A stretch of DNA of 64,000 nucleotides from Yoonia ponticola. GTDB taxonomy: Bacteria > Pseudomonadota > Alphaproteobacteria > Rhodobacterales > Rhodobacteraceae. Shown here in pieces: positions 1 through 64,000 of this stretch. A program made the translations under genes and the position numbers. Within the stretch, counting starts at the first letter, position 1; every line of letters starts with the position of its first letter. The stretch spans positions 248,001-312,000 of the forward strand of contig NZ_JACIJM010000001.1 of assembly GCF_014199395.1 (NCBI RefSeq), in the 5' to 3' direction. Under the pieces are notes generated by a model. The model was not told the origin of the DNA. It ran no database searches and was given only the letters and a program-made list of their open reading frames with translations.

Positions 1-328
1 CCCCGGATGGTTCACCACGGCCCCGATTCCCGCCGCGCAAAAGTTGATGCACCGTCTCGGTTGGACCACAGGTGACGTCGACCTGTGGGAAGTGAACGAA
101 GCCTTCGCCGTGGTACCAATGGCATTCATGCACGATCTCGGAATCCCACGCGACAAAATCAACGTAAACGGCGGCGCATGTGCATTGGGCCATCCCATCG
201 GCGCATCAGGCGCACGGATCATTGTCACGCTTCTCAATGCTCTCGAAAAACGGAACCTCAAACGCGGCATCGCAGCCATCTGCATCGGTGGCGGCGAAGG
301 TACGGCAATCGCGATCGAACGCCCCTAA
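1..328 (+). CDS. Thiolase (acetyl-CoA C-acetyltransferase family), 3' end only
   Basis: C-terminal part (about 108 residues) of a thiolase; the 5' part lies outside the window. The frame is open from the first bases. It carries the NEAFA segment that shapes the active site and the C-terminal thiolase signature around GGACALGHPIGASGAR, whose GHP histidine is catalytic in the family, followed by the usual GGG-containing tail. Thiolases condense or cleave acyl-CoA with acetyl-CoA. Whether this one works in polyhydroxybutyrate synthesis, beta-oxidation or the ethylmalonyl-CoA route cannot be told from the tail. A perfect hairpin follows about 30 bases after the stop and may end transcription. Confidence 0.93.
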   Translation, partial: PGWFTTAPIPAAQKLMHRLGWTTGDVDLWEVNEAFAVVPMAFMHDLGIPRDKINVNGGACALGHPIGASGARIIVTLLNALEKRNLKRGIAAICIGGGEGTAIAIERP

Positions 329-360
329 CTTCTTTGGTTCTTTCTATACCCCGGGGAGGT

Positions 361-394
361 CTGGAGGGGCTGGCCCCTCCAGCATCGCGACGCG
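361..394. repeat. Intergenic hairpin repeat, copy 1 (GGGG-CTGG-CCCC plus TCGCGACGC)
   Basis: A perfect 9-bp stem (CTGGAGGGG at 361-369, CCCCTCCAG at 374-382) closes on a CTGG loop and is followed by TCGCGACGC at 385-393. The same layout, with a CTGG loop and the same nonamer downstream, occurs at 24552-24609. It sits between the thiolase stop and msrC, so it could act as a terminator although no T-run follows. Confidence 0.6.
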
Positions 395-430
395 AAACGC
401 GGCGCAATTTCAGTCACAACAGGTAAAACC

Positions 431-883
431 ATGCACGCAGACTACGGACTTCTTTCCAAAACCATCACCTCGCTGACCGAAGGCGAAGACGACACCGTGG
501 CGCTTATGGCGACCATCGCGTGCGAGCTTCACCACAGTGATGACCGCTTTGACTGGACTGGTTTCTACCGCGTCACAGCACCCGAAATGCTAAAAATCGG
601 CCCCTACCAAGGGGGGCACGGCTGCCTTCAAATCCCATTTTCGCGTGGGGTTTGCGGTGCCGCTGCACGGACTGGTCAAACCCAACTGGTCGACGATGTC
701 GACGCCTTCCCAGGCCACATCGCCTGCGCATCTTCCACCCGCTCCGAGATCGTTCTTCCCGTTAAAAATAAGGCTGGCGATGTGATTGCAGTGCTGGATA
801 TCGATAGCAATCAACCTGCCGCCTTCACGCAGGACGATGTCACCGCATTGACCGCTATTCTGGATGGTACTTTCGCACGTTAA
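431..883 (+). CDS. msrC: Free methionine-(R)-sulfoxide reductase (GAF-fold fRMsr)
   Basis: A 150-residue single GAF-domain protein. Family members reduce free L-methionine-(R)-sulfoxide with thioredoxin as donor, in the cytoplasm. Three cysteines sit at 65 (GGHGC), 75 (RGVCG) and 99 (GHIAC); their spacing of 10 and 24 residues is the same as the Cys84/94/118 triad of the E. coli enzyme, and the surrounding FPGHIAC and SEIVLP blocks are also typical. Length is normal for the family. It stands alone between the thiolase and the regulator at 975; a role in oxidative repair of methionine is inferred from the family, not from neighbours. Confidence 0.92.
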   Translation: MHADYGLLSKTITSLTEGEDDTVALMATIACELHHSDDRFDWTGFYRVTAPEMLKIGPYQGGHGCLQIPFSRGVCGAAARTGQTQLVDDVDAFPGHIACASSTRSEIVLPVKNKAGDVIAVLDIDSNQPAAFTQDDVTALTAILDGTFAR

Positions 884-903
884 ATCACTTCGTGGAATTA
901 CCG

Positions 904-930
904 CGTGAAATTTTTCCTTGAATTTTCACG
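904..930. promoter_or_regulatory. Palindromic operator upstream of the XRE-cupin regulator
   Basis: Inverted repeat with arms CGTGAAATTT (904-913) and AATTTTCACG (921-930): ten-base arms with one mismatch. It lies 45 bases before the regulator ATG at 975 and in front of the whole betaine operon, where an autoregulatory XRE protein would bind. The identity of the binder is inferred from position. Confidence 0.5.
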
Positions 931-974
931 AATCTCTGCCACGGTGCTCGGGTAATCCTAGTCCCGTGGTCCCG

Positions 975-1544
975 ATGAAACACGACATCCCCATCGACGC
1001 GCGCACCCTTGGTGCCGACTTGCGTGCCCTACGCAAAGCGCGGGGAATGACGCTGATCGCCTTGGCCGAAAAGTTGGGTAAATCCGTCGGCTGGCTGAGC
1101 CAAGTCGAACGCGACAAATCCAGCCCTACGGTTGCCGACTTGCGTGCCATGGCAGCGGTCCTCGACGTGTCGGTATCCAGCCTTTTCCGCACCAGCGCCG
1201 CGCCAGGTGAAGAAGGGCTGATCGTGCGCGCCGATGCCCGTCGCCCCATCGGATCGCGGGTTGCAGGATCGACCGAACAACTGCTTTCGCCTGATCTGAC
1301 CGACGATTTCGAGATGATCCATTCCGTCTTCGAACCACACGCCTACCTGCCCGAACCCGCCACTCGCCCAACCCAAGAAGTCGGCTACATCGTTTCGGGC
1401 AACTTTGATCTGTGGATCGACGGGACACTTTTCCACTTAACCGCTGGCGACAGCTTTCGCATCCGTGGTCACACATACCGCTGGGCAAATCCGCATGACG
1501 CGCCCTGCGTCGTCATCTGGGTCATCGCCCCGCCAGTTTATTAA
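975..1544 (+). CDS. XRE-family transcriptional regulator with C-terminal cupin domain
   Basis: 189 residues. An N-terminal helix-turn-helix (about residues 10-65, with ...KSVGWLSQVERDKSSP.. typical of XRE repressors) is joined to a cupin barrel (about 105-187) that in this class senses a small molecule. The frame is open to an upstream TTG at 918, but that start would fall inside the palindrome at 904-930, so ATG 975 is preferred. Only 22 bases separate it from the dimethylglycine dehydrogenase-like gene, so it probably heads and controls that operon, perhaps answering to betaine or a product. Ligand unknown. Confidence 0.85.
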   Translation: MKHDIPIDARTLGADLRALRKARGMTLIALAEKLGKSVGWLSQVERDKSSPTVADLRAMAAVLDVSVSSLFRTSAAPGEEGLIVRADARRPIGSRVAGSTEQLLSPDLTDDFEMIHSVFEPHAYLPEPATRPTQEVGYIVSGNFDLWIDGTLFHLTAGDSFRIRGHTYRWANPHDAPCVVIWVIAPPVY

Positions 1545-1566
1545 GCCGCTTCACGAAGGAGAAACC

Positions 1567-4017
1567 ATGTCTGATTTTCCAACAACGGCGCGTGTCGTCA
1601 TTATCGGTGGCGGCGTCGTGGGCGTATCCACGCTGTACCATCTCGCGAAAGAAGGCTGGACCGATTGCGTCTTGCTTGAAAAGAACGAACTGACGGCTGG
1701 ATCGACGTGGCATGCGGCGGGCAATTGCCCAAACTTTGCGCCGAACTGGGCCGTGATGAACATGCAGCGGTATTCGCTCGAAATGTACCGGACTTTGGCC
1801 GACGACGTTGACTACCCAATGAACTATCACGTCACAGGTGCGTTGCGGCTTGGCCATACCAAAGAGCGCAAACAAGAGTTCGAACAAGTCTGCGCTCAAG
1901 CCCGCGCAATGGGCCTCCCGCTTGAGATGATCGGCATCGAAGATATGAAGGACTACAACCCCTTTGTCGCGACCCACGACTTGTCAGGTGTGCTGTGGGA
2001 TCCGATGGACGGCGACATTGATCCCGCTCAACTGACCCAAGCGCTCGCGAAAGGCGCACGCGATCTGGGCGCTCGGATAGAACGCTTTTGCCCTGCCACT
2101 GGTGTCACGCAAAAGCCGTCTGGCGAATGGGTCGTGCACACGGATAAAGGCGATATCACCTGTGACAAGGTCGTGAATGCGGCAGGCTACTACGCCGCGC
2201 GCGTGGGTGAATGGTTCAAGCCCTACGGCGGGCGCGACGTGCCGTTAACCGTGATGTCGCACCAATACTTCCTAACCGAAGAAATCCTCGAGATCGCCGC
2301 ATGGACTAAGGAAAACGGTAAGAAAACCCCGATGATCCGCGATGTGGACAGCAGTTATTACCTGCGTCAGGACAAAAATGGCCTCAACCTTGGGCCTTAC
2401 GAGCGGAATTGCAAAGCGCATTGGACGACCAAAGACGACCCGATGCCGCATGACTTCAGCTTTCAACTATATCCCGACGATCTTGAACGGCTCGAATGGT
2501 ATATCGAAGACGCGATGGCGCGTGTGCCGGTCCTTGGCACGGCTGGCGTTGGCCGCAATATCAACGGCCCGATCCCCTATGCGCCCGACGGTTTGCCGAT
2601 GATTGGCCCGATGCCCGGTGTCACTAACGCTTACGAGGCGCATTCATTTACCTTTGGAATTGTGCAGGGCGGCGGCGCTGGAAAAGTCATGGCTGAATGG
2701 CTGATCCATGGCGAGACTGATATCGATATGTGGGCCTGTGATCCGCGGCGTTACACCGACTATGCCGATGCAGATTACTGCGAATCCAAAGCGTTAGAAA
2801 CCTATGGCCATGAATACGGGATGCACTTCCCGCGTAAAAACTGGCCCGCTGGCCGCGATAAAAAGCTGTCGCCAAACCATACGACTTTGATCGCATCCGG
2901 CGCACAGATGGGCGCCTACAATGGCTGGGAACGGGCGAATTGGTTTGCGCACGACGGCGAAGATACGACGCTAGAGGCAACCGAAACGTGGGAACGCGCA
3001 GGCCCATGGAACGCCGCCATTGAGCGCGAAGTCACCGCCGCGACCAACGACGTCGCCGTGCTCGATATGCCCGGATTTTCGCGCTACACCTTAACTGGCG
3101 TTGGGGCGGCGGAATGGCTGCGCACCCAAATCGCTGGGGCCTTGCCCAAGGTGGGCCGCATGAATTTGGGCTATTTCACCGATACCCGCGGGCGCATCGT
3201 GACCGAAGTCACGATCATCCGTTGGGCCGACGACGATTTCTGGTTGATGACCGCCGCTGTCGCGCAATGGCACGACTTTGAATTTCTGCGCGACCGACTC
3301 ACGTCCGGATTAACCATAACCGACATCACCAAAGATTGGTCGACGCATATCGTATCCGGCGAAAAATCCCGCGATCTGTTGGGGCAAGTTGGCGACGCTG
3401 ACCTGTCCACGGGTTGGCTCACGATTCAAGACGCCACCATCGCGGGCAAGTCCTGCAAACTGTTCCGCATTAACTTTGGCGGCGAACTTGGCTGGGAAGT
3501 TCATACCGCCTTTGACGACGCCGCTACCGTCTACAAAGCGATACGCGACGCAGGGGCCACTCCATTCGGCATGTACGCCTTGAACGCAATGCGCATCGAA
3601 AAAGGTTACCGCACTTGGAAGGGCGACCTGTCCACCGACTACACGCTGCTTGAAGGCGGAATGGAGCGTTTCATCCGTTTCGACAAACCCCAAGACTTCC
3701 CTGGCAAGGCGTCATTACTTGCGGAAAAACAAAGGGGTAGCAAAAAAATGTTCTGTACGCTGACCTTTGATACACCCGCCGCTGCGGATGCGCCTTACAT
3801 GTCACCGATCATGTTCGGGGACGAAGTGGTTGGTGAGACGACATCGGGTGATTTCGGCTACCGCGTGAACAAATCCATCGCCCTCGGGATGCTGCGCGCC
3901 GACCTGAACGTGCCGGGAACCAAGGTCGAAGTCGCGTTCTACGGCGCACGCCTCACCGCCACCGTGCAAGCGGATCAGCCGCTATGGGACCCCGAAAATG
4001 CGCGGATAAAAGCTTAA
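1567..4017 (+). CDS. dmgdh: FAD-dependent oxidoreductase with GCV_T domains, dimethylglycine dehydrogenase-like
   Basis: 816 residues, cytoplasmic. N-terminal FAD-binding fold (VVIIGGGVVG, residues 10-19), the GSTWHAAG segment whose His49 aligns with the histidine that carries covalent FAD in mammalian dimethylglycine and sarcosine dehydrogenases, a DAO-type oxidoreductase body to about 400, then an aminomethyltransferase (GCV_T) half that binds tetrahydrofolate in relatives. By remembered alignment LTAGSTWHAAG, DGDIDP and VNAAGYYA resemble dimethylglycine dehydrogenase more than sarcosine dehydrogenase. Expected reaction: dimethylglycine to sarcosine with methylene-THF. Start ATG 1567 follows GAAGGAG. 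Next genes: a betaine methyltransferase and a second, sarcosine-like paralogue. Confidence 0.8.
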   Translation: MSDFPTTARVVIIGGGVVGVSTLYHLAKEGWTDCVLLEKNELTAGSTWHAAGNCPNFAPNWAVMNMQRYSLEMYRTLADDVDYPMNYHVTGALRLGHTKERKQEFEQVCAQARAMGLPLEMIGIEDMKDYNPFVATHDLSGVLWDPMDGDIDPAQLTQALAKGARDLGARIERFCPATGVTQKPSGEWVVHTDKGDITCDKVVNAAGYYAARVGEWFKPYGGRDVPLTVMSHQYFLTEEILEIAAWTKENGKKTPMIRDVDSSYYLRQDKNGLNLGPYERNCKAHWTTKDDPMPHDFSFQLYPDDLERLEWYIEDAMARVPVLGTAGVGRNINGPIPYAPDGLPMIGPMPGVTNAYEAHSFTFGIVQGGGAGKVMAEWLIHGETDIDMWACDPRRYTDYADADYCESKALETYGHEYGMHFPRKNWPAGRDKKLSPNHTTLIASGAQMGAYNGWERANWFAHDGEDTTLEATETWERAGPWNAAIEREVTAATNDVAVLDMPGFSRYTLTGVGAAEWLRTQIAGALPKVGRMNLGYFTDTRGRIVTEVTIIRWADDDFWLMTAAVAQWHDFEFLRDRLTSGLTITDITKDWSTHIVSGEKSRDLLGQVGDADLSTGWLTIQDATIAGKSCKLFRINFGGELGWEVHTAFDDAATVYKAIRDAGATPFGMYALNAMRIEKGYRTWKGDLSTDYTLLEGGMERFIRFDKPQDFPGKASLLAEKQRGSKKMFCTLTFDTPAAADAPYMSPIMFGDEVVGETTSGDFGYRVNKSIALGMLRADLNVPGTKVEVAFYGARLTATVQADQPLWDPENARIKA

Positions 4018-4062
4018 CAGTCGCAGCCGCTATATTTGAAATTAACCATGAAAGGGCATGAC

Positions 4063-4950
4063 ATGACCCGTGAAATCACACTTCTCGATGGCGGTATGGG
4101 CCAAGAATTGGTCCATCGCACTGGCGACAATCCGACCCCGCTGTGGGCTACCGACGTCATGTACGCGCACCCGGGTCTGGTTGGGCAAATCCACAGTGAT
4201 TATTTCAATGCGGGGGCTACGGTCGCCACGACCAACACCTATGCCATTCATCGCGACCGACTTGTTGGCACCGATTTTGAAAACAATTTCGAAGCTTTGG
4301 TAAACACCGCGTTAAAAGAAGCGGTCGATGTCAAACGCGCAGGCACGCGCATCGCCGGATCGATCGGGCCGTTGATCGCATCCTATAGACCGGACATTCA
4401 TCCCGACATTACGAAAGCAACGCCGCTTTATGCCGAAGTCGCACAACTGCTCGAACCTGTGGTGGATCTGATTCTCGTCGAAACCGTGGCGTCTGTCAGC
4501 CATGCACAGTCGTCGCTCGCTGGGGCGAAAACGGCGGGAAAACCTGTGTGGATAGCGTTCACTTTGGACGATGAAGACGGGACAAAGTTGCGCTCCGGCG
4601 AAAGTCTGGCGGATGCAATTGCCGTCTGCGACGACGCCGACGCGCTGCTCGCGAATTGTTCGTCACCCGAGGCCTTGGATGCCGCAATGCCCATTCTAGC
4701 GCAATGCGACAAGCCATTCGGCGGCTACGCCAACGCCTTTACCATGATCACCAAAGCATTTCTTGCAGCCAAACCCACCGTCAGCGCCCTGCAGGAACGC
4801 CGTGACATGGGCCCTGACGCCTATGCGGCGCATGTGATGAAATGGGTGGCAGATGGGGCCACAATCGTCGGTGGCTGCTGCGAAGTTGGCCCAAAACATA
4901 TCAAAGCCATCGCCGACGCGCTGCGTTCCGTTGGTTACAAAATCGTCTAA
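4063..4950 (+). CDS. bmt: Betaine-homocysteine S-methyltransferase-like protein
   Basis: 295 residues of the zinc-dependent homocysteine S-methyltransferase fold. LLDGGMGQEL opens the barrel; Cys199 (ANCS) and Cys272-Cys273 (GGCCEVGP) form the three-cysteine zinc site. Family members move a methyl group from glycine betaine (or S-methylmethionine) to homocysteine, giving methionine and dimethylglycine. Placement between a dimethylglycine dehydrogenase-like and a sarcosine dehydrogenase-like gene argues for betaine. In-frame TTG 4036 and ATG 4048 exist, but AAAGGG sits six bases before ATG 4063, which also fits the family N-terminus. Confidence 0.82.
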   Translation: MTREITLLDGGMGQELVHRTGDNPTPLWATDVMYAHPGLVGQIHSDYFNAGATVATTNTYAIHRDRLVGTDFENNFEALVNTALKEAVDVKRAGTRIAGSIGPLIASYRPDIHPDITKATPLYAEVAQLLEPVVDLILVETVASVSHAQSSLAGAKTAGKPVWIAFTLDDEDGTKLRSGESLADAIAVCDDADALLANCSSPEALDAAMPILAQCDKPFGGYANAFTMITKAFLAAKPTVSALQERRDMGPDAYAAHVMKWVADGATIVGGCCEVGPKHIKAIADALRSVGYKIV

Positions 4951-4980
4951 CACCATTATTTCGCGAAAGGATTCGTCACG

Positions 4981-7431
4981 ATGGCAACCCCTCCCAATCA
5001 GGCCCGCGTTGTCATTATTGGCGGCGGCGTCATCGGTTGTTCGGTCGCGTACCACCTCGCGAAACTGGGTTGGAAAGACGTGGTTTTACTGGAACGCAAG
5101 CAACTGACGTCAGGGACAACATGGCATGCGGCAGGGTTAATCGCACAGCTTCGCGCGACAGCGAACATGACCAAACTCGCGAAGTACTCACAAGAACTTT
5201 ACGGTAATCTCGAAGCTGAAACTGGCGTCGCGACGGGTTTCAAGCGCAATGGTTCGATCACCGTCGCCTTAACAAACGAGCGTCGCGAAGAAATCTACCG
5301 CCAAGCCGCGATGGCCCGCGCCTTTGGTGTGGACGTCGAAGAAATCAGTCCCGCGGAAGTGAAGCAACGCTACGAACACCTCAACATCGAAGGCGTGACA
5401 GCGGGCGTCTATCTGCCGTTGGACGGGCAGGGTGATCCAGCCAATATCGCGCTCGCGCTCGCCAAAGGCGCACGGCAAAACGGCGCACAAGTCATTGAGC
5501 GGACTCTCGTGACAGGCGTGAAAAAAGACGGACGGCGTATCACTGGCGTCGTTTGGGAGCAGGGCGACCAAACGGGACACATCGCCTGCGATATGGTCGT
5601 GAATTGCGGTGGGATGTGGGGGCATCAAGTGGGCAAAATGTTGGGCACAAATGTTCCGCTGCACGCCTGCGAACACTTCTACATCGTCACCGAAAACATC
5701 CCGAACTTGACACAAATGCCGGTGCTCCGCGTGCCGGACGAGTGCGCGTATTACAAAGAAGACGCGGGTAAAATCTTGCTCGGCGCGTTTGAACCAAACG
5801 CCAAACCGTGGGCAATGGACGGCATCCCGCATGACTTTGAATTCGACCAACTGCCCGAAGATTTCGACCACTTCGAACCGATCTTAGAACGCGCGGTTGA
5901 CCGCTTACCGATGCTCGCCGAGGCGGGGATACACACATTCTTTAACGGCCCAGAATCCTTCACGCCCGACGACGCTTATCACCTTGGTCTCGCCCCAGAC
6001 ATGGACAACGTCTGGGTCGCTGCGGGCTTTAATTCTATCGGCATTCAGTCAGCTGGCGGCGCGGGTATGGCGCTAGCCCAATGGATGGACACCGGCGAGA
6101 AACCGTTCGATTTGGGCGACGTCGATATCAGTCGGATGCAACCATTCCAAGGCAACAAAACCTACCTGATCGAGCGGTCCAAAGAAACACTCGGACTGCT
6201 CTACGCCGACCATTTTCCATTTCGCCAAAAAGCTACCGCACGCGGCATCCGGCGCACACCATTCCACGCGCATCTGCTTGAACGCGGTGCTGTCATGGGT
6301 GAACTCGCCGGATGGGAACGCGCCAATTGGTTCGCCCGAGATGGACAAAACCCAGCATATGAATACAGCTGGTCTCGACAAAACTTCTTTGACAACGTGC
6401 GCGATGAACACATGGCTGTCCGAGAAAACGTTGGTATGTATGACATGTCTTCCTTCGGTAAAATCCGTGTCGAAGGCCGAGACGCCATGGCGTTTATGAA
6501 TTACATCGGGGGTGGCAACTTTGACGTGCCAGTCGGCAAAATTGTCTACACACAGTTCCTAAATTCCAAAGCAGGGATCGAGGCGGACGTGACCGTTACC
6601 CGCATCGAACCAGACTGCTTTTTGGTCGTTACACCAGCCGCCACACGCCTTGCAGACCAAACATGGATGCGCCGCAACACAGGCAATTTTAACGTCGTGA
6701 TCACCGACGTGACTGCGGGCGAAGGCATCCTTGCAATCATGGGGCCACGCGCACGTGACGTATTACAATCCGTGTCGCCCAATGATTTCACAAACGAAAC
6801 CAACCCATTCGGCACAGCGCAAGAAATCGAAATCGGCATGGGCACCGCCCGCGTCCATCGCGTGACCTACGTCGGTGAATTGGGGTGGGAGGTCTATGTG
6901 CCTGCGGATCAATGTGGCCACGTGTTCGAAACCATCGCGGCTGCTGGGCGTGATTTCAATCTAAAACTGTGCGGAATGCACATGATGGACACGTGCCGCA
7001 TGGAAAAAGGGTTTCGTCATTTTGGCCATGACATCACATCAGAAGACCACGTTCTTGAAGCCGGTCTCGGCTTTGCGGTTAAGACGGAGAAGCCTGATTT
7101 CATTGGCCGCGACGCAGTTCTACGAAAACGTGAAACAGGTCTGAAACAGCGGCTTGTGCAGTTCAAACTCACCGACCCTAAACCACTTCTCTACCATAAC
7201 GAACCGATCTTGCGCGATGGAAAAACCTGCGGTTACCTTTCATCGGGAGGTTACGGGCATCATGTCGGCGCGGCAATCGGGATGGGATACGTACCATGCG
7301 TCGAGCCGGGCGAAACCGTAGCAGATATGCTCGCCAGTGACTACGAAATTGATGTGATGGGCCGTAAAGTCAAAGCCGAAGTACAGTTGAAGCCGTTCTA
7401 TGATCCTACAGGAGCACGTGCCAAAGCCTGA
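4981..7431 (+). CDS. sardh: FAD-dependent oxidoreductase with GCV_T domains, sarcosine dehydrogenase-like
   Basis: 816 residues, the same length and domain order as the gene at 1567: FAD fold (VVIIGGGVIG), covalent-FAD histidine candidate His49 in SGTTWHAAG, DAO body, then folate-binding aminomethyltransferase half. The segments TTWHAAGL..QLR, GAQVIE and VVNCGG resemble mammalian sarcosine dehydrogenase, so the expected step is sarcosine to glycine plus methylene-THF. It begins 30 bases after the methyltransferase stop with AAAGGA upstream and closes the operon; the next gene converges with only 8 bases between. Confidence 0.8.
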   Translation: MATPPNQARVVIIGGGVIGCSVAYHLAKLGWKDVVLLERKQLTSGTTWHAAGLIAQLRATANMTKLAKYSQELYGNLEAETGVATGFKRNGSITVALTNERREEIYRQAAMARAFGVDVEEISPAEVKQRYEHLNIEGVTAGVYLPLDGQGDPANIALALAKGARQNGAQVIERTLVTGVKKDGRRITGVVWEQGDQTGHIACDMVVNCGGMWGHQVGKMLGTNVPLHACEHFYIVTENIPNLTQMPVLRVPDECAYYKEDAGKILLGAFEPNAKPWAMDGIPHDFEFDQLPEDFDHFEPILERAVDRLPMLAEAGIHTFFNGPESFTPDDAYHLGLAPDMDNVWVAAGFNSIGIQSAGGAGMALAQWMDTGEKPFDLGDVDISRMQPFQGNKTYLIERSKETLGLLYADHFPFRQKATARGIRRTPFHAHLLERGAVMGELAGWERANWFARDGQNPAYEYSWSRQNFFDNVRDEHMAVRENVGMYDMSSFGKIRVEGRDAMAFMNYIGGGNFDVPVGKIVYTQFLNSKAGIEADVTVTRIEPDCFLVVTPAATRLADQTWMRRNTGNFNVVITDVTAGEGILAIMGPRARDVLQSVSPNDFTNETNPFGTAQEIEIGMGTARVHRVTYVGELGWEVYVPADQCGHVFETIAAAGRDFNLKLCGMHMMDTCRMEKGFRHFGHDITSEDHVLEAGLGFAVKTEKPDFIGRDAVLRKRETGLKQRLVQFKLTDPKPLLYHNEPILRDGKTCGYLSSGGYGHHVGAAIGMGYVPCVEPGETVADMLASDYEIDVMGRKVKAEVQLKPFYDPTGARAKA

Positions 7432-7439
7432 TAAAAGCA

Positions 7440-8462
7440 TTATTCGACAATGTTCATCGTCAGTTCCAGTGTCAGTTGATTGGTGTGATTTGTCCTGACG
7501 ACAGTGCCGCCAAGCTGGCTTGCAAAATCGTCGAGTAGCGACGTGCAAAAATCGCCTTCGACGTGGTTTTCGCGATCATCAATGCTGCTTGTCGTCTCGG
7601 TCCAACTCAAGAAAACCTCATCGGACGTTTTGGGCGTGACTGCGAGTTCGATACTGTTCCGACCTGCCGATAGTGCCTCGCGTCGTGCGGCACTGTTGGC
7701 GATTTCGGACAGAAACATCGCAAGTGGTAAGATTTTGTCCGGATGGATCGCGATGTCTGGATTGCACTCAATCACCAAATGGGGGGGGGCTCTCGGGTCA
7801 TCGACCAACAAAGAGGCAAGCGAGGCGTCGAGGATTTGGCGAATGCTGATTGGCTCGCCTGCTGCTGCATGCGTCAACATCGAATGCACCGTTGAAAATG
7901 CGTCGATTTGCGACCGTAACGTAGCTGCAAAGTCACGTTGGCTCTCGGCAGTGCTTTCGCCCAAATCGATCAGCCGACGAACAAGAGCAAAGGTGTTTTC
8001 AGCCTGTTTGTTGATCGCATCTGCGCGAATCTTCTGGTGCGTGACGTCCCATATAACACCGACCATGTACAATGGTGTGCCGTCCTCTGAGCGTTCGGTG
8101 ACCTGTCCACGTGCGCCAAGCCACAAAAGTGGACAAGTGTCATCGATGCGGCGCCTGCGAAATTCGACGTCGTAAGATTTGTTTTCGCCTGTCCAGGCAT
8201 GGTTAACAGCCGCGTGAACGTGACTGCTATCTGCAGGGTCCACAACTTCGTAAAAAGTTGTCATGTCCCAAGGTTGGCGATCATAATCCAAGCCCAGCAG
8301 GTTGGCCAGAAAACGGTCGCCCACGACTTCACCACTCGGGATGTTTAACGACCAACTGCCCATGCGACCCGCGTCTAGGGCGAGCAACGCGCGCGTTGGG
8401 GCGCTGAAACTCTCGTAAAGCGCAAGGCGTGCCTTTTCTGGCCGTGTTGGCACGGTAGTCAT
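7440..8462 (-). CDS. PAS-domain protein with degenerate HWE/HisKA_2-type histidine kinase module
   Basis: 340 residues, no membrane segment. Residues about 25-145 form a PAS_3-like sensor (..MGSWSLNIPSGEVVGD.., WDVT at the end). The rest follows the layout of HWE-type kinases, but where these have N-H-R-V-K-N around the phospho-acceptor this protein has N151-K-Q-A-E-N156, with lysine in place of histidine. The N-box is partly kept (EIANSA) and the glycine boxes are hard to find. It may be a pseudokinase sensor or a decaying gene. ATG 8462 has GAGG seven bases upstream; a longer start at 8534 lacks one. Convergent with the betaine operon. Confidence 0.72.
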   Translation of the reverse strand: MTTVPTRPEKARLALYESFSAPTRALLALDAGRMGSWSLNIPSGEVVGDRFLANLLGLDYDRQPWDMTTFYEVVDPADSSHVHAAVNHAWTGENKSYDVEFRRRRIDDTCPLLWLGARGQVTERSEDGTPLYMVGVIWDVTHQKIRADAINKQAENTFALVRRLIDLGESTAESQRDFAATLRSQIDAFSTVHSMLTHAAAGEPISIRQILDASLASLLVDDPRAPPHLVIECNPDIAIHPDKILPLAMFLSEIANSAARREALSAGRNSIELAVTPKTSDEVFLSWTETTSSIDDRENHVEGDFCTSLLDDFASQLGGTVVRTNHTNQLTLELTMNIVE

Positions 8463-8532
8463 TGAGCGACCTCGTTCGTGACACCGCAGTGCGTGGGGAT
8501 GCGTAAGGTGGCGATAGTTAATTATTGATCTC

Positions 8533-8588
8533 ATGAACTGGTGATAAAGTGGATGTTTTCAGCATATGATATATTCCATGAACAGGTG
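8533..8588. repeat. Pair of direct repeats ATGAAC(T/A)GGTG
   Basis: ATGAACTGGTG at 8533-8543 and ATGAACAGGTG at 8578-8588, ten of eleven bases alike and 45 bases apart, flank an AT-rich stretch upstream of the PAS gene. They could be regulator sites for that gene; the binder is unknown. Confidence 0.35.
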
Positions 8589-8633
8589 GTTAACGTGTGC
8601 CGACATTTTTGCAAAATTGAGAAATATCCAACA

Positions 8634-8665
8634 AAAAAAGGCGCAACCAAAGCTGCGCCTTTTCG
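8634..8665 (-). terminator. Rho-independent terminator of ctpA
   Basis: GGCGCA (8640-8645) pairs with TGCGCC (8654-8659), extended by A/T pairs. Read on the minus strand the stem is followed by a run of seven T, 20 bases after the ctpA stop. Confidence 0.85.
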
Positions 8666-8684
8666 AAATCACAGTGCAGATCGC

Positions 8685-10022
8685 TTATTCGGCTAGCGGT
8701 CCGAGCGCGTTCAATCCTTTAAGAATATCAATGGCATAGGCCAGTTGATAATCGTCTTCGCGTAGTTGTGCAGCCGTTTCTGCACGCGCACGGTCCACTT
8801 CAATCTGTTCGATTTCATCGTCTGTTAGGCTGTCATTATTCAAAGATCCTCGCAGGTCTGCTTCAGACCGAAGCGGACGCGACTCTTCCTCGGCATCAGG
8901 ATCAACTGGCTTTGGACGCGGCTGTTCGACGATAATATCTGGCGAAATGCCCAACGCCTGAATTGACCGACCTGATGGCGTATAATAACGCGCCGTGGTC
9001 AGGCGCATCGCCCCTTCGCCACGCAATGGAACCACGGTCTGGACCGACCCTTTTCCGAACGATTTTGTACCAACAACAATCGCACGACGGTGATCTTGCA
9101 ACGCCCCCGCGACAATTTCAGATGCTGAGGCAGAACCGCCGTTGATCAACACAACGATAGGTTTTCCTTCCGCCAAATCACCCGGTTGCGCGTTGTAACG
9201 ATCCCCGTCAGCAGGGTCGCGGCCACGGGTCGACACGATTTCGCCGGCCTCTAGGAACGCATCCGAGACATAGATCGCTTGGTTCAGCAAACCGCCTGGA
9301 TTATTGCGCAAATCGAGCACAAAACCGTCGATGTTATCGATGCCGCCAGCTTCTTCGACTTGTTCTTTCAGGCCTTCTTGCAGGTTCGGGAACGTCTGAT
9401 CGTTGAACGTCGTGACGCGCAGAACAACTGCGTTGCCTTCCGTCCGGTGACGCACAGCAGTCAATTTGATCGTGTCGCGCACAATCGATACGTCAAACGG
9501 TTCGATCTCACCTTCGCGAACCAATGTAATGATGATTTCGGACCCAACAGGACCGCGCATCAATTCAACCGCATCATCCAGCGTCAGGCCCAGCACGGAT
9601 TCCCCGTCAACAGCGGTGATAAAGTCACCCGCGAGCACACCCGCCGCATCAGCAGGCGTACCGTCCATCGGGGACACGACCTTCACAAATCCTTCTTCCT
9701 GCGTGACCTCAATCCCGAGGCCACCAAATTCACCGCGCGTCTGAACGCGCATCGCTGCGGCATCTTCGGCGGATAGATAGGATGAGTGTGGATCAAGAGA
9801 CGTCAACATTCCGTTAATCGCGGCCTCGATCAGGTCCTTTTCTTCAACATCTTCGACATATCCGGCACGGATGCGTTCAAAAATGTCGCCAAACAGGTCA
9901 AGCTGTTCGTACACTGACGCATTGGCTTCGGCCTCTTGGGCGATCAACGGTCCGGCGATTTGCGTCGTCGCGATCAGTCCCATCAGGCTACCGCCCACCG
10001 CGGCGATCATCAGCTTTTTCAT
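8685..10022 (-). CDS. ctpA: Carboxy-terminal processing protease (S41 family)
   Basis: 445 residues, exported: a signal peptide runs to about residue 28 (..GPLIAQ-EA). A PDZ domain (about 85-170, GGLGIEVTQEEG) is followed by the S41 protease core with the catalytic serine in GGSASASEIVAG (Ser301) and lysine in FGKG (Lys324). These proteases trim C-termini of periplasmic substrates, including cell-wall hydrolases and their adaptors. The next gene upstream on the same strand is an EnvC-like hydrolase activator, 19 bases away, and gpmI before it; envC-ctpA adjacency is common in proteobacteria and supports a cell-envelope role. Confidence 0.93.
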   Translation of the reverse strand: MKKLMIAAVGGSLMGLIATTQIAGPLIAQEAEANASVYEQLDLFGDIFERIRAGYVEDVEEKDLIEAAINGMLTSLDPHSSYLSAEDAAAMRVQTRGEFGGLGIEVTQEEGFVKVVSPMDGTPADAAGVLAGDFITAVDGESVLGLTLDDAVELMRGPVGSEIIITLVREGEIEPFDVSIVRDTIKLTAVRHRTEGNAVVLRVTTFNDQTFPNLQEGLKEQVEEAGGIDNIDGFVLDLRNNPGGLLNQAIYVSDAFLEAGEIVSTRGRDPADGDRYNAQPGDLAEGKPIVVLINGGSASASEIVAGALQDHRRAIVVGTKSFGKGSVQTVVPLRGEGAMRLTTARYYTPSGRSIQALGISPDIIVEQPRPKPVDPDAEEESRPLRSEADLRGSLNNDSLTDDEIEQIEVDRARAETAAQLREDDYQLAYAIDILKGLNALGPLAE

Positions 10023-10041
10023 AGGTTTTCCCGTTGTTATC

Positions 10042-11154
10042 TTATTCTATCGCGAACCAAGTCGCTGGATTAACCGGAGTTTGCCCGTCTCTGACCTCAA
10101 GATAAAGGGTCTGTGACTGTGTTCCGGCATTTGATTGGCTAATTCCGGTCGATTCCGCATCACTTTGTGGCGATGAACCGCCCAGCAGACCCAATGGGGC
10201 GCCCGATCCGATGATCTCGCCGACTTCGCCGTACACTTCGGCAAGTCCCGCAAAGATGAACATGACATCGGCGGTCGGCTCGATAATCACGACATTTCCG
10301 TAGTCTAGCAGCGGCCCGCGAAACAGGATGGTCGCGGGCGTAGGGCTCGTGACAATCGCACGTGGACGGGTCGCAATAATGACACCGGGGCGCGCAACAC
10401 CAGCAGCATCCGCCGCATTATACCCACGCAAAATCTGGCCCTGTACGGGGATCGGCAACGCGCCTTTTGCGGCCAGCGCGTCGGTGTTTTCTGGACCGGG
10501 CAAAGTCGCCTGTTCCAACCCTTGGGCAAAGCTATCCAACGTGTCGGTACTCGCAAGCAAAAGCGCAGTCTGCTCTTGATCCTCAACAAAACGCTGCGGC
10601 AAATCCGTGCGTTCTTGGATCGCTAAACTCAGCGCCGTCCGCGCATTCTGGGCGCCATGTAACCCCAGCGATAGCGTCTCTTCCGCCGTTTCCTGCAAGA
10701 CCTGTAACACTGCGATTTCCTGCAATTGCGTCTTCAACGCGTCCGCCTCGGCATGCAATGCGGGCGTGACTTCGGCCACAATCATACCGGATCGCGCCGT
10801 GCCTGTCGGGCCTGTTGGATGCAGCAATAATAGCGGGGCAGGGGCGCGACTGATTGATTGCAGCACCCCCAACAATTTACCGATTTCGGCAGATTTTGCG
10901 TCCAGCGATGCCTCTAACGTTTGTTGTCTGATCGCCACGCGACGCAATCCATCGCGCATCGCGATCAAGCCGTCTTCGTAGCCTTTCACGGCTTCGGTCA
11001 AGGCGGCAACGCGGTTGCGCCCTCCCGTGGCGTCGGACAGTGCAAGCCCCGCGCGGGTCAATTGTTCCGCCGCAGCCAAGGCCGCTGATGCCGGATCATC
11101 TTGCGCAGAAACAGGCCCCGCGAGGGCCAGCAAAATCGCCAAGATGCGGATCAT
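10042..11154 (-). CDS. EnvC-like murein hydrolase activator (coiled coil plus LytM/M23 domain)
   Basis: 370 residues with an N-terminal signal peptide (cleavage near VSA-QD), a long Ala/Gln/Glu-rich coiled coil (about 20-190) and a C-terminal M23/LytM-like fold (about 225-330, GNVVIIEPTADVMFIFAGL). In active M23 peptidases the last segment holds an HxH zinc motif; here it reads MFIFAGL and no H-x3-D motif is visible, so the domain is probably non-catalytic and works as EnvC does, switching on amidases at the septum. Its frame overlaps the gpmI stop by four bases, and ctpA follows. Confidence 0.82.
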   Translation of the reverse strand: MIRILAILLALAGPVSAQDDPASAALAAAEQLTRAGLALSDATGGRNRVAALTEAVKGYEDGLIAMRDGLRRVAIRQQTLEASLDAKSAEIGKLLGVLQSISRAPAPLLLLHPTGPTGTARSGMIVAEVTPALHAEADALKTQLQEIAVLQVLQETAEETLSLGLHGAQNARTALSLAIQERTDLPQRFVEDQEQTALLLASTDTLDSFAQGLEQATLPGPENTDALAAKGALPIPVQGQILRGYNAADAAGVARPGVIIATRPRAIVTSPTPATILFRGPLLDYGNVVIIEPTADVMFIFAGLAEVYGEVGEIIGSGAPLGLLGGSSPQSDAESTGISQSNAGTQSQTLYLEVRDGQTPVNPATWFAIE

Positions 11155-12665
11155 TTGTTAATCAAGCTCCGACCCGTCATCTCATCCGGCAAAGCAAGTT
11201 CCATCAAATCTAGGATCGTCGGGGCTAAATCTGCCAACCGCCCGTCGCGCAACGTAGCACCAGCAGGGCCACCAACCAATGCTACCGGCACGGGGTTGAG
11301 CGTATGGGCAGTGTGCGGACCGCCGGTTTCGGGATCAATCATCGTTTCACAATTTCCGTGATCAGCTGTCACAATCATCGCACCGCCCGCAGCCTCAAGT
11401 GCCGTTAAAACGAGACCCAAACCGCGATCCACGGCTTCGCAAGCTGCAACGGCGGCCGCTATATCGCCCGTGTGGCCGACCATATCGGGGTTGGCAAAGT
11501 TGGTCACGATCATGTCGTAGCCATCGTTGATTGCGCCCACAAACGCGGCAGTGACTTCGCCTGACGACATCTCTGGTTGCAAATCATAGGTGGCGACTTT
11601 AGGCGATTTCGGCATGAAGCGATCTTCACCCTCGGTTGGCACTTCGATGCCGCCGTTCAGGAAAAACGTCACATGCGGATATTTCTCGGTCTCAGCTAAG
11701 CGGAACTGCCGTTTACCATGTTTTGCGACCCATTCGCCCAAAGTATTCGGAATCACCCGCTTTGGAAATACCGTCGCAAACCACGCAGTATGCCGATCAG
11801 AATATTCCACCATGCCCAGTTTCGCAGTTAATTCAGGCATAACACGCGGGAACCCGTCAAAGTCTGGATCAGCAATCGCGGCCAAGATTTCGCGGGCCCG
11901 ATCGGACCGGAAGTTCAGGCAAAACAGCCCGTCACCATTAGCAAATCCGGCGTAATCACCGATCACAGTGGCAGGGATGAATTCGTCCGTTTGACCCGCA
12001 GTATATGCTTGATCAATCGCAGTTTTGGGATCAGCCGCCGCCGCACCTTTACCAAGCGCCATCGCATCATACGCCGCCTGTACACGCTCCCAGCGATTAT
12101 CGCGGTCCATCGCGTAATAGCGACCGATCACGGTTACAATCTTTACACTGGCAGGCAATTCGCCCTGCAATCCAGCAAGAAACACAAGCGCAGATGATGG
12201 TGCGACATCGCGACCATCAGTGATCGCGTGCAATACTGTCGGGATACCCGCATCCGCCAACGCTTTCGCAGCAGCGACGATATGTGCGACATGTCCGTGC
12301 ACGCCACCGTCCGACATGACGCCGACCAAATGGGCCGTGCCGCCAGATATTTTCATCGTCGAGATAAACTGCACAATCGCGTCTTGGCTGGCAAAAGAGC
12401 CATCTTCAATCGACAGATCAATCTGGCCCAGATCCATAGCAACAACACGACCCGCGCCGATATTCGTGTGGCCCACTTCGGAATTACCCATCTGCCCGCT
12501 CGGCAAACCCGCGTCAGGTCCGTGGGTCAAAAGTTGCGCATGTGGGCCCTGCATAATCCTGTCGAAATTCGGGGTATGCGCCAAAAGAGGGGCGTTGCCC
12601 TCGCGTTCGGCCCGCAGGCCCCAACCATCCAAAATGCATAATACAACGGGTTTCGGGGCAGACAT
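11151..12665 (-). CDS. gpmI: 2,3-bisphosphoglycerate-independent phosphoglycerate mutase
   Basis: 504 residues, full length. It opens with VVLCILDGWGL (metal-binding Asp) and carries the phospho-serine region GQMGNSEVGHTNIGAGR and the C-terminal metal site TADHGNCE. It interconverts 3- and 2-phosphoglycerate in glycolysis and gluconeogenesis using two Mn2+. ATG 12665 has AAGGAG six bases upstream; a TTG two codons earlier is less likely. The stop overlaps the start of the EnvC-like gene, a coupling common in alphaproteobacteria. Confidence 0.96.
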   Translation of the reverse strand: MSAPKPVVLCILDGWGLRAEREGNAPLLAHTPNFDRIMQGPHAQLLTHGPDAGLPSGQMGNSEVGHTNIGAGRVVAMDLGQIDLSIEDGSFASQDAIVQFISTMKISGGTAHLVGVMSDGGVHGHVAHIVAAAKALADAGIPTVLHAITDGRDVAPSSALVFLAGLQGELPASVKIVTVIGRYYAMDRDNRWERVQAAYDAMALGKGAAAADPKTAIDQAYTAGQTDEFIPATVIGDYAGFANGDGLFCLNFRSDRAREILAAIADPDFDGFPRVMPELTAKLGMVEYSDRHTAWFATVFPKRVIPNTLGEWVAKHGKRQFRLAETEKYPHVTFFLNGGIEVPTEGEDRFMPKSPKVATYDLQPEMSSGEVTAAFVGAINDGYDMIVTNFANPDMVGHTGDIAAAVAACEAVDRGLGLVLTALEAAGGAMIVTADHGNCETMIDPETGGPHTAHTLNPVPVALVGGPAGATLRDGRLADLAPTILDLMELALPDEMTGRSLINK

Positions 12666-12726
12666 CGGCAACTCCTTGATTAGTTATGAATGGTCTAGAC
12701 GATCCATCACCAAAGGAAAACAGACA

Positions 12727-13197
12727 TCACGCGCGGTGATACGGACCATTGGATAAGATCGCGGCGGCACGATACAATTGCTCGGCCAACATCACGCGCA
12801 CCAGCATATGCGGCCAGACCATTTTGCCAAAGCTTAGAGATGCATCCGCCTGCGCACGCAGCGCGGGATCAATGCCATCCGCACCACCAATCACAAACGT
12901 AATATCAGCACGGCCCTGATCGCGCCATTTACCAAGACGGGCGGCGAACGCTGGTGATGTCATAACTTCTCCGCGTTCATCCATGGTGCAAATCAGCGAC
13001 CCGCTAGGAATGGCGCGTTCGAGCAAGGCAGCTTCGGCCGCCATGCCGCCACCTTTTTTATCTTCGACCTCGATTAACTTTGCTGGACCAAGCGCAAGCG
13101 CACGGCCCGTTCTGTCAAAACGGGTCAGATAATCGTCATACAAATCGCGCTCGGGCCCTTTTCGCAAACGGCCCATAGCGCAAATATGTACACGCAT
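12727..13197 (-). CDS. rlmH: 23S rRNA (pseudouridine1915-N3)-methyltransferase
   Basis: 156 residues of the SPOUT class; FVIGGADGIDP is the knot motif binding S-adenosylmethionine and the C-terminus is rich in conserved residues (LVRVMLAEQLYRA.. and YHRA end). It methylates pseudouridine 1915 in helix 69 of 23S rRNA on 70S ribosomes. ATG 13197 overlaps the rsfS stop (TGATG), so the two are translationally coupled; rsfS-rlmH pairing is widespread. Confidence 0.95.
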   Translation of the reverse strand: MRVHICAMGRLRKGPERDLYDDYLTRFDRTGRALALGPAKLIEVEDKKGGGMAAEAALLERAIPSGSLICTMDERGEVMTSPAFAARLGKWRDQGRADITFVIGGADGIDPALRAQADASLSFGKMVWPHMLVRVMLAEQLYRAAAILSNGPYHRA

Positions 13198-13571
13198 CAG
13201 TCGATCGCCGTTGGCGCCTCGATAGGCCCGGAACCCGGCGTCCACATTTTTTCGAGCTGGTAGAACTCGCGTACTTCAGGACGGAAAATATGAACGATCA
13301 CGTCGCCCGTATCAATCAGCACCCAATCGCCAGTTTCTTTGCCCTCTACTTTGGACAAAACGCCGAACTCGGATTTGATCTTGTCAGCCAGCTTTTCAGA
13401 CATCGAAGACACCTGACGGGTCGAACGACCAGACGCGATAACCATATAGTCACCCATCTCGGATTTGCCGCGCAGACTGATCTGCACGATGTCTTCGCCT
13501 TTGTCGTCGTCAAGAGATTTGAGTACGGCCGCAAGGATTGTTTCGCTATTAGCGGTTTGGAAGCCAGTCAT
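13197..13571 (-). CDS. rsfS: Ribosome silencing factor
   Basis: 124 residues, with the DUF143/RsfS core GDYMVIASGRSTRQV, VEGKETGDWVLIDTGDVIVHIF. The protein binds L14 on the large subunit and blocks joining with the small subunit in starvation. First gene of the rsfS-rlmH unit. An overlap of one base with rlmH supports co-translation. Confidence 0.95.
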   Translation of the reverse strand: MTGFQTANSETILAAVLKSLDDDKGEDIVQISLRGKSEMGDYMVIASGRSTRQVSSMSEKLADKIKSEFGVLSKVEGKETGDWVLIDTGDVIVHIFRPEVREFYQLEKMWTPGSGPIEAPTAID

Positions 13572-13868
13572 AGTGACCGGTCCGCGGGTGGTTGCATCAG
13601 CAACCGCAGTGGAAAAAGACAGCTCATTGTCCTCCGTCGCGCGCCGTCAAAAGGAAAGAATGGCAGGTCCGGCGCGATACCTAAACCTCATCTAACAAGC
13701 ACTGCGATTCATTTCAACCAATGCAAGCGGGATTTCGCGTTAATTGAAATTGGGCATATCTTCAAGGTGTTCATCGCGGTTTTGGGCGTTATCTGTACGT
13801 CACTCTGCACCAAAGGTGTAAAATTTCCGTCAACAGGCCCGCGAATCGCTGCAGATGGACCATTAAAA
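13572..13868. other. 297-base gap with no gene
   Basis: Lies between the MscS gene stop and the rsfS start, both minus strand. Open frames crossing it are composition artefacts overlapping real genes antisense. No strong hairpin with a T-run and no convincing promoter was seen; the rsfS promoter should be here. Confidence 0.5.
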
Positions 13869-15272
13869 TCAATCCAACGCACCGCGCTCGGGTTTCATAG
13901 CGTTGCCGTCCAGTACTTTGACTTCACGTTGCGGGAATGGAATTGAAATGTCGTTTTCTGCAAACGCATCCCACAGCGCCAAGTACACGTTGCCGCGAAT
14001 GTTGGTCAGGCCACCCGTCGGGTCCGAAATCCAGAACCGCAGAATATAGTCAACCGAACTGTCACCAAAGCCCACAACATGGCAAACGGGCGCTTTCGAT
14101 TTTAGCACACGATCCACGCTATTTGCAGCTTCAATTGCGATCCGGCGCACGTCGTGCGGGCTGTCGTGATAGGCGGTCCCAAAAAAGATGTCGAGCCGTA
14201 CAAAATCGTTGGAATGCGACCAGTTCACCACTTGGCCCGTGATCAAATCTTCGTTTGGGATAAGGTATTCTTTGCCGTCGCGCGTCACCACAGACACGTA
14301 CCGCGCGCCCAGCGAATTGATCCAACCGAACGTGGTGCCGAGGCTAATCACATCCCCCGGTTTCACCGATTTATCGAGCAGAATAATCACACCGGACACA
14401 AGGTTCGACACAACCTTTTGCAGGCCAAAACCAAGACCCACACCAATCGCACCCGACAAGACAGCAAGGCCGGTGAGATCAATGCCAATCGCTTTGACGC
14501 CCGCGTAGAATGCAATCCCGTAAAAGGCGATTTGCGTCATCTTGACGATCAGGACCTGCATCGACGGGCTGATATCTTCGTTTCGGCGGATACGACTGGC
14601 GGTCGATGTGGTGAGTATCCGCGCGCCAGCGATTAAGATGCCAAGAATTACAATAGCCTGCACTAGCAACAGCAGGGACAGCCGCACAGACCCGATGCTA
14701 AATCCAGCGCTATCCAACAGGGTTTCCGCCTCGTCGACCAGATCAAGAATCTCAAGCGTCGCGTATATCCACGCCCCATACCGGACGAGTTTGCGCAGAA
14801 ACGGGCTTTTGATCAGGCGCGTGACAAAAACAATAGACAGCCAAACAAATGCAAAAGTAGCGATTATCGTCAGTAGATAACTGCGGCTTGGCCACGTCCA
14901 TTCGCGCATCGCAAATACCGTCAGCCACAGCAAGGCCACGAAAAAGATCGGACGTAGGCGGCGATGGATCACAACTAGAATGCGAATACGCCATTTCGGC
15001 CAGTTCTCGCGGCTTGCCATCCATGCCCGAATGCGCGGGCCAAAGATCGCCCGCATGACATGCGCAACCCCGAACAGGCCGACTGCTATCGCTATCTGAT
15101 ACAGGTTCCACGTCCGAAACAGGCTGTTAAACAGCATCTCAGCTTGGATCAGCAGGCTTTGCCCCACATCGATAATCTGATCGACCTCTAGGTCTCTGGG
15201 TTCGATTGGGGCGCTGGGTTGAGGGGCAGTCGATATGCCCCCAGGGCGACTAAAGTCTGTATGTCCGGCCAT
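13869..15272 (-). CDS. MscS-family mechanosensitive ion channel
   Basis: 467 residues in the inner membrane. About five hydrophobic segments precede the pore region: IAFYGIAFYAGVKAIGIDLTGLAVLSG-type TM leading into GAIGVGLGFGLQKVVSNLVSG, the Gly/Ala-rich MscS pore helix and gasket, then the beta domain (VKPGDVISLG..FGWINSLGARYVSVVTRDGKEYLIPNEDL). Channels of this family open on membrane tension to release solutes after hypo-osmotic shock, which fits a betaine-using marine cell. ATG 15272 has AGGA upstream; a start at 15308 has none. Confidence 0.93.
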   Translation of the reverse strand: MAGHTDFSRPGGISTAPQPSAPIEPRDLEVDQIIDVGQSLLIQAEMLFNSLFRTWNLYQIAIAVGLFGVAHVMRAIFGPRIRAWMASRENWPKWRIRILVVIHRRLRPIFFVALLWLTVFAMREWTWPSRSYLLTIIATFAFVWLSIVFVTRLIKSPFLRKLVRYGAWIYATLEILDLVDEAETLLDSAGFSIGSVRLSLLLLVQAIVILGILIAGARILTTSTASRIRRNEDISPSMQVLIVKMTQIAFYGIAFYAGVKAIGIDLTGLAVLSGAIGVGLGFGLQKVVSNLVSGVIILLDKSVKPGDVISLGTTFGWINSLGARYVSVVTRDGKEYLIPNEDLITGQVVNWSHSNDFVRLDIFFGTAYHDSPHDVRRIAIEAANSVDRVLKSKAPVCHVVGFGDSSVDYILRFWISDPTGGLTNIRGNVYLALWDAFAENDISIPFPQREVKVLDGNAMKPERGALD

Positions 15273-15552
15273 TTTGTCCTGTTTACCTGCGGTGTTGAAC
15301 ATTTGCACGCTGCAGCACTTTGATCAAGCACGTGAAACCTGAAATCGCGCCGGCCCTATCCGCACAGGACCTTGCGACGCGGGCCGTGCCAGTATATCTA
15401 CGCCTGCATGAAACAGATTTTCGACATGGATGATCGTGCACGTTTGCCTTGGCGGTTCCACGGTGCCGACCGCACGATCCTATCCAAAGGCTAAACCGCC
15501 TTTCGTTTCCGCACGCGCTATAAATCATCACATAATTACGGGAGAGGACCAC

Positions 15553-16959
15553 ATGTCCCCCAAAACGCTCTATGATAAAATCTGGGATGCTCACATCGCC
15601 GACGAGGCTGACGACGGCACCTGTTTGCTCTACATTGACCGTCACCTCGTTCACGAAGTGACATCACCGCAAGCTTTTGAAGGGCTGCGTTTGGCAGGTC
15701 GCAAGGTGCGTCGTCCAGATCAAACGATCGCTGTTCCTGATCACAATGTGCCAACTACGCTTGATCGCGCGAACGCCGCGACCATGACCGAAGACAGCCG
15801 GATTCAAGTCGAAGCGCTTGACAAAAACGCCAAGGATTTTGGCCTGCACTACTATCCTGTATCGGACGTCCGTCAGGGTGTTGTGCATATTGTTGGACCT
15901 GAACAGGGCTGGACCCTTCCGGGCATGACGGTTGTATGCGGCGACAGCCACACCGCCACGCACGGCGCTTTTGGGTCGCTCGCGCATGGTATCGGGACAT
16001 CCGAGGTTGAGCACGTTCTGGCGACGCAAACGCTGATTCAGAAGAAATCAAAGAACATGAAGGTGGAAATCACCGGCAAACTTGCGCCCGGTGTGACTGC
16101 TAAAGACGTGACCATGGCCGTGATCGGCCAAACGGGCACAGCTGGCGGAACTGGCTACGTGATCGAATATTGCGGTGAAGCCATCGAAAGCCTGTCCATG
16201 GAAGGCCGCATGACCGTCTGCAACATGGCGATTGAGGGCGGCGCACGCGCAGGCCTGATCGCACCGGACCAGACGACATTTGACTACTGCATGGGTCGCC
16301 CACACGCACCAAAAGGCGCGGAATGGGAAGCGGCGATGGCGTATTGGAAGACGCTCTTTACTGATGAAGGCGCGCATTTCGACAAAGTCCTGACCATTAA
16401 AGGTGAAGACATCGCGCCGCTGGTCACTTGGGGTACATCTCCCGAAGACGTGCTTGCCATTACCGATGTTGTGCCATCGCCCGACAGCTTCGAAGGCGGC
16501 AAAGTCGGGGCTGTGAAGCGCTCTATCGAGTATATGGGCCTGACGGCGGGGCAGAAATTGTCCGACATCGAAATCGACACCGTCTTCATCGGATCTTGCA
16601 CCAACGGACGGATCGAAGATTTCCGTGCGGCGGCAGCGATCCTCAAAGGCAAAAAGATCAAAGAGGGAATGCGCGCAATGGTCGTGCCCGGCTCTGGTCT
16701 GGTCCGTGCGCAAGCCGAAGAAGAAGGCATCGCGCAAATCTTTATCGATGCGGGCTTTGAATGGCGTCTTGCGGGCTGTTCCATGTGCCTTGCCATGAAC
16801 CCCGATCAGCTGAAGCCAGGCGAGCGTTGCGCGGCAACTTCCAACCGCAACTTTGAAGGCCGCCAAGGCCGCGGCGGTCGCACACACTTGATGTCACCAG
16901 CAATGGCGGCAGCAGCAGCGATCACAGGGAAACTGACAGACGTAAGGGATTTGATGTAA
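15553..16959 (+). CDS. leuC: 3-isopropylmalate dehydratase large subunit
   Basis: 468 residues, aconitase fold. The cubane-ligand cysteines occur in [10 protein letters not shown] and [20 protein letters not shown] is also diagnostic. With LeuD it isomerises 2- to 3-isopropylmalate in leucine synthesis. ATG 15553 follows GGAGAGG. The stop overlaps the leuD start (TAATG). The 240 bases upstream hold a TATAAA-like element at 15519-15524 but no leucine-rich leader peptide. Confidence 0.97.
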
Positions 16960-17564
16960 TGGAAAAGTTCAACCAACTGACCGGCATCGCCGCACCGATG
17001 GATTTGGTGAATATCGACACCGATATGATCATTCCAAAGCAGTTTTTGAAAACAATCAAGCGTTCTGGCCTAGGCGTGAACCTGTTTGACGAGATGCGCT
17101 ATAATCTGGACGGCACAGAAATCGAAGATTTCGTGCTGAACCAACCTGCGTACCGCGAGGCGTCTATCCTTGTGGCTGGCGACAACTTTGGCTGCGGGTC
17201 ATCACGCGAACACGCGCCTTGGGCCATCGCCGACTTTGGTATCCGCTGCGTGATCTCGACCAGCTTTGCTGACATCTTTTACAGCAACTGCTTCAAGAAC
17301 GGCATCCTGCCGATTGTTCTGCCCGAAGATCAGCGCGACGCACTGATGAAAGACGCAGAAAAAGGGGCCAATGCGCGGATTGAAATCGATCTCGAAGCAC
17401 AAACAGTCACGTCGTCCGATGGCGAAGTGTTCAGCTTTGAAGTTGACGCGTTCAAAAAGCATTGCTTGCAAAATGGTCTCGACGATATTGGCCTGACCAT
17501 GGAAAAAGTAACGGCAATCGATACGTTCGAAGCAACAGCAGGTGCGGCCCGTCCTTGGGTCTAA
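16959..17564 (+). CDS. leuD: 3-isopropylmalate dehydratase small subunit
   Basis: 201 residues; swivel domain with the signature [15 protein letters not shown] and [11 protein letters not shown] near the N-terminus. Partner of LeuC, with which it shares a one-base overlap. A strong terminator follows 40 bases after the stop, so leuCD form their own unit, separate from leuB 2.6 kb downstream. Confidence 0.97.
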
Positions 17565-17603
17565 AATCCATTTTGGGTTAACCCAATTGTGGCACACTAA
17601 CGA

Positions 17604-17632
17604 AAGCCCGGTACATTGTGCCGGGCTTTTGT
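17604..17632 (+). terminator. Rho-independent terminator after leuD
   Basis: AGCCCGG (17605-17611) pairs with CCGGGCT (17621-17627), followed by TTTGTGTG. Confidence 0.85.
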
Positions 17633-18040
17633 GTGTCGAATTGGCGTTTTTAGCGCCGTCCGATCTTCAAATGGTCGTTTTGCAGCCGCACAGAATCAGC
17701 ACTTTTAAGGGGTTTGCGATTCGAGCGACTGCCCAAAAGGGCGTTTCAATTGTGGCAATCTAGCGGCAAGTCACTCAATTGACACATTTCCGGTCGGCGA
17801 ACTAACAGCCATGTTGCGGCGTTTTCGTGACTATTCGGATTCAGTCTAAGTTGCTGATTAACCATTTATTAACTTTTCTGAGGTCATACTCTAAGGCGAG
17901 TTGTACAACGACATTTCCCGCCCAATTGCCATCAAATACAGGGGCCGCCTCGTGTTTTCCCGGCATTGGGGGCTACATTGCTGAACCACTTGTGTCGCAA
18001 AACCGCCGCAGTTCTATCGTCTAAAACTTTTCAAGTATTG
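17633..18040. other. About 400-base intergenic region with a CtrA-type site
   Basis: No convincing gene between the leuD terminator and the next start. It holds one recognisable element, the TTAA-N7-TTAAC box at 17858-17873. The rest looks non-coding with lower G+C than its surroundings. It is long enough for a small RNA, but I see no structure strong enough to claim one. Confidence 0.5.
17858..17873 (+). promoter_or_regulatory. CtrA-type binding site TTAA-N7-TTAAC
   Basis: TTAACCATTTATTAAC matches the alphaproteobacterial CtrA consensus exactly in both half-sites and spacing. It lies about 170 bases before the membrane protein gene at 18041, the only gene it could serve on this side. Confidence 0.6.
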
Positions 18041-19012
18041 ATGGGAAAAACAAAAGTGGGCAGAAACGTGGCAGCAATGAGGCAACCCGCGCCTAAGTCG
18101 TGGGATCAAAACGGAACAGGTGAACGGCAAAGTATCGTTCCCGGCCGCACTGAAGGTGAATTCGCAGTGTATGCACGACTGCCAGGAGCGTTTGCGCGTG
18201 GGCTAATTGTGATCTTATTGATCATACTGCCCTCGTCGCTTTTACCGTCATCAGCGGGTGACTCACGTGCTGTCGTGATGCTCGTGGCGTTGTTTGCCGC
18301 GATTTTCACAATTGCCGAATATTCCTCGCAAAGCCCCAGCTTGATCGAATTTCGCGACGCACCGCCCTACAACCGCGTGCGTTTTATCGGCGTGTTTGTG
18401 TCCGTGGCCGCGATGTCCATTATTCTCGGCGGGGGCAACGGGTCGTCGCCATCGACCTTCGTGCTGTTCTTCGACGTGATCGGCGAACGCATTGGCAACT
18501 CGATAGATTTCCCCTATTCGCCAGTCCGCCTGATGCTCGTGATGATGCCCTACGACACGTCTCCAGCGGTGATTGATTCGCTTCGCACCGCCGCAGGGCT
18601 AAGCTATTTTGTGTCGTTGGTGTCTCTGGTTGTCTTCATTGGTTTGCTGCGGTCGCGCATCTGGCCGCGTCGCTCTAAGACCTTTAATGTATGGATTAAC
18701 TTGCCGACGTTCGACCCAACAATCGGTGGCGATGTTGTCGATCGGCTCAATCGCGACAGCGTTGTTAACCTAATCTTAGGAACCTTGCTGCCATTTATGA
18801 TCCCAGCGATGCTCAAGGCGGCTTGGACCATTATCGATCCAATCAGTTTTGACGATCCGCAGACATTGATTTGGATTGTAGTGATATGGGCGTTCCTGCC
18901 AGCCAGTTTGTTGATGCGTGGTGTTGCACTTGCTCGTGTAGCAGGGATGATCCACATGCAACGCAAGAAAGCGTACGCCGCCGCCGCCGCCGAAGGCATG
19001 CTGCCGGTCTAA
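18041..19012 (+). CDS. Hypothetical inner-membrane protein, six predicted segments
   Basis: 323 residues, not assigned to a named family. After a polar N-terminus of about 45 residues there are six hydrophobic stretches (for example GLIVILLIILPSSLLP, VVMLVALFAAIFTIA, IGVFVSVAAMSIILGG, FVSLVSLVVFIGLL and two near the C-terminus). No catalytic motif is apparent. The start is uncertain: ATG 18041 and ATG 18077 are both weakly supported. Its stop overlaps the presumed first codon of the exo-/endonuclease-fold gene, so the two are likely one functional pair. I recall this pair beside leuB in related genomes but cannot check that here. Confidence 0.75.
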   Translation: MGKTKVGRNVAAMRQPAPKSWDQNGTGERQSIVPGRTEGEFAVYARLPGAFARGLIVILLIILPSSLLPSSAGDSRAVVMLVALFAAIFTIAEYSSQSPSLIEFRDAPPYNRVRFIGVFVSVAAMSIILGGGNGSSPSTFVLFFDVIGERIGNSIDFPYSPVRLMLVMMPYDTSPAVIDSLRTAAGLSYFVSLVSLVVFIGLLRSRIWPRRSKTFNVWINLPTFDPTIGGDVVDRLNRDSVVNLILGTLLPFMIPAMLKAAWTIIDPISFDDPQTLIWIVVIWAFLPASLLMRGVALARVAGMIHMQRKKAYAAAAAEGMLPV

Positions 19013-20013
19013 TTACCTTTTTTATCTCGGTTTTCTGGGGCGCATTTGCGCTATCCGACAGCATTCGGGTCGCGACTTACGCAGCCTCGCTTAGTCGGAG
19101 TGGACCCGGCCTGTTACTGCGGGATCTGCAAAGAGGCGAAGATCCAGAACTACTGGCCGTATTAGCTATCATCGCACACAACGCGCCTGATCTGCTGCTT
19201 TTGACTGACATTGACTACGATTACGACGCGCTGGCGCTATCCGCGCTGGCCGAAGCATTAGACTATCCGCAGCACTTTGCGCTGCGTCCGAATACTGGAC
19301 TACAAACCGACTTTGATCTCGACGGAGACGGTCGGTTCGGCGACGCACGTGACGCACAGGGCTACGGGCGTTTCTCCGGCGACGGTGGTATGGCGATCCT
19401 ATCGCAGTTTGCGATTGATGCGACACAGGTCACAGACCTATCCGACGTGTTCTGGCGGGACGTGCCCAACGCCGTCCTACCAACCACCATGACGTCAGAG
19501 ATAGCAGCCATTCAGCGCCTATCAACCAGCGGCCATTGGATCGTTCCTATCGATACGCGGATTGGTCCTGTGACATTGCTCGCATTCGCCGCGACACCAC
19601 CGGTTTTCGACGGACCAGAGGATCGCAACGGCTTGCGAAACCGTGATGAATTGATGATCTGGCAGCACGTCCTCGACGGTAAATACGGGGCGGCACCGTC
19701 TAATTTTGTGCTGCTAGGCAACGCGAATCTCGACCCCTTAGGGGGCGAGGGGTACAGCACCGCCATGGCAGAGGTATTGCGTGACCCGCGCCTGACTGAT
19801 CCGCACACGGGAAAACCCACCGCTAACTGGCCAGAAGATGGCCCGGGAAACCTGCGGGTCAGCTACGTACTTCCCGCGGCCAACTTCACCGTCCGAGACG
19901 CAGGCGTATTCTGGCCTGCACCCGACGACCCAGATGCAACATTACTTGGCGACGACGGCTTAGCCGCTGGCGTGCATCACCTCGTTTGGGTGGATATCGA
20001 CAGCACAACGTGA
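19012..20013 (+). CDS. Endonuclease/exonuclease/phosphatase-fold secreted protein, possible ATT start
   Basis: About 333 residues. A short hydrophobic leader (ITFFISVFWGAFA) precedes SIRVATYAASLSRSGPGLLLRD, the first EEP strand; DLLLLTDIDYDYD, a central GDGGMAILSQ block, LLGNANLDPLG and the closing GVHHLVWVDI block follow the DNase I-like layout. Such proteins hydrolyse phosphodiesters; this substrate is unknown. There is no ATG, GTG or TTG near the natural start. ATT at 19012 overlaps the TAA of the preceding gene exactly where TAATG would be expected; the next upstream ATG (18886) is deep inside that gene and would destroy the leader. Confidence 0.75.
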   Translation: MTFFISVFWGAFALSDSIRVATYAASLSRSGPGLLLRDLQRGEDPELLAVLAIIAHNAPDLLLLTDIDYDYDALALSALAEALDYPQHFALRPNTGLQTDFDLDGDGRFGDARDAQGYGRFSGDGGMAILSQFAIDATQVTDLSDVFWRDVPNAVLPTTMTSEIAAIQRLSTSGHWIVPIDTRIGPVTLLAFAATPPVFDGPEDRNGLRNRDELMIWQHVLDGKYGAAPSNFVLLGNANLDPLGGEGYSTAMAEVLRDPRLTDPHTGKPTANWPEDGPGNLRVSYVLPAANFTVRDAGVFWPAPDDPDATLLGDDGLAAGVHHLVWVDIDSTT

Positions 20014-20132
20014 CCCCAGAACATGTCAATTCGCATCCAAGCAACAACGGGCCTCACGCCCTTGGTATCTTGAACATTTCGCACGGGCGCGATACCCCGC
20101 GTGCAACGGAATTTTAGCCAAGGACGCACCTC

Positions 20133-21236
20133 ATGTCGAACCCATCTCTCTTGATCTTGCCCGGCGACGGCATCGGCCCCGAAGTTATGACGCAAGTAAA
20201 GCGTATCATTGATTGGTACGGCGAAAAGCGCGACCTGGCTTTTGACGTGTCCGAAGATCTTGTTGGTGGCGCAGCTTACGACAAACACGGCGTTCCATTG
20301 TCCGACGAAACAATGGCCAAAGCCCAAGAAGTGGACGCTGTTCTGCTCGGCGCTGTCGGCGGTCCGGCTTACGACAACCTCGACTTCTCTGTGAAACCAG
20401 AGCGCGGTTTGCTGCGTTTACGCAAAGAAATGGACCTTTTCGCCAACTTGCGTCCAGCGCAGTGCTTTGACGCGCTGGCGGATTTTTCGTCTTTGAAAAA
20501 GGAGCTTGTTGCGGGTCTCGACATCATGATCGTGCGCGAATTGACGTCCGGCATCTACTTTGGCGAACCGCGCGGGATCCACATCGAAGACAACATGCGC
20601 GTCGGCGTAAACACACAGCGCTACACAGAAGCCGAGATAGAACGCGGCGCGCGCGCAGCCTTTGAATTGGCGATGAAACGCGACAAAAAACTCTGTTCGA
20701 TGGAAAAAGCGAACGTCATGGAATCCGGCATCCTGTGGCGCGACGTTGTGACCGAAGTCCACGCGGACTACCCAGAAGTCGAATTGTCTCACATGTACGC
20801 CGACAACGGTGCGATGCAATTGGTGCGCGCGCCAAAGCAGTTCGACGTGATCTACACCGACAACCTGTTCGGCGACATTCTGTCCGATTGCGCGGCGATG
20901 CTGACTGGCTCGCTTGGCATGTTGCCATCCGCGTCGTTGGGTCTGCCAATGGCAAACGGGCGTCCGAAGGCGATGTACGAACCGGTTCACGGCTCTGCGC
21001 CGGACATCACGGGCCAAGGCAAAGCAAACCCAATCGCGTGTATCTTGTCGTTCGCGATGGCGCTGCGTTATTCGTTTGACCAAGGCGAAGAGGCAGGCCG
21101 CCTCGAAGCCGCTATCGAAAAAGTACTGGCAGATGGCGCACGCACCGGCGATTTGATGGGCCCAGAAGGCGGCACGCCTTTGTCCACGATCGAGATGGGC
21201 GATGTGATTTTGGCCGCACTCGACGCGTCACTCTAA
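20133..21236 (+). CDS. leuB: 3-isopropylmalate dehydrogenase
   Basis: 367 residues, typical length. [13 protein letters not shown], the substrate loop [19 protein letters not shown], and the metal/NAD signature region [27 protein letters not shown] are all present. Cytoplasmic dimer that oxidatively decarboxylates 3-isopropylmalate with NAD+. AAGGA lies upstream of ATG 20133, and 119 bases separate it from the preceding gene. A terminator follows. Confidence 0.97.
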
Positions 21237-21257
21237 GCAAACGCTATAACGTTACGC

Positions 21258-21288
21258 AAAGGGCTGCCCAAACGGGTGGCCCTTTTTC
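21258..21288 (+). terminator. Rho-independent terminator after leuB
   Basis: AAGGGCTGCCC and GGGTGGCCCTT flank a short AAAC loop, with one internal mismatch pair, followed by a T-run. Confidence 0.85.
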
Positions 21289-21356
21289 TATGCGCCCTTG
21301 ACCAAACGTGAACCTTTTTGCACTACGTTGTGGTAGCGGTAACAAAGGATTGGATC

Positions 21357-22319
21357 ATGACGCCTAATGCAAAAGGTGCGCTGTTTGCGCTTGGTGCCTT
21401 CGCGATCTTCTCAAGCCATGATGTGATCATCAAAATCTTGGGCGGGTTTTATTCCCCGATCCAGATCGTGTTCTTTTCGGTTCTGCTGTCATTTCCGCTC
21501 GCCACTGTCATGCTGATGAGCGACGCGCGGGCCGGAACCTTGATCCCGAAACATCCGTGGTGGCTCGCCTTGCGAACAGGGGCCGCCGTCGCAACGGGCG
21601 TCTGTGCATTCTATGCGTTTTCCGTACTACCATTGGCCCAAGTCTACGCGATCATCTTTGCCTCCCCGCTGATGATCACCGTGCTCGCGATCCCCGTTTT
21701 GGGTGAAAAAGTCCGCCTGCGGCGCTGGGTTGCCGTCCTCGTAGGACTCGTCGGCGTGATCGTCGTACTGCGCCCCGGTTCAACAGAGCTCACACTCGGC
21801 CACGCGGCAGCCCTCATCACGGCCATGGGCGGTGCAATCACCGCAATCGTTGTGCGTAAAATCGGGTCAGAAGAACGGCCCGTCGTGATGTTACTCTATC
21901 CAATGGTGGTGAACTTTATCGTCATGGCAATGCTATTGCCACTCGTCTACGTCCCAATGCCGATCGGACATCTGGGAATGCTCGGTGGGGTAGCGGCCTT
22001 TGCATGGTTTGCGCAACGCATGATCATCACCGCCTATCAAAACGGCGAGGCGGCGATCATCGCGCCGATGCAATATTCGCAAATCATCTGGGCCAGCGTC
22101 TACGGCTTTGCTTTCTTTGGCGAGGTGATCGACATGAACACGGCTATCGGTGCGGGCATCATCATCGCGTCGGGTCTCTATATCGTGCTGCGCGAAAGCA
22201 GGGCGGGCAATTCGCAGAACACGCCAGTCTTACGCAGCAGGTCACGGGTCGAAACCGGAACAACGCCGCGCATGTCATTAATTATGCGCGCAACCGGACG
22301 CACGCCACCACGTCGGTAA
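21357..22319 (+). CDS. DMT-superfamily permease (EamA)
   Basis: 320 residues with about ten membrane segments in two EamA repeats (GALFALGAFAIFSSHDVIIKILGG; ..LPLAQVYAIIFASPLMITVLAIPVLGEKVRLRRW.. closing repeat one). Members export or import metabolites such as amino acids; the substrate here is not predictable. ATG 21357 has AAAGGA upstream; the longer frame from 21318 adds a peptide without support. Convergent with the quinone oxidoreductase gene. Confidence 0.9.
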   Translation: MTPNAKGALFALGAFAIFSSHDVIIKILGGFYSPIQIVFFSVLLSFPLATVMLMSDARAGTLIPKHPWWLALRTGAAVATGVCAFYAFSVLPLAQVYAIIFASPLMITVLAIPVLGEKVRLRRWVAVLVGLVGVIVVLRPGSTELTLGHAAALITAMGGAITAIVVRKIGSEERPVVMLLYPMVVNFIVMAMLLPLVYVPMPIGHLGMLGGVAAFAWFAQRMIITAYQNGEAAIIAPMQYSQIIWASVYGFAFFGEVIDMNTAIGAGIIIASGLYIVLRESRAGNSQNTPVLRSRSRVETGTTPRMSLIMRATGRTPPRR

Positions 22320-22340
22320 GCCGCGACATTTGCGCCGTCT

Positions 22341-23333
22341 TCACCCAGCGACGCGCAACACAATCTTCCCGATATGTGCACTGCTTTCCATCCGCGCGTG
22401 CGCACTCGTGGCGTCGTCCAGCGCGAATTCCTGATCCATCACGGGGGCGATTTTCCCTGCCGCCAGCAGCGGCCAGACCTTCGCGCGCAAATCCGCCGCG
22501 ATCCGTGCCTTGGCCAAATCCGACTGTGGACGCAGAGTAGATCCGGTCATCGTCAACCGCCGCGTCATCAGTTGTACCATGTTCAACTCGGCCTTCATGC
22601 CTTGCAGGAATGCGATTTGGACTAGGCGTCCATCATCGGCCAAGGCCTTAAGATTCCGCTGCATATAAGACCCGCCAACCATGTCCAAAATCACATCAGC
22701 GCCGCCTTCAGCACGGATCACATCAACAAAATCAGCATCCCGATAGTTGATCGCCTGTTCAGCCCCCAAGGTCACACAGGCCGCGCATTTCTCATCCGAT
22801 CCGGCCGTTGCAAACACCCGCGCCCCAAACGCTTTTGCCAATTGGATCGCTGTCGTGCCGATCCCCGACGATCCGCCATGCACTAAAAAACGCTCGCCAG
22901 CTTGCAAACCGCCACGCTGAAACACATTCGACCAAACGGTGAAAAATGTCTCTGGCAGACAAGCCGCCTGTTTCAAGCTCATGCCGTCCGGCACAGGCAG
23001 GCAATGTGCGGCAGGCGTCACAGCAAATTCGGCGTAGCCACCACCGGGCAATAGCGCACACACCTGATCGCCAACCGCCCAATCGGTGACGCCCGCGCCC
23101 ATCGCTACAACCTCACCCGCGCATTCCAAACCGGGCAGGGGGCTCGCCTCTTTCGGCGGGTTGTAGAGCCCCGCACGTTGCAGCGCATCGGGGCGATTCA
23201 CACCCGCGTAGGCCACCTTAATCAACACTTCATCATAAGCAGGCACAGGCACGTCAGCCATATCTGGCGTCAGCACCTCAGGGCCACCATGCTGTGCGAT
23301 TTTGACAACGCGGGCTTGCTTGGGAATGCTCAT
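22341..23333 (-). CDS. NAD(P)H-quinone oxidoreductase, PIG3/QOR type (MDR family)
   Basis: 330 residues of the medium-chain dehydrogenase/reductase fold without the zinc ligands of alcohol dehydrogenases. GroES-like N-terminal domain (GVNRPDALQRAGLYNPP, LPGLECAGEV), then a Rossmann domain (LVHGGSSGIGTTAIQLAKAFGARV). The set YNPP..PLPGLE is typical of the TP53I3/PIG3-like subgroup, which reduces quinones with NADPH. It is followed on the same strand 18 bases downstream of the COQ9-family gene, so the two may form an operon connected with quinone metabolism; that link is inference. Confidence 0.9.
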   Translation of the reverse strand: MSIPKQARVVKIAQHGGPEVLTPDMADVPVPAYDEVLIKVAYAGVNRPDALQRAGLYNPPKEASPLPGLECAGEVVAMGAGVTDWAVGDQVCALLPGGGYAEFAVTPAAHCLPVPDGMSLKQAACLPETFFTVWSNVFQRGGLQAGERFLVHGGSSGIGTTAIQLAKAFGARVFATAGSDEKCAACVTLGAEQAINYRDADFVDVIRAEGGADVILDMVGGSYMQRNLKALADDGRLVQIAFLQGMKAELNMVQLMTRRLTMTGSTLRPQSDLAKARIAADLRAKVWPLLAAGKIAPVMDQEFALDDATSAHARMESSAHIGKIVLRVAG

Positions 23334-23351
23334 ATCAGTTCCTTTGAAATT

Positions 23352-24047
23352 TTATTTCGGATTGCGCCACATGCCGGGCAGATCATCGCGCGGCGTCGTG
23401 CGCGGCGCTTTAATCCCCGCCGTCAATCGGTCCAAAAGCCCGGTCAGCGGCTTCAGTGGTGGGCTGTTACGTACCGCGGATTTGGTCCGCTCAAACTGCA
23501 TCACATTATCAATGCGGCGATCAATGAAATCATGCGTGGCCGTGCCGCCTTCGCTATCGTCGCCTAGCCAGAACAACACAACAGACCCGTAAACGGCGGA
23601 CAATGTCGCGCGTTTCGTGTACCAGTTCACATCGCCCGATGTGTCGCCTAGGGCCGTCCAAATCGCGTCGGCAGTGCCCCAAATCAGCTTGGCCCCAACA
23701 GGTGCCAAATGCGGCATTGCGAACATCGTGGTGCCACGGCGCACGACCTCTTTGTCGTCGACCACGGCAAGGCGCAGGCGCACTGCTTCGGCAACCTTGT
23801 CGCGAAACCGCATGCCGTCTAGATCAGCCGCCGCCAAGGCATCAACCATCGCCGCGTCGCCCATCTGATGAAATGCAATCGCCAAATCGGTGCCGCCGCG
23901 CGGACATAGCGTGCGGGCATATCCGGCGTCAATGTCGGCATCGGCAATCGCAGCTTTGAACGTCTCAACACCCCAACCATCAAAGGCAACGTGCGGCACT
24001 GCGGCATTAACCAATGTCACGAGCGTGGGATCAATAGATTTAGGCAT
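23352..24047 (-). CDS. COQ9-family protein
   Basis: 231 residues. The C-terminal half with DVNWYTKRATLSAVYGSVVLFWLGDDSEG and the FIDRRIDNVMQFE segment is the COQ9 domain; the N-terminal half is TetR-like in fold in this family. COQ9 binds lipids and helps COQ7 hydroxylate ubiquinone precursors. ATG 24047 has AAGGAG six bases upstream. Divergent from rpsU and upstream of the quinone oxidoreductase gene. Confidence 0.88.
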   Translation of the reverse strand: MPKSIDPTLVTLVNAAVPHVAFDGWGVETFKAAIADADIDAGYARTLCPRGGTDLAIAFHQMGDAAMVDALAAADLDGMRFRDKVAEAVRLRLAVVDDKEVVRRGTTMFAMPHLAPVGAKLIWGTADAIWTALGDTSGDVNWYTKRATLSAVYGSVVLFWLGDDSEGGTATHDFIDRRIDNVMQFERTKSAVRNSPPLKPLTGLLDRLTAGIKAPRTTPRDDLPGMWRNPK

Positions 24048-24067
24048 CTGCGTCTCCTTTTGGACCT

Positions 24068-24096
24068 TTGACAAATGTGGGTCGCACTGCTATATG
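24068..24096 (+). promoter_or_regulatory. Vegetative promoter of rpsU
   Basis: TTGACA (24068-24073), a 17-base spacer, then TATATG (24091-24096), placing transcription start near 24103, about 47 bases before the rpsU ATG. It lies in the short divergent gap with the COQ9-family gene. Confidence 0.7.
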
Positions 24097-24149
24097 CCCA
24101 CTTCCTGCAACTTATTGCAAATCCAACTTAGAGAGGTGGTGAAAACCAC

Positions 24150-24356
24150 ATGCAGGTTAGTGTTCGTGATAACAACGTCGATCAGGCGCTCCGTGCTCTG
24201 AAGAAAAAACTTCAGCGCGAAGGTGTGTTTCGTGAGATGAAGCTCAAGCAACATTTCGAAAAGCCATCCGTGCGTAAAGCACGCGAAAAGGCCGAAGCAA
24301 TCCGCCGTCAGCGCAAGTTGGCTCGGAAAAAGCTCCAGCGCGAAGGTATGCTGTAA
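24150..24356 (+). CDS. rpsU: 30S ribosomal protein S21
   Basis: 68 residues, strongly basic: [20 protein letters not shown] opening and [13 protein letters not shown] end are diagnostic. Small-subunit protein near the anti-Shine-Dalgarno region. GAGAGG lies before ATG 24150. Single-gene unit with its own promoter and terminator. Confidence 0.97.
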
Positions 24357-24384
24357 GCAAACCCAATCGACGTAACGATCTTAG

Positions 24385-24415
24385 AACCCCCGTAGTTTTC
24401 TGCGGGGGTTTTTGC
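24385..24415 (+). terminator. Rho-independent terminator of rpsU
   Basis: AACCCCCG (24385-24392) pairs with CGGGGGTT (24403-24410), followed by TTTGCTTTTT. Confidence 0.9.
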
Positions 24416-24493
24416 TTTTTCGTTAACAAATCCTGACGTTACCGTGCGGGCGAATGAATTAAAATTCCGCTCAACGCCCGCTGTACATAATAC

Positions 24494-24509
24494 GTTTCGC
24501 GCGCGAAAC
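24494..24509. repeat. Perfect 16-base palindrome GTTTCGCGCGCGAAAC
   Basis: Lies between two convergent genes, rpsU and rnhA, where no promoter is expected. It resembles a ParB parS site at its ends but has six central bases instead of four. Confidence 0.45.
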
Positions 24510-24551
24510 ATCGCACGTCCGGCTTCATTTCGCCAAAACAACTCCGGGGGT

Positions 24552-24609
24552 TTGGGGGCTGGCCCCCAATATCGGCTTGTTTGGGGGCTGGCCACCAATG
24601 TCGCGACGC
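24552..24609. repeat. Intergenic hairpin repeat, copies 2 and 3 in tandem
   Basis: Copy 2 is TTGGGGG-CTGG-CCCCCAA (24552-24569). Copy 3 is TTGGGGG-CTGG-CCACCAA (24581-24598), one mismatch, followed by TCGCGACGC at 24601-24609, as after copy 1 at 361-394. It lies just downstream of rnhA on the minus strand and may double as its terminator. Confidence 0.6.
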
Positions 24610-24627
24610 TTACAGTCGTCGCAATCT

Positions 24628-25080
24628 TTACTTCTTAAACGGTGCCATCCCAGCCCGCGCCAATTCATCGGCGCGTTCGTTTTCAGGATGACCTGCGTGG
24701 CCCTTGACCCATTCCCACGTCACTTGATGCCGCGCTTGTGCCGAATCAAGCCGTTTCCACAGTTCGACATTCTTCACAGGTTTTTTCGCTGCATTCACCC
24801 AGCCGCGTTTTTTCCAGCCGTGAATCCACGAGGTGATTCCGTCTTTCACGTAAGAGCTATCAGTCACGACCGTTACAACCGTTGCACGTTCCAACGCCTC
24901 TAACGCCGAAATCGCGGCCATCAATTCCATCTGGTTGTTCGTCGTTAACAACTGACCGCCGTTTAATGCGCGTTCTTTCAGAATCGTGTCGCCGTCTTTT
25001 GCGATCAGGATCGCACCCCAGCCACCGGGGCCGGGATTTCCGGAACAAGCACCGTCGGTGTAGGCAAAAAGATCGGGCAT
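24628..25080 (-). CDS. rnhA: Ribonuclease HI
   Basis: 150 residues. The catalytic acidic residues are in [14 protein letters not shown] (Asp), NNQMELMAA (Glu), [10 protein letters not shown] (Asp) and the NERADELAR tail (Asp), with [10 protein letters not shown] containing the catalytic-loop His. It removes RNA from RNA-DNA hybrids. ATG 25080 has GAAAGGA upstream and sits one base from the methyltransferase stop, making it last in the ispH-methyltransferase-rnhA unit. Confidence 0.96.
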
Positions 25081-25081
25081 A

Positions 25082-25675
25082 TCAGTCCTTTCGGGCACGG
25101 ATCACGACCCAAGGGTCAACGCTTCCCGCTAGCCCGACACCTTCACCTTCGTCAACCGCGAGAATGGAAAAACCGGCATCGTTGAGCAGGCCTGATAGTT
25201 CGGGAATCGTCACGTAGGTATACATGCGGCCAATGCCGTCGCGCGTCTCTGCGGTGCCGGTTTTCATGCCGATGCTTAGGACGCCTTGGGGGACCAATGC
25301 AGTAGCAACGGCGTCCAAGTGGCGGGGCAAATCGGTGCGCGGTGCGTGCAGCAGCGAAAAATTCGCCCAGACGCCTGCGTATTCACCCACCATGTTGACC
25401 TCGTCGAAGGTCATGACGCGGGCGTTGATGTCGTAGGTTTCATTGGCGAGCATCACCATACCTGCCGAGGCGTCTATCGGGTCTGGCCGAAAGTAGGCAT
25501 CGCGCAGATGTGCTGACGATGTGGCGGGGCCGCAGCCTAGATCGAGCACCCGCCCGCCGTCAGGTAACAGCCGCATGAATGCGACGAGTTGCGGGTCGGG
25601 GGCTTGGTTGTTTAGTAGTTTGGCGTAGTCGGCCGCTTTGGTATCGTAGACCGAGATTGTTTCGCGATCGACCAT
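25082..25675 (-). CDS. Class I SAM-dependent methyltransferase
   Basis: 197 residues. Motif I is [12 protein letters not shown], followed by [12 protein letters not shown] (motif post I) and [10 protein letters not shown]. The N-terminal [11 protein letters not shown] is common in small-molecule methyltransferases. No substrate can be named. Between ispH (23 bases) and rnhA (1 base) on the same strand. Confidence 0.88.
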
Positions 25676-25698
25676 GTATATTGACCTCTTGGCAGGTT

Positions 25699-26649
25699 TT
25701 AAGCGGTTTCGCGCAGGACGCGGGGGACTTTAAATTCGACGTTCTCGACTGCCGTTTCGACCATTTCGACGGTCACGTCATAGCGGTTTTTAAAAGCATC
25801 AATCACTTCGTTAATTAAAACTTCAGGCGCTGATGCTCCTGCGGTGATTCCCATTGATGTGATTCCATCCAATGCGCGCCAGTCGATGTCCGTCGCCCGT
25901 TGCACAAGCTGCGCATAGTCGCAGCCAGCGCGTGCGCCGACTTCGACCAAGCGGCGTGAATTAGATGAATTTGGCGCACCGACCACAAGCATCGCGTCGC
26001 ATTTGGGTGCCATGGCTTTCACGGCTTCTTGGCGGTTGGTGGTGGCGTAGCAGATGTCTTCTTTGTGGGGGCCGATGATCGCGGGAAAGCGGGCGTGCAG
26101 CGCTGCCACAATGTCTTTGGTGTCATCCACGGACAGGGTGGTCTGCGTCACAAAAGCCAGCTTTTGTGGGTCGCGTGGTGTCACGGTGGCGACGTCTGCG
26201 ACGGTCTCGACCAACAGCACTTCGCCGTCGGGCAGTTGGCCCATGGTGCCGACTGTTTCGGGGTGGCCCTCGTGGCCGATCATGATCATCTGCAAACCGT
26301 TGTCCGCGTGACGCTGGGCCTCGATGTGGACCTTGGAGACAAGCGGGCAGGTGGCATCAACATAGATCATTTCGCGTTTAGCGGCGGCGGCGGGCACGGC
26401 TTTGGGTACGCCATGCGCGGAAAAGATCACGGGCCGATCATCAGGGCATTCATGTAATTCTTCGACAAAAACAGCGCCTTTGTCGCGCAAACCGTCAACG
26501 ACGAATTTGTTATGCACGATTTCGTGGCGCACATAGACGGGCGCGCCCCATTTTTCCAAAGCCATTTCAACAATCTTAATGGCGCGATCGACGCCAGCAC
26601 AGAACCCGCGTGGGGCTGCAAGGTAGAGGGTGAGGGGGGGCTTGGTCAT
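25699..26649 (-). CDS. ispH: 4-hydroxy-3-methylbut-2-enyl diphosphate reductase
   Basis: 316 residues. The three iron-sulfur cysteines occur in [23 protein letters not shown] and [16 protein letters not shown]...GCDYAQL context as in IspH/LytB; EEVH-like and HGVPK motifs are present. Last step of the non-mevalonate isoprenoid pathway, giving IPP and DMAPP. GGAG precedes ATG 26649. It leads the unit with the methyltransferase and rnhA. Confidence 0.96.
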
Positions 26650-26740
26650 GGCTGTCTCCGGTCTGGTAGGACAGAGTTATGCGCTTGTCAGGCTCGCGTC
26701 CAGTCAACGCGGTGTTGCGCAGCCAAGCGGGCGGCTGCGC

Positions 26741-26765
26741 AATGAGTTGTTAAGGCGAAATGAAG
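26741..26765. repeat. 25-base dispersed repeat, copy A
   Basis: Identical over 25 bases to 35809-35833 (core TTGTTAAGGCGAAATGAA). Here it lies four bases downstream of the NYN gene stop and about 90 bases upstream of ispH. Confidence 0.6.
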
Positions 26766-26769
26766 CCTG

Positions 26770-27342
26770 TTACGCGTCAACCGTATCGGTAGACGTCTCT
26801 TCGACCCGTGGTTCACGGGTTGGCCGACCGATGACGTCGCGCAATTCATCCAATTCGATGAAGTTATCGCACTGGCGGCGCAATTCGTCTGCAATCATCG
26901 GGGGCTGGCTGCGGATCGTGGAAACCACGGAAACACGCACACCTTTGCGTTGCAGTGCTTCGACGAGCGGGCGGAAATCGCCATCGCCGGAGAACAGAAC
27001 AACGTGATCAACGTGTGGTGCGAGTTCCATGGCATCGACCGTGAGTTCGATATCCATGTTCCCTTTGACCTTACGGCGGCCCATGCTGTCGGTATATTCT
27101 TTGGCTGGTTTGGTAACCATCGAGAAGCCGTTATAATTCAGCCAATCGACCAATGGCCGAATCGGTGAGTACTCATCGTTTTCCAACAACGCAGTGTAGT
27201 AGAACGCCCGAAGCAATTTGCCGCGACGCATAAATTCCGTGCGAAGCAATTTGTAATCGATGTCAAAACCAAGGGACTTGGCGGCTGCGTAGAGGTTGGA
27301 ACCATCGATGAAGAGCGCAAGACGCTCGTCACGATAAAACAT
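26770..27342 (-). CDS. NYN-domain (PIN-like) protein, LabA/DUF88 family
   Basis: 190 residues. LALFIDGSNLYAAAKSLG opens the NYN fold; conserved acidic residues also occur in KGNMDIELTVDAM and LFSGDGDFRPLVEAL, matching the metal site of NYN/PIN ribonucleases. The C-terminus (after about 150) is polar and low in complexity. RNA targets unknown. GAAAGGA precedes ATG 27342. Divergent from folK; the copy A repeat lies right after its stop. Confidence 0.9.
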   Translation of the reverse strand: MFYRDERLALFIDGSNLYAAAKSLGFDIDYKLLRTEFMRRGKLLRAFYYTALLENDEYSPIRPLVDWLNYNGFSMVTKPAKEYTDSMGRRKVKGNMDIELTVDAMELAPHVDHVVLFSGDGDFRPLVEALQRKGVRVSVVSTIRSQPPMIADELRRQCDNFIELDELRDVIGRPTREPRVEETSTDTVDA

Positions 27343-27433
27343 GAAATAGTCCTTTCAAAATACAAAGCTTGCACATTCCGTGAGTGTGAGTGGTAATTGC
27401 GTCCAAGCTATCTAACAAAGTAAGGGTAATGCT

Positions 27434-28033
27434 GTGGTCTCGCAAGTCCAGCGCCGGACGGGTTTTCATCACGACGTCGTGCTTGCCTTGGGCGCGAATC
27501 AAACGTCAAACCTTGGAAAACCAGAGGAAATCGTCATTTTTGCCATCCAGAACCTATCCGATAGGTTAGGTGCGCCTATCCGTAAAAGTTCTTTGTACCA
27601 AACACCCGCGTTTCCGGTAGGCGCGGGTCCTGATTTTGTAAATGCAGCGGTTGCGTTTCAGACGGACAAGGCCGCTGCCGACGTTTTGGCCATATGTCAT
27701 GAGATCGAAGAACTGGCGGGCCGTACCCGCGAGGTGCGCTGGGGGCCGCGGACCTTAGACATTGATTTGATTGCATTTGGTGATCAAATCCTGCCAGATT
27801 TGGCGGTTCACCAACACTGGCGTGACCTACCAATTGAGGATCAAACCACGCAAACGCCAGCAGAATTGATCGTTCCGCACCCGCGCGTGCAGGACCGTGC
27901 GTTTGTCTTGATCCCGATGATGGATGTGGCCCCGCACTGGCGTCACCCCGTTCTGGGGCTTACGACGGCTGAAATGCTGGATGCGCGGTCTCTTGCCGAA
28001 AAAGCTGAAATTCACCGGCTGGATGCAGCGTGA
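27434..28033 (+). CDS. folK: 2-amino-4-hydroxy-6-hydroxymethyldihydropteridine pyrophosphokinase
   Basis: 199 residues, somewhat longer than the E. coli enzyme owing to an insert around 120-145. LALGANQTSN opening and the signature GPRTLDIDLI are present, as is LIVPHPRVQDRAFVL. It transfers pyrophosphate from ATP in folate synthesis. No in-frame ATG exists near the N-terminus; GTG 27434 with AAGG eight bases upstream is the best start. Confidence 0.93.
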   Translation: MVSQVQRRTGFHHDVVLALGANQTSNLGKPEEIVIFAIQNLSDRLGAPIRKSSLYQTPAFPVGAGPDFVNAAVAFQTDKAAADVLAICHEIEELAGRTREVRWGPRTLDIDLIAFGDQILPDLAVHQHWRDLPIEDQTTQTPAELIVPHPRVQDRAFVLIPMMDVAPHWRHPVLGLTTAEMLDARSLAEKAEIHRLDAA

Positions 28034-28109
28034 ATCTGCTTGTCAATTCTAATTCGACCGCCTATGGACGGGACTTCCTAGGAATCCACTTGTTGATTGG
28101 AGTACGCTC

Positions 28110-28463
28110 ATGGCTCGCGTAACCGTAGAAGATTGCGTCGATAAAGTCCCGAACCGGTTCGAACTGGTGATGTTGGCAGCACATCGTGCCCGCGAAATCG
28201 CAGCTGGTTCCCCGATCACTGTGGGACGTGACAACGACAAAAACCCTGTCGTTTCGTTGCGCGAGATCGCCGACGAAACACAGACCGCTGATGATCTGCG
28301 CGAGCGCATGATTGAAGCGAACCAGACACAGATCGAAGTTGATGAGCCGGAAGAGGACAGCATGTCCTTGCTCATGGGCGCCGAGGCAGACAAACCTGCT
28401 GAGGACGATATGTCTGAAGAGAAACTGCTGCGTGCTCTTATGGAAGCGCAGGGTCAACGCTAA
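28110..28463 (+). CDS. rpoZ: RNA polymerase omega subunit
   Basis: 117 residues. [20 protein letters not shown] and [11 protein letters not shown] are diagnostic; the C-terminal half is acidic and variable as in other alphaproteobacteria. It binds beta-prime and is part of the ppGpp site 1 in proteobacteria; the next gene makes ppGpp. GGAG lies before ATG 28110. Confidence 0.97.
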
Positions 28464-28495
28464 AGCGGGACCAACGAATAAAGGCGCAGGACGAG

Positions 28496-30634
28496 ATGAC
28501 GACTGCTGACGATCTGATCGCTCTGGTCCGCGCCTACAACCCTCGTTCGAATGAACAGCTTTTGCGCGACGCTTATGCGTTTGGCGACGAAATGCACGAG
28601 GGTCAGTTCCGCCATTCCGGCGAAAAGTATTTCACACATCCAGTGGCCGTCGCGGTGATCCTTGCTGAACAGCAGATGGATGACGCGACGCTTGTAACGG
28701 CATTGCTACACGACACGATTGAGGACACGAAGGCGTCGTTTTCTGAGGTCGAAAAACGGTTTACCCGGGAGATTGCAGAGCTGGTGGATGGGGTCACGAA
28801 GCTGACGAACCTGCAGCTGAATTCGCGTGAAACCAAGCAGGCCGAGAATTTCCGCAAGTTATTTATGGCCACGTCCCGCGATTTGCGGGTGACGTTGGTC
28901 AAGCTGGCCGACCGGCTGCATAACATGCGCACGATCAAGTCGATGCGCCCCGACAAGCAGGCCCAAAAGGCCCGCGAAACCATGGAAATCTTTGCCCCGC
29001 TTGCTGGTCGCATGGGGATGCAGTGGATGCGCGAAGAATTGGAAGACCTCGCGTTTCGTGTGCTGAACCCTGAGGGGCGCAATTCGATTATTCGCCGTTT
29101 CATCACGTTGCAGCGTGAGACGGGCGATGTGGTTCAAAAAATCACCGCCGATATGCGTGTCGAGTTGGAAAAGGCCGGGATCACCGCAGAGGTCATGGGC
29201 CGCGCGAAGAAGCCCTATTCGATCTGGCGCAAGATGCAGGAAAAAGACCTGACGTTCTCGCGTTTGTCTGACATTTATGGCTTCCGCGTTTTGACGGCGA
29301 CTGAGGCGGATTGCTACCGCGTTTTAGGGATTATCCACCAACGCTGGCGGGCGGTGCCGGGGCGGTTCAAGGACTACATCAGCCAGCCGAAAACCAACGG
29401 ATACCGGTCCATTCACACCACGGTTTCGGGTCGTGACGGCAAACGCGTTGAGGTCCAGATCCGCACGCGCGAGATGCACGAAGTGGCGGAAACGGGCGTG
29501 GCTGCACATTGGTCATATCGCAATGGCGAACGCGTCGAGAACCGCTTTGCCGTTGATCCGGTTGAGTGGATCAACAAGCTGACAGAACGTCTGGATCAAG
29601 AACAGGGCCACGAGGAATTTCTCGAAGCGGTAAAGCTTGAGATGTATCAGGACCAAGTGTTCTGTTTCACGCCCAAGGGCGACGTCATCAAACTGCCGCG
29701 CGGCGCGACGCCAATTGATTTCGCATATGCGATCCACACGCGAATCGGCTCTGCGATTGTGGGGGCAAAGGTTGATGGGTTGCGGGTGCCGCTGTGGACG
29801 CGCCTGAAAAACGGCCAATCGGTCGAGGCGATCACGGCTGAAGGGCAGACACCGCAAGCGACTTGGATCGATATTGCCGTGACGGGCCGCGCGAAAACGG
29901 CGATCAGGCGGGCGCTAAAAGAAGAAGATCGTGATCGCTTTATCAAGCTTGGTAGCGAATTGGCCCGTGTGGCGTTTGAAAATGTGGGTAAAAAATCCAC
30001 GGATAAGGCGCTGGCGACGGCGGCCAAGGCGCTTGCCATTGATGGCGTAAACGAATTGCTGGCCCAGTTGGGCAGTGCAGAGATCACGGGCCGCTACGTT
30101 GTGGCTGCGATTTATCCAAAGCTGATCGAAAAAGACGGCGAAAAGATTGCGGCGAACAGGGCAGTTGTGGGCCTTGCGCCGAACCAGCAACATCAACGCG
30201 CACGCTGTTGTCAGCCAGTGCCGGGCGAGCGGATCATGGGGATCACGTATCGCGGCGAAGGCGTGATTGTGCACGCGATGGATTGCGACGCGCTGGTTGA
30301 TTTCGAAGAACAACCCGAGCGCTGGATCGATCTGCAATGGCAAGACGGCGTGCATGACGCTGTCCATTCCGTGACGTTTGATCTAACGATTACGAACGAT
30401 GCCGGCGTTTTGGGTCGGATCTGCACACTGATCGGTGAGCAGACTGCGAATATTTCGGACCTTAAATTTATCGAAAGAAAGCCTGATTATTACCGTCTTA
30501 TGATTGATATTGATGTGCGTGACGCAGAACATTTTCATAGGGTTCAAACGGCCCTTGAAGCTGATAGCAACGTGTCGTCAATTGCCCGACATCGTGATCC
30601 GGGTCTGGCGAATGCAGGACGCAGCGGGACCTGA
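28496..30634 (+). CDS. rsh: Bifunctional (p)ppGpp synthetase/hydrolase
   Basis: 712 residues. Order: HD hydrolase (HDTIEDT, about 72-78), synthetase (RFKDYISQPKTNGYRSIHTTV, about 295-315), TGS (about 385-445), then an ACT domain at the C-terminus (VLGRICTLIGEQTANISDL). The RFKD motif in the synthetase is the form seen in bifunctional enzymes rather than the EFDD of RelA, and the HD motif is intact. Single Rsh is usual in alphaproteobacteria. 32 bases after rpoZ. Confidence 0.95.
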   Translation: MTTADDLIALVRAYNPRSNEQLLRDAYAFGDEMHEGQFRHSGEKYFTHPVAVAVILAEQQMDDATLVTALLHDTIEDTKASFSEVEKRFTREIAELVDGVTKLTNLQLNSRETKQAENFRKLFMATSRDLRVTLVKLADRLHNMRTIKSMRPDKQAQKARETMEIFAPLAGRMGMQWMREELEDLAFRVLNPEGRNSIIRRFITLQRETGDVVQKITADMRVELEKAGITAEVMGRAKKPYSIWRKMQEKDLTFSRLSDIYGFRVLTATEADCYRVLGIIHQRWRAVPGRFKDYISQPKTNGYRSIHTTVSGRDGKRVEVQIRTREMHEVAETGVAAHWSYRNGERVENRFAVDPVEWINKLTERLDQEQGHEEFLEAVKLEMYQDQVFCFTPKGDVIKLPRGATPIDFAYAIHTRIGSAIVGAKVDGLRVPLWTRLKNGQSVEAITAEGQTPQATWIDIAVTGRAKTAIRRALKEEDRDRFIKLGSELARVAFENVGKKSTDKALATAAKALAIDGVNELLAQLGSAEITGRYVVAAIYPKLIEKDGEKIAANRAVVGLAPNQQHQRARCCQPVPGERIMGITYRGEGVIVHAMDCDALVDFEEQPERWIDLQWQDGVHDAVHSVTFDLTITNDAGVLGRICTLIGEQTANISDLKFIERKPDYYRLMIDIDVRDAEHFHRVQTALEADSNVSSIARHRDPGLANAGRSGT

Positions 30635-30645
30635 GAGGACGCAAG

Positions 30646-31302
30646 TTGGTTTTTAAGCGCAGGGATAGACGTCCAGTCTGGCAAGTGATTGCCGACTTTT
30701 TCTATCCACGCGGTGGATGGACGCGCGCTGCCCATTACGTAAAGCACCGCGTGCGCCGATTGCCTGACACACCCGAAAAGATTTCGCGCGGCGTTTGGGC
30801 TGGTGTTTTTACCGCGTTTACCCCGTTTTACGGCCTGCATTTCGTGGTGGCGTTTCTGCTGGCACGGCTGATGCGTGGTAACGTTTTGGCCGCCCTGATG
30901 GGGACGTTCTTTGGCAACCCGCTAACCTATGTGCCGATTGGCGTCGCCGCGTTAAGCACTGGACATTGGTTGCTTGGCACACGTCCGGTAGATGGCGTTC
31001 ATACGTCGATTGGTGCGAAATTCGGGCGCGCCTTTAACGAGTTATGGCACAACGTCGTCGCGATTTTCACGCCTGCGCGGGCGGATTGGCACGGGCTTGG
31101 CATTTTCTACAACGAAGTGTTTTACCCCTATTTGATCGGCGGGCTGATTCCCGGCGTGATTTCTGCGACGCTGTGTTACTATTTGTCTGTGCCCTTGATT
31201 TCTGCCTACCAAAAACGCCGCCAAAAGGTGCTGCGTGCAAAATTGGCATCGTTACAAAAGAAAACTGGGCAAATGGGTGACGACGGGCCAACGTCGCAAT
31301 AA
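30646..31302 (+). CDS. DUF2062 membrane protein
   Basis: 218 residues. The DUF2062 core includes GVWAGVFTAFTPFYGLHFVVAFLLA-type and GNVLAALMGTFFGNPLTYVPIG stretches, with about three or four membrane segments. Function unknown. TTG 30646 is the likely start: AGAGGA sits six bases before it and 11 bases separate it from the rsh stop, so it is in the same operon. Confidence 0.87.
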   Translation: MVFKRRDRRPVWQVIADFFYPRGGWTRAAHYVKHRVRRLPDTPEKISRGVWAGVFTAFTPFYGLHFVVAFLLARLMRGNVLAALMGTFFGNPLTYVPIGVAALSTGHWLLGTRPVDGVHTSIGAKFGRAFNELWHNVVAIFTPARADWHGLGIFYNEVFYPYLIGGLIPGVISATLCYYLSVPLISAYQKRRQKVLRAKLASLQKKTGQMGDDGPTSQ

Positions 31303-31327
31303 ATCTGGTGAGCAAAGGATGGGCGTG

Positions 31328-32083
31328 ATGACGGCTTCGAAACTTCGGCTTGGTGTGAATATTGATCACGTGGCAACCGTGCGTAATGCGCGTGGTGGTG
31401 CGACGCCCGATCCGGTGCGGGCCGCGTTGATCGCGCAAGAGGCGGGTGCCGATGGGATCACCGCGCACCTGCGCGAAGATCGGCGGCATATCCGTGACGC
31501 TGACATGACCGCGATTGCACAGGCGATTGATATTCCATTGAACTTCGAGATGGGTGCGACGGCAGAGATGCAAAAAATTGCACTCGCCACGAAACCCCAT
31601 GCCGTGTGTTTGGTGCCTGAACGCCGCGAAGAACGCACGACCGAAGGTGGGCTGGATGTGGCGGGCGACGAGGCACGCTTGGCTGCGTTTATCGTCCCGT
31701 TCAAGGAAATCGGTACGCGGATTTCAATGTTTATCGGGCCGGATGAGGCGCAAGTCGCCGCCTCTGCGCGCATCGGTGCTGACATTATCGAGCTGCATTG
31801 CGGGCTGTATTGCGACCTGCATGACGCGGGCCGTTTCGAGGAACGTGATATTGAGTTGGCCAAGCTGACGGCGATGGCGACCTATGCCCACGGCTTGGGA
31901 TTAGAGGTTCACGCGGGACATGGTTTATCGTTTGATAACGTCGCGCCGATTGCCGTGCTGTCCGAAGTTGTCGAATTGAACATTGGTCATTTCATCATCG
32001 GCGAGGCGATTTTCACGGGCCTTGGCCCTGCGATCAAAGAAATGCGGCGCGTGATGGATGCGGCGCGTGCGGGTAGCGCGTGA
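31328..32083 (+). CDS. pdxJ: Pyridoxine 5'-phosphate synthase
   Basis: 251 residues. LRLGVNIDHVATVRNARGG, ITAHLREDRRHI and VHAGHGLSFDN are the catalytic segments of PdxJ (His and Glu residues). It condenses 1-deoxyxylulose 5-phosphate with amino-acetone phosphate to give pyridoxine phosphate. ATG 31328 has AAAGGA eight bases upstream; ATG 31319 overlaps that site and is rejected. Confidence 0.96.
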   Translation: MTASKLRLGVNIDHVATVRNARGGATPDPVRAALIAQEAGADGITAHLREDRRHIRDADMTAIAQAIDIPLNFEMGATAEMQKIALATKPHAVCLVPERREERTTEGGLDVAGDEARLAAFIVPFKEIGTRISMFIGPDEAQVAASARIGADIIELHCGLYCDLHDAGRFEERDIELAKLTAMATYAHGLGLEVHAGHGLSFDNVAPIAVLSEVVELNIGHFIIGEAIFTGLGPAIKEMRRVMDAARAGSA

Positions 32084-32105
32084 TCCGCTAACGGAGGTAA
32101 AGTTC

Positions 32106-32564
32106 ATGAAATCGGTCATATGCCTGTCATTTTTCGCGCTTTGCGCTACGCCGCTTGCCGCCCAAACCGTGAGCGATTGCGACTGGCTGGCCAGCGCGTG
32201 GAACCTGATCGAGCCTTGGGAAAAGCACACCAAGACGTTTTCGGACGGCGCCGTGCGGCTTGCGTTACTGGACACGGTCGAACCGGGGGCGGCACCGTTG
32301 CATCTGTTGGTGTTGTCGCCGCCATATAACGAGCTGGGCGAACGGCAGTGCAAAACAATTGGTGTCGCGGCGGGCATCGGGTTCGGTGGAATCAACTGGG
32401 ACGCGCTGGCGGCGGATTACGATCCGGCCGTGGGGCTGGTTTTCGAGGTGCCTGTCAGCCGCAATGATCCGAATACCGGCACATTTCCAACCAGCCTTTT
32501 GTCATTCACGCTGAACCAAGCCACGGGCGAAATCGATCCGGTGCTCTTGGCGGTCGACGAATGA
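32106..32564 (+). CDS. Small secreted hypothetical protein
   Basis: 152 residues with a clear signal peptide ([20 protein letters not shown], cleavage after ALA or nearby). Two cysteines in the mature part (SDCDWL and RQCKTI) could form a disulfide. No family recognised. GGAGG lies before ATG 32106; its stop overlaps the acpS start (ATGA), placing it in the pdxJ-acpS unit. Function unknown. Confidence 0.82.
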
Positions 32565-32959
32565 TACTTGGGATTGGGACCGATCTGGCGAATATCGAAC
32601 GGATTCAAGGAACGCTGGATCGTTTTGGCGACAGGTTCAAAAACCGCGTTTTCACCGATACGGAACAAGCAAAGGCAGAGAGGCGACGCGATACTGCCGG
32701 GACTTATGCAAAACGTTGGGCTGCAAAAGAAGCGTGCTCAAAGGCGCTCGGCACGGGCCTTGCCATGGGAATCGCGTGGAAGGATATGTCGGTCACGAAC
32801 CTGCCGACGGGCCAGCCTGTGATGCATGTGACAGGGTGGGCCAAGGACCGCTTGGATCAGATGACGCCAGCGGGGCATGTGGCAATTATTCACGTTACAT
32901 TAACCGACGATCACCCTTGGGCGCAGGCCTTTGTCGTGATCGAGGCCAACCCCCTTTGA
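32561..32959 (+). CDS. acpS: Holo-[acyl-carrier-protein] synthase
   Basis: 132 residues. [15 protein letters not shown] (metal Asp) and [16 protein letters not shown] (metal Glu) are the two AcpS motifs. It moves 4'-phosphopantetheine from CoA to ACP. Four-base overlap with the secreted protein gene. The pdxJ-acpS-lepB-rnc-era-recO order is standard. Confidence 0.96.
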
Positions 32960-33056
32960 AATAAAGGCTGTTTTGTGCCGCAAGCGGGCCTGCATCGCTT
33001 GACACAAGGCCCCACCGGACGCATGTAGCCATGCAACCAACCAAAGGATCACCCCC

Positions 33057-33893
33057 ATGTCCGAAGAAGCCGGATTTTTCGCCAGCGTCAAAGAGACTGT
33101 GAAAACAGTTGTCTACGCATTGCTGATTGCGGGCCTGTTTCGGACCATCTTTTTTCAGCCGTTCTGGATCCCGTCAGGGTCGATGAAAGACACCCTGCTG
33201 ATCGGGGATTTCCTGTTTGTGAACAAAATGGCTTACGGCTATTCCTACGCATCCTGCCCGTCGATCCGGATTCCTGCGATTGGCGTCGACATTGGCGCGG
33301 ACGATTTCTGCGGGGCATTTGAGGGTTCAAACGAGCGTCTGTTTGGCTCTGATCCCGAACGCGGCGACGTTGTTGTGTTCCGTCATCCTGTGACGGGTGC
33401 CGACTATATCAAACGATTGATCGGCGAACCGGGCGACCGGATTCAGATGATTGATGGCGTGTTGCAGATTAATGACGAGGCTGTTGTTCTTGAAGACGGC
33501 GACGTCTTTGAAGAAGTGATGGAATACCAAGGTCCACAAGGGCTGCGCCCGCGCTGCGAAAACGGCGCTGTTGGTCAAGGTGCAATCTGCGAAAAGTCAC
33601 GTCAGTACGAAACGCTGCCCGGCGGCACGCGCCATTCGATCCTGAATATCGACGATCAATTCTCGGACAACACGGGTGTGTTTACTGTCCCAGAAGATCA
33701 TTTCTTTTTCATGGGTGATAACCGTGATAACTCGACTGACAGCCGTGTTGCGCAAGAAGCACGTGGCGTTGGATTTGTGCCGCGCTCGGATATCGTTGGT
33801 CGTGCGGATCGGGTGATGTTCTCGTCTGCTGGTCGGTCAATGTTGGCATTCTGGACGTGGCGGAGTGACCGTTTCTTTAAGGCGATTGAATGA
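33057..33893 (+). CDS. lepB: Signal peptidase I
   Basis: 278 residues, one N-terminal membrane segment (about 17-33). Ser42 in PSGSM is the nucleophile and Lys119 in DYIKRLIG the general base; [13 protein letters not shown] closes the family signature. It cleaves signal peptides at the outer face of the inner membrane. AAAGGA precedes ATG 33057. Four-base overlap with rnc. Confidence 0.97.
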
Positions 33894-34570
33894 AGCTATC
33901 TGCGGAACTTGCTGCATTTTCGAAACGGATCGGCCATAATTTTGGTGATACGTCGCTTCTGATACGCGCGGTGACACATTCTTCGATGATGTCTGCGCAT
34001 CGCGACGACAACCAACGGCTGGAATTCTTGGGCGATCGGGTGCTTGGTCTTGTGATGTCCGACGCCTTGCTCAAGGCGGACACTGGTGCCTCTGAAGGGC
34101 TGCTTGCCCCGCGCTACAACGCATTGGTACGCCGCGAAGCCTGCGCTGATGTGGCCCGCGAGATCGACCTAGGGGCTGTGCTGAAACTCGGTCGCTCTGA
34201 GATGAAATCAGGCGGGCGCCGCAAAGAGGCGTTGCTGGCCGATGCCATGGAAGCGGTGATCGCTGCCGTGTTCTTGGACGCAGGTTTTGAAGTGGCGCAA
34301 AAGATGGTCGTGGCCCTGTGGGGCGCACGGATCCACAATGTCGCCGACGACGCCCGCGACGCGAAAACCGCACTGCAAGAATGGGCGCAAGCCCGTGCAG
34401 AGCCACCACCCGCTTATGTCGAGGTCGCGCGCACCGGCCCCGATCACCAACCTATTTTCACGATCGAGGCCCGGCTGTTCTCTGGTGCCACAGAAAAAGC
34501 CACTGCCGGATCAAAACGCCAAGCTGAACAGGCTGCGGCGACCGCATTATTGAAGAAAGTCAGTTCATGA
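33890..34570 (+). CDS. rnc: Ribonuclease III
   Basis: 226 residues. The RNase III signature [15 protein letters not shown] and the second acidic helix ([15 protein letters not shown]) are followed by a double-stranded RNA-binding domain (about 155-225). It processes rRNA and structured mRNA. Overlaps lepB and era by ATGA junctions. Confidence 0.97.
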
Positions 34571-35490
34571 CAACACCAACCAAAGCCGGATTTGTGGCGC
34601 TGATCGGCGAACCAAACGCAGGTAAATCCACGCTTTTGAACCGCATGGTCGGCGCAAAGGTATCCATCGTCACCCACAAAGTGCAAACCACACGCGCACG
34701 TATCCGCGGCATCGCCATCGCTGGCGAATCTGGTGAATCGCAGCTGGTTTTTGTGGACACGCCAGGCTTGTTCAAACCACGCCGCCGCTTGGACCGTGCC
34801 ATGGTCGCTGCTGCATGGAGCGGGGCAGGGGACGCCGATATCGTGGTTCTGATGATCGAAGCACATCGCGGTATTTCCGAAGGCGTCAAAGCGATTTTGG
34901 AGAAATTGAACGAGCGGACAGGCAAGGCGAAGGTCGCGCTTGCGATCAACAAGATCGATAAAGTTAAAACCGAAGCATTGTTGGCGCTGACCAGCGAAAT
35001 GAACGAACGTTTCGCATTTGCGGAAACCTTCATGATTTCTGCGGAACGTGGACACGGCACCAAGGCGTTGAAAACGTGGTTGGCCGAGCAGGTTCCATCC
35101 GGCCCTTGGCTGTACCCCGAAGACCAGATCGCGGATTCGCCAATGCGCAATATCGCAGCAGAGATCACACGCGAGAAACTGACGCTGCGGTTGCACCAAG
35201 AATTGCCATACGAGCTGACAGTCGAGACCGAAAATTGGGAAGAACGCCCTGATGGTTCTGCCCGCATTGATCAGATCGTCTACGTGGCACGCGATGGCCA
35301 CAAAGGTATCGTGCTTGGCAAAAAAGGCGAGACAGCCAAGGCTGTGAACACCGCCGCGCGGCTAGAACTCGAAGAATTCCTCGGACGTCGTGTCCACCTG
35401 TTTGTGCAAATCAAAGTGCGCAAAAACTGGTTGGAAGAAAAAGAGCGCTACTCTGAAATGGGTCTCGAATTTAAAGACGGCAATAAATGA
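34567..35490 (+). CDS. era: GTPase Era
   Basis: 307 residues. G1 [13 protein letters not shown]3 DTPGLF, G4 NKID, then a C-terminal KH domain ([25 protein letters not shown]). It binds the 3' end of 16S rRNA during small-subunit assembly. Translationally coupled to rnc and to the DUF1491 gene. Confidence 0.97.
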
Positions 35491-35813
35491 GATTAAGGGC
35501 TGACATCTGGGTGTCGGCCTATCTCACACGGCTGCGGCTGTCTGAAATCCCCGCGTTTGTAGTCCAAAAAGGCGACGCAACTGCGGGTGCCTTGCTGATC
35601 AAGTTGAACACGTTGAACGGGCAGGCGTGCTGCTATCAACGCAGCTTTGACTTGATGACGGGCGACCGGAAATGGGTTGTCCTGACCGAAGGTGCGGACT
35701 GCGATGTCGAGGCATCAGTCGCCAAACAATGCAGCTTTGATCCAGACCTTTGGGTGATCGAGGTCGAAGATAAACTGGGGCGTCACCTGTTGGATGAACC
35801 CGGGTTAGAATGA
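35487..35813 (+). CDS. DUF1491 family protein
   Basis: 108 residues, [18 protein letters not shown] opening typical of the family, usually found between era and recO in alphaproteobacteria. Function unknown. ATGA overlap with era. The dispersed 25-base repeat begins on its last codons and runs past the stop. Confidence 0.85.
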   Translation: MRLRADIWVSAYLTRLRLSEIPAFVVQKGDATAGALLIKLNTLNGQACCYQRSFDLMTGDRKWVVLTEGADCDVEASVAKQCSFDPDLWVIEVEDKLGRHLLDEPGLE

Positions 35814-35833
35814 GTTGTTAAGGCGAAATGAAG
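35809..35833. repeat. 25-base dispersed repeat, copy B
   Basis: Identical over 25 bases to 26741-26765. It overlaps the DUF1491 stop codon (35811-35813) and lies about 100 bases before recO. Both copies are in the same orientation on the plus strand and next to a gene end. Confidence 0.6.
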
Positions 35834-35933
35834 GGAGCCGTGCCGGGTTTCTTTGACTTCTTCTAAATCCCCGCCGGAGGCTCACACGGTTTCTTCCCTT
35901 TTCAACGCTTATGATTACCACCAGATTAACCAC

Positions 35934-36665
35934 ATGATCACTTGGACCGACGAAGCCGCATTGCTGGCCACCCGCCCCTTTGGGGAAACTTCGGTGATCA
36001 TCGAGGTATTCTCCGAATTGCACGGTCGTCATGCTGGCGTCGTGCGTGGCGGAATCAGTCGCAAGGTTGCTCCGATATTGCAACCGGGTGCGCAACTGGC
36101 AGTGACGTGGAAGGCGCGGTTAGATCAACATCTGGGGTCGTTTACGGTGGAACCTGTGCGCAGTCGTGCGGCTGCTGCGATGGGTGATCGATTGTCGCTT
36201 GCTGGCTTGAATGCCGTGTGTGGGATGTTGGCGATGGTGCTGCCAGAACGGGAGGCACATGCGCCATTGTATCGCCGCACAATTGGATTGCTTGATCTGC
36301 TGGGACAAGTTGACGTTTGGCCATTGGCTTATTTGCGGTGGGAGCAAGCATTGCTTGAAGAGATGGGGTTCGGCATGGACCTGTCCGCTTGTGCGGTGCG
36401 TGGCGTGAACGAGGACTTGGCCTTTGTGTCGCCCAAATCGGGTAAAGCTGTCAGTCGTGATGCAGCGGGCGAATGGGCGGATCGATTGCTGCTATTGCCA
36501 CCCGTGTTAGCGGGCAAGGGCGATGCGTCGGCGTCTGAGATCGTCAAAGCCTTGGTGACGACCGGATATTTTATCGAGCATCGATTGATCAAAGGGCTCG
36601 GTGACCGCCCCATGCCAGCCGCGCGCGCCCGATTGTTAGAGGCGATTGGCCGGTATGGGACGTGA
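35934..36665 (+). CDS. recO: DNA repair protein RecO
   Basis: 243 residues. N-terminal OB-fold ([31 protein letters not shown]) and C-terminal helical part. The zinc cysteines of some RecO proteins are not evident. It helps RecR load RecA. The frame is open to 35853, but ATG 35934 starts exactly at the family N-terminus; its ribosome site is weak. Convergent with the acyl-CoA dehydrogenase gene. Confidence 0.94.
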
Positions 36666-36677
36666 TGCCAAGCTGCA

Positions 36678-38363
36678 TTAACCCAATAGGCGGCGGGCGA
36701 TGACTTGGGCTTGGATTTCTGCGGCACCTTCAAAGATGTTCAGGATACGAGCGTCGCACAGGATGCGGCTGACCTTGTATTCTAGCGCGAAACCGTTGCC
36801 TCCGTGGATTTGTAGCGCGTTGTCCGCACAGGCCCATGCCACCCGCGCACCCAGTAGTTTTGCCATGCCTGCCTCTAAGTCACAGCGACGGTCAGCATCT
36901 TTTTCGGCGGCAGAAAAGTAGGTTAACTGACGCGCGATCATGATTTCGACGGCCATCATGGCGAGTTTGCCGGATACCCGTGGAAAGTCGATCAGCGCCT
37001 TGCTAAATTGTTTGCGGTCTTGTGCATATTGCATCCCGACGTCCAAGGCGGATTGTGCAACGCCGATGGCGCGGGCTGCTGTTTGGATGCGGGCGGATTC
37101 GAACGTTTGCATCAACTGTTTGAAACCGTTGCCTGTTTCGCCGCCCAACAGGTTCTCGCCTTTTACGGCAAAGCCGTCGAACGCAAGCTCATATTCTTTC
37201 ATGCCACGGTAGCCGAGAACTTCGATCTCGCCGCCAGTCATGCCGGGTGTCGGGAATGGCTCGTCCACCGTGCCGGGTGTTTTTTCGGCGAGGAACATCG
37301 ACAGACCTTTGTAGTTGGTCGTGTCGGGGTCGGTCCGTGCAAGCAGTGTCATGATCTGCGTGCGGGCCGCGTGGGTGATCCACGTTTTGTTGCCTGTGAT
37401 TTCCCAGTCATCGCCCTTTTTCGTCGCGCGGGTGCGCAACGATCCCAGGTCGGAGCCCGTGTTTGGTTCTGTGAACACCGCTGTTGGCAGGGTTTCGGCA
37501 CTGGCCAATCGCGGTAGCCACTTTTGTTTCTGCTCTTCCGTGCCGCCGCAGAGGATCAATTCGGCAGCAATTTCGGAGCGCGTACCAAGTGACCCTACGC
37601 CGATATACCCACGCGAGAGTTCTTCGGACACAACGCACATCGATGATTTCGATAGTCCAAAGCCGCCGTATTCCTCGGGGATCGTCAGGCCAAAGACGCC
37701 CATTTCGGCCAGTTCGTTGATGACTTCGATTGGGATCAATTCGTCTTTGAGGTGCCAGTCATGCGCAAAGGGCTCGACCTTCTCGACAGCATAGCGGCGA
37801 AATTGCTCGCGGATCATTTCGAGTTCTTCATCAAGGCCGGATGCCCCGACTGTCACATTGGCCGAATGTTCCTGCATCAAATCCACAAGGCGGGTGCGGG
37901 CAGACTGCGTGTTCGCACGGCGCATCAGCGCAGCAACCGCATCGGTCACAAACGCGGCCTGATCGGTGGCACCAACGCCCATGTCATTCAGGCGGACCAT
38001 TTCGCCTTGGTTCATTTGGATGCCGCCATGGATCTGCGACAGGTATTCGCCAAAGGCGATCTGGTGGATCAATTGCTCAATCTCGCCGAATTTACCATCC
38101 GCGACCAACCGGTCGGCCCACGCCTGCATTTGCCGCAGGGATTGGTCATATGTCGCAAGCCAAGCAAAGCCATGCGCGGCGGTTTGGTGCGTTTCGATCA
38201 GTGCGCCCGAAATCCGGTCGCCGTCGGTGGTCAGCGCGGTCACGCTGGATTTTGCGGCGGCAACGATGGTCGCGACGGCGGGCAAGGATGCGGCAGTCAG
38301 AGCCAATAGTTCGGGCAGGATCGGTGTGACGGTCTCTGTCATGTGTTGTCCATCATGGGCCAT
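36678..38363 (-). CDS. mcd: Acyl-CoA dehydrogenase with N-terminal extension, probably (2S)-methylsuccinyl-CoA dehydrogenase
   Basis: 561 residues, some 170 more than ordinary acyl-CoA dehydrogenases. The extra N-terminal part is helical; the ACAD core begins near 175. FTEPNTGSDLGSLRT, WITHAART and the catalytic-base segment IFEGAAEIQ (Glu) are intact. This size and N-terminal sequence are what I know for methylsuccinyl-CoA dehydrogenase, which makes mesaconyl-C1-CoA in the ethylmalonyl-CoA pathway of acetate assimilation. Genes for ETF, hydroxybutyryl-CoA dehydrogenase and cobalamin adenosylation elsewhere in the window agree. AGGAG precedes ATG 38363. Confidence 0.82.
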   Translation of the reverse strand: MAHDGQHMTETVTPILPELLALTAASLPAVATIVAAAKSSVTALTTDGDRISGALIETHQTAAHGFAWLATYDQSLRQMQAWADRLVADGKFGEIEQLIHQIAFGEYLSQIHGGIQMNQGEMVRLNDMGVGATDQAAFVTDAVAALMRRANTQSARTRLVDLMQEHSANVTVGASGLDEELEMIREQFRRYAVEKVEPFAHDWHLKDELIPIEVINELAEMGVFGLTIPEEYGGFGLSKSSMCVVSEELSRGYIGVGSLGTRSEIAAELILCGGTEEQKQKWLPRLASAETLPTAVFTEPNTGSDLGSLRTRATKKGDDWEITGNKTWITHAARTQIMTLLARTDPDTTNYKGLSMFLAEKTPGTVDEPFPTPGMTGGEIEVLGYRGMKEYELAFDGFAVKGENLLGGETGNGFKQLMQTFESARIQTAARAIGVAQSALDVGMQYAQDRKQFSKALIDFPRVSGKLAMMAVEIMIARQLTYFSAAEKDADRRCDLEAGMAKLLGARVAWACADNALQIHGGNGFALEYKVSRILCDARILNIFEGAAEIQAQVIARRLLG

Positions 38364-38508
38364 GTGCGACTCTCCTGTTTATGCAGGTGCAGAGATAATA
38401 CGTTTGCAGTCGCAGCGCAATAATCAATCTCAAATGGCGGTGTATTTGAACGAAAGTGTCGCGTTCGTTTTTGGGTGCGAGCGCTGAAAGGGCACGCTAA
38501 GAGACTGT

Positions 38509-39282
38509 ATGGAATTGATTCTTGGCATAACGATACCGCTTGATGCGACCGCTTTGGCCTTTGCCTTGGCCGTTGGATTTATCGCAGGATTGGTCAAAGG
38601 GGTCGTGGGCTTTGGGATGCCGATGATCCTGATTTCCGGCCTGTCCAGCGTCGTGTCGCCGGAACTTGCGCTGGCTGGATTGATCTTGCCGACCTTGGCG
38701 ACCAACGGCATCCAAGCGTTACGGCAGGGCTGGTCCGCTGCATGGGCCTCGACACGGCGATTCCAGCTATTTCTGATCGCTGGCTTCATATCGCTGATGA
38801 TCGCCGCGCAGTTTGTGCGTGTCTTGCCGCAGTCGGTGATGTTCCTGATTATCGGCACACCGATTATCGTCTTTGTCGTGGTCCAGTTGACGGGTAGGGA
38901 ATTGCGCCTGCCTGCCGCGTCACAGCGGATCGAAGTCGGCGTCGGGTTGTTCGCGGGGTTTATGGGTGGTTTGTCTGGGATTTGGGGGCCACCGACGGTC
39001 GCATATTTGACCGCGACGAACACGCCCAAAGCTGACCAAATGCGGGTGCAGGGCGTGATTTACGGGTTGGGTGCAGTCGCGCTGACCTTTGCGCATATCC
39101 AATCTGGTGTATTCCGCTGGGAAACTGCACCGCTGTCTGTCGTTATGATATTTCCTTCGTTGATCGGCATGGCGATTGGCGATGCTGTGCAGTCGCGGAT
39201 CGACCAAGTGATGTTCCGCAAGGCGACTTTGTGGGTGCTGCTGATCGTCGGTCTGAACCTCGTGCGGCGCGGATTTCTTTAG
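38509..39282 (+). CDS. TauE/SafE-family sulfite/organic anion permease
   Basis: 257 residues with about eight membrane segments in two repeats; GFIAGLVKGVVGFGMPMI and FAGFMGGLSGIWGPPTVAYL are the paired TauE motifs. Family members export sulfite, sulfoacetate or similar anions; substrate not predictable. Divergent from the acyl-CoA dehydrogenase gene and overlapping by four bases the 3' end of the convergent secreted-protein gene. Confidence 0.9.
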   Translation: MELILGITIPLDATALAFALAVGFIAGLVKGVVGFGMPMILISGLSSVVSPELALAGLILPTLATNGIQALRQGWSAAWASTRRFQLFLIAGFISLMIAAQFVRVLPQSVMFLIIGTPIIVFVVVQLTGRELRLPAASQRIEVGVGLFAGFMGGLSGIWGPPTVAYLTATNTPKADQMRVQGVIYGLGAVALTFAHIQSGVFRWETAPLSVVMIFPSLIGMAIGDAVQSRIDQVMFRKATLWVLLIVGLNLVRRGFL

Positions 39283-39818
39283 GAAAACAAGTCCACGTAG
39301 CCGCAGATTTCCGCAAGCTCGGGAACCTGCTCGGCGGGTAGGACTTCGAACGTTGTCCGGTATAGAGTTTCGCCGTTTGACGATGCTTCGATCTGCCAGA
39401 TGCCGGGCAAGAGTTCGTAATCAAAATCGAATTGGTAGAACGTCAGCGAAGGGTCTGTGCCACGGATCGTCGATGGAAATGTCTGCACCGTTTGCCCTGA
39501 CGCGCCCATTGGTGGGTGTGTCACGGTCATTTTCACGCCTTCGATCCCGTCTAGATCGGCGGCTTGCGATTTGATCCCGAATCCGATGCCTAGCACGGCT
39601 GGCACGCGACGGGTGGCAGCGACAAAGGGCGGTTCTTCGTTGATGACATGCGTTGTGCCTGCGACGGTGCCGGGGGCGAGCCTTTCGCCAAGGCTAACGG
39701 GTGCGCAGATCACGCCAGCTTGCAAGGTGGCGATGGCGGGCGCGGTCAAATCGGGCAGCGGCGCTTGGGCAAAGGCTGCGATTGGCGCGATCAAGAGGCA
39801 GGCGAGGACGTGTTTCAT
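39279..39818 (-). CDS. Secreted hypothetical protein, possibly DUF3859
   Basis: 179 residues with a signal peptide (MKHVLACLLIAPIAAFAQA). The mature part has beta-rich segments such as SLTFYQFDFDYELLPGIWQIE, which I associate loosely with DUF3859; this is not certain. Two cysteines (GVICAP, EICGY). The frame opens further to 39908, but the signal peptide fixes ATG 39818. Function unknown. Confidence 0.75.
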   Translation of the reverse strand: MKHVLACLLIAPIAAFAQAPLPDLTAPAIATLQAGVICAPVSLGERLAPGTVAGTTHVINEEPPFVAATRRVPAVLGIGFGIKSQAADLDGIEGVKMTVTHPPMGASGQTVQTFPSTIRGTDPSLTFYQFDFDYELLPGIWQIEASSNGETLYRTTFEVLPAEQVPELAEICGYVDLFS

Positions 39819-39909
39819 GGCCAAGATGTAGCCTATGTTCAGACGTTCAGCCAAGCATTGATCCAGTAAGGTTTCGGTAATCGGCAGGGATCGGTCATTG
39901 ATACCCACG

Positions 39910-39938
39910 AAAAAGGGCCAGACGCGTGGCCTGACCCT
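39910..39938 (-). terminator. Rho-independent terminator of pckA
   Basis: On the minus strand GGGTCAG pairs with CTGGCCC (one G-U wobble) and is followed by TTTTTCG, 30 bases beyond the pckA stop. Confidence 0.75.
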
Positions 39939-39967
39939 GATTGATCGTCTGCATATCCTGCGCAGTT

Positions 39968-41566
39968 TTAGCCGATAGCGGCTGCTTTGACGTCCGCGTC
40001 GATGTACGGCACGTATTTTTCAAAGTTATCGCTGAACATGCCGACAAGTTTTGTGGCCTGCGCGTCGTATGCGTCTTTGTCGGCCCATGTGTCGCGTGGG
40101 TTGAGCAAGGTTGCGTCAACACCGTCGCATGTCATTGGTACTTCAAAGCCAAAGTTGGCGTCTTTGCGGAATTGGTTTTCGACCAGTGATCCGTCAAGGG
40201 CGGCGGCGAGCAAGGCGCGTGTCGCTTTGATCGGCATCCGTGAGCCGGTGCCGTAAGCGCCGCCAGTCCAGCCTGTGTTGACCAACCAGCACGTCGCACC
40301 ATGTGTTGCGATCTTTTGTTGCAGCAGTTTGCCGTAAGCTTCTGGGCGACGTGGCATGAATGGCGCGCCGAAGCAGGTCGAGAATGTTGGCTCTGGCTCT
40401 GTCACGCCGCGCTCTGTGCCGGCAACTTTGGATGTGAAACCGGACAAGAAGTGGTACATCGCTTGTGCTGGTGTCAGGCGTGAAATCGGAGGCAGGACGC
40501 CGAACGCATCACATGTTAGCATGATGATGTTTTTCGGGTGGCCACCAAGTGCCGTTTCAGATGCGTTGCCGATGTAGTTCAGCGGGTAAGCGCAGCGCAT
40601 GTTTGCGGTCAGGCTGTCGTCGTTGAAATCCAGCTCTTTGGTCTCTGGATCGAACACCATGTTCTCGATAACCGTGTGCGGCATAGAACATGTGGCGTAG
40701 ATTTCTGGCTCTGCTTCGGGATCAAGGCCGATGGTCTTGGCGTAGCAGCCGCCTTCAAAGTTGAATGTACCACGATCAGACCAGCCATGTTCGTCATCTC
40801 CGATCAACACGCGGGTTGGATCAGCGGACAGCGTGGTTTTGCCCGTGCCGGACAAGCCAAAGAAGACAGCCGTATCAACAGGGTTATTCGGCGCATGGTT
40901 GGCAGAGCAGTGCATCGGCATGATGCCTTTTTCTGGCAACAGGTAGTTCAGCAGTGTAAAGACGGATTTCTTGTTCTCGCCCGCGTATTCTGTACCGCCG
41001 ATCAAGATGACCTTCTTTTCAAAGTTCAGCGCGATCACCGTTTCAGAACGGCAACCATGCTTTTCGGGGTCCGCTTTGAATGTCGGGCAGTTGATGATCG
41101 TGAAATCAGGCGCGAATGTCGCAAGTTCTGACGCTTCAGGGCGACGCAGCAGGTGGCGGATGAACAGCGCATGCCAGCTCAACTCGGTTATCACGCGCAC
41201 GTCGAGACGGTGAGCGGGGTCGGCGCCGCCGAACAAATCCTGCACGTCAACACGGCCACCTTTCATGTGCTCCAGCATATCAGCGTAAAGCACATCAAAT
41301 TTGGCAACATCCATCGGCGGGTTATTTTCCCACCAGATCGTGTCTTCAACAGACGGCGTGCGGACAACAAATTTGTCTTTCGGGGACCGACCTGTGTGCT
41401 TGCCAGTTGTGACAAGAAACGTCCCGCCTTGGCCTTCGACACCTTCGCCTGCGGCGATAGCGGCGGCCTGTAGGTCAGCCTCGTTGCGGTTGTAATACAC
41501 ATAACCCAGCCCAGTGATGCCTTGATCTTCAAGTTTCATCTGCGGGTTGACCGTACCTTGGTCCAT
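39968..41566 (-). CDS. pckA: Phosphoenolpyruvate carboxykinase (ATP)
   Basis: 532 residues. P-loop [14 protein letters not shown], the metal-binding [12 protein letters not shown] and [12 protein letters not shown] substrate region are intact. It makes phosphoenolpyruvate from oxaloacetate for gluconeogenesis. ATG 41566 follows AAGGAG. Three GTTAGC-type operators and a CATAAT -10 element lie upstream, so expression is probably switched by carbon source. Divergent from chvI. Confidence 0.97.
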
Positions 41567-41623
41567 GGGTTCGCTCCTTTTGGCGTTCAGGGTCATCTTG
41601 ACCTAAAACTGTCATAACAGTGG

Positions 41624-41652
41624 ATTATGCTTGGACTAGCCCCCTTGCGCTA
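41624..41652 (-). promoter_or_regulatory. Candidate pckA promoter overlapping the operator array
   Basis: Minus-strand CATAAT (41624-41629), 17-base spacer, and a poor -35 hexamer TAGCGC (41647-41652) that lies inside the first palindrome. Start would be about 50 bases before the pckA ATG. Confidence 0.4.
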
Positions 41653-41706
41653 ACGTTAGCGCTACCAATTTTATGTTAGCGCAAGCACATTGCTGTTAGC
41701 GCTAAC
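41647..41706. promoter_or_regulatory. Array of three GTTAGCGC operators at exact 20-base spacing
   Basis: GTTAGCGCTACC (41655), GTTAGCGCAAGC (41675) and the perfect palindrome GTTAGCGCTAAC (41695) begin exactly 20 bases apart, on the same helix face. The first is also half of a perfect 16-base palindrome at 41647-41662. The form is that of LacI/GalR-family operators; S. meliloti pckA is known to be controlled by such a regulator (PckR). No regulator gene of this family is in the window. Confidence 0.65.
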
Positions 41707-41868
41707 CTTCGCTCGGAGGTTAATCAGACCGTAACCGGAATTGAGGCAAATAAGGCACGACTTTGTCACTGATTCGTTGAATGGCTTGATTCGTTGGGTC
41801 AAACAGGTGAAAGATTCCTGACAGAAGTGGGCAAAACCAACAAATAGAGCAGTAAGGGGCAAATCCCA

Positions 41869-42570
41869 ATGTCAAGAATCGCCTTGGTCGATGATGACCG
41901 TAATATCCTGACCTCCGTCTCGATGACGCTCGAAGCTGAAGGCTTTGAAGTTGAGACATACAACGACGGTCAATCCGCACTGGATGGATTTAACAAGCGT
42001 ATGCCAGATATGGCTGTGCTGGATATCAAAATGCCACGCATGGACGGGATGGATCTACTCCAACGTCTGCGTCAGAAAACATCGATGCCGGTCATTTTCC
42101 TAACCTCCAAAGACGACGAAATCGACGAAGTTCTTGGCCTGCGTATGGGTGCGGATGACTACGTTAAGAAACCATTCTCGCAGCGTCTGTTGGTTGCACG
42201 TATTCGCGCGTTGTTGCGTCGTCAGGATGCAATTTCCGGCGAAGAAGTCGAGGAAACCGAAGACACCAAAGTCATGGTGCGCGGCGAATTGTCGATGGAC
42301 CCGCTACGTCACGCGGTAACATGGAAGGGCCAAGACGTGTCCCTGACAGTGACCGAATTCCTGCTGCTGCAAGCACTCGCACAGCGTCCTGGTTTCGTGA
42401 AATCACGCGATCAGTTGATGGATGTAGCCTACGACGATCAGGTTTACGTGGATGACCGGACAATCGACAGCCACATCAAACGCCTGCGGAAAAAGATGCG
42501 CAACACCGATGATACGTTCTCAGCGATTGAGACGCTCTACGGTATCGGGTATCGTTACAACGAAGAATAA
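41869..42570 (+). CDS. chvI: Response regulator ChvI
   Basis: 233 residues, OmpR/PhoB class. Acidic pocket DDD (8-10), phospho-acceptor Asp52 ([11 protein letters not shown]), Lys in the [15 protein letters not shown] block, then a winged-helix DNA-binding domain (about 135-230, GIGYRYNEE end). Partner of ChvG; in relatives the pair governs envelope and acid response, exopolysaccharide and central carbon genes. Only 11 bases before the kinase start. Confidence 0.95.
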
Positions 42571-42581
42571 AGTTGTCCGTT

Positions 42582-44324
42582 ATGACTGCGACTACCCATG
42601 AGATTGATGTCAGAGATTTAGAGTCCGTGCGCCGCGCCGCGCGGGCCCCTGATCTTGTGATTGGTGATGATTGGGTAGCACCACAAGCCATTGGCGAAAA
42701 CGAATTGTCAGAACGGCGCCGTTCGCGTGGGCTTTTGACATTGCTGCGCAGCTCTCCGATTGCACGCAAGATTATCACGATCAATTTGATCGCGGTGATG
42801 ATGCTGATTGCAGGGATTCTATACCTAAATTCCTCACGCGATAGTTTGATCTTCCAGCGGGTGAATAGCCTTGTGAAAGAGGCCGAACTTGTCGCGGACG
42901 TCCTAGAAGCGAACCTGCCTGATACGGGATCGGTTGATCTGACAACATCTGCGGGCACCAGCATGATTGCTGGCCTGTCGAAGGTCACATTACGCGACCG
43001 CAGTCAGGTGATGGTGTTTGACACGACCGCGAAATTCATCGCTGCCGCCGAAGGCACTGGCGATATCGCCGATACGCGCGGTCTAAACGATATTTCCGGC
43101 GATACCGTGATTTTGGACGCGCTGTCCTTTGTTTGGGATCGCATGTCCGGTTTTCTGGGCACGACTGTAAAGCCAGCCAGCACCAATGCGGAGTTGGTTC
43201 AATTTACCAGTCAGCAAGTCGCTGGCGCGTTGGCGTCCGGCACCCAGTTTCATTCTTTTGGCGCTGAAGGCAGCACGACCTTTATCGTCACAACCCCGCT
43301 TTTCCTGAATGGCCAACCGATAGGCGTCGCCGCACTCGCGTCTGCTGCGGGTGAAATCGACCGTCTGGTTGCGCAAGAGCACGAGCAGGTCTTGAGGTTG
43401 TTCATCGTTGGTATCGCGATTTCGATTGGGCTAAGCCTTGTTCTGGCGTCTACGATCGCGAACCCCTTGGCAGATCTGGCCACAGCTGCCGAACTGGGGC
43501 GTGACAAGAACGCGCGTAAAATGTCGCCTACAAAAATTCGCATTCCGGACCTCACTGCCCGCCCTGACGAGATCGGTCGCCTGTCGGGTGCGCTGCGCGG
43601 TATGGTCGAAGCCTTGTACGAACGTATCGAAGGCAATGAACAATTTGCGGCTGATGTGGCCCACGAGATCAAAAACCCACTTGCGTCACTCCGGTCCGCT
43701 GTTGGCACAATGCGCGTAGCAAAACGTGAAGATCAGCGCGAGAAAATGCTAGAGATTATCGAGCATGATGTGCGCCGCTTGGACCGTTTGGTCAGTGATA
43801 TTTCGAATGCGTCCCGTCTGGATAGCGAACTGGTCAAGGAAGAAGAAGAAACCTTTGACCTGCTGCATATGCTCGGAAATTTGAACGAATTTCTTGGCAA
43901 AGAGGCCGAGGCGAAGGGCATTGATTATATCGACGATCTGCCAACGCAACCGATCATGGTGCAGGGTCTCGAAGGGCGTCTGGCGCAGGTGTTTGTGAAC
44001 CTGATTACCAACGCGATTTCGTTCTGCGAAGACGGCGATGCGATCCGTGTTTGGGCGCGGCGTCGTGAAAACCGCATCTTGGTTGTCGTCGAAGACACCG
44101 GACCGGGTATCCCGAACGAAGCCATCCACAAAGTATTCCAACGGTTTTATTCGGAACGTCCCGAGGGGCAGTTCGGCAATAACTCTGGTCTCGGTCTTGC
44201 GATTTCCAAGCAGATCGTCGAGGCGCATGGCGGTGTGATCTGGGCCGAAAATATCCGCCCAACCGAGGCTGATTTGACGTCCGAACCACTGGGTGCGCGT
44301 TTTGTTGTGGGCCTGCCTGTCTAG
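42582..44324 (+). CDS. chvG: Sensor histidine kinase ChvG
   Basis: 580 residues. TM1 about 57-77 (IIAVMMLIAGILYL-like), a large periplasmic region, TM2 near 270-290, HAMP, HisKA with the phospho-histidine in DVAHEIKNPLASLRSA, and HATPase_c with the NLITNAISF N-box and GPGIPNEAI / NNSGLGLAIS glycine boxes. ATG 42582 is preferred over TTG 42573. In relatives ChvG is held off by the periplasmic inhibitor ExoR, not present here. Confidence 0.94.
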   Translation: MTATTHEIDVRDLESVRRAARAPDLVIGDDWVAPQAIGENELSERRRSRGLLTLLRSSPIARKIITINLIAVMMLIAGILYLNSSRDSLIFQRVNSLVKEAELVADVLEANLPDTGSVDLTTSAGTSMIAGLSKVTLRDRSQVMVFDTTAKFIAAAEGTGDIADTRGLNDISGDTVILDALSFVWDRMSGFLGTTVKPASTNAELVQFTSQQVAGALASGTQFHSFGAEGSTTFIVTTPLFLNGQPIGVAALASAAGEIDRLVAQEHEQVLRLFIVGIAISIGLSLVLASTIANPLADLATAAELGRDKNARKMSPTKIRIPDLTARPDEIGRLSGALRGMVEALYERIEGNEQFAADVAHEIKNPLASLRSAVGTMRVAKREDQREKMLEIIEHDVRRLDRLVSDISNASRLDSELVKEEEETFDLLHMLGNLNEFLGKEAEAKGIDYIDDLPTQPIMVQGLEGRLAQVFVNLITNAISFCEDGDAIRVWARRRENRILVVVEDTGPGIPNEAIHKVFQRFYSERPEGQFGNNSGLGLAISKQIVEAHGGVIWAENIRPTEADLTSEPLGARFVVGLPV

Positions 44325-44341
44325 CAAAAAAGGGTCGTGCT

Positions 44342-44761
44342 ATGTCGTTGACCATTCATGCGACTGCGATTGCGCTAAATGGCCAAGGCGTTGTGATTAT
44401 TGGTCCTTCTGGAAGCGGTAAGTCGGCACTCGCGCTGCAACTGATGGCGTTTGGAGCGCAGTTGATTGCTGACGATCAGGTGGTTTTAGCCTCAGACGGC
44501 CCCGACCTTATCGCCGCTTGCCCTAGTCACATCACCGGATTGATCGAAGCCCGCCATGTCGGCATCCTAAACGCAGACCCTGCACCGCCAACGCGTGTTG
44601 TCATTGCGGTTGACCTAGGGCAAACGGAGCCTGACCGCGTACCAGAGCACAAAACTGTGACGTGGCTTAACCATAAGGTCCCCTTGCTTTGGGGCGAAAA
44701 AAATCCAAATTTTGCTGTAGCGTTGTTGCAGATGCTAAAAGTAGGCCGGAGCCTGAGATGA
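44342..44761 (+). CDS. hprK: HPr kinase/phosphorylase, short alphaproteobacterial form
   Basis: 139 residues: only the catalytic C-terminal domain, as usual in alphaproteobacteria. P-loop [12 protein letters not shown] and LIADDQV are intact. The conserved EARG(L/V)G signature reads EARHVGIL, with His for Gly. It phosphorylates Ser46 of HPr, encoded three genes on. Stop overlaps the rapZ start (ATGA). Confidence 0.92.
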
Positions 44762-45678
44762 CAAGCGATGCCCCTCTAAACCCGCCAGCGACCCCCGTTG
44801 TCATTGTGACCGGACCATCTGGTGCGGGCCGATCAACAGCTGTGAATGCGCTAGAGGATCTTGGGTTCGAGGTGATTGACAACCTGCCGTTGTCACTGCT
44901 GCCGCGTCTGCTGGATGGGCCGCAAGGCGGGCGTCCGTTGGCCTTGGGCGTCGATGTGCGCAACCGCGACTTTGCCCCGAATGTCCTGCGCGACATTATC
45001 GAAGACTTGCATGGCCGCGACGATGTGAACGGGCAGGTTCTGTATCTGGATGCGTCTGAGGACGTGCTGGTGCGACGATATTCCGAGACACGGCGCAGGC
45101 ATCCATTGTCGCCAGACGGCACGCCGTTAACTGGCATTGACCACGAAATTAAGATGCTTAGCTCGATCAGGGCTCTTGCCGACATTCTGGTCGATACGAC
45201 AGATCTGTCCCCGCACGACCTAAAGGCCGACATCGAACGTCACTTTGCTGTCGATGGCGGCCCGTTTCTGGGTGTGACTTTGCATTCCTTCTCTTACAAA
45301 CGCGGCTTGCCGCGCGGTCTGGATATTGTGATGGATTGCCGGTTCCTGCGAAACCCGCATTGGGACCCCGCATTGCGCGCCAAAGACGGGCGTGATGCCC
45401 AAGTTTATCAGTACGTGGCGGCCGACGACAGATTCGGCGAATTCTTTACCAAGATGCAGGATTTGGTGATGATGTTGCTGCCCGCCTACAAGGATGAAGG
45501 CAAATCGCACCTTTCCATCGGGTTTGGGTGTACCGGCGGGCAACACCGGTCGGTTGCCGTTACGGAAAAGCTTGCTGCGGCTCTTGAAATGGCTGGCTGG
45601 CCTGTATCTATACGTCACAGAGAATTGGAACGACGCGAAGGCACGTCGGTAACTTTAGCATCAAGGCACACTGCGTGA
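44758..45678 (+). CDS. rapZ: RNase adaptor / nucleotide-binding protein RapZ
   Basis: 306 residues. N-terminal P-loop [18 protein letters not shown](F), C-terminal domain with [12 protein letters not shown]. In enterobacteria RapZ controls glmS through small RNAs; in alphaproteobacteria it travels with hprK and PTS genes and its role is less clear. Starts by ATGA overlap with hprK and ends overlapping the EIIA start. Confidence 0.93.
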
Positions 45679-46067
45679 TTGGAATTGTCATCGTAGCCCA
45701 TGGACGTCTGGCCGAAGAATATCGGGCTGCGATGGAACATGTTGTCGGCCCCCAAACTGGGGTCCGCACGATTGCGATCGAAGCAGAAGACGACCGTAGT
45801 GACAAGCAAACCGAAATCTGTGACGCGGCTGACGCCGTTGATGCAGGGGCAGGGGTTGTTGTGGTTGTCGATATGTTTGGCGGATCGCCGTCGAACCTGT
45901 CGATCAAAGCCTGCAATCCCGAGAACCGCCGCATCATGTATGGTGCAAATTTGCCGATGTTAATCAAGTTGGCGAAGTCGCGGCACCGTCCGGTCCCAGA
46001 TGCGGTTGACGCCTCGCTGACTGCTGCCCACAAGTATATAAATAGTATGAGAGTTGGGGCCTCCTGA
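45675..46067 (+). CDS. PTS mannose-family EIIA protein
   Basis: 130 residues. [15 protein letters not shown] gives the phospho-acceptor His9; [15 protein letters not shown] is the second family block. No EIIB or EIIC is near, so this is a regulatory relay, receiving phosphate from HPr. GTG 45675 is the start, overlapping the rapZ stop (GTGA). Confidence 0.93.
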
Positions 46068-46069
46068 TT

Positions 46070-46339
46070 ATGCCGACCCAGACGATGGAAATTACAAATA
46101 TTAAAGGCCTGCACGCGCGGGCCTCTGCAAAGTTCGCAGAAGTTTGCGAAGCACATGACGCGACTGCCACTGTCCGCAAGGACGGGATGGATGCAGGCGG
46201 CGATAGCATCATGGGCCTTTTAATGTTGGCAGCTTCTATCGGAACCTTTATTGAGGTTGAAACCAGCGGTCCGGACGCAGATGCCCTTTTGGTGGCACTT
46301 TCCGCGCTTGTTGTTGATAAGTTTGGCGAAGGCGACTAG
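46070..46339 (+). CDS. ptsH: Phosphocarrier protein HPr
   Basis: 89 residues. His15 (KGLHARASAKF) takes phosphate from EI and Ser46 (GGDSIMGLLML) is the HPr kinase target; both are at the canonical positions. Two bases after the EIIA stop. EI (ptsI/ptsP) lies elsewhere. Confidence 0.96.
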   Translation: MPTQTMEITNIKGLHARASAKFAEVCEAHDATATVRKDGMDAGGDSIMGLLMLAASIGTFIEVETSGPDADALLVALSALVVDKFGEGD

Positions 46340-46370
46340 TCCCGCCCGGGGCTTTTTGAAGGAACCCGCT

Positions 46371-47249
46371 TTGACGGAAACTACCCAGAAACTGGCGCAA
46401 GATACTGGTGCGGAACCGATAGTGAAGCCTCACTATGATCGCAGCGCGCTGAGCTATGCGGGGTCGTTTGATAGCCCTGGCCAACGTGCGTTTATTCGCA
46501 CAATCGAATTGTTGACCGGCAAGATCAAAATTGGCCGTCTTGTGCGCAAATTTGAACGTCAAGGCACACCGCGCGGACAAGAAGTGTTCACGCGTGTCCT
46601 TTCTACGATGGGGATCGAGCTGCAAACGCCCGAAGAAGAACTCGCGCGTATCCCGAAAACGGGTCCGGTGATCTTAGTCGCGAACCACCCGCATGGGTTG
46701 GTAGATGGGATCGTGTTTGCGGAACTTGTTGGCCGTATTCGTCCTGACTACCGCATTCTGACGCGCTCTTTGCTGACAGGCTTGGACGAAGAAGCGACGA
46801 ATTACCTGATCCCCGTGCCGTTCCCGCATCAACCTGATGCGCAGGAACAGATGGTCGAGATGCGTAAAAAAGCGATGAAGTTTCTGGCCGAAGACGGGCT
46901 GGTCGCGTTGTTCCCGTCTGGTGTCGTGGCATCGTCGGACACGATGTTTGGCCCCGCTGTTGAGGCCCCGTGGAATGCGTTTACCGCGAAAATGATCCGT
47001 AAATCGGGTGCGACCGTGGTGCCGATGCATTTCCTCGGCAGCAATTCCCGCGCTTACCAAATCGCAAACCAAGTATCAGCAACGCTACGCCAAGGCCTGT
47101 TGATCCACGAAATTGCGCGATCTGTGAACAAGCCGATGTCGCCGGTTGTCGGTCACCCGATCCCTAGCGCGGAAATCGACGCACGGATCGGCGATACCCG
47201 CAACTTTATGGCGTGGTTGCGCGAGCAGACACTGGCGCTAAGCCGTTAA
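46371..47249 (+). CDS. Lysophospholipid acyltransferase-family protein (PlsC-like)
   Basis: 292 residues. VANHPHGLVDGI is the active-site histidine/aspartate motif, in the spaced form seen in hemolysin-type acyltransferases, with LFPSGVVASS as the phosphate-binding block. Likely acylates a lysophospholipid or ornithine lipid. TTG 46371 is the start: AAGGA is seven bases before it, and upstream starts lie inside ptsH. End of the chvI operon; convergent with hbd. Confidence 0.85.
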   Translation: MTETTQKLAQDTGAEPIVKPHYDRSALSYAGSFDSPGQRAFIRTIELLTGKIKIGRLVRKFERQGTPRGQEVFTRVLSTMGIELQTPEEELARIPKTGPVILVANHPHGLVDGIVFAELVGRIRPDYRILTRSLLTGLDEEATNYLIPVPFPHQPDAQEQMVEMRKKAMKFLAEDGLVALFPSGVVASSDTMFGPAVEAPWNAFTAKMIRKSGATVVPMHFLGSNSRAYQIANQVSATLRQGLLIHEIARSVNKPMSPVVGHPIPSAEIDARIGDTRNFMAWLREQTLALSR

Positions 47250-47251
47250 GC

Positions 47252-48127
47252 TTAGCGTGTTGGTGTCGGGACTTCCGTGGTGTAATCGTAGAAGCCGCGC
47301 TTTGTTTTGCGACCCAACCAGCCCGCTTCGACGTATTTTGTCAGCAGTGGGCACGGGCGGTATTTTGTGTCGGCCAAGCCGTCGTGCAACACGTTCATAA
47401 TCGCAAGACAGGTATCCAATCCGATGAAGTCGGCCAATTCAAGCGGCCCCATCGGATGGTTCGCGCCCAATTTTAATGACGTGTCGATGGATTTCACTGA
47501 TCCGACGCCCTCGTACAGCGTGTAGATCGCTTCGTTGATCATCGGCATCAGGATGCGATTCACGATAAAGGCGGGAAAATCCTCGGACGCGGTGGATGTC
47601 TTGCCAAGGTGGGCCACAACGTCTTCGCAGGCTTTGAATGTCGGTTCGTCAGTGGCGATTCCGCGAATCAATTCGACCAACTGCATGACCGGAACGGGGT
47701 TCATAAAGTGGAAGCCCATGAATTTTTCTGGCCGATCAGTACGGGCAGCAAGTCGCGTAATCGAAATCGACGACGTATTTGACGTAAGAATCGTATCCGG
47801 TTTCAGGTGCGGAACGAGATCTTCAAAGATCGCGGATTTGATGGTTTCACGCTCTGTCGCAGCCTCGATGATCAGGTCGGTTTGACCAAGGTCGGTCAGC
47901 GTCGTCGTTGTGTTGATCAAACGCAGTGCTTCGTCCTTGGCATCAGCGCTGATCGCGTCGCGGCTAACCTGGCGATCCATATTCTTATCAATGCGTTGCA
48001 CGGCGGCAGTCAGGGCATCTGCATTGATGTCGTTCATCAAAACTTCGTAGCCAGCAAGCGCAAAAACATGCGCAATACCATTGCCCATCTGACCTGCACC
48101 AATAATCCCTACGCGCTGAATTGTCAT
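47252..48127 (-). CDS. hbd: 3-hydroxybutyryl-CoA dehydrogenase
   Basis: 291 residues. NAD-binding VGIIGAGQMGNGIAHV, SNTSSISIT, catalytic His in FMGFHFMNPVPVMQLVE and GFIVNRILMPMINEA-like block. Oxidises 3-hydroxybutyryl-CoA. ATG 48127 has AGAGG upstream. Usually next to etfBA in this group; here a plus-strand gene lies between. Confidence 0.95.
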   Translation of the reverse strand: MTIQRVGIIGAGQMGNGIAHVFALAGYEVLMNDINADALTAAVQRIDKNMDRQVSRDAISADAKDEALRLINTTTTLTDLGQTDLIIEAATERETIKSAIFEDLVPHLKPDTILTSNTSSISITRLAARTDRPEKFMGFHFMNPVPVMQLVELIRGIATDEPTFKACEDVVAHLGKTSTASEDFPAFIVNRILMPMINEAIYTLYEGVGSVKSIDTSLKLGANHPMGPLELADFIGLDTCLAIMNVLHDGLADTKYRPCPLLTKYVEAGWLGRKTKRGFYDYTTEVPTPTR

Positions 48128-48287
48128 ACTGTCGCCTCTTACATGATTATGCACACCTTATGCCGCAGTGGCGCGTCGCTTCAAGCGGGGTCAGTAGGTA
48201 AAAAGAAGATCAATTTAGTTCTTTAGCAATTTCCCAACGTTTTTCGGCGAATCTACACGTCTATCGAAGTAACGAAGTGTGGGAACA

Positions 48288-49142
48288 ATGAAACATGACA
48301 TCATCGAAGGCGGGGGCCTATCCTACGCGCCGTGTCGGTATGGGATGTCCCGGATATTCTTCCGGGGACCCAAACGCGATCTCGAAACGCCATACCTTGC
48401 CTTTCTCGGCGGGACAGAGACGTTTGGAAAGTTTATCGACCGCCCGTTTCCAGCGCTTGTTGAACGGGAAATGGGGCGAACTTGCGTGAATTTTGGCTGC
48501 GTGAATGGTGGGGTCGATGCGTTTGTGAACGACCCCACGATTATGGCCGCGTGTCACGACGCCGATGTGACGATTGTGCAGGTTATGGGCGCGAATTACC
48601 TGTCGAACAGGTTCTATTCCGTGCATCCGCGCCGCAATGACCGTTTTCTGCGAGCATCAACCGTCCTGCAGGCGATCTATGACGAGGTCGATTTTTCCGA
48701 ATTTACCTTCATTCGCCACATGCTGGGCGCATTGTACGACAGATCACCAGATCGGTTTGATATCGTGGTGTCGGAATTGCGTGCAGCGTGGTCAGCGCGT
48801 ATGCGGAATATGCTAGGCCAGATCGGCAAACGGTCTATTTTATTGTGGTTCTCGCGCGAGGAATTGACCGACGAGCCTTGGCAAAGCCGCGATAAACCAC
48901 TGTCGGCAGACCCGTTGTTTATCACGAGATCCATGGTTGAAGGGTTAAGCGACCTTGTTTCTAGCACCGTGATCGCGCGCCCGTCCGACATCGCGTTGTC
49001 GCAAGGCACAACAGGGATGTATTTCCCATCACTTGAAGCAAAAGCCGCCGCAGATATGTTGAGCGTTAATTCTCACATCGAAGCCAGCGCAAAACTGATC
49101 CCGAAAATCAAAGAAAGCTTCGTGTCTTCAATGATTATTTGA
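48288..49142 (+). CDS. DUF6473-like hypothetical protein
   Basis: 284 residues, no membrane segment. The N-terminus (GGLSYAPCRYGMSRIFFRGP, YLAFLGGTETFGKF, VNFGCVNGGVDAF) resembles DUF6473 proteins that I know from Rhodobacterales, whose layout suggests an SGNH-like fold; no activity is established. It is the only plus-strand gene between hbd and etfA. GGGAA before ATG 48288. Confidence 0.75.
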   Translation: MKHDIIEGGGLSYAPCRYGMSRIFFRGPKRDLETPYLAFLGGTETFGKFIDRPFPALVEREMGRTCVNFGCVNGGVDAFVNDPTIMAACHDADVTIVQVMGANYLSNRFYSVHPRRNDRFLRASTVLQAIYDEVDFSEFTFIRHMLGALYDRSPDRFDIVVSELRAAWSARMRNMLGQIGKRSILLWFSREELTDEPWQSRDKPLSADPLFITRSMVEGLSDLVSSTVIARPSDIALSQGTTGMYFPSLEAKAAADMLSVNSHIEASAKLIPKIKESFVSSMII

Positions 49143-49162
49143 AACAAAGCAATAAAAACGCA

Positions 49163-49190
49163 AAAGGCCCGCCTGATAGCGGGCCTTTCG
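49163..49190 (-). terminator. Terminator of etfBA, possibly bidirectional
   Basis: Perfect 10-base stem AAAGGCCCGC (49163-49172) and GCGGGCCTTT (49179-49188). The better T-run is on the minus strand, serving etfA; the DUF6473-like gene ends 20 bases before it. Confidence 0.88.
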
Positions 49191-49208
49191 AAATTGTTTA
49201 CTGGCGAC

Positions 49209-50138
49209 TTAGCCCAGTTTTTCAGTCAATTCAGGGACTGCTGTGAACAAATCCGCAACCAGACCGTAGTCTGCCACTTGGAAAATTGGTGCTTCTTCGT
49301 CTTTGTTGATCGCCACGATGATCTTGGAATCTTTCATCCCAGCAAGGTGCTGGATCGCGCCGGAAATACCAACTGCGACATAAAGATCAGGTGCAACAAC
49401 TTTGCCCGTTTGACCAACCTGCCAATCGTTTGGGGCATAACCGGAATCAACCGCAGCGCGGGACGCACCCACAGCAGCGTTCAATTTGTCAGCCAAGGCT
49501 TCGATCAGTTTGAAGTCATCTTCAGATCCAACACCACGACCACCAGACACAACCACACCCGCAGACGTAAGTTCTGGACGATCAGATGCTGCAACTTTGT
49601 CCTCTACCCAATCGGACAAGCCGGGGTTCGCAGTCGCCGCAATTTTTTCAACAGGAGCAGAGCCACCATCGCCAGCCGCATCAAAGCCAGCAGTCCGGAT
49701 CGTCATAACCTTTTTCGCGTCAGACGATTTAACAGTCTGAATCGCGTTGCCGGCATAGATCGGACGCTCGAATGTGTCGGCATCAACGACAGCCGTCACT
49801 TCGGAAATGATCATCGCATCCAGCAACGCTGCAACGCGCGGCAGGATGTTCTTAGATGCAGCCGTAGAAGGCGCAGCGATATGATCATAATCGCCAGCCA
49901 GCGACACAATCAAATCTGCAACTGGTTCCGCCAAATCGTGACCATATGCATCATCAGACACACACAACACCTTAGAAACGCCAGCCAATTTCGCGGCTTC
50001 GTCCGCAGCACCTTCGCAACCGGAAGACGCGCACAGAACAGTCACATCGCCAAGCGATGCAACAGCAGACAATGCTTTACCCGTTGCATCAGCGTTCAAT
50101 ACGCCGCCCGCAACTTCAGCAATCAGAAGTACAGCCAT
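49209..50138 (-). CDS. etfA: Electron transfer flavoprotein, alpha subunit
   Basis: 309 residues. C-terminal FAD domain with [45 protein letters not shown] and [14 protein letters not shown]. With EtfB it takes electrons from acyl-CoA, dimethylglycine and sarcosine dehydrogenases to ETF-ubiquinone oxidoreductase, which ties it to three enzymes in this window. One base after etfB. Confidence 0.97.
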
Positions 50139-50139
50139 A

Positions 50140-50898
50140 TTACACAGCCCCCGCTTCTTTAAGTTTCTCGATCAGTTCGTCGACAGACCCGACAATGATA
50201 CCCGCTTTGCGTGTTTCTGGCTCAGTCGTGCCGACGACCGCCAAACGTGGGGTCACGTCGACGCCGTAATCCGCTGGTGTTTTCTCATCCAAAGGCTTTT
50301 TCTTGGCCTTCATGATGTTTGGCAACGACGCATAACGTGGCTCGTTCAAGCGCAGATCAACGGTCACAATCGTTGGCATCTTCACTTTGATGGTTTGCAA
50401 TCCGCCATCAACTTCGCGGGTGACGGTGGCATGATCGCCGTCCACATCCACCTCGGACGCGAAAGTCGCTTGGGACCAGCCGAGCAGGGCAGACAACATC
50501 TGGCCTGTCGCATTCATGTCGTTATCAATCGCTTGTTTACCAGCGAGAACCAGACCTGGCTCTTCTTCTTTCACGACAGCGGCGAGCAATTTGGCAACAG
50601 CCAAAGGTTCGATATCTGTGTGAACATCGTCGGCAGCCACGATCAGGATCGCGCGATCAGCACCCATCGCAAGTGCTGTGCGCAGCGTTTCTTGAGACTG
50701 TTTTACGCCGATCGAAACGGCCACGACTTCAGTCGCTTTACCAGCTTCGCGCAGGCGGATCGCTTCTTCGACGGCAATTTCGTCGAACGGGTTCATGGAC
50801 ATTTTGACGTTGGCGAGATCGACACCGGAACCGTCCGCTTTGACACGAACCTTCACGTTATAATCAATCACGCGTTTGACTGGTACAAGGACCTTCAT
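50140..50898 (-). CDS. etfB: Electron transfer flavoprotein, beta subunit
   Basis: 252 residues. [19 protein letters not shown] opening, [14 protein letters not shown] and [21 protein letters not shown] (AMP/FAD contact) are diagnostic. Upstream of etfA in one unit; about 145 bases from the cobalamin adenosyltransferase gene. Confidence 0.97.
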
Positions 50899-51044
50899 CG
50901 GCGGTTTTCTCCCTTTAGAATCAAGCGCAATAAAATTGCTCTATGGGGTGTTACCGCGAAGAACGCGGTGAAAACAGTGTAAAATCGACGCGGTAGGGTG
51001 CTGTGACGCCATGTCTCAAACTCTTGTTCAGCTTTGCCAACGCC

Positions 51045-51617
51045 TTAGCGGTTCGCGCCCGGCACCCAGAGCACGTCGTCTGCGCCGTTATTGTTGGCGA
51101 TGCGGCTGGCTTGAAAGAACCAATCTGACAGGCGATTCAAGTATTTCACGGCTGCTGGATTGACGGTTTCGAGACCGGATAGTTCGACAGTCAGGCGTTC
51201 TGCGCGGCGTGAAACGGTACGGCAAAGGTGCAGATGCGCGGCAAGGGGCGAACCGCCCGGCAAGATAAAGCTTTTGAGCGGTTGCACAGCTTTGGTCATC
51301 GCGTCGATTTGCGTTTCAAGCCGTTCGACTTGTGCGTCCGTGATCCGCAGTGGCGCGTATTCAGCGTCGGCGTCTTTTTCCATGTCGGGACGGCACAGGT
51401 CCGCGCCGAGATCGAACAGGTCGTTCTGGATCATCGCCAATTGGCCGTCGATGTCGCCCGTCGCGTGCAAGCGGGCCATGCCGACGGTCGCATTCGTCTC
51501 GTCCACCGTGCCGTAGGAATTCACGCGCACGGAATGTTTCGCGACGCGGTCGCCATTGCCAAGTGCCGTTTCACCCGCGTCGCCGGTGCGTGTGTAAATT
51601 TTGTTCAACGTCACCAT
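51045..51617 (-). CDS. PduO-type ATP:cob(I)alamin adenosyltransferase
   Basis: 190 residues. IYTRTGDAGETALGNGDRV (ATP site), YGTVDETNA and the CRTVSRRAERLTVEL helix identify the PduO class. It makes adenosylcobalamin, cofactor of methylmalonyl- and ethylmalonyl-CoA mutases. GGGAGGG lies before ATG 51617. Four bases after the HIG1-like gene. Confidence 0.94.
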   Translation of the reverse strand: MVTLNKIYTRTGDAGETALGNGDRVAKHSVRVNSYGTVDETNATVGMARLHATGDIDGQLAMIQNDLFDLGADLCRPDMEKDADAEYAPLRITDAQVERLETQIDAMTKAVQPLKSFILPGGSPLAAHLHLCRTVSRRAERLTVELSGLETVNPAAVKYLNRLSDWFFQASRIANNNGADDVLWVPGANR

Positions 51618-51621
51618 GGTG

Positions 51622-51828
51622 TTACCCTCCCTGACGGCGCAAGAATACATAAAGCAAGATCAGTAGGACGGCCACAAACTGTGCCCCGATCCGGTAGCGC
51701 ATGATCTTGTTGGCGTATTTGCGGTTGAATTCGCCGCCCTTGCCAAAGGTGCCAACGCCGACCAAGAGGATCGCAAGCACGATCAAAACGGCAATCACAA
51801 CAAGTATAAATAGCGGATCGTTCAGCAT
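51622..51828 (-). CDS. Small HIG1-like twin-transmembrane protein
   Basis: 68 residues with two membrane helices (FILVVIAVLIVLAILLVGVG and AQFVAVLLILLYVFL) joined by a basic loop containing NKIMRYRI, the feature of HIG1-domain proteins, which in mitochondria stabilise respiratory complexes. Role here unknown. AAAGGA before ATG 51828. Confidence 0.82.
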   Translation of the reverse strand: MLNDPLFILVVIAVLIVLAILLVGVGTFGKGGEFNRKYANKIMRYRIGAQFVAVLLILLYVFLRRQGG

Positions 51829-51899
51829 GGTATGTCCTTTGTTTCTCACATCAGGACTTAGCAGGGCGAGCGCAGAAAGAAAGAGGCCCGATTGCCGCG

Positions 51900-52727
51900 T
51901 CAGCCCTTTTGGATGATCCAGTCTAGGGCGCGTGTCGGCAAAATGCGTCGCAATGCGCCCATCATATGCGTCGGCAAGGTCACGTAGTACCGTGCCTTTG
52001 GTCGTTTGCTTTCCAATGCGCGGATGATTTTTTTGGTCGTCGCAGAGGCGGGCAGTTCGAATTTATCTGGGCCGCGATCTTTGTACAGCCGCTGACGCAA
52101 CTCGCCGTATTGTTCGCTGCGGGCGGAGTTTTCGTGATCGACCCATTGTTCGAAATGCGGGATCGAATTGACCCGAATTTTCGAGGTGATCGGGCCGGGT
52201 TCCAGCAGAATGATCTTAATCGGCGTGTCGGCCATTTCGAGGCGCAGAACATCCGTCAGCCCTTCAATCGCGAATTTTGTGGACACATACGCGCCGCGCC
52301 ATTTCATCGCGACAAGGCCTAGCACTGACGAACAGTTGATAATCCGGCCATGCCCTTGGTTTCGCATCACCGGAATCACGCTTTGGGTCAATTCGTGAAC
52401 ACCAAAGACGTTCGTCTCGAATATCTCGCGCAAGGCGCCGCGCGGCAGGTCTTCGACAGCGCCGGGGCAGGCGAAAGCACCGTTGTTATATAGCGCATCC
52501 AACGTGCCGCCCGTCGCCTCTAGTACTTCGGCCAGTCCGTTGTAGATCGTGTCTGTGTCGGCGTAATCGATCAGCGGGGATTCGAACCCTTCTTCGATTA
52601 AACGTGCGCAATCATGGGCTTGGCGGCAGGACGCAAAGACGCGCCAGCCTTTTGCCCGCAAACCATGCGCTGCGTCGTAGCCAATGCCGCTAGAGCAGCC
52701 AGTTATTAGGATGGATTTTTGTGTCAT
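51900..52727 (-). CDS. Short-chain dehydrogenase/reductase
   Basis: 275 residues. Cofactor motif ITGCSSGIGYDAA, NNGAFACPG (NNAG position altered to NNGA), catalytic Ser in INCSSVLGLVA and YxxxK as YVSTKFA. Substrate unknown; the C-terminal AKARYYVTLPTHMMGALRRILP-like tail is typical of a Rhodobacterales subgroup. Confidence 0.9.
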   Translation of the reverse strand: MTQKSILITGCSSGIGYDAAHGLRAKGWRVFASCRQAHDCARLIEEGFESPLIDYADTDTIYNGLAEVLEATGGTLDALYNNGAFACPGAVEDLPRGALREIFETNVFGVHELTQSVIPVMRNQGHGRIINCSSVLGLVAMKWRGAYVSTKFAIEGLTDVLRLEMADTPIKIILLEPGPITSKIRVNSIPHFEQWVDHENSARSEQYGELRQRLYKDRGPDKFELPASATTKKIIRALESKRPKARYYVTLPTHMMGALRRILPTRALDWIIQKG

Positions 52728-52772
52728 AATGCCTTGTGCGGCTAAGCTGGGTGTTGCGCAAGTCCGGTTGGA

Positions 52773-53225
52773 TCAGCCGTCGGTCAAAAGCCGCTCGGCC
52801 ATCCAGCCGATTTGTCCAGTGGTCACGACTTCGACGCGGGCCCAACCTTCTGCGTTGATTTCCAACACTTGGGTTTGCGTGCCACGATCAAGCGTGTTGA
52901 CGACATCAAACGACGTGCTTGGTCCTTGGCGCATGTTCACGCGGGCACCTGCAACAGCGCGAATGTCCAGCACAGCAGGGGGCGCGACGGGAATGGTCGT
53001 GGCGGGCGTTGTGCTGAGCGAAACAGGTGTCACAGTCGGGTTCAACGCGATCAAAGATGCGGCGTTGCTACGTGACACGGCCACATCCCTCGTTAATTCA
53101 ACAGGCTGCACGCCCGCGGCATCCGCGACGCCAACACGGCTTTCGGGCACGAAATCAGCCCCGCCAGAAAATTCATAAAACGCAAAGCCAAGTGCAAAAA
53201 ATGAAACGATAATAAATTTACCCAC
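52773..53225 (-). CDS. SH3-domain protein with N-terminal membrane anchor
   Basis: 150 residues if started at GTG 53225, which has GGGGGA upstream and puts a single hydrophobic anchor (FIIVSFFALGFAFYEF) at the N-terminus. A low-complexity linker rich in Pro, Thr and Val leads to a bacterial SH3 domain (about 90-148, ARVNMRQGPSTSFDVV..GWARVEV..GWMAERLL). Such domains bind peptidoglycan or proteins in the periplasm. A longer start at 53294 is possible. Confidence 0.78.
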   Translation of the reverse strand: MGKFIIVSFFALGFAFYEFSGGADFVPESRVGVADAAGVQPVELTRDVAVSRSNAASLIALNPTVTPVSLSTTPATTIPVAPPAVLDIRAVAGARVNMRQGPSTSFDVVNTLDRGTQTQVLEINAEGWARVEVVTTGQIGWMAERLLTDG

Positions 53226-53363
53226 AATGTCCCCCAGACGAATCGATAAGCGGTATTTCGCTGGTATAACACACAAGGGCGTGAATAGTTTCATGGGGAA
53301 AACTTTTAACCTCGCGTCGTAACCCCGCTTTACGGCAAATCGGTTGGCGGCTAAACGGATCGC

Positions 53364-55682
53364 ATGAGCAATGACACATCCGACACCGATCCAATCCCGC
53401 AATCGTCCGACGTGACAGAACCGCTGCGCCGTGCGCTAGGCGAACGGTATCTGACTTATGCGCTGTCGACGATCATGAACAGGGCGCTGCCCGATGCCCG
53501 TGACGGTTTGAAACCGGTGCACCGTCGGATCTTGTTTGCGATGCGCGAACTCAAACTGAACTCGACGGGGGGCTTCCGTAAGTCCGCCAAGATTTCAGGC
53601 GACGTGATGGGGAACTATCACCCGCATGGTGACGCCGCGATCTACGATGCGATGGCGCGTTTGGCCCAAGACTTTAACGTCCGGTATCCGCTGGTTGATG
53701 GCCAAGGGAACTTTGGTAACATCGACGGGGATAACCCCGCTGCCGCGCGATATACCGAAGCACGGATGACCGCCGCCGCCGAAGCGCTGATGGAAGGCTT
53801 GACTGAAAACGCAGTCGATTACCGTCCGAACTATGACGGCACGCTCGAAGAACCTGTTGTTTTTCCAGCCGCGTTCCCGAATTTGCTCGCCAACGGGTCC
53901 TCTGGGATTGCTGTTGGTATGGCCACGAATATCCCGCCGCATAACCTGCACGAATTGATCGACGCTTGTTTGCATCTGATCAAAACGCCTGACGCGCGTG
54001 ACGAAACTTTGCTCAACTACATCCCCGGACCGGATTTTCCGACAGGTGGCGTGATCGTCGAGCCAAAGGAAAACATCGCCGAAGCATACCGGACGGGACG
54101 TGGGTCATTCCGCCTGCGCTCGAAATGGGAGATCGAAGATCTGGGTCGCGGCCAGTGGCAGATTGTTGTCACTGAAATCCCGTATCAGGTGCAGAAATCC
54201 AAGCTGATCGAAAAGTTGGCCGAGATTATTCAGATCAAAAAGGTGCCGTTGCTGGCTGATGTACGCGACGAATCTGCTGAAGACATCCGCGTTGTGCTAG
54301 AGCCACGCGCGAAAACCGTCGACCCAGAGGTCTTGATGGGCATGTTGTTCCGCAATTCGGACCTCGAGACGCGCTTTAGCTTGAACATGAACGTGTTGAT
54401 CGACGGGCTCGTGCCCAAGGTCTGTTCGATCAAAGAGGTGCTGCGCGCCTTCCTTGATCACCGCCAGCAGGTTTTGATCCGCCGCACACAGCACCGCGTT
54501 GAAAAGATCGACCACCGTCTTGAGGTGCTCGATGGTTTCATTATTGCGTTCCTGCATCTGGACCGCGTGATTGATATTATTCGCTACGACGACACGCCAA
54601 AACCTGCGCTGACCACCGAAGACTGGGCACTGGATCATGTCCGCGCCACGTCTGACAAAGACTACGTATCGCCAATTGGTGTCATCACCGACGCCGAAAT
54701 CGCGCTGACCGAAGTCCAAGCCGAAGCGATTCTGAACATGCGCTTGCGGTCCTTGCGCCGCCTCGAAGAGCTTGAATTGATCGCTGAACGTGACGCCCTG
54801 CGGGCCGAACGTGCTGGCTTGATCGAAATACTTGGCTCTGTTGAATTGCAGTGGGACAAGATCGCAGAGCAGTTGCGCGAGACCCGCAAACAGTTCGGTC
54901 GCAGCAGTCCTGGCGGTGCGCGTCGCACGCAGTTCGCCGAAGCTGGCGAAATCGTCGAAGTGCCGTTTGAAGCGATGATCGAAAAAGAACCGATCACTGT
55001 TGTTTGTTCCAAAATGGGCTGGGTGCGGGCCATGACAGGCCACATCGACCTGACCCGCGAATTGAAATTCAAAGACGGTGACGAAGCCCGATTTGTGTTC
55101 CACGCAGAAACCACAGACCGTCTGTTGGTCTTTGGCGCGAACGGGCGGTTCTACACTGTCACTGCTGCCAATCTGCCGGGTGGCCGCGGCATGGGCGAAC
55201 CGCTGCGCCTGATGATCGACCTGCCAAACGACGTCGAAATTCTGGACATCATTATCCACAAACCGGGGATGCGTCTGCTTGTGGCATCAACCGAAGGTAA
55301 CGGATTTATCGTGCCGGAAGACGACGTGCTGGCACAAACACGGACTGGTAAACAGGTGCTGAATGTCGGCTCTGCACGTGCCTTGGTTTGCAAGCGCGTG
55401 AACGGCGATAGCATGGCTGTTGTTGGTGAAAACCGTAAGGTGCTTGTGTTCTCTCTTGATGAATTGCCCGAAATGGCGCGCGGTAAAGGTGTTCGCTTGC
55501 AGCGTTACAAAGACGGTGGTTTATCGGATGCGATCACGTTCCAGCTTGCGGACGGGTTGTCGTGGCTTGATCCAGCAGGGCGGACGCGCACGCAAACCGA
55601 CTTGGATGAATGGATCGGTAAACGCGCCTCTGCGGGCCGCATGGCCCCACGTGGTTTCCCGCGCGACAACAAATTCACCTGA
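53364..55682 (+). CDS. parC: DNA topoisomerase IV subunit A
   Basis: 772 residues, the length of ParC rather than GyrA. Catalytic Tyr130 in AARYTEARM; GNYHPHGDAAIYD gives Ala91 and Asp95 where E. coli ParC has Ser80 and Glu84. The C-terminal beta-pinwheel has no GyrA box. Decatenates chromosomes with ParE. Weak ribosome site before ATG 53364. Divergent from the SH3 gene. Confidence 0.95.
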   Translation: MSNDTSDTDPIPQSSDVTEPLRRALGERYLTYALSTIMNRALPDARDGLKPVHRRILFAMRELKLNSTGGFRKSAKISGDVMGNYHPHGDAAIYDAMARLAQDFNVRYPLVDGQGNFGNIDGDNPAAARYTEARMTAAAEALMEGLTENAVDYRPNYDGTLEEPVVFPAAFPNLLANGSSGIAVGMATNIPPHNLHELIDACLHLIKTPDARDETLLNYIPGPDFPTGGVIVEPKENIAEAYRTGRGSFRLRSKWEIEDLGRGQWQIVVTEIPYQVQKSKLIEKLAEIIQIKKVPLLADVRDESAEDIRVVLEPRAKTVDPEVLMGMLFRNSDLETRFSLNMNVLIDGLVPKVCSIKEVLRAFLDHRQQVLIRRTQHRVEKIDHRLEVLDGFIIAFLHLDRVIDIIRYDDTPKPALTTEDWALDHVRATSDKDYVSPIGVITDAEIALTEVQAEAILNMRLRSLRRLEELELIAERDALRAERAGLIEILGSVELQWDKIAEQLRETRKQFGRSSPGGARRTQFAEAGEIVEVPFEAMIEKEPITVVCSKMGWVRAMTGHIDLTRELKFKDGDEARFVFHAETTDRLLVFGANGRFYTVTAANLPGGRGMGEPLRLMIDLPNDVEILDIIIHKPGMRLLVASTEGNGFIVPEDDVLAQTRTGKQVLNVGSARALVCKRVNGDSMAVVGENRKVLVFSLDELPEMARGKGVRLQRYKDGGLSDAITFQLADGLSWLDPAGRTRTQTDLDEWIGKRASAGRMAPRGFPRDNKFT

Positions 55683-55690
55683 TCCGGCAT

Positions 55691-55730
55691 CTGTCACAAA
55701 ACTGCATCGCAACCGTCACATAACTGAGAT
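55691..55730 (+). promoter_or_regulatory. Tandem Pho box upstream of phoX
   Basis: Four 7-base elements at exact 11-base steps: CTGTCAC (55691), CTGCATC (55702), CCGTCAC (55713) and CTGAGAT (55724), separated by AAAA, GCAA and ATAA. This is two adjacent PhoB dimer sites. They end 54 bases before the phoX ATG. Confidence 0.75.
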
Positions 55731-55784
55731 TTATCGCCCCTAAGGTGCCCCCATATTGAGCCACCAATCTGGGGAGCCACGGTG

Positions 55785-57680
55785 ATGAGCGATGACAATA
55801 CTTACGATCTTTCTTGGGACGAATGGGACGAACTACAGCGCCCAGCCGCAGCGACAACTGACTTTGACGCTGTCGTTGAAACCGCAATTTCGCGTCGCGG
55901 ATTTCTTAGCGGCATCGTAGCTTTCGGGTCCGGTGCGGCCGTGATGGGCGCGGGCACATTGCTGTCCAGCACATCCGTCGAAGCGCAGGCTGCTGGCCGC
56001 TTTGGGTTCGACCCGATTGCGATCCAGACTGACAACACAATCCACGTGCCAACAGGCTATTCATGGTCGCCCGTTGCGAAATGGGGCGAGCCGCTGTTTT
56101 CCGACGCCGAAGACCTGAGCCAGGATTTTGGTGTGGGCGTGGCCAGCTCTGACCGCGTGTTTGGTGAAAACACCGACGGGATGGAAACATTCGTTGTTGA
56201 TGGTCGCCAAGTGATCGCCGTGAACCATGAATATGTGAACACGAAAATCAACCTGCCACAAAACGCCGATGGCGCTGTGCTAAGCGCGGACGACGTGCTG
56301 ACACTGCAAAACATGCAGGGCGTGACCGTGATGGAAGTCGCGGAAAGCGCAGATGGTTGGGGTATTGTCGTGGATAGCGATTTGAACCGCCGTATCACGC
56401 AGTTGACACCAATGGCGATTTCCGGTCCTGCGGCTGGTCACGACTTGATGAAAACGGACGCTGATCCTGATGGCATGACCATCTTGGGGACGATGAATAA
56501 CTGTGGTGCTGGCAAGACGCCTTGGGGCACGTATCTGACCTGTGAAGAGAACTTTAACGGGTATTTCGGCTCCACCGATGCTGATTTCGTAGCGCCAGAC
56601 GGCTACGCGCGTTATGGCATCGGCGCTGAAGGCCGCTATGCCTACGAAAAGTTCGACGCCCGTTTCGACACATCCAAGAACCCGAACGAGCCGAACCGTT
56701 TCGGCTATGTCGTGGAAATCGACCCAAGCGACCCAACTGCGATGCCTGTGAAGCACACCGCCTTGGGCCGGTTTAAACACGAAAACGCAGCCGTGGTTAT
56801 CGCACCTGATGGCCGTGTTGTTGTCTATCTGGGTGACGATGAGCGGGGCGAATTCCTGTACAAATACGTGTCCACCGGCGTCTACACACCGGGCGGCCCA
56901 ACAGACACATTGCTCAGCGACGGGCAACTTTACGCAGCCAAGTTCGACACAAACATGACTGGCGAATGGCTCGCGTTGACGCCAGAAGCCACAGGCATGG
57001 ACGCTGCTGAAATCGCGATCTTCACACGGACGGCTGCGTCGGCGGTTGGTGCCACGACGATGGATCGTCCTGAATGGGTGGCCGTGAACCCCGTTGCGGT
57101 CGAAGCTTACTGCGCCTTGACCAACAACTCGCGCCGCGGTCCTGATTTCACCAACGCGGGCGGTGATCCTGCCGTTGCAATCGAAGGGTCGCCAAACCCA
57201 CGCGATGCCAACAACTATGGTCAAATCGTGCGTTGGCGTCCGGAAAACGACGATCACGCTGCGATTGATTTCACATGGGATCTCTATGTGATGGCAGGCA
57301 ACCCGACTGTGCATGACGATCTGAACGCAGGCTCTGACAACATCAACGAAGGCAACTTGTTCAACTCGCCTGACGGGATGATGTTCGACAGCACGGGCAT
57401 GTTGTGGATCCAAACCGATGGGGACGACAGCAACGAAGAAGGCTACGCTGGCATGGGCAACAACCAGATGCTTGCGGGTGATCCTGCAACGGGTCAGATC
57501 GAACGCTTTATGACAGGGCCAAACGGGTCCGAAGTCACGGGCCTCGCGTGGTCAGCAGACAAACGCACTATGTTCGTCGGTATCCAGCACCCATCAGCAC
57601 CGTTCCCGGATGGTGACGGTATGCTGGCGCGATCTTCCATCGTGGCAATCAAGCGGGACGATAATGCGCTTGTAGGTTAA
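55785..57680 (+). CDS. phoX: Alkaline phosphatase PhoX
   Basis: 631 residues, exported by the Tat pathway: SRRGFLSG at about 37-44 followed by a hydrophobic stretch and VEAQA cleavage region. The mature protein has the PhoX repeats, for example WGTYLTCEENFNGYFG, HTALGRFKHENAAVV, YLGDDERGEFLYKYVS and NSPDGMMFDSTGMLWIQTDGD. PhoX enzymes are Ca/Fe-dependent phosphomonoesterases common in marine bacteria. ATG 55785 has GGGGAG upstream. The Pho box predicts induction under phosphate limitation. Confidence 0.93.
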   Translation: MSDDNTYDLSWDEWDELQRPAAATTDFDAVVETAISRRGFLSGIVAFGSGAAVMGAGTLLSSTSVEAQAAGRFGFDPIAIQTDNTIHVPTGYSWSPVAKWGEPLFSDAEDLSQDFGVGVASSDRVFGENTDGMETFVVDGRQVIAVNHEYVNTKINLPQNADGAVLSADDVLTLQNMQGVTVMEVAESADGWGIVVDSDLNRRITQLTPMAISGPAAGHDLMKTDADPDGMTILGTMNNCGAGKTPWGTYLTCEENFNGYFGSTDADFVAPDGYARYGIGAEGRYAYEKFDARFDTSKNPNEPNRFGYVVEIDPSDPTAMPVKHTALGRFKHENAAVVIAPDGRVVVYLGDDERGEFLYKYVSTGVYTPGGPTDTLLSDGQLYAAKFDTNMTGEWLALTPEATGMDAAEIAIFTRTAASAVGATTMDRPEWVAVNPVAVEAYCALTNNSRRGPDFTNAGGDPAVAIEGSPNPRDANNYGQIVRWRPENDDHAAIDFTWDLYVMAGNPTVHDDLNAGSDNINEGNLFNSPDGMMFDSTGMLWIQTDGDDSNEEGYAGMGNNQMLAGDPATGQIERFMTGPNGSEVTGLAWSADKRTMFVGIQHPSAPFPDGDGMLARSSIVAIKRDDNALVG

Positions 57681-57689
57681 CGAGTGCAT

Positions 57690-57713
57690 GGGCGGGCCAA
57701 GCGCGGCCCGCCC
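57690..57713. terminator. Hairpin between convergent phoX and VOC genes
   Basis: Perfect 9-base stem GGGCGGGCC / GGCCCGCCC with a six-base loop, ten bases after the phoX stop; T-run weak on both strands. Confidence 0.6.
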
Positions 57714-57719
57714 ACTTTC

Positions 57720-58091
57720 CTACCGATGCTGGTCTATCAGGATCGGGTTATCATCAGGGTCCAGCAGCATAATATGCGCAGGGCCAGTGGTGGCAGGATC
57801 GCAGGTCGCTTCCAGCTTGAAGCCCGCGTCTTGCAGGCGTTTTTGTATATCGCGCACATCCTCAAAGCCATCGGTCGGCTGCGCGTTATGATCCCAACCC
57901 GGATTAAACGTGAGCGTGTTCGCGGGGATATGCCCCTGAAAAAGCCCCAGCAGCGTGTCCCCATCCTTGAGAATCGCGTAGTTATGTTCGCTATTATCGT
58001 GGAATGTCTCGAATCCCAGCGTTTTGTAGAACGCAATAGAGGCGGCAAGGTCTTTGACGTTCAGGCTGGTTGAAAATGCACCAAGCGACAT
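57720..58091 (-). CDS. VOC (glyoxalase/bleomycin resistance) superfamily protein
   Basis: 123 residues with the two beta-alpha-beta-beta-beta modules of VOC proteins: FSTSLNVKDLAASIAFYKTLGFE and PAHIMLLDPDDNPILIDQH. Metal ligands are not certain. Substrate unknown. AGGAGG before ATG 58091. Confidence 0.9.
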   Translation of the reverse strand: MSLGAFSTSLNVKDLAASIAFYKTLGFETFHDNSEHNYAILKDGDTLLGLFQGHIPANTLTFNPGWDHNAQPTDGFEDVRDIQKRLQDAGFKLEATCDPATTGPAHIMLLDPDDNPILIDQHR

Positions 58092-58322
58092 GATGGTCCT
58101 CCTGTGACGAATGTCGTGGGATCATAGCTTATGCGGGTTGAAATACAAAATCAGGCCTGCGCGACGCCCTGAAATTCCGCCGAAATCACCCGCCTTCAAA
58201 AACTTTTTTGACCATCGCCTGAAGTGACGCAACCTGACGCTTGATTTCCGGTGCGATTCCCAATAAATCGCGGGCAAAGTTGAACCGGGCCGGTTGGCCC
58301 CCGCATCAAAGGGCTTTGGCAT
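58092..58322. other. Tuf upstream region
   Basis: 231 bases between the VOC gene start (minus) and tuf. Holds the 13-base palindrome AACCGG-G-CCGGTT (58283-58295), 28 bases before the tuf ATG, in what must be its leader. No promoter matching the vegetative consensus convinced me, though TTGACC occurs at 58208. Confidence 0.4.
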
Positions 58323-59498
58323 ATGGCTAAGGAAAAGTTTGAACGTAATAAACCGCACGTCAACATCGGCACAATCGGCCACGTTGACCACGGTAAAACG
58401 ACACTGACAGCGGCGATCACAAAGTACTTTGGTGATTTCCAAGCGTATGACTCGATCGACGGCGCGCCAGAAGAAAAAGCACGTGGTATCACGATCTCTA
58501 CTGCGCACGTTGAGTACGAGACTGAAACACGTCACTACGCGCACGTTGACTGCCCAGGTCACGCTGACTACGTCAAAAACATGATCACTGGTGCTGCCCA
58601 AATGGACGGCGCGATCTTGGTTGTGAACGCAGCAGACGGCCCAATGCCTCAGACACGCGAGCACATCCTGCTCGGCCGTCAGGTTGGCATCCCGTACATG
58701 GTTGTTTACATGAACAAAGTTGACCAAGTAGACGACGATGAGTTGCTCGAACTGGTTGAAATGGAAATCCGTGAGTTGCTGTCTTCTTACGAATATCCTG
58801 GCGACGACATCCCAGTCATCCCTGGTTCTGCTCTGGCAGCCATGGAAGGCCGCGATGACAACATCGGTGCTGACTCAATCAAAGCGCTGATGGCTGCTGT
58901 TGACGAGTACATCCCAACACCTGCACGTGCAGTTGACATGCCGTTCCTGCTGCCAGTTGAGGACGTGTTCTCGATCTCTGGTCGTGGTACAGTTGTAACT
59001 GGCCGTATCGAGCGCGGTGTTGTGAACGTGGGTGACGAATTGTCCATCGTGGGCATCAAAGACACACAGAAAACAACATGTACTGGCGTTGAAATGTTCC
59101 GCAAACTGCTTGATCGCGGTGAAGCAGGCGACAACGTAGGCGTTCTGTTGCGCGGCATCGACCGTGAAGCTGTTGAGCGTGGTCAGGTTCTGTGTAAGCC
59201 AGGTTCCGTGAACCCACACACAAAGTTCGAAGCAGAAGCCTATATTCTGACAAAAGAAGAAGGCGGTCGTCACACACCATTCTTCGCGAACTACCGTCCA
59301 CAGTTCTACTTCCGTACAACTGACGTGACAGGCACTGTTGTCCTTCCAGAAGGCACAGAAATGGTCATGCCGGGCGACAACTTGAAGTTCAACGTTGAAC
59401 TGATCGCACCAATCGCCATGGAAGACGGCCTCCGCTTCGCGATCCGCGAAGGCGGCCGTACTGTTGGCGCTGGTGTCGTTTCAAAGATTGTTGAGTAA
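58323..59498 (+). CDS. tuf: Elongation factor Tu
   Basis: 391 residues. [15 protein letters not shown] (P-loop), [23 protein letters not shown] and NKVD are intact; domains 2 and 3 complete. Carries aminoacyl-tRNA to the ribosome. AAAGGG before ATG 58323. The 3' region has a nested hairpin and then a terminator, so it is a one-gene unit here. Confidence 0.98.
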
Positions 59499-59512
59499 CA
59501 ATCATTGAAACA

Positions 59513-59559
59513 GCGGGTGGCAGGGACTTTCCTCTTGGGGAAAGTGCCCGAGAACCCGC
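59513..59559 (+). other. Nested two-stage hairpin in the tuf 3' region
   Basis: Outer arms GCGGGT (59513-59518) and ACCCGC (59554-59559) enclose an inner stem in which GGGACTTTCC pairs with GGAAAGTGCCC with one bulge. It follows the tuf stop by 14 bases and precedes the terminator by 18. Confidence 0.45.
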
Positions 59560-59576
59560 CTCGTTAAAGTTTATCG

Positions 59577-59611
59577 AAAAGGCCGCCCCAGAAATGGAGC
59601 GGCCTTTTTGT
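59577..59611 (+). terminator. Rho-independent terminator of tuf
   Basis: AAAAGGCCGC (59577-59586) pairs with GCGGCCTTTTT (from 59599), followed by GTTT. Confidence 0.88.
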
Positions 59612-59665
59612 TTGCCCACGACCATGACACCATGGGGCATCCGTAAACTTTACTGTGAGACGACG

Positions 59666-59911
59666 ATGACAAAGACCCTACCTGCAGTGTTCTTAATTCT
59701 TCTAACCGCTGCCTGCACAGGCTCAGGCAATCCCGACCGGCTGACCTCGGACCGGAATGGCAATGTCGTGACCGGTGTTGTGGGCGCGAATTGGGCCGAT
59801 AACGAGCTTGATGTGACCTGTAACCCTGGCGAGACGCTCACCAACGTATCTGTCCAGCGCGATGCGTCCGGTACGGGGCCATTTTCCGGCATTTGCGCCG
59901 CTGCGTTGTAA
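59666..59911 (+). CDS. Small putative lipoprotein
   Basis: 81 residues. MTKTLPAVFLILLTAAC-T looks like a lipoprotein signal with Cys17 as lipid site, although the lipobox (TAAC) lacks the usual Leu at -3. Two further cysteines (VTCNPG, GICAAAL) may pair. No family recognised. Weak ribosome site. Confidence 0.65.
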   Translation: MTKTLPAVFLILLTAACTGSGNPDRLTSDRNGNVVTGVVGANWADNELDVTCNPGETLTNVSVQRDASGTGPFSGICAAAL

Positions 59912-59932
59912 GCCAAGCCCCCTTACACAAAA

Positions 59933-59960
59933 AAGCCGCACCTCGATTGAGGTACGGCTT
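59933..59960 (-). terminator. Terminator of the DUF892 gene
   Basis: AAGCCGCACCTC / GAGGTACGGCTT stem of 12 with one mismatch and GATT loop; on the minus strand it is followed by TTTTTTGTG. Confidence 0.82.
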
Positions 59961-59994
59961 ATCGCATGGGAGTGCGAGGGGTCGTCGGGTGGTG

Positions 59995-60489
59995 TTATGC
60001 CGCTTCGGCATTCACGCCATTGGTAGCGATCTCGGTCATTGTCCGGTCGCCGTTGTAGGTGTGGTCAAGGCAGTCCTGCAGGATCGCAGCATCACCGTCT
60101 TCACCGATCCGGTTGGCAAACGCGACAAGGCAGCCGTAACCAGCCAGCGCATAGTGCACCATCCGCTGATATTGCGTGATGATCATCGCGTCGCGTGTGG
60201 CGGCATTGCCGAATTCTGAGTCGAGCGCATGGGCCTTCGCTTCTTTCACGAGACCTTCCATGCCTTTGCAGTGCTCACCATTTGGCTTCAAATCGTGCTT
60301 GTTGCAAAGCTCTGCAATCTTTTCGATTCCGTCGCTGACACCGTTAGCACCCGCGATCAGCGCTTCTGACAATGCTTTGTCGTCGGCGGCGCGGCCCAAT
60401 TCAACGATGACATCCAAGGATTGCTTGTTCGCGCTCCAGATATCTTGCAGTTGATCGTGGTAGACGTCGTGCAGGGAATTAAGTGACAT
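59995..60489 (-). CDS. DUF892 ferritin-like protein (YciE/YciF family)
   Basis: 164 residues, all helical: SLHDVYHDQLQDIWSANKQ at the start and VHYALAGYGCLVAFANRIGED near the end match the two metal-binding helix pairs of the DUF892 ferritin-like fold. Linked in other bacteria to osmotic and general stress; role here not shown. AAAGGA before ATG 60489. Confidence 0.87.
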   Translation of the reverse strand: MSLNSLHDVYHDQLQDIWSANKQSLDVIVELGRAADDKALSEALIAGANGVSDGIEKIAELCNKHDLKPNGEHCKGMEGLVKEAKAHALDSEFGNAATRDAMIITQYQRMVHYALAGYGCLVAFANRIGEDGDAAILQDCLDHTYNGDRTMTEIATNGVNAEAA

Positions 60490-60645
60490 GATAATTTCCT
60501 TTCATTGCGTTTCGGTTACCCAGACAACACGGCGCGTCAGCAAACGTTCCACCTGAGTTTGAAAGAATCCCTGCGCCGCACGATCATGGGCGTCTACCTG
60601 CTGACATCAGTTGCGCTGGTCGCGCGGCTCTCATACAAAACGCCC

Positions 60646-61302
60646 ATGCGTCATCTCATCATTCCAGCCCTTCTCGCGACTGTCCTGCCAACCACCATGG
60701 CGCAAGCACATCCGCATATTTTTGTCTCAGTCGAGGTAAGTGTTGTCTTTGAGGACGACGCACCTGCGGCTGTGAACCTTGCGTGGATTTACGACGATTA
60801 CTTTTCACTGTTGATCACGGCTGATCTGGGCATTGATCTAGACGGTGATATGGTTCTGACGGAAGACGAAAAAGCCACGCTCGCCGCATCGGTCACGGAA
60901 TGGCCTGCAGATTTCAAAGGTGATCTTGAGGTCATGCAGGGTACCGACGTCATCGCGCTGGCCGGGCGCACCGATCACACAATGACGTTCGAGAACGGTA
61001 TCATGCGCGAAATGCACAGCCGTCCGATAGAAGCGCTGTCTGATCCCGACGCTCCGCTCACGATCCGCGTCTATGACCCGTTCTACTATGTCGCCTACGA
61101 ACTGGTCGGCGATGTCACAATCGAAGGCCGCGATGATTGCAAAGCGACGGTGACGCCCGCGAATTTGGACGCGGCGTACACGATGGTCGAGGAATTGCTC
61201 TACGGACGTCCCGCGTCTGATGTGGGGCCGGACGAAGAATTCCCCGAAGTTGGCGTCGCCTTTGCAGATACGATTGAGATCACATGCGCAACATCGCGTT
61301 AA
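60646..61302 (+). CDS. DUF1007 secreted protein, partner of the metal transporter
   Basis: 218 residues. Signal peptide (RHLIIPALLATVLPTTMAQA) followed directly by HPHIFVSVE, the DUF1007 opening and a likely metal-binding HxH. WIYDDYFSLLI and DPFYYVAYE are further family blocks. It overlaps the NicO gene start by 19 bases and is probably its periplasmic partner for nickel, cobalt or zinc. ATG 60646 is chosen because of the signal peptide. Confidence 0.85.
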   Translation: MRHLIIPALLATVLPTTMAQAHPHIFVSVEVSVVFEDDAPAAVNLAWIYDDYFSLLITADLGIDLDGDMVLTEDEKATLAASVTEWPADFKGDLEVMQGTDVIALAGRTDHTMTFENGIMREMHSRPIEALSDPDAPLTIRVYDPFYYVAYELVGDVTIEGRDDCKATVTPANLDAAYTMVEELLYGRPASDVGPDEEFPEVGVAFADTIEITCATSR

Positions 61303-62198
61303 TCCTGCTTTGCGCCATCGTCGCCGTGATCGTTTGGCTGTGGGGCTTTGGCGGCGCTGATGTTGTCAGCAGGTGGGCCACAACCACGCAGCGCGATGTG
61401 CAAAACAGTATGGCGGCAAGCCTGCGCGCGTTGAAAGCTGGACAACCAGGCGCGTTGCTGGGGTTGTGGGGGCTATGCTTTACCTACGGATTTGTTCATG
61501 CCGCAGGGCCGGGTCACGGCAAGCTGGTGATTGGTGGATACGGCGTCGGGGCACGGGTCGCAGCAACGCGGCTCGCGGGCTTGGCTGTGCTGTCGTCGTT
61601 GGCCCAAGCGGCATCGGCCGTTATTATGGTTTACGTGGCAATCTGGGCTTTGGGCTGGGGCCGCGAACAAATGACTGCTGCCGCCGATAAATTCTTTGCC
61701 CCGCTTAGCTACGCATTGATTGCTGCGGTTGGTGTCTGGCTGATCCTGCGCGGGGTGCGCCACTACATGCAGACCCGAAAGCAATCGCAAGGCCATGATC
61801 ATCACCACCACGACCACGCCGACGACGGTGTTTGCAATCACTGCGGTCACGCGCATGGCCCCACGCCAGAGCAAGCCGCGAATGTACGCTCGATCCGCGA
61901 TGCCTTGGCCGTCATTGTCTCTATCGCGATTCGTCCCTGTACGGGGGCGGTGTTCCTGCTGATCCTGACCCATGCGCTGGGCGTGTCGTGGGCTGGCATT
62001 ATCGGCGCGTTTGTGATGGGCGTCGGCACCGCGCTCTTCACAGGCGTCATAGCCTTTGCGGCTGTTGGGTTGCGCGAAAGCGCGCTGGCGCAGATCGCGG
62101 GCGGCACCCGCACAGCGGTTGTTTTGGCTGCCGTGCAGATGCTCGCAGGGGCCACGATTGCGATGGTTGCGATCCAGCTGCTATTACGGGCCATCTGA
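61284..62198 (+). CDS. NicO-family nickel/cobalt (RcnA-like) transporter
   Basis: 304 residues, about six to seven membrane segments. FVHAAGPGHGKLVIGGY is the metal-site helix of NicO/RcnA proteins and AIRPCTGAVFLLIL the second motif. A His-rich cytoplasmic or periplasmic loop (about 170-190: HDHHHHDHADD, then CNHCGHAHG) can bind metal. Direction of transport is not decided by sequence. Confidence 0.9.
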   Translation: MRNIALILLCAIVAVIVWLWGFGGADVVSRWATTTQRDVQNSMAASLRALKAGQPGALLGLWGLCFTYGFVHAAGPGHGKLVIGGYGVGARVAATRLAGLAVLSSLAQAASAVIMVYVAIWALGWGREQMTAAADKFFAPLSYALIAAVGVWLILRGVRHYMQTRKQSQGHDHHHHDHADDGVCNHCGHAHGPTPEQAANVRSIRDALAVIVSIAIRPCTGAVFLLILTHALGVSWAGIIGAFVMGVGTALFTGVIAFAAVGLRESALAQIAGGTRTAVVLAAVQMLAGATIAMVAIQLLLRAI

Positions 62199-62217
62199 TC
62201 CGCTCAAGGAAAATGCC

Positions 62218-62856
62218 ATGTCTGGACCAATCGCTGACCCACAAACGTTGCATCCTGTGATTTTACCGGACGGCACGCCGCATGAAGGCACGGTATTTCT
62301 GGCGCCGGCCGTAGCACATCACACCAAGTTCACAGTCGGCGAATACACCTACGCCAGCGCTCACACAGCGCCCGCCGATTGGGCGTTTCACCTCGCGCCA
62401 TATCTCTATGATTTCTCACCAGAGGCCCTGACCATCGGCAAATTCTGCCAGATCGCGGACGGGGTCACGTTCATCACCGCCTCGGCCAATCACCGCTACG
62501 ACGGCTTCTCTAGCTATCCGTTCATGATCTTTGGCGGCAGTGCGGCGTCGATGCCGAAGGCTGGTCCAGACACGACCATCGGCAATGACGTTTGGATCGG
62601 GCAGGGGGCAACGATCCTTCCGGGCGCGCAGATCGGCAATGGCGTGATTATCGCAGCGAAATCCGTGGTGCGTGGCAATATCCCAGACTACGCCATCGTC
62701 GGCGGCAATCCGGCAAAAATTTTGCGGATGCGGTTCGACGAGCCCACGATTGCCGCGCTGCTGGACATCGCGTGGTGGAATTGGCCCATCGCCAGAATCC
62801 AAGCCGCTGACGCCGCGATTGTTGGCGCTGACCTCGCCGCGTTACGTGACGCCTGA
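62218..62856 (+). CDS. CatB-like hexapeptide-repeat O-acetyltransferase
   Basis: 212 residues of left-handed beta-helix: LTIGKFCQIADGVTFITASANHRYDG (catalytic His in ANHRYDG), TTIGNDVWIGQGATILPGAQIGNG and YAIVGGNPAKILRMRF. The closest named relatives are xenobiotic (chloramphenicol-type) acetyltransferases and VatD, but environmental homologues seldom confer resistance. AAGGAA before ATG 62218. Its last 15 bases overlap the convergent DUF374 gene. Confidence 0.88.
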   Translation: MSGPIADPQTLHPVILPDGTPHEGTVFLAPAVAHHTKFTVGEYTYASAHTAPADWAFHLAPYLYDFSPEALTIGKFCQIADGVTFITASANHRYDGFSSYPFMIFGGSAASMPKAGPDTTIGNDVWIGQGATILPGAQIGNGVIIAAKSVVRGNIPDYAIVGGNPAKILRMRFDEPTIAALLDIAWWNWPIARIQAADAAIVGADLAALRDA

Positions 62857-63525
62857 CATCTGATCCGCCAGCGCGGTGACGCGGTTCAACTCTGTCGTCA
62901 TCGCATTGCGTCCCGCTTCGATCTGGTCATCAGTCGCCTTGCGTGGGACCGCCACGTCAAGCCGATCAAACACAATCGCGCCGCGGGTAAAGGGCAGAGG
63001 GACTATCATACTGTCCCACGTTTTCAAAATCCGGTGCCGCTTGGTCGCAAACGCATAACCGTAAATCGGGCGCTGCATGATCCGCGCCCATTCAAGCGGC
63101 GCGTCTTTCACCGCAAACCCCGGACCCGTTGGCCCATCTGCGGTGATGCCGATACTGACACCTTCTTTGGCGCGTTTCATCACCACCCGCGACGCGGATA
63201 CATTCGACCGTCTCGCGGACATCTCAATCGGTTGCAGCCCGAAATACGCCTGCAACGCACCCGCGGCCCGTCCAATCGGGGCGGTGTCATGCAAACAAGA
63301 CAGCGACCCTGCGCGGCGCGGCCAATGCGGCGCGATCATCAGCAACCGACCATGCCACAGCGCACAGAGAACCGGACCATCCGCCAGTTCTTCCTCTAAC
63401 GCATCAACGCCGTGCACGTCCCATTTCGACGTCGCAATACACAGCCGCAGATACCAGCCGATCAACGTCGCAATGACACGCGCCAAGGCTGGCGATTTTT
63501 CAAGACGGCGGCGGAAATTGGACAT
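62842..63525 (-). CDS. DUF374 lysophospholipid acyltransferase-family protein
   Basis: 227 residues. CALWHGRLLMIAP gives the active-site His; ITADGPTGPG is the DUF374 signature; one N-terminal membrane segment (VIATLIGWYLRLC). Relatives act on lipid A or lysophospholipid. ATG 63525 matches the family start; a longer frame reaches 63585. Confidence 0.85.
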   Translation of the reverse strand: MSNFRRRLEKSPALARVIATLIGWYLRLCIATSKWDVHGVDALEEELADGPVLCALWHGRLLMIAPHWPRRAGSLSCLHDTAPIGRAAGALQAYFGLQPIEMSARRSNVSASRVVMKRAKEGVSIGITADGPTGPGFAVKDAPLEWARIMQRPIYGYAFATKRHRILKTWDSMIVPLPFTRGAIVFDRLDVAVPRKATDDQIEAGRNAMTTELNRVTALADQMSGVT

Positions 63526-63638
63526 CGAGCGGCTCTGATTTGGAAAGACTTTCCTTTGATGCGCTTTTTTATCGCGCAAAGGCAAGGCGGGGCTTGAATA
63601 TCAAATAAACTGCGGGTAGATCGACACTTGGTCAAAGT

Positions 63639-63714
63639 AGGGGCGTAGCTCAGTTGGTAGAGCGCCGGTCTCCAAAACCGAAGGTCGTGAGTTCGAGTCT
63701 CTCCGCCCCTGCCA
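63639..63714 (+). tRNA. trnW: tRNA-Trp (anticodon CCA), 3' CCA encoded
   Basis: 76 bases. Acceptor AGGGGCG/CGCCCCT is perfect, D stem GCTC/GAGC, anticodon loop CTCCAAA with CCA at 63672-63674... read as C-C-A, T loop TTCGAGT, discriminator G and encoded CCA. Two stem pairs are broken: C27-A43 at the base of the anticodon stem and U50-U64 in the T stem. Not next to tuf or secE as in many relatives. Confidence 0.93.
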
Positions 63715-63754
63715 GACCACCGATTCTGCCCGCGCAAGTGGAGGCACCATTCAC

Positions 63755-64000
63755 ATGACATCCCAAACATTGCCGACCACGATTGTGCTGCATCTTGGCG
63801 CACATAAAACGGCCAGCACGCATTTACAGCACGCGATTACGGCAGCATTGCCGATTGACGGCGTGACCTTTGCGGGACCGCAGGCATTGCGCGGGGTGGG
63901 CAAAAGCCTGCCAGAACTGTTCGGCTTTCCGTTCGATCCCGACAGTGCGACGGCCTCTGACCTGCCGCCGCAAGCGGCGTTGATGGCGCTGGCGGATGGT
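63755..64000 (+). CDS. Sulfotransferase-like protein, 5' end only
   Basis: First 82 residues; continues beyond the window. VLHLGAHKTASTHLQ matches the 5'-PAPS-binding P-loop of sulfotransferase-family proteins (usually GxxKTGTT.LQ; here KTASTHLQ). Target unknown, possibly a surface polysaccharide. GGAGG before ATG 63755, 40 bases after the tRNA. Confidence 0.72.
   Translation, partial: MTSQTLPTTIVLHLGAHKTASTHLQHAITAALPIDGVTFAGPQALRGVGKSLPELFGFPFDPDSATASDLPPQAALMALADG

Follow-up and report, generated by a model that had tools for sequence, protein, structure and literature searches.

The window, a 64-kb stretch of DNA, carries pckA on the minus strand at positions 39968 to 41566; its product matches the model for ATP-type PEP carboxykinase, NF006822, above the cutoff (E value of 1.1e-281). 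The divergent neighbor, on the plus strand at 41869 to 42570, is a chvI-type response regulator gene, and the gene after it matches the ChvG model with an E value of 2.3e-107, below the cutoff of that model. We refer to the window's own genome as G000 and to a close sister genome as G084. The intergenic region splits into two elements, with a set of operators that goes with pckA and a different repeat that goes with chvI.

A first-pass annotation of this DNA had reported the 8-mer GTTAGCGC three times at exact 20-base steps upstream of pckA, the first copy lying within a perfect 16-base palindrome, and both observations were borne out. On the plus strand of the 64-kb window, GTTAGCGC starts at 41655, 41675, and 41695; two further copies lie on the minus strand, at 41647 to 41654 and 41699 to 41706, and all five copies in the window fall inside 60 bases. 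The number of copies is a weak signal alone (5 found versus 2.02 expected, with 5 of 100 shuffles reaching 5), and when the window was shuffled 300 times at the mononucleotide level, no triple at exact 20-base steps arose; the stepping is beyond chance. The perfect 16-bp palindrome, GCGCTAACGTTAGCGC, spans 41647 to 41662.

The operator unit is better taken as the 12-bp palindrome GTTAGCGCTAAC than as the 8-mer, and copies of it are centered at 41660.5, 41680.5, and 41700.5. The proximal operator, O1 (41655 to 41666), reads GGTAGCGCTAAC on the minus strand, with one mismatch, and its center is 94 bp before the pckA start. O2 (41675 to 41686) reads GCTTGCGCTAAC on the minus strand, with two mismatches; it lies 20 bp upstream of O1 and is the counterpart of the distal site in the conserved operator pair described below. 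O3 (41695 to 41706, unstranded) is a perfect copy a further 20 bp upstream of O2, and it is a lineage-specific addition: within the genus sample, G000 and G084 alone have it, and the 12 other members do not. A poor inverted copy centered at 41648.5, O0 (41643 to 41654, unstranded), has three mismatches and abuts O1, and the 16-bp palindrome is the product of the abutting O1 and O0. Three operators in 20-bp steps were also found in two genomes of another genus, g25 (G123 and G176).

Conservation was examined in 140 pckA upstream regions from 86 genera of Rhodobacterales, drawn from 195 genomes with PckA; 60 of the regions were returned by a locus search, and 80 were picked for the remaining genera plus extras. 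One genome, G156, gave no PckA match, and one upstream region, L133, comprises only 542 bases. Distances are measured to where the PckA match begins, taken as the predicted start. In 134 of the 140 upstream regions and 80 of the 86 genera, the 300 nt before the pckA start include an operator with at most two mismatches; as a control, no operator was present in 400 nt of chvI coding sequence (127 loci) or of pckA coding sequence (60 loci). An operator pair spaced by 19 to 22 bp was found in 110 of the 140, compared with a shuffle expectation of 0.000, the shuffles treating related genomes as independent; a search restricted to spacings of 19 to 23 bp gave 117 pairs. The sampled genomes are kin, and these counts overstate independence.

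The operators are held at a near-constant distance from a second conserved element. The motif TGNTA starts 35 to 37 nt after the operator in 121 of the 140 upstream regions (74 of 86 genera), with a background rate of 0.0058, and we read it as a putative extended −10-like element. The offset between operator and TGNTA has a standard deviation (SD) of 0.43 across the 121 genomes; the same operators lie 84 to 207 nt from the pckA start (SD, 26.3) and 129 to 312 nt from chvI (SD, 21.9; n = 110). The spacing of two helical turns pointed out in the annotation is conserved as well, with a second operator 19 to 22 bp upstream in 101 of the 121 genomes with this geometry; for 70 of the 101, the spacing was counted as exactly 20. 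A transcription start about 7 nt past the −10 would center the pair near −57 and −77. An activator that touches RNA polymerase would need its operator tied this closely to the promoter, and the near-fixed distance to the apparent promoter suggests that the regulator switches pckA on.

Six of the 140 upstream regions lack an operator at two or fewer mismatches, and three of these (L150, L156, and L163) have three-mismatch pairs at 20 to 21 bp; another 13 have an operator without the geometry, six of them from genus g36. A named collection of 80 loci was also examined, 20 of which were taken as Rhodobacterales; for two of these (L214 and L222), the assignment came from PckA identity rather than from the name of the record. 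Two of the 20 lack 400 nt of upstream sequence. The operator was found in 17 of the other 18, and the offset is the same in 16 of the 17; the exceptions are L230, without an operator, and L219, with an operator but without the geometry. One locus of the collection, L227, is not independent of G016 (L096) in the main sample.

The annotation had assigned pckA a promoter with CATAAT as its −10. The hexamer does read on the minus strand, at 41629 to 41624, and it is probably not the pckA −10: no genome with the conserved geometry other than G000 and G084 has it, and the conserved element aligns instead with TGTTATGAC, a putative extended −10 of pckA at 41611 to 41619 on the minus strand. TGTTATGAC lies 10 bases beyond CATAAT, at an offset of 35 from O1, within the 35 to 37 nt at which the element is present in 121 of the 140 genomes. 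CATAAT might still be used in the window, because the −10 hexamer of TGTTATGAC is poor there and a scan with the promoter consensus found no promoter. A start near 41604 would put the operator centers near −44 (O0), −56 (O1), −76 (O2), and −96 (O3).

A search of the whole G000 genome for GTTAGCGCTAAC gave 3 exact and 11 one-mismatch places. Eleven of these 14 stand before central-carbon genes: pckA (two), zwf, edd, eno, two gap genes, fba, sucC, a fructokinase-like pfkB gene, and pyk. The annotation had expected such a search to bring up Entner-Doudoroff, gap, and pyk genes, and zwf, edd, both gap genes, and pyk indeed carry the site. Of the remaining three places, one falls within an O-antigen-ligase-type gene, one lies 3′ of a gap gene, and one precedes an AhpC/TSA-family gene; at the last, GGTAGCGCTAAC is centered 24 bp before the gene (L014:1501-1512), possibly marking a new regulon member or a chance match. 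Raw counts of GTTAGCGCTAAC showed no enrichment, either in G000 at up to two mismatches (93, versus 478 for the reversed pattern) or in G084 at up to one mismatch (15 versus 47). The position of the site differs among the targets. One operator is centered 25 to 49 bp before the start codon of zwf, edd, eno, gap2, the pfkB kinase gene, and pyk, an arrangement that would fit a dimer blocking transcription; at fba, gap1, and sucC, the operators are further out, at 93, 130, and 144 bp before the start, respectively. At fba and gap1, operators 13 bp apart (L010:1501-1525 and L007:1469-1554) resemble the O1/O0 doublet.

The pckA sites are most likely operators of CceR/GapR, a known LacI-family regulator of central metabolism in Rhodobacterales. 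We take GapR and CceR to be one protein, the works on both being cited in PMC5507952. The sites were filed under CceR/GapR because the regulon targets match the published ones; those of G000 overlap the GapR list of Ravcheev 2014 (PMC4052901). CceR is described as sensing gluconate-6P and controlling central carbon genes in Rhodobacteraceae (PMC5507952), and in Paracoccus denitrificans as a repressor of glycolytic and an activator of gluconeogenic enzymes (PMC11323563). The operator is taken here as a 12-bp palindrome; the GapR/CceR motif is published as a 20-bp palindrome.

Three LacI-family proteins of G000 score above the Pfam cutoff. The annotation had proposed that one LacI-family protein binds the sites, and a candidate gene for it supports this: the candidate cceR, at G000:C5:3627-4649, lies elsewhere in the genome from pckA, and all but three of the 196 genomes sampled from the order (193, with G000 counted) have a relative at an E value of 1e-60 or lower. 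Its product matches a solved LacI-family chain, 3kjx_A (2.8e-167); its top models are GntR-type (291.2 bits versus a cutoff of 400). It is a CceR/GapR candidate by the match of targets and family.

In keeping with the assignment, G141 lacks both a CceR relative (E value of 1e-8 or lower) and a pckA operator. The operator and the candidate regulator do not always go together, however: CceR relatives are present in G011 (58% identical) and G110 (49%), yet neither genome has a pckA operator. Operators stand before pckA and next to edd and gap in G018, where the closest LacI relative shows just 33% identity. This genome (L117, L198, and L209) has no recognizable CceR gene, and its pckA reads in two frames; an assembly fault or a replacement of the regulator could account for the oddity. 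Autoregulation of cceR was considered and is not general, a two-mismatch site being found upstream of the gene in 3 of 30 close relatives. Among cceR upstream regions, L190 has no site and L191 and L192 have two each; in the genome of L191, a gap gene stands opposite the cceR relative.

We consider it likely that these are CceR/GapR operators and that a phased pair of them activates pckA from upstream of its promoter. CceR binding, the pckA start point, activation, and cooperativity are all things that we infer from the arrangement of the sequence. At low levels of 6-phosphogluconate, such as those expected during growth on gluconeogenic substrates, CceR would sit as dimers on the two in-phase operators upstream of the pckA promoter, and bound CceR would help RNA polymerase to start pckA. 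Sugar catabolism would raise 6-phosphogluconate, so that CceR leaves and pckA expression falls; the same release would let the Entner-Doudoroff and lower glycolytic genes, repressed from their single near-start sites, come on. The effector in this scheme is taken from PMC5507952, and the activator and repressor roles from the work on Paracoccus (PMC11323563). In the lineage of the window, the perfect O3 and the weak inverted O0 should raise occupancy. More tentatively, and with considerably less confidence, the operator pair and its near-fixed distance to the extended −10 might serve throughout the order as a module for activation, with LacI-family dimers side by side touching RNA polymerase. 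Individual lineages might then tune pckA by gaining either whole operators in 20-bp steps, as in this window and, separately, in G123 and G176, or inverted operators that abut existing ones, and the response of pckA would change from graded to steep.

Most LacI-family proteins repress, and CceR might likewise repress pckA in this lineage, or both repress and activate it, with O0 beside O1 placing a dimer over the −35 region of a promoter that newly uses CATAAT as its −10. O0 and CATAAT do co-occur, in G000 and G084. Against this, TGTTATGAC is still found at an offset of 35, O0 is the weakest of the sites, with its three mismatches, and the conserved operator arrangement stands upstream of the promoter; we regard repression of pckA as unlikely, and activation by CceR from the phased pair as the better account.

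The annotation also suggested that chvI may share control through these sites, which would couple the ChvGI-PTS operon to carbon state. The sites do lie in an intergenic region common to both genes, and chvI is divergent from pckA in 127 of the 140 loci. The evidence for shared control did not hold up on closer comparison. In G083, the one genome found with pckA and chvI at separate places, the pair has stayed with pckA, at a spacing of 20 and an offset of 36, and another gene stands opposite; chvI has a single three-mismatch site, at −463, in its 700 nt of upstream sequence, and the GATTCG repeats, at −91 and −73, have stayed with chvI. Of the 60 loci outside Rhodobacterales, a chvI-type gene is divergent from pckA in 39, and the operator is present at none. 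The operator-to-chvI distance is also variable, as its SD of 21.9 shows. In genus g6, chvI is missing from 10 of 10 genomes (E value of 1e-100 or lower; L081, L088, L094, L095, L099, L104, and L171 to L174), and all 10 retain the operator, 9 of them with the geometry. In most g6 loci, the genes opposite pckA look by eye like hprK and rapZ. Because these hprK/rapZ-like genes of the same operon still stand there, g6 excludes chvI itself only, and their presence is in keeping with a link to the operon. Taking both sides together, control of chvI by the pckA operators seems very improbable.

The repeat that goes with chvI is of a different kind. In the window, two GATTCG repeats lie 17 bp apart before chvI (41771 to 41793). 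CGAATC is present in 114 of the 127 loci with chvI, mostly 60 to 95 bp before the chvI start, and in two or more copies, usually 18 bp apart, in 42 of them; the repeat is perhaps a ChvI box. In Brucella abortus, the ChvI relative BvrR is reported to bind between bvrR and pckA (PMC9491525), and for this reason ChvI may control pckA by sites other than the CceR operators.

Of the other LacI-family proteins of G000, L017 and L018 are both full length and could in principle bind the sites, which we find barely credible, since they share just 21% and 27% identity, respectively, with the CceR candidate, carry the recognition helices VSLTTVSR and VSRSAVSR (VSEMTVSR in the candidate), and adjoin transporter genes, by eye, as local regulators do.

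The proposed CceR/GapR activation of pckA has a counterpart in the PckR regulon of Rhizobiales, and the annotation had named a PckR orthologue as the binder. This was not sustained: the Rhodobacteraceae GapR is reported not to be orthologous to PckR and to have a different motif (Ravcheev 2014, PMC4052901), and GTTAGCGCTAAC, at up to two mismatches, is present in none of the 60 pckA upstream regions outside Rhodobacterales. A PckR orthologue as the binder is rejected on the motif comparison made here and on the published non-orthology. The two systems are alike in that PckR (SMc02975 in Sinorhizobium meliloti) is a dual LacI-family regulator predicted to activate pckA (PMC4052901), and a motif based on CGATT(T/A)A is likewise repeated before pckA in Rhizobiales. 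Two copies exactly 30 bp apart were found within 300 nt upstream of pckA in 10 of 10 Rhizobiales loci (L232, L234, L235, L239, L240, L242, L243, L245, L246, and L282), L246 having an extra copy between them; these are probably PckR operators and another phased pair.

We conclude that the pckA upstream region holds a real, conserved operator set, most likely for a regulator known in the order and with pckA already a predicted target. LacI-family proteins have mostly been studied as repressors, and an operator within about one base of a fixed −10 distance in 74 of 86 genera offers a concrete, testable model of activation by this family. The system matches the GapR/CceR regulon (PMC4052901) in having a LacI-family regulator in nearly every sampled genome of the order and in its targets, which are pckA, zwf, edd, eno, gap, fba, pyk, and a gene of fructokinase type. 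The covered portions of the GapR/CceR literature made no mention of the phased pair, the −10 distance, or the extra operators, and a literature search of partial coverage did not turn up a description of operator spacing at pckA; relative to that literature these three features appear new, which is not a claim that they are unpublished.

Two further LacI-family regulators serve as functional analogues only, as the CceR candidate scores below the cutoffs of both models (83.7 versus 385 bits for Cra and 144.1 versus 442 bits for CcpA). Cra/FruR of Escherichia coli represses some genes and activates others from upstream of the −35 element (PMC4052901), and CcpA of Bacillus subtilis activates ackA, pta, and ilvB from sites upstream of −35 (PMC3463425). 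According to the latter report, CcpA sites upstream of −35 activate and those over the promoter repress, with an effect that depends on the face of the helix. The placement of operators in G000 would follow the same rule, with those of pckA upstream of the putative promoter and the single ones of zwf, edd, eno, gap2, the pfkB kinase gene, and pyk near the start codons.
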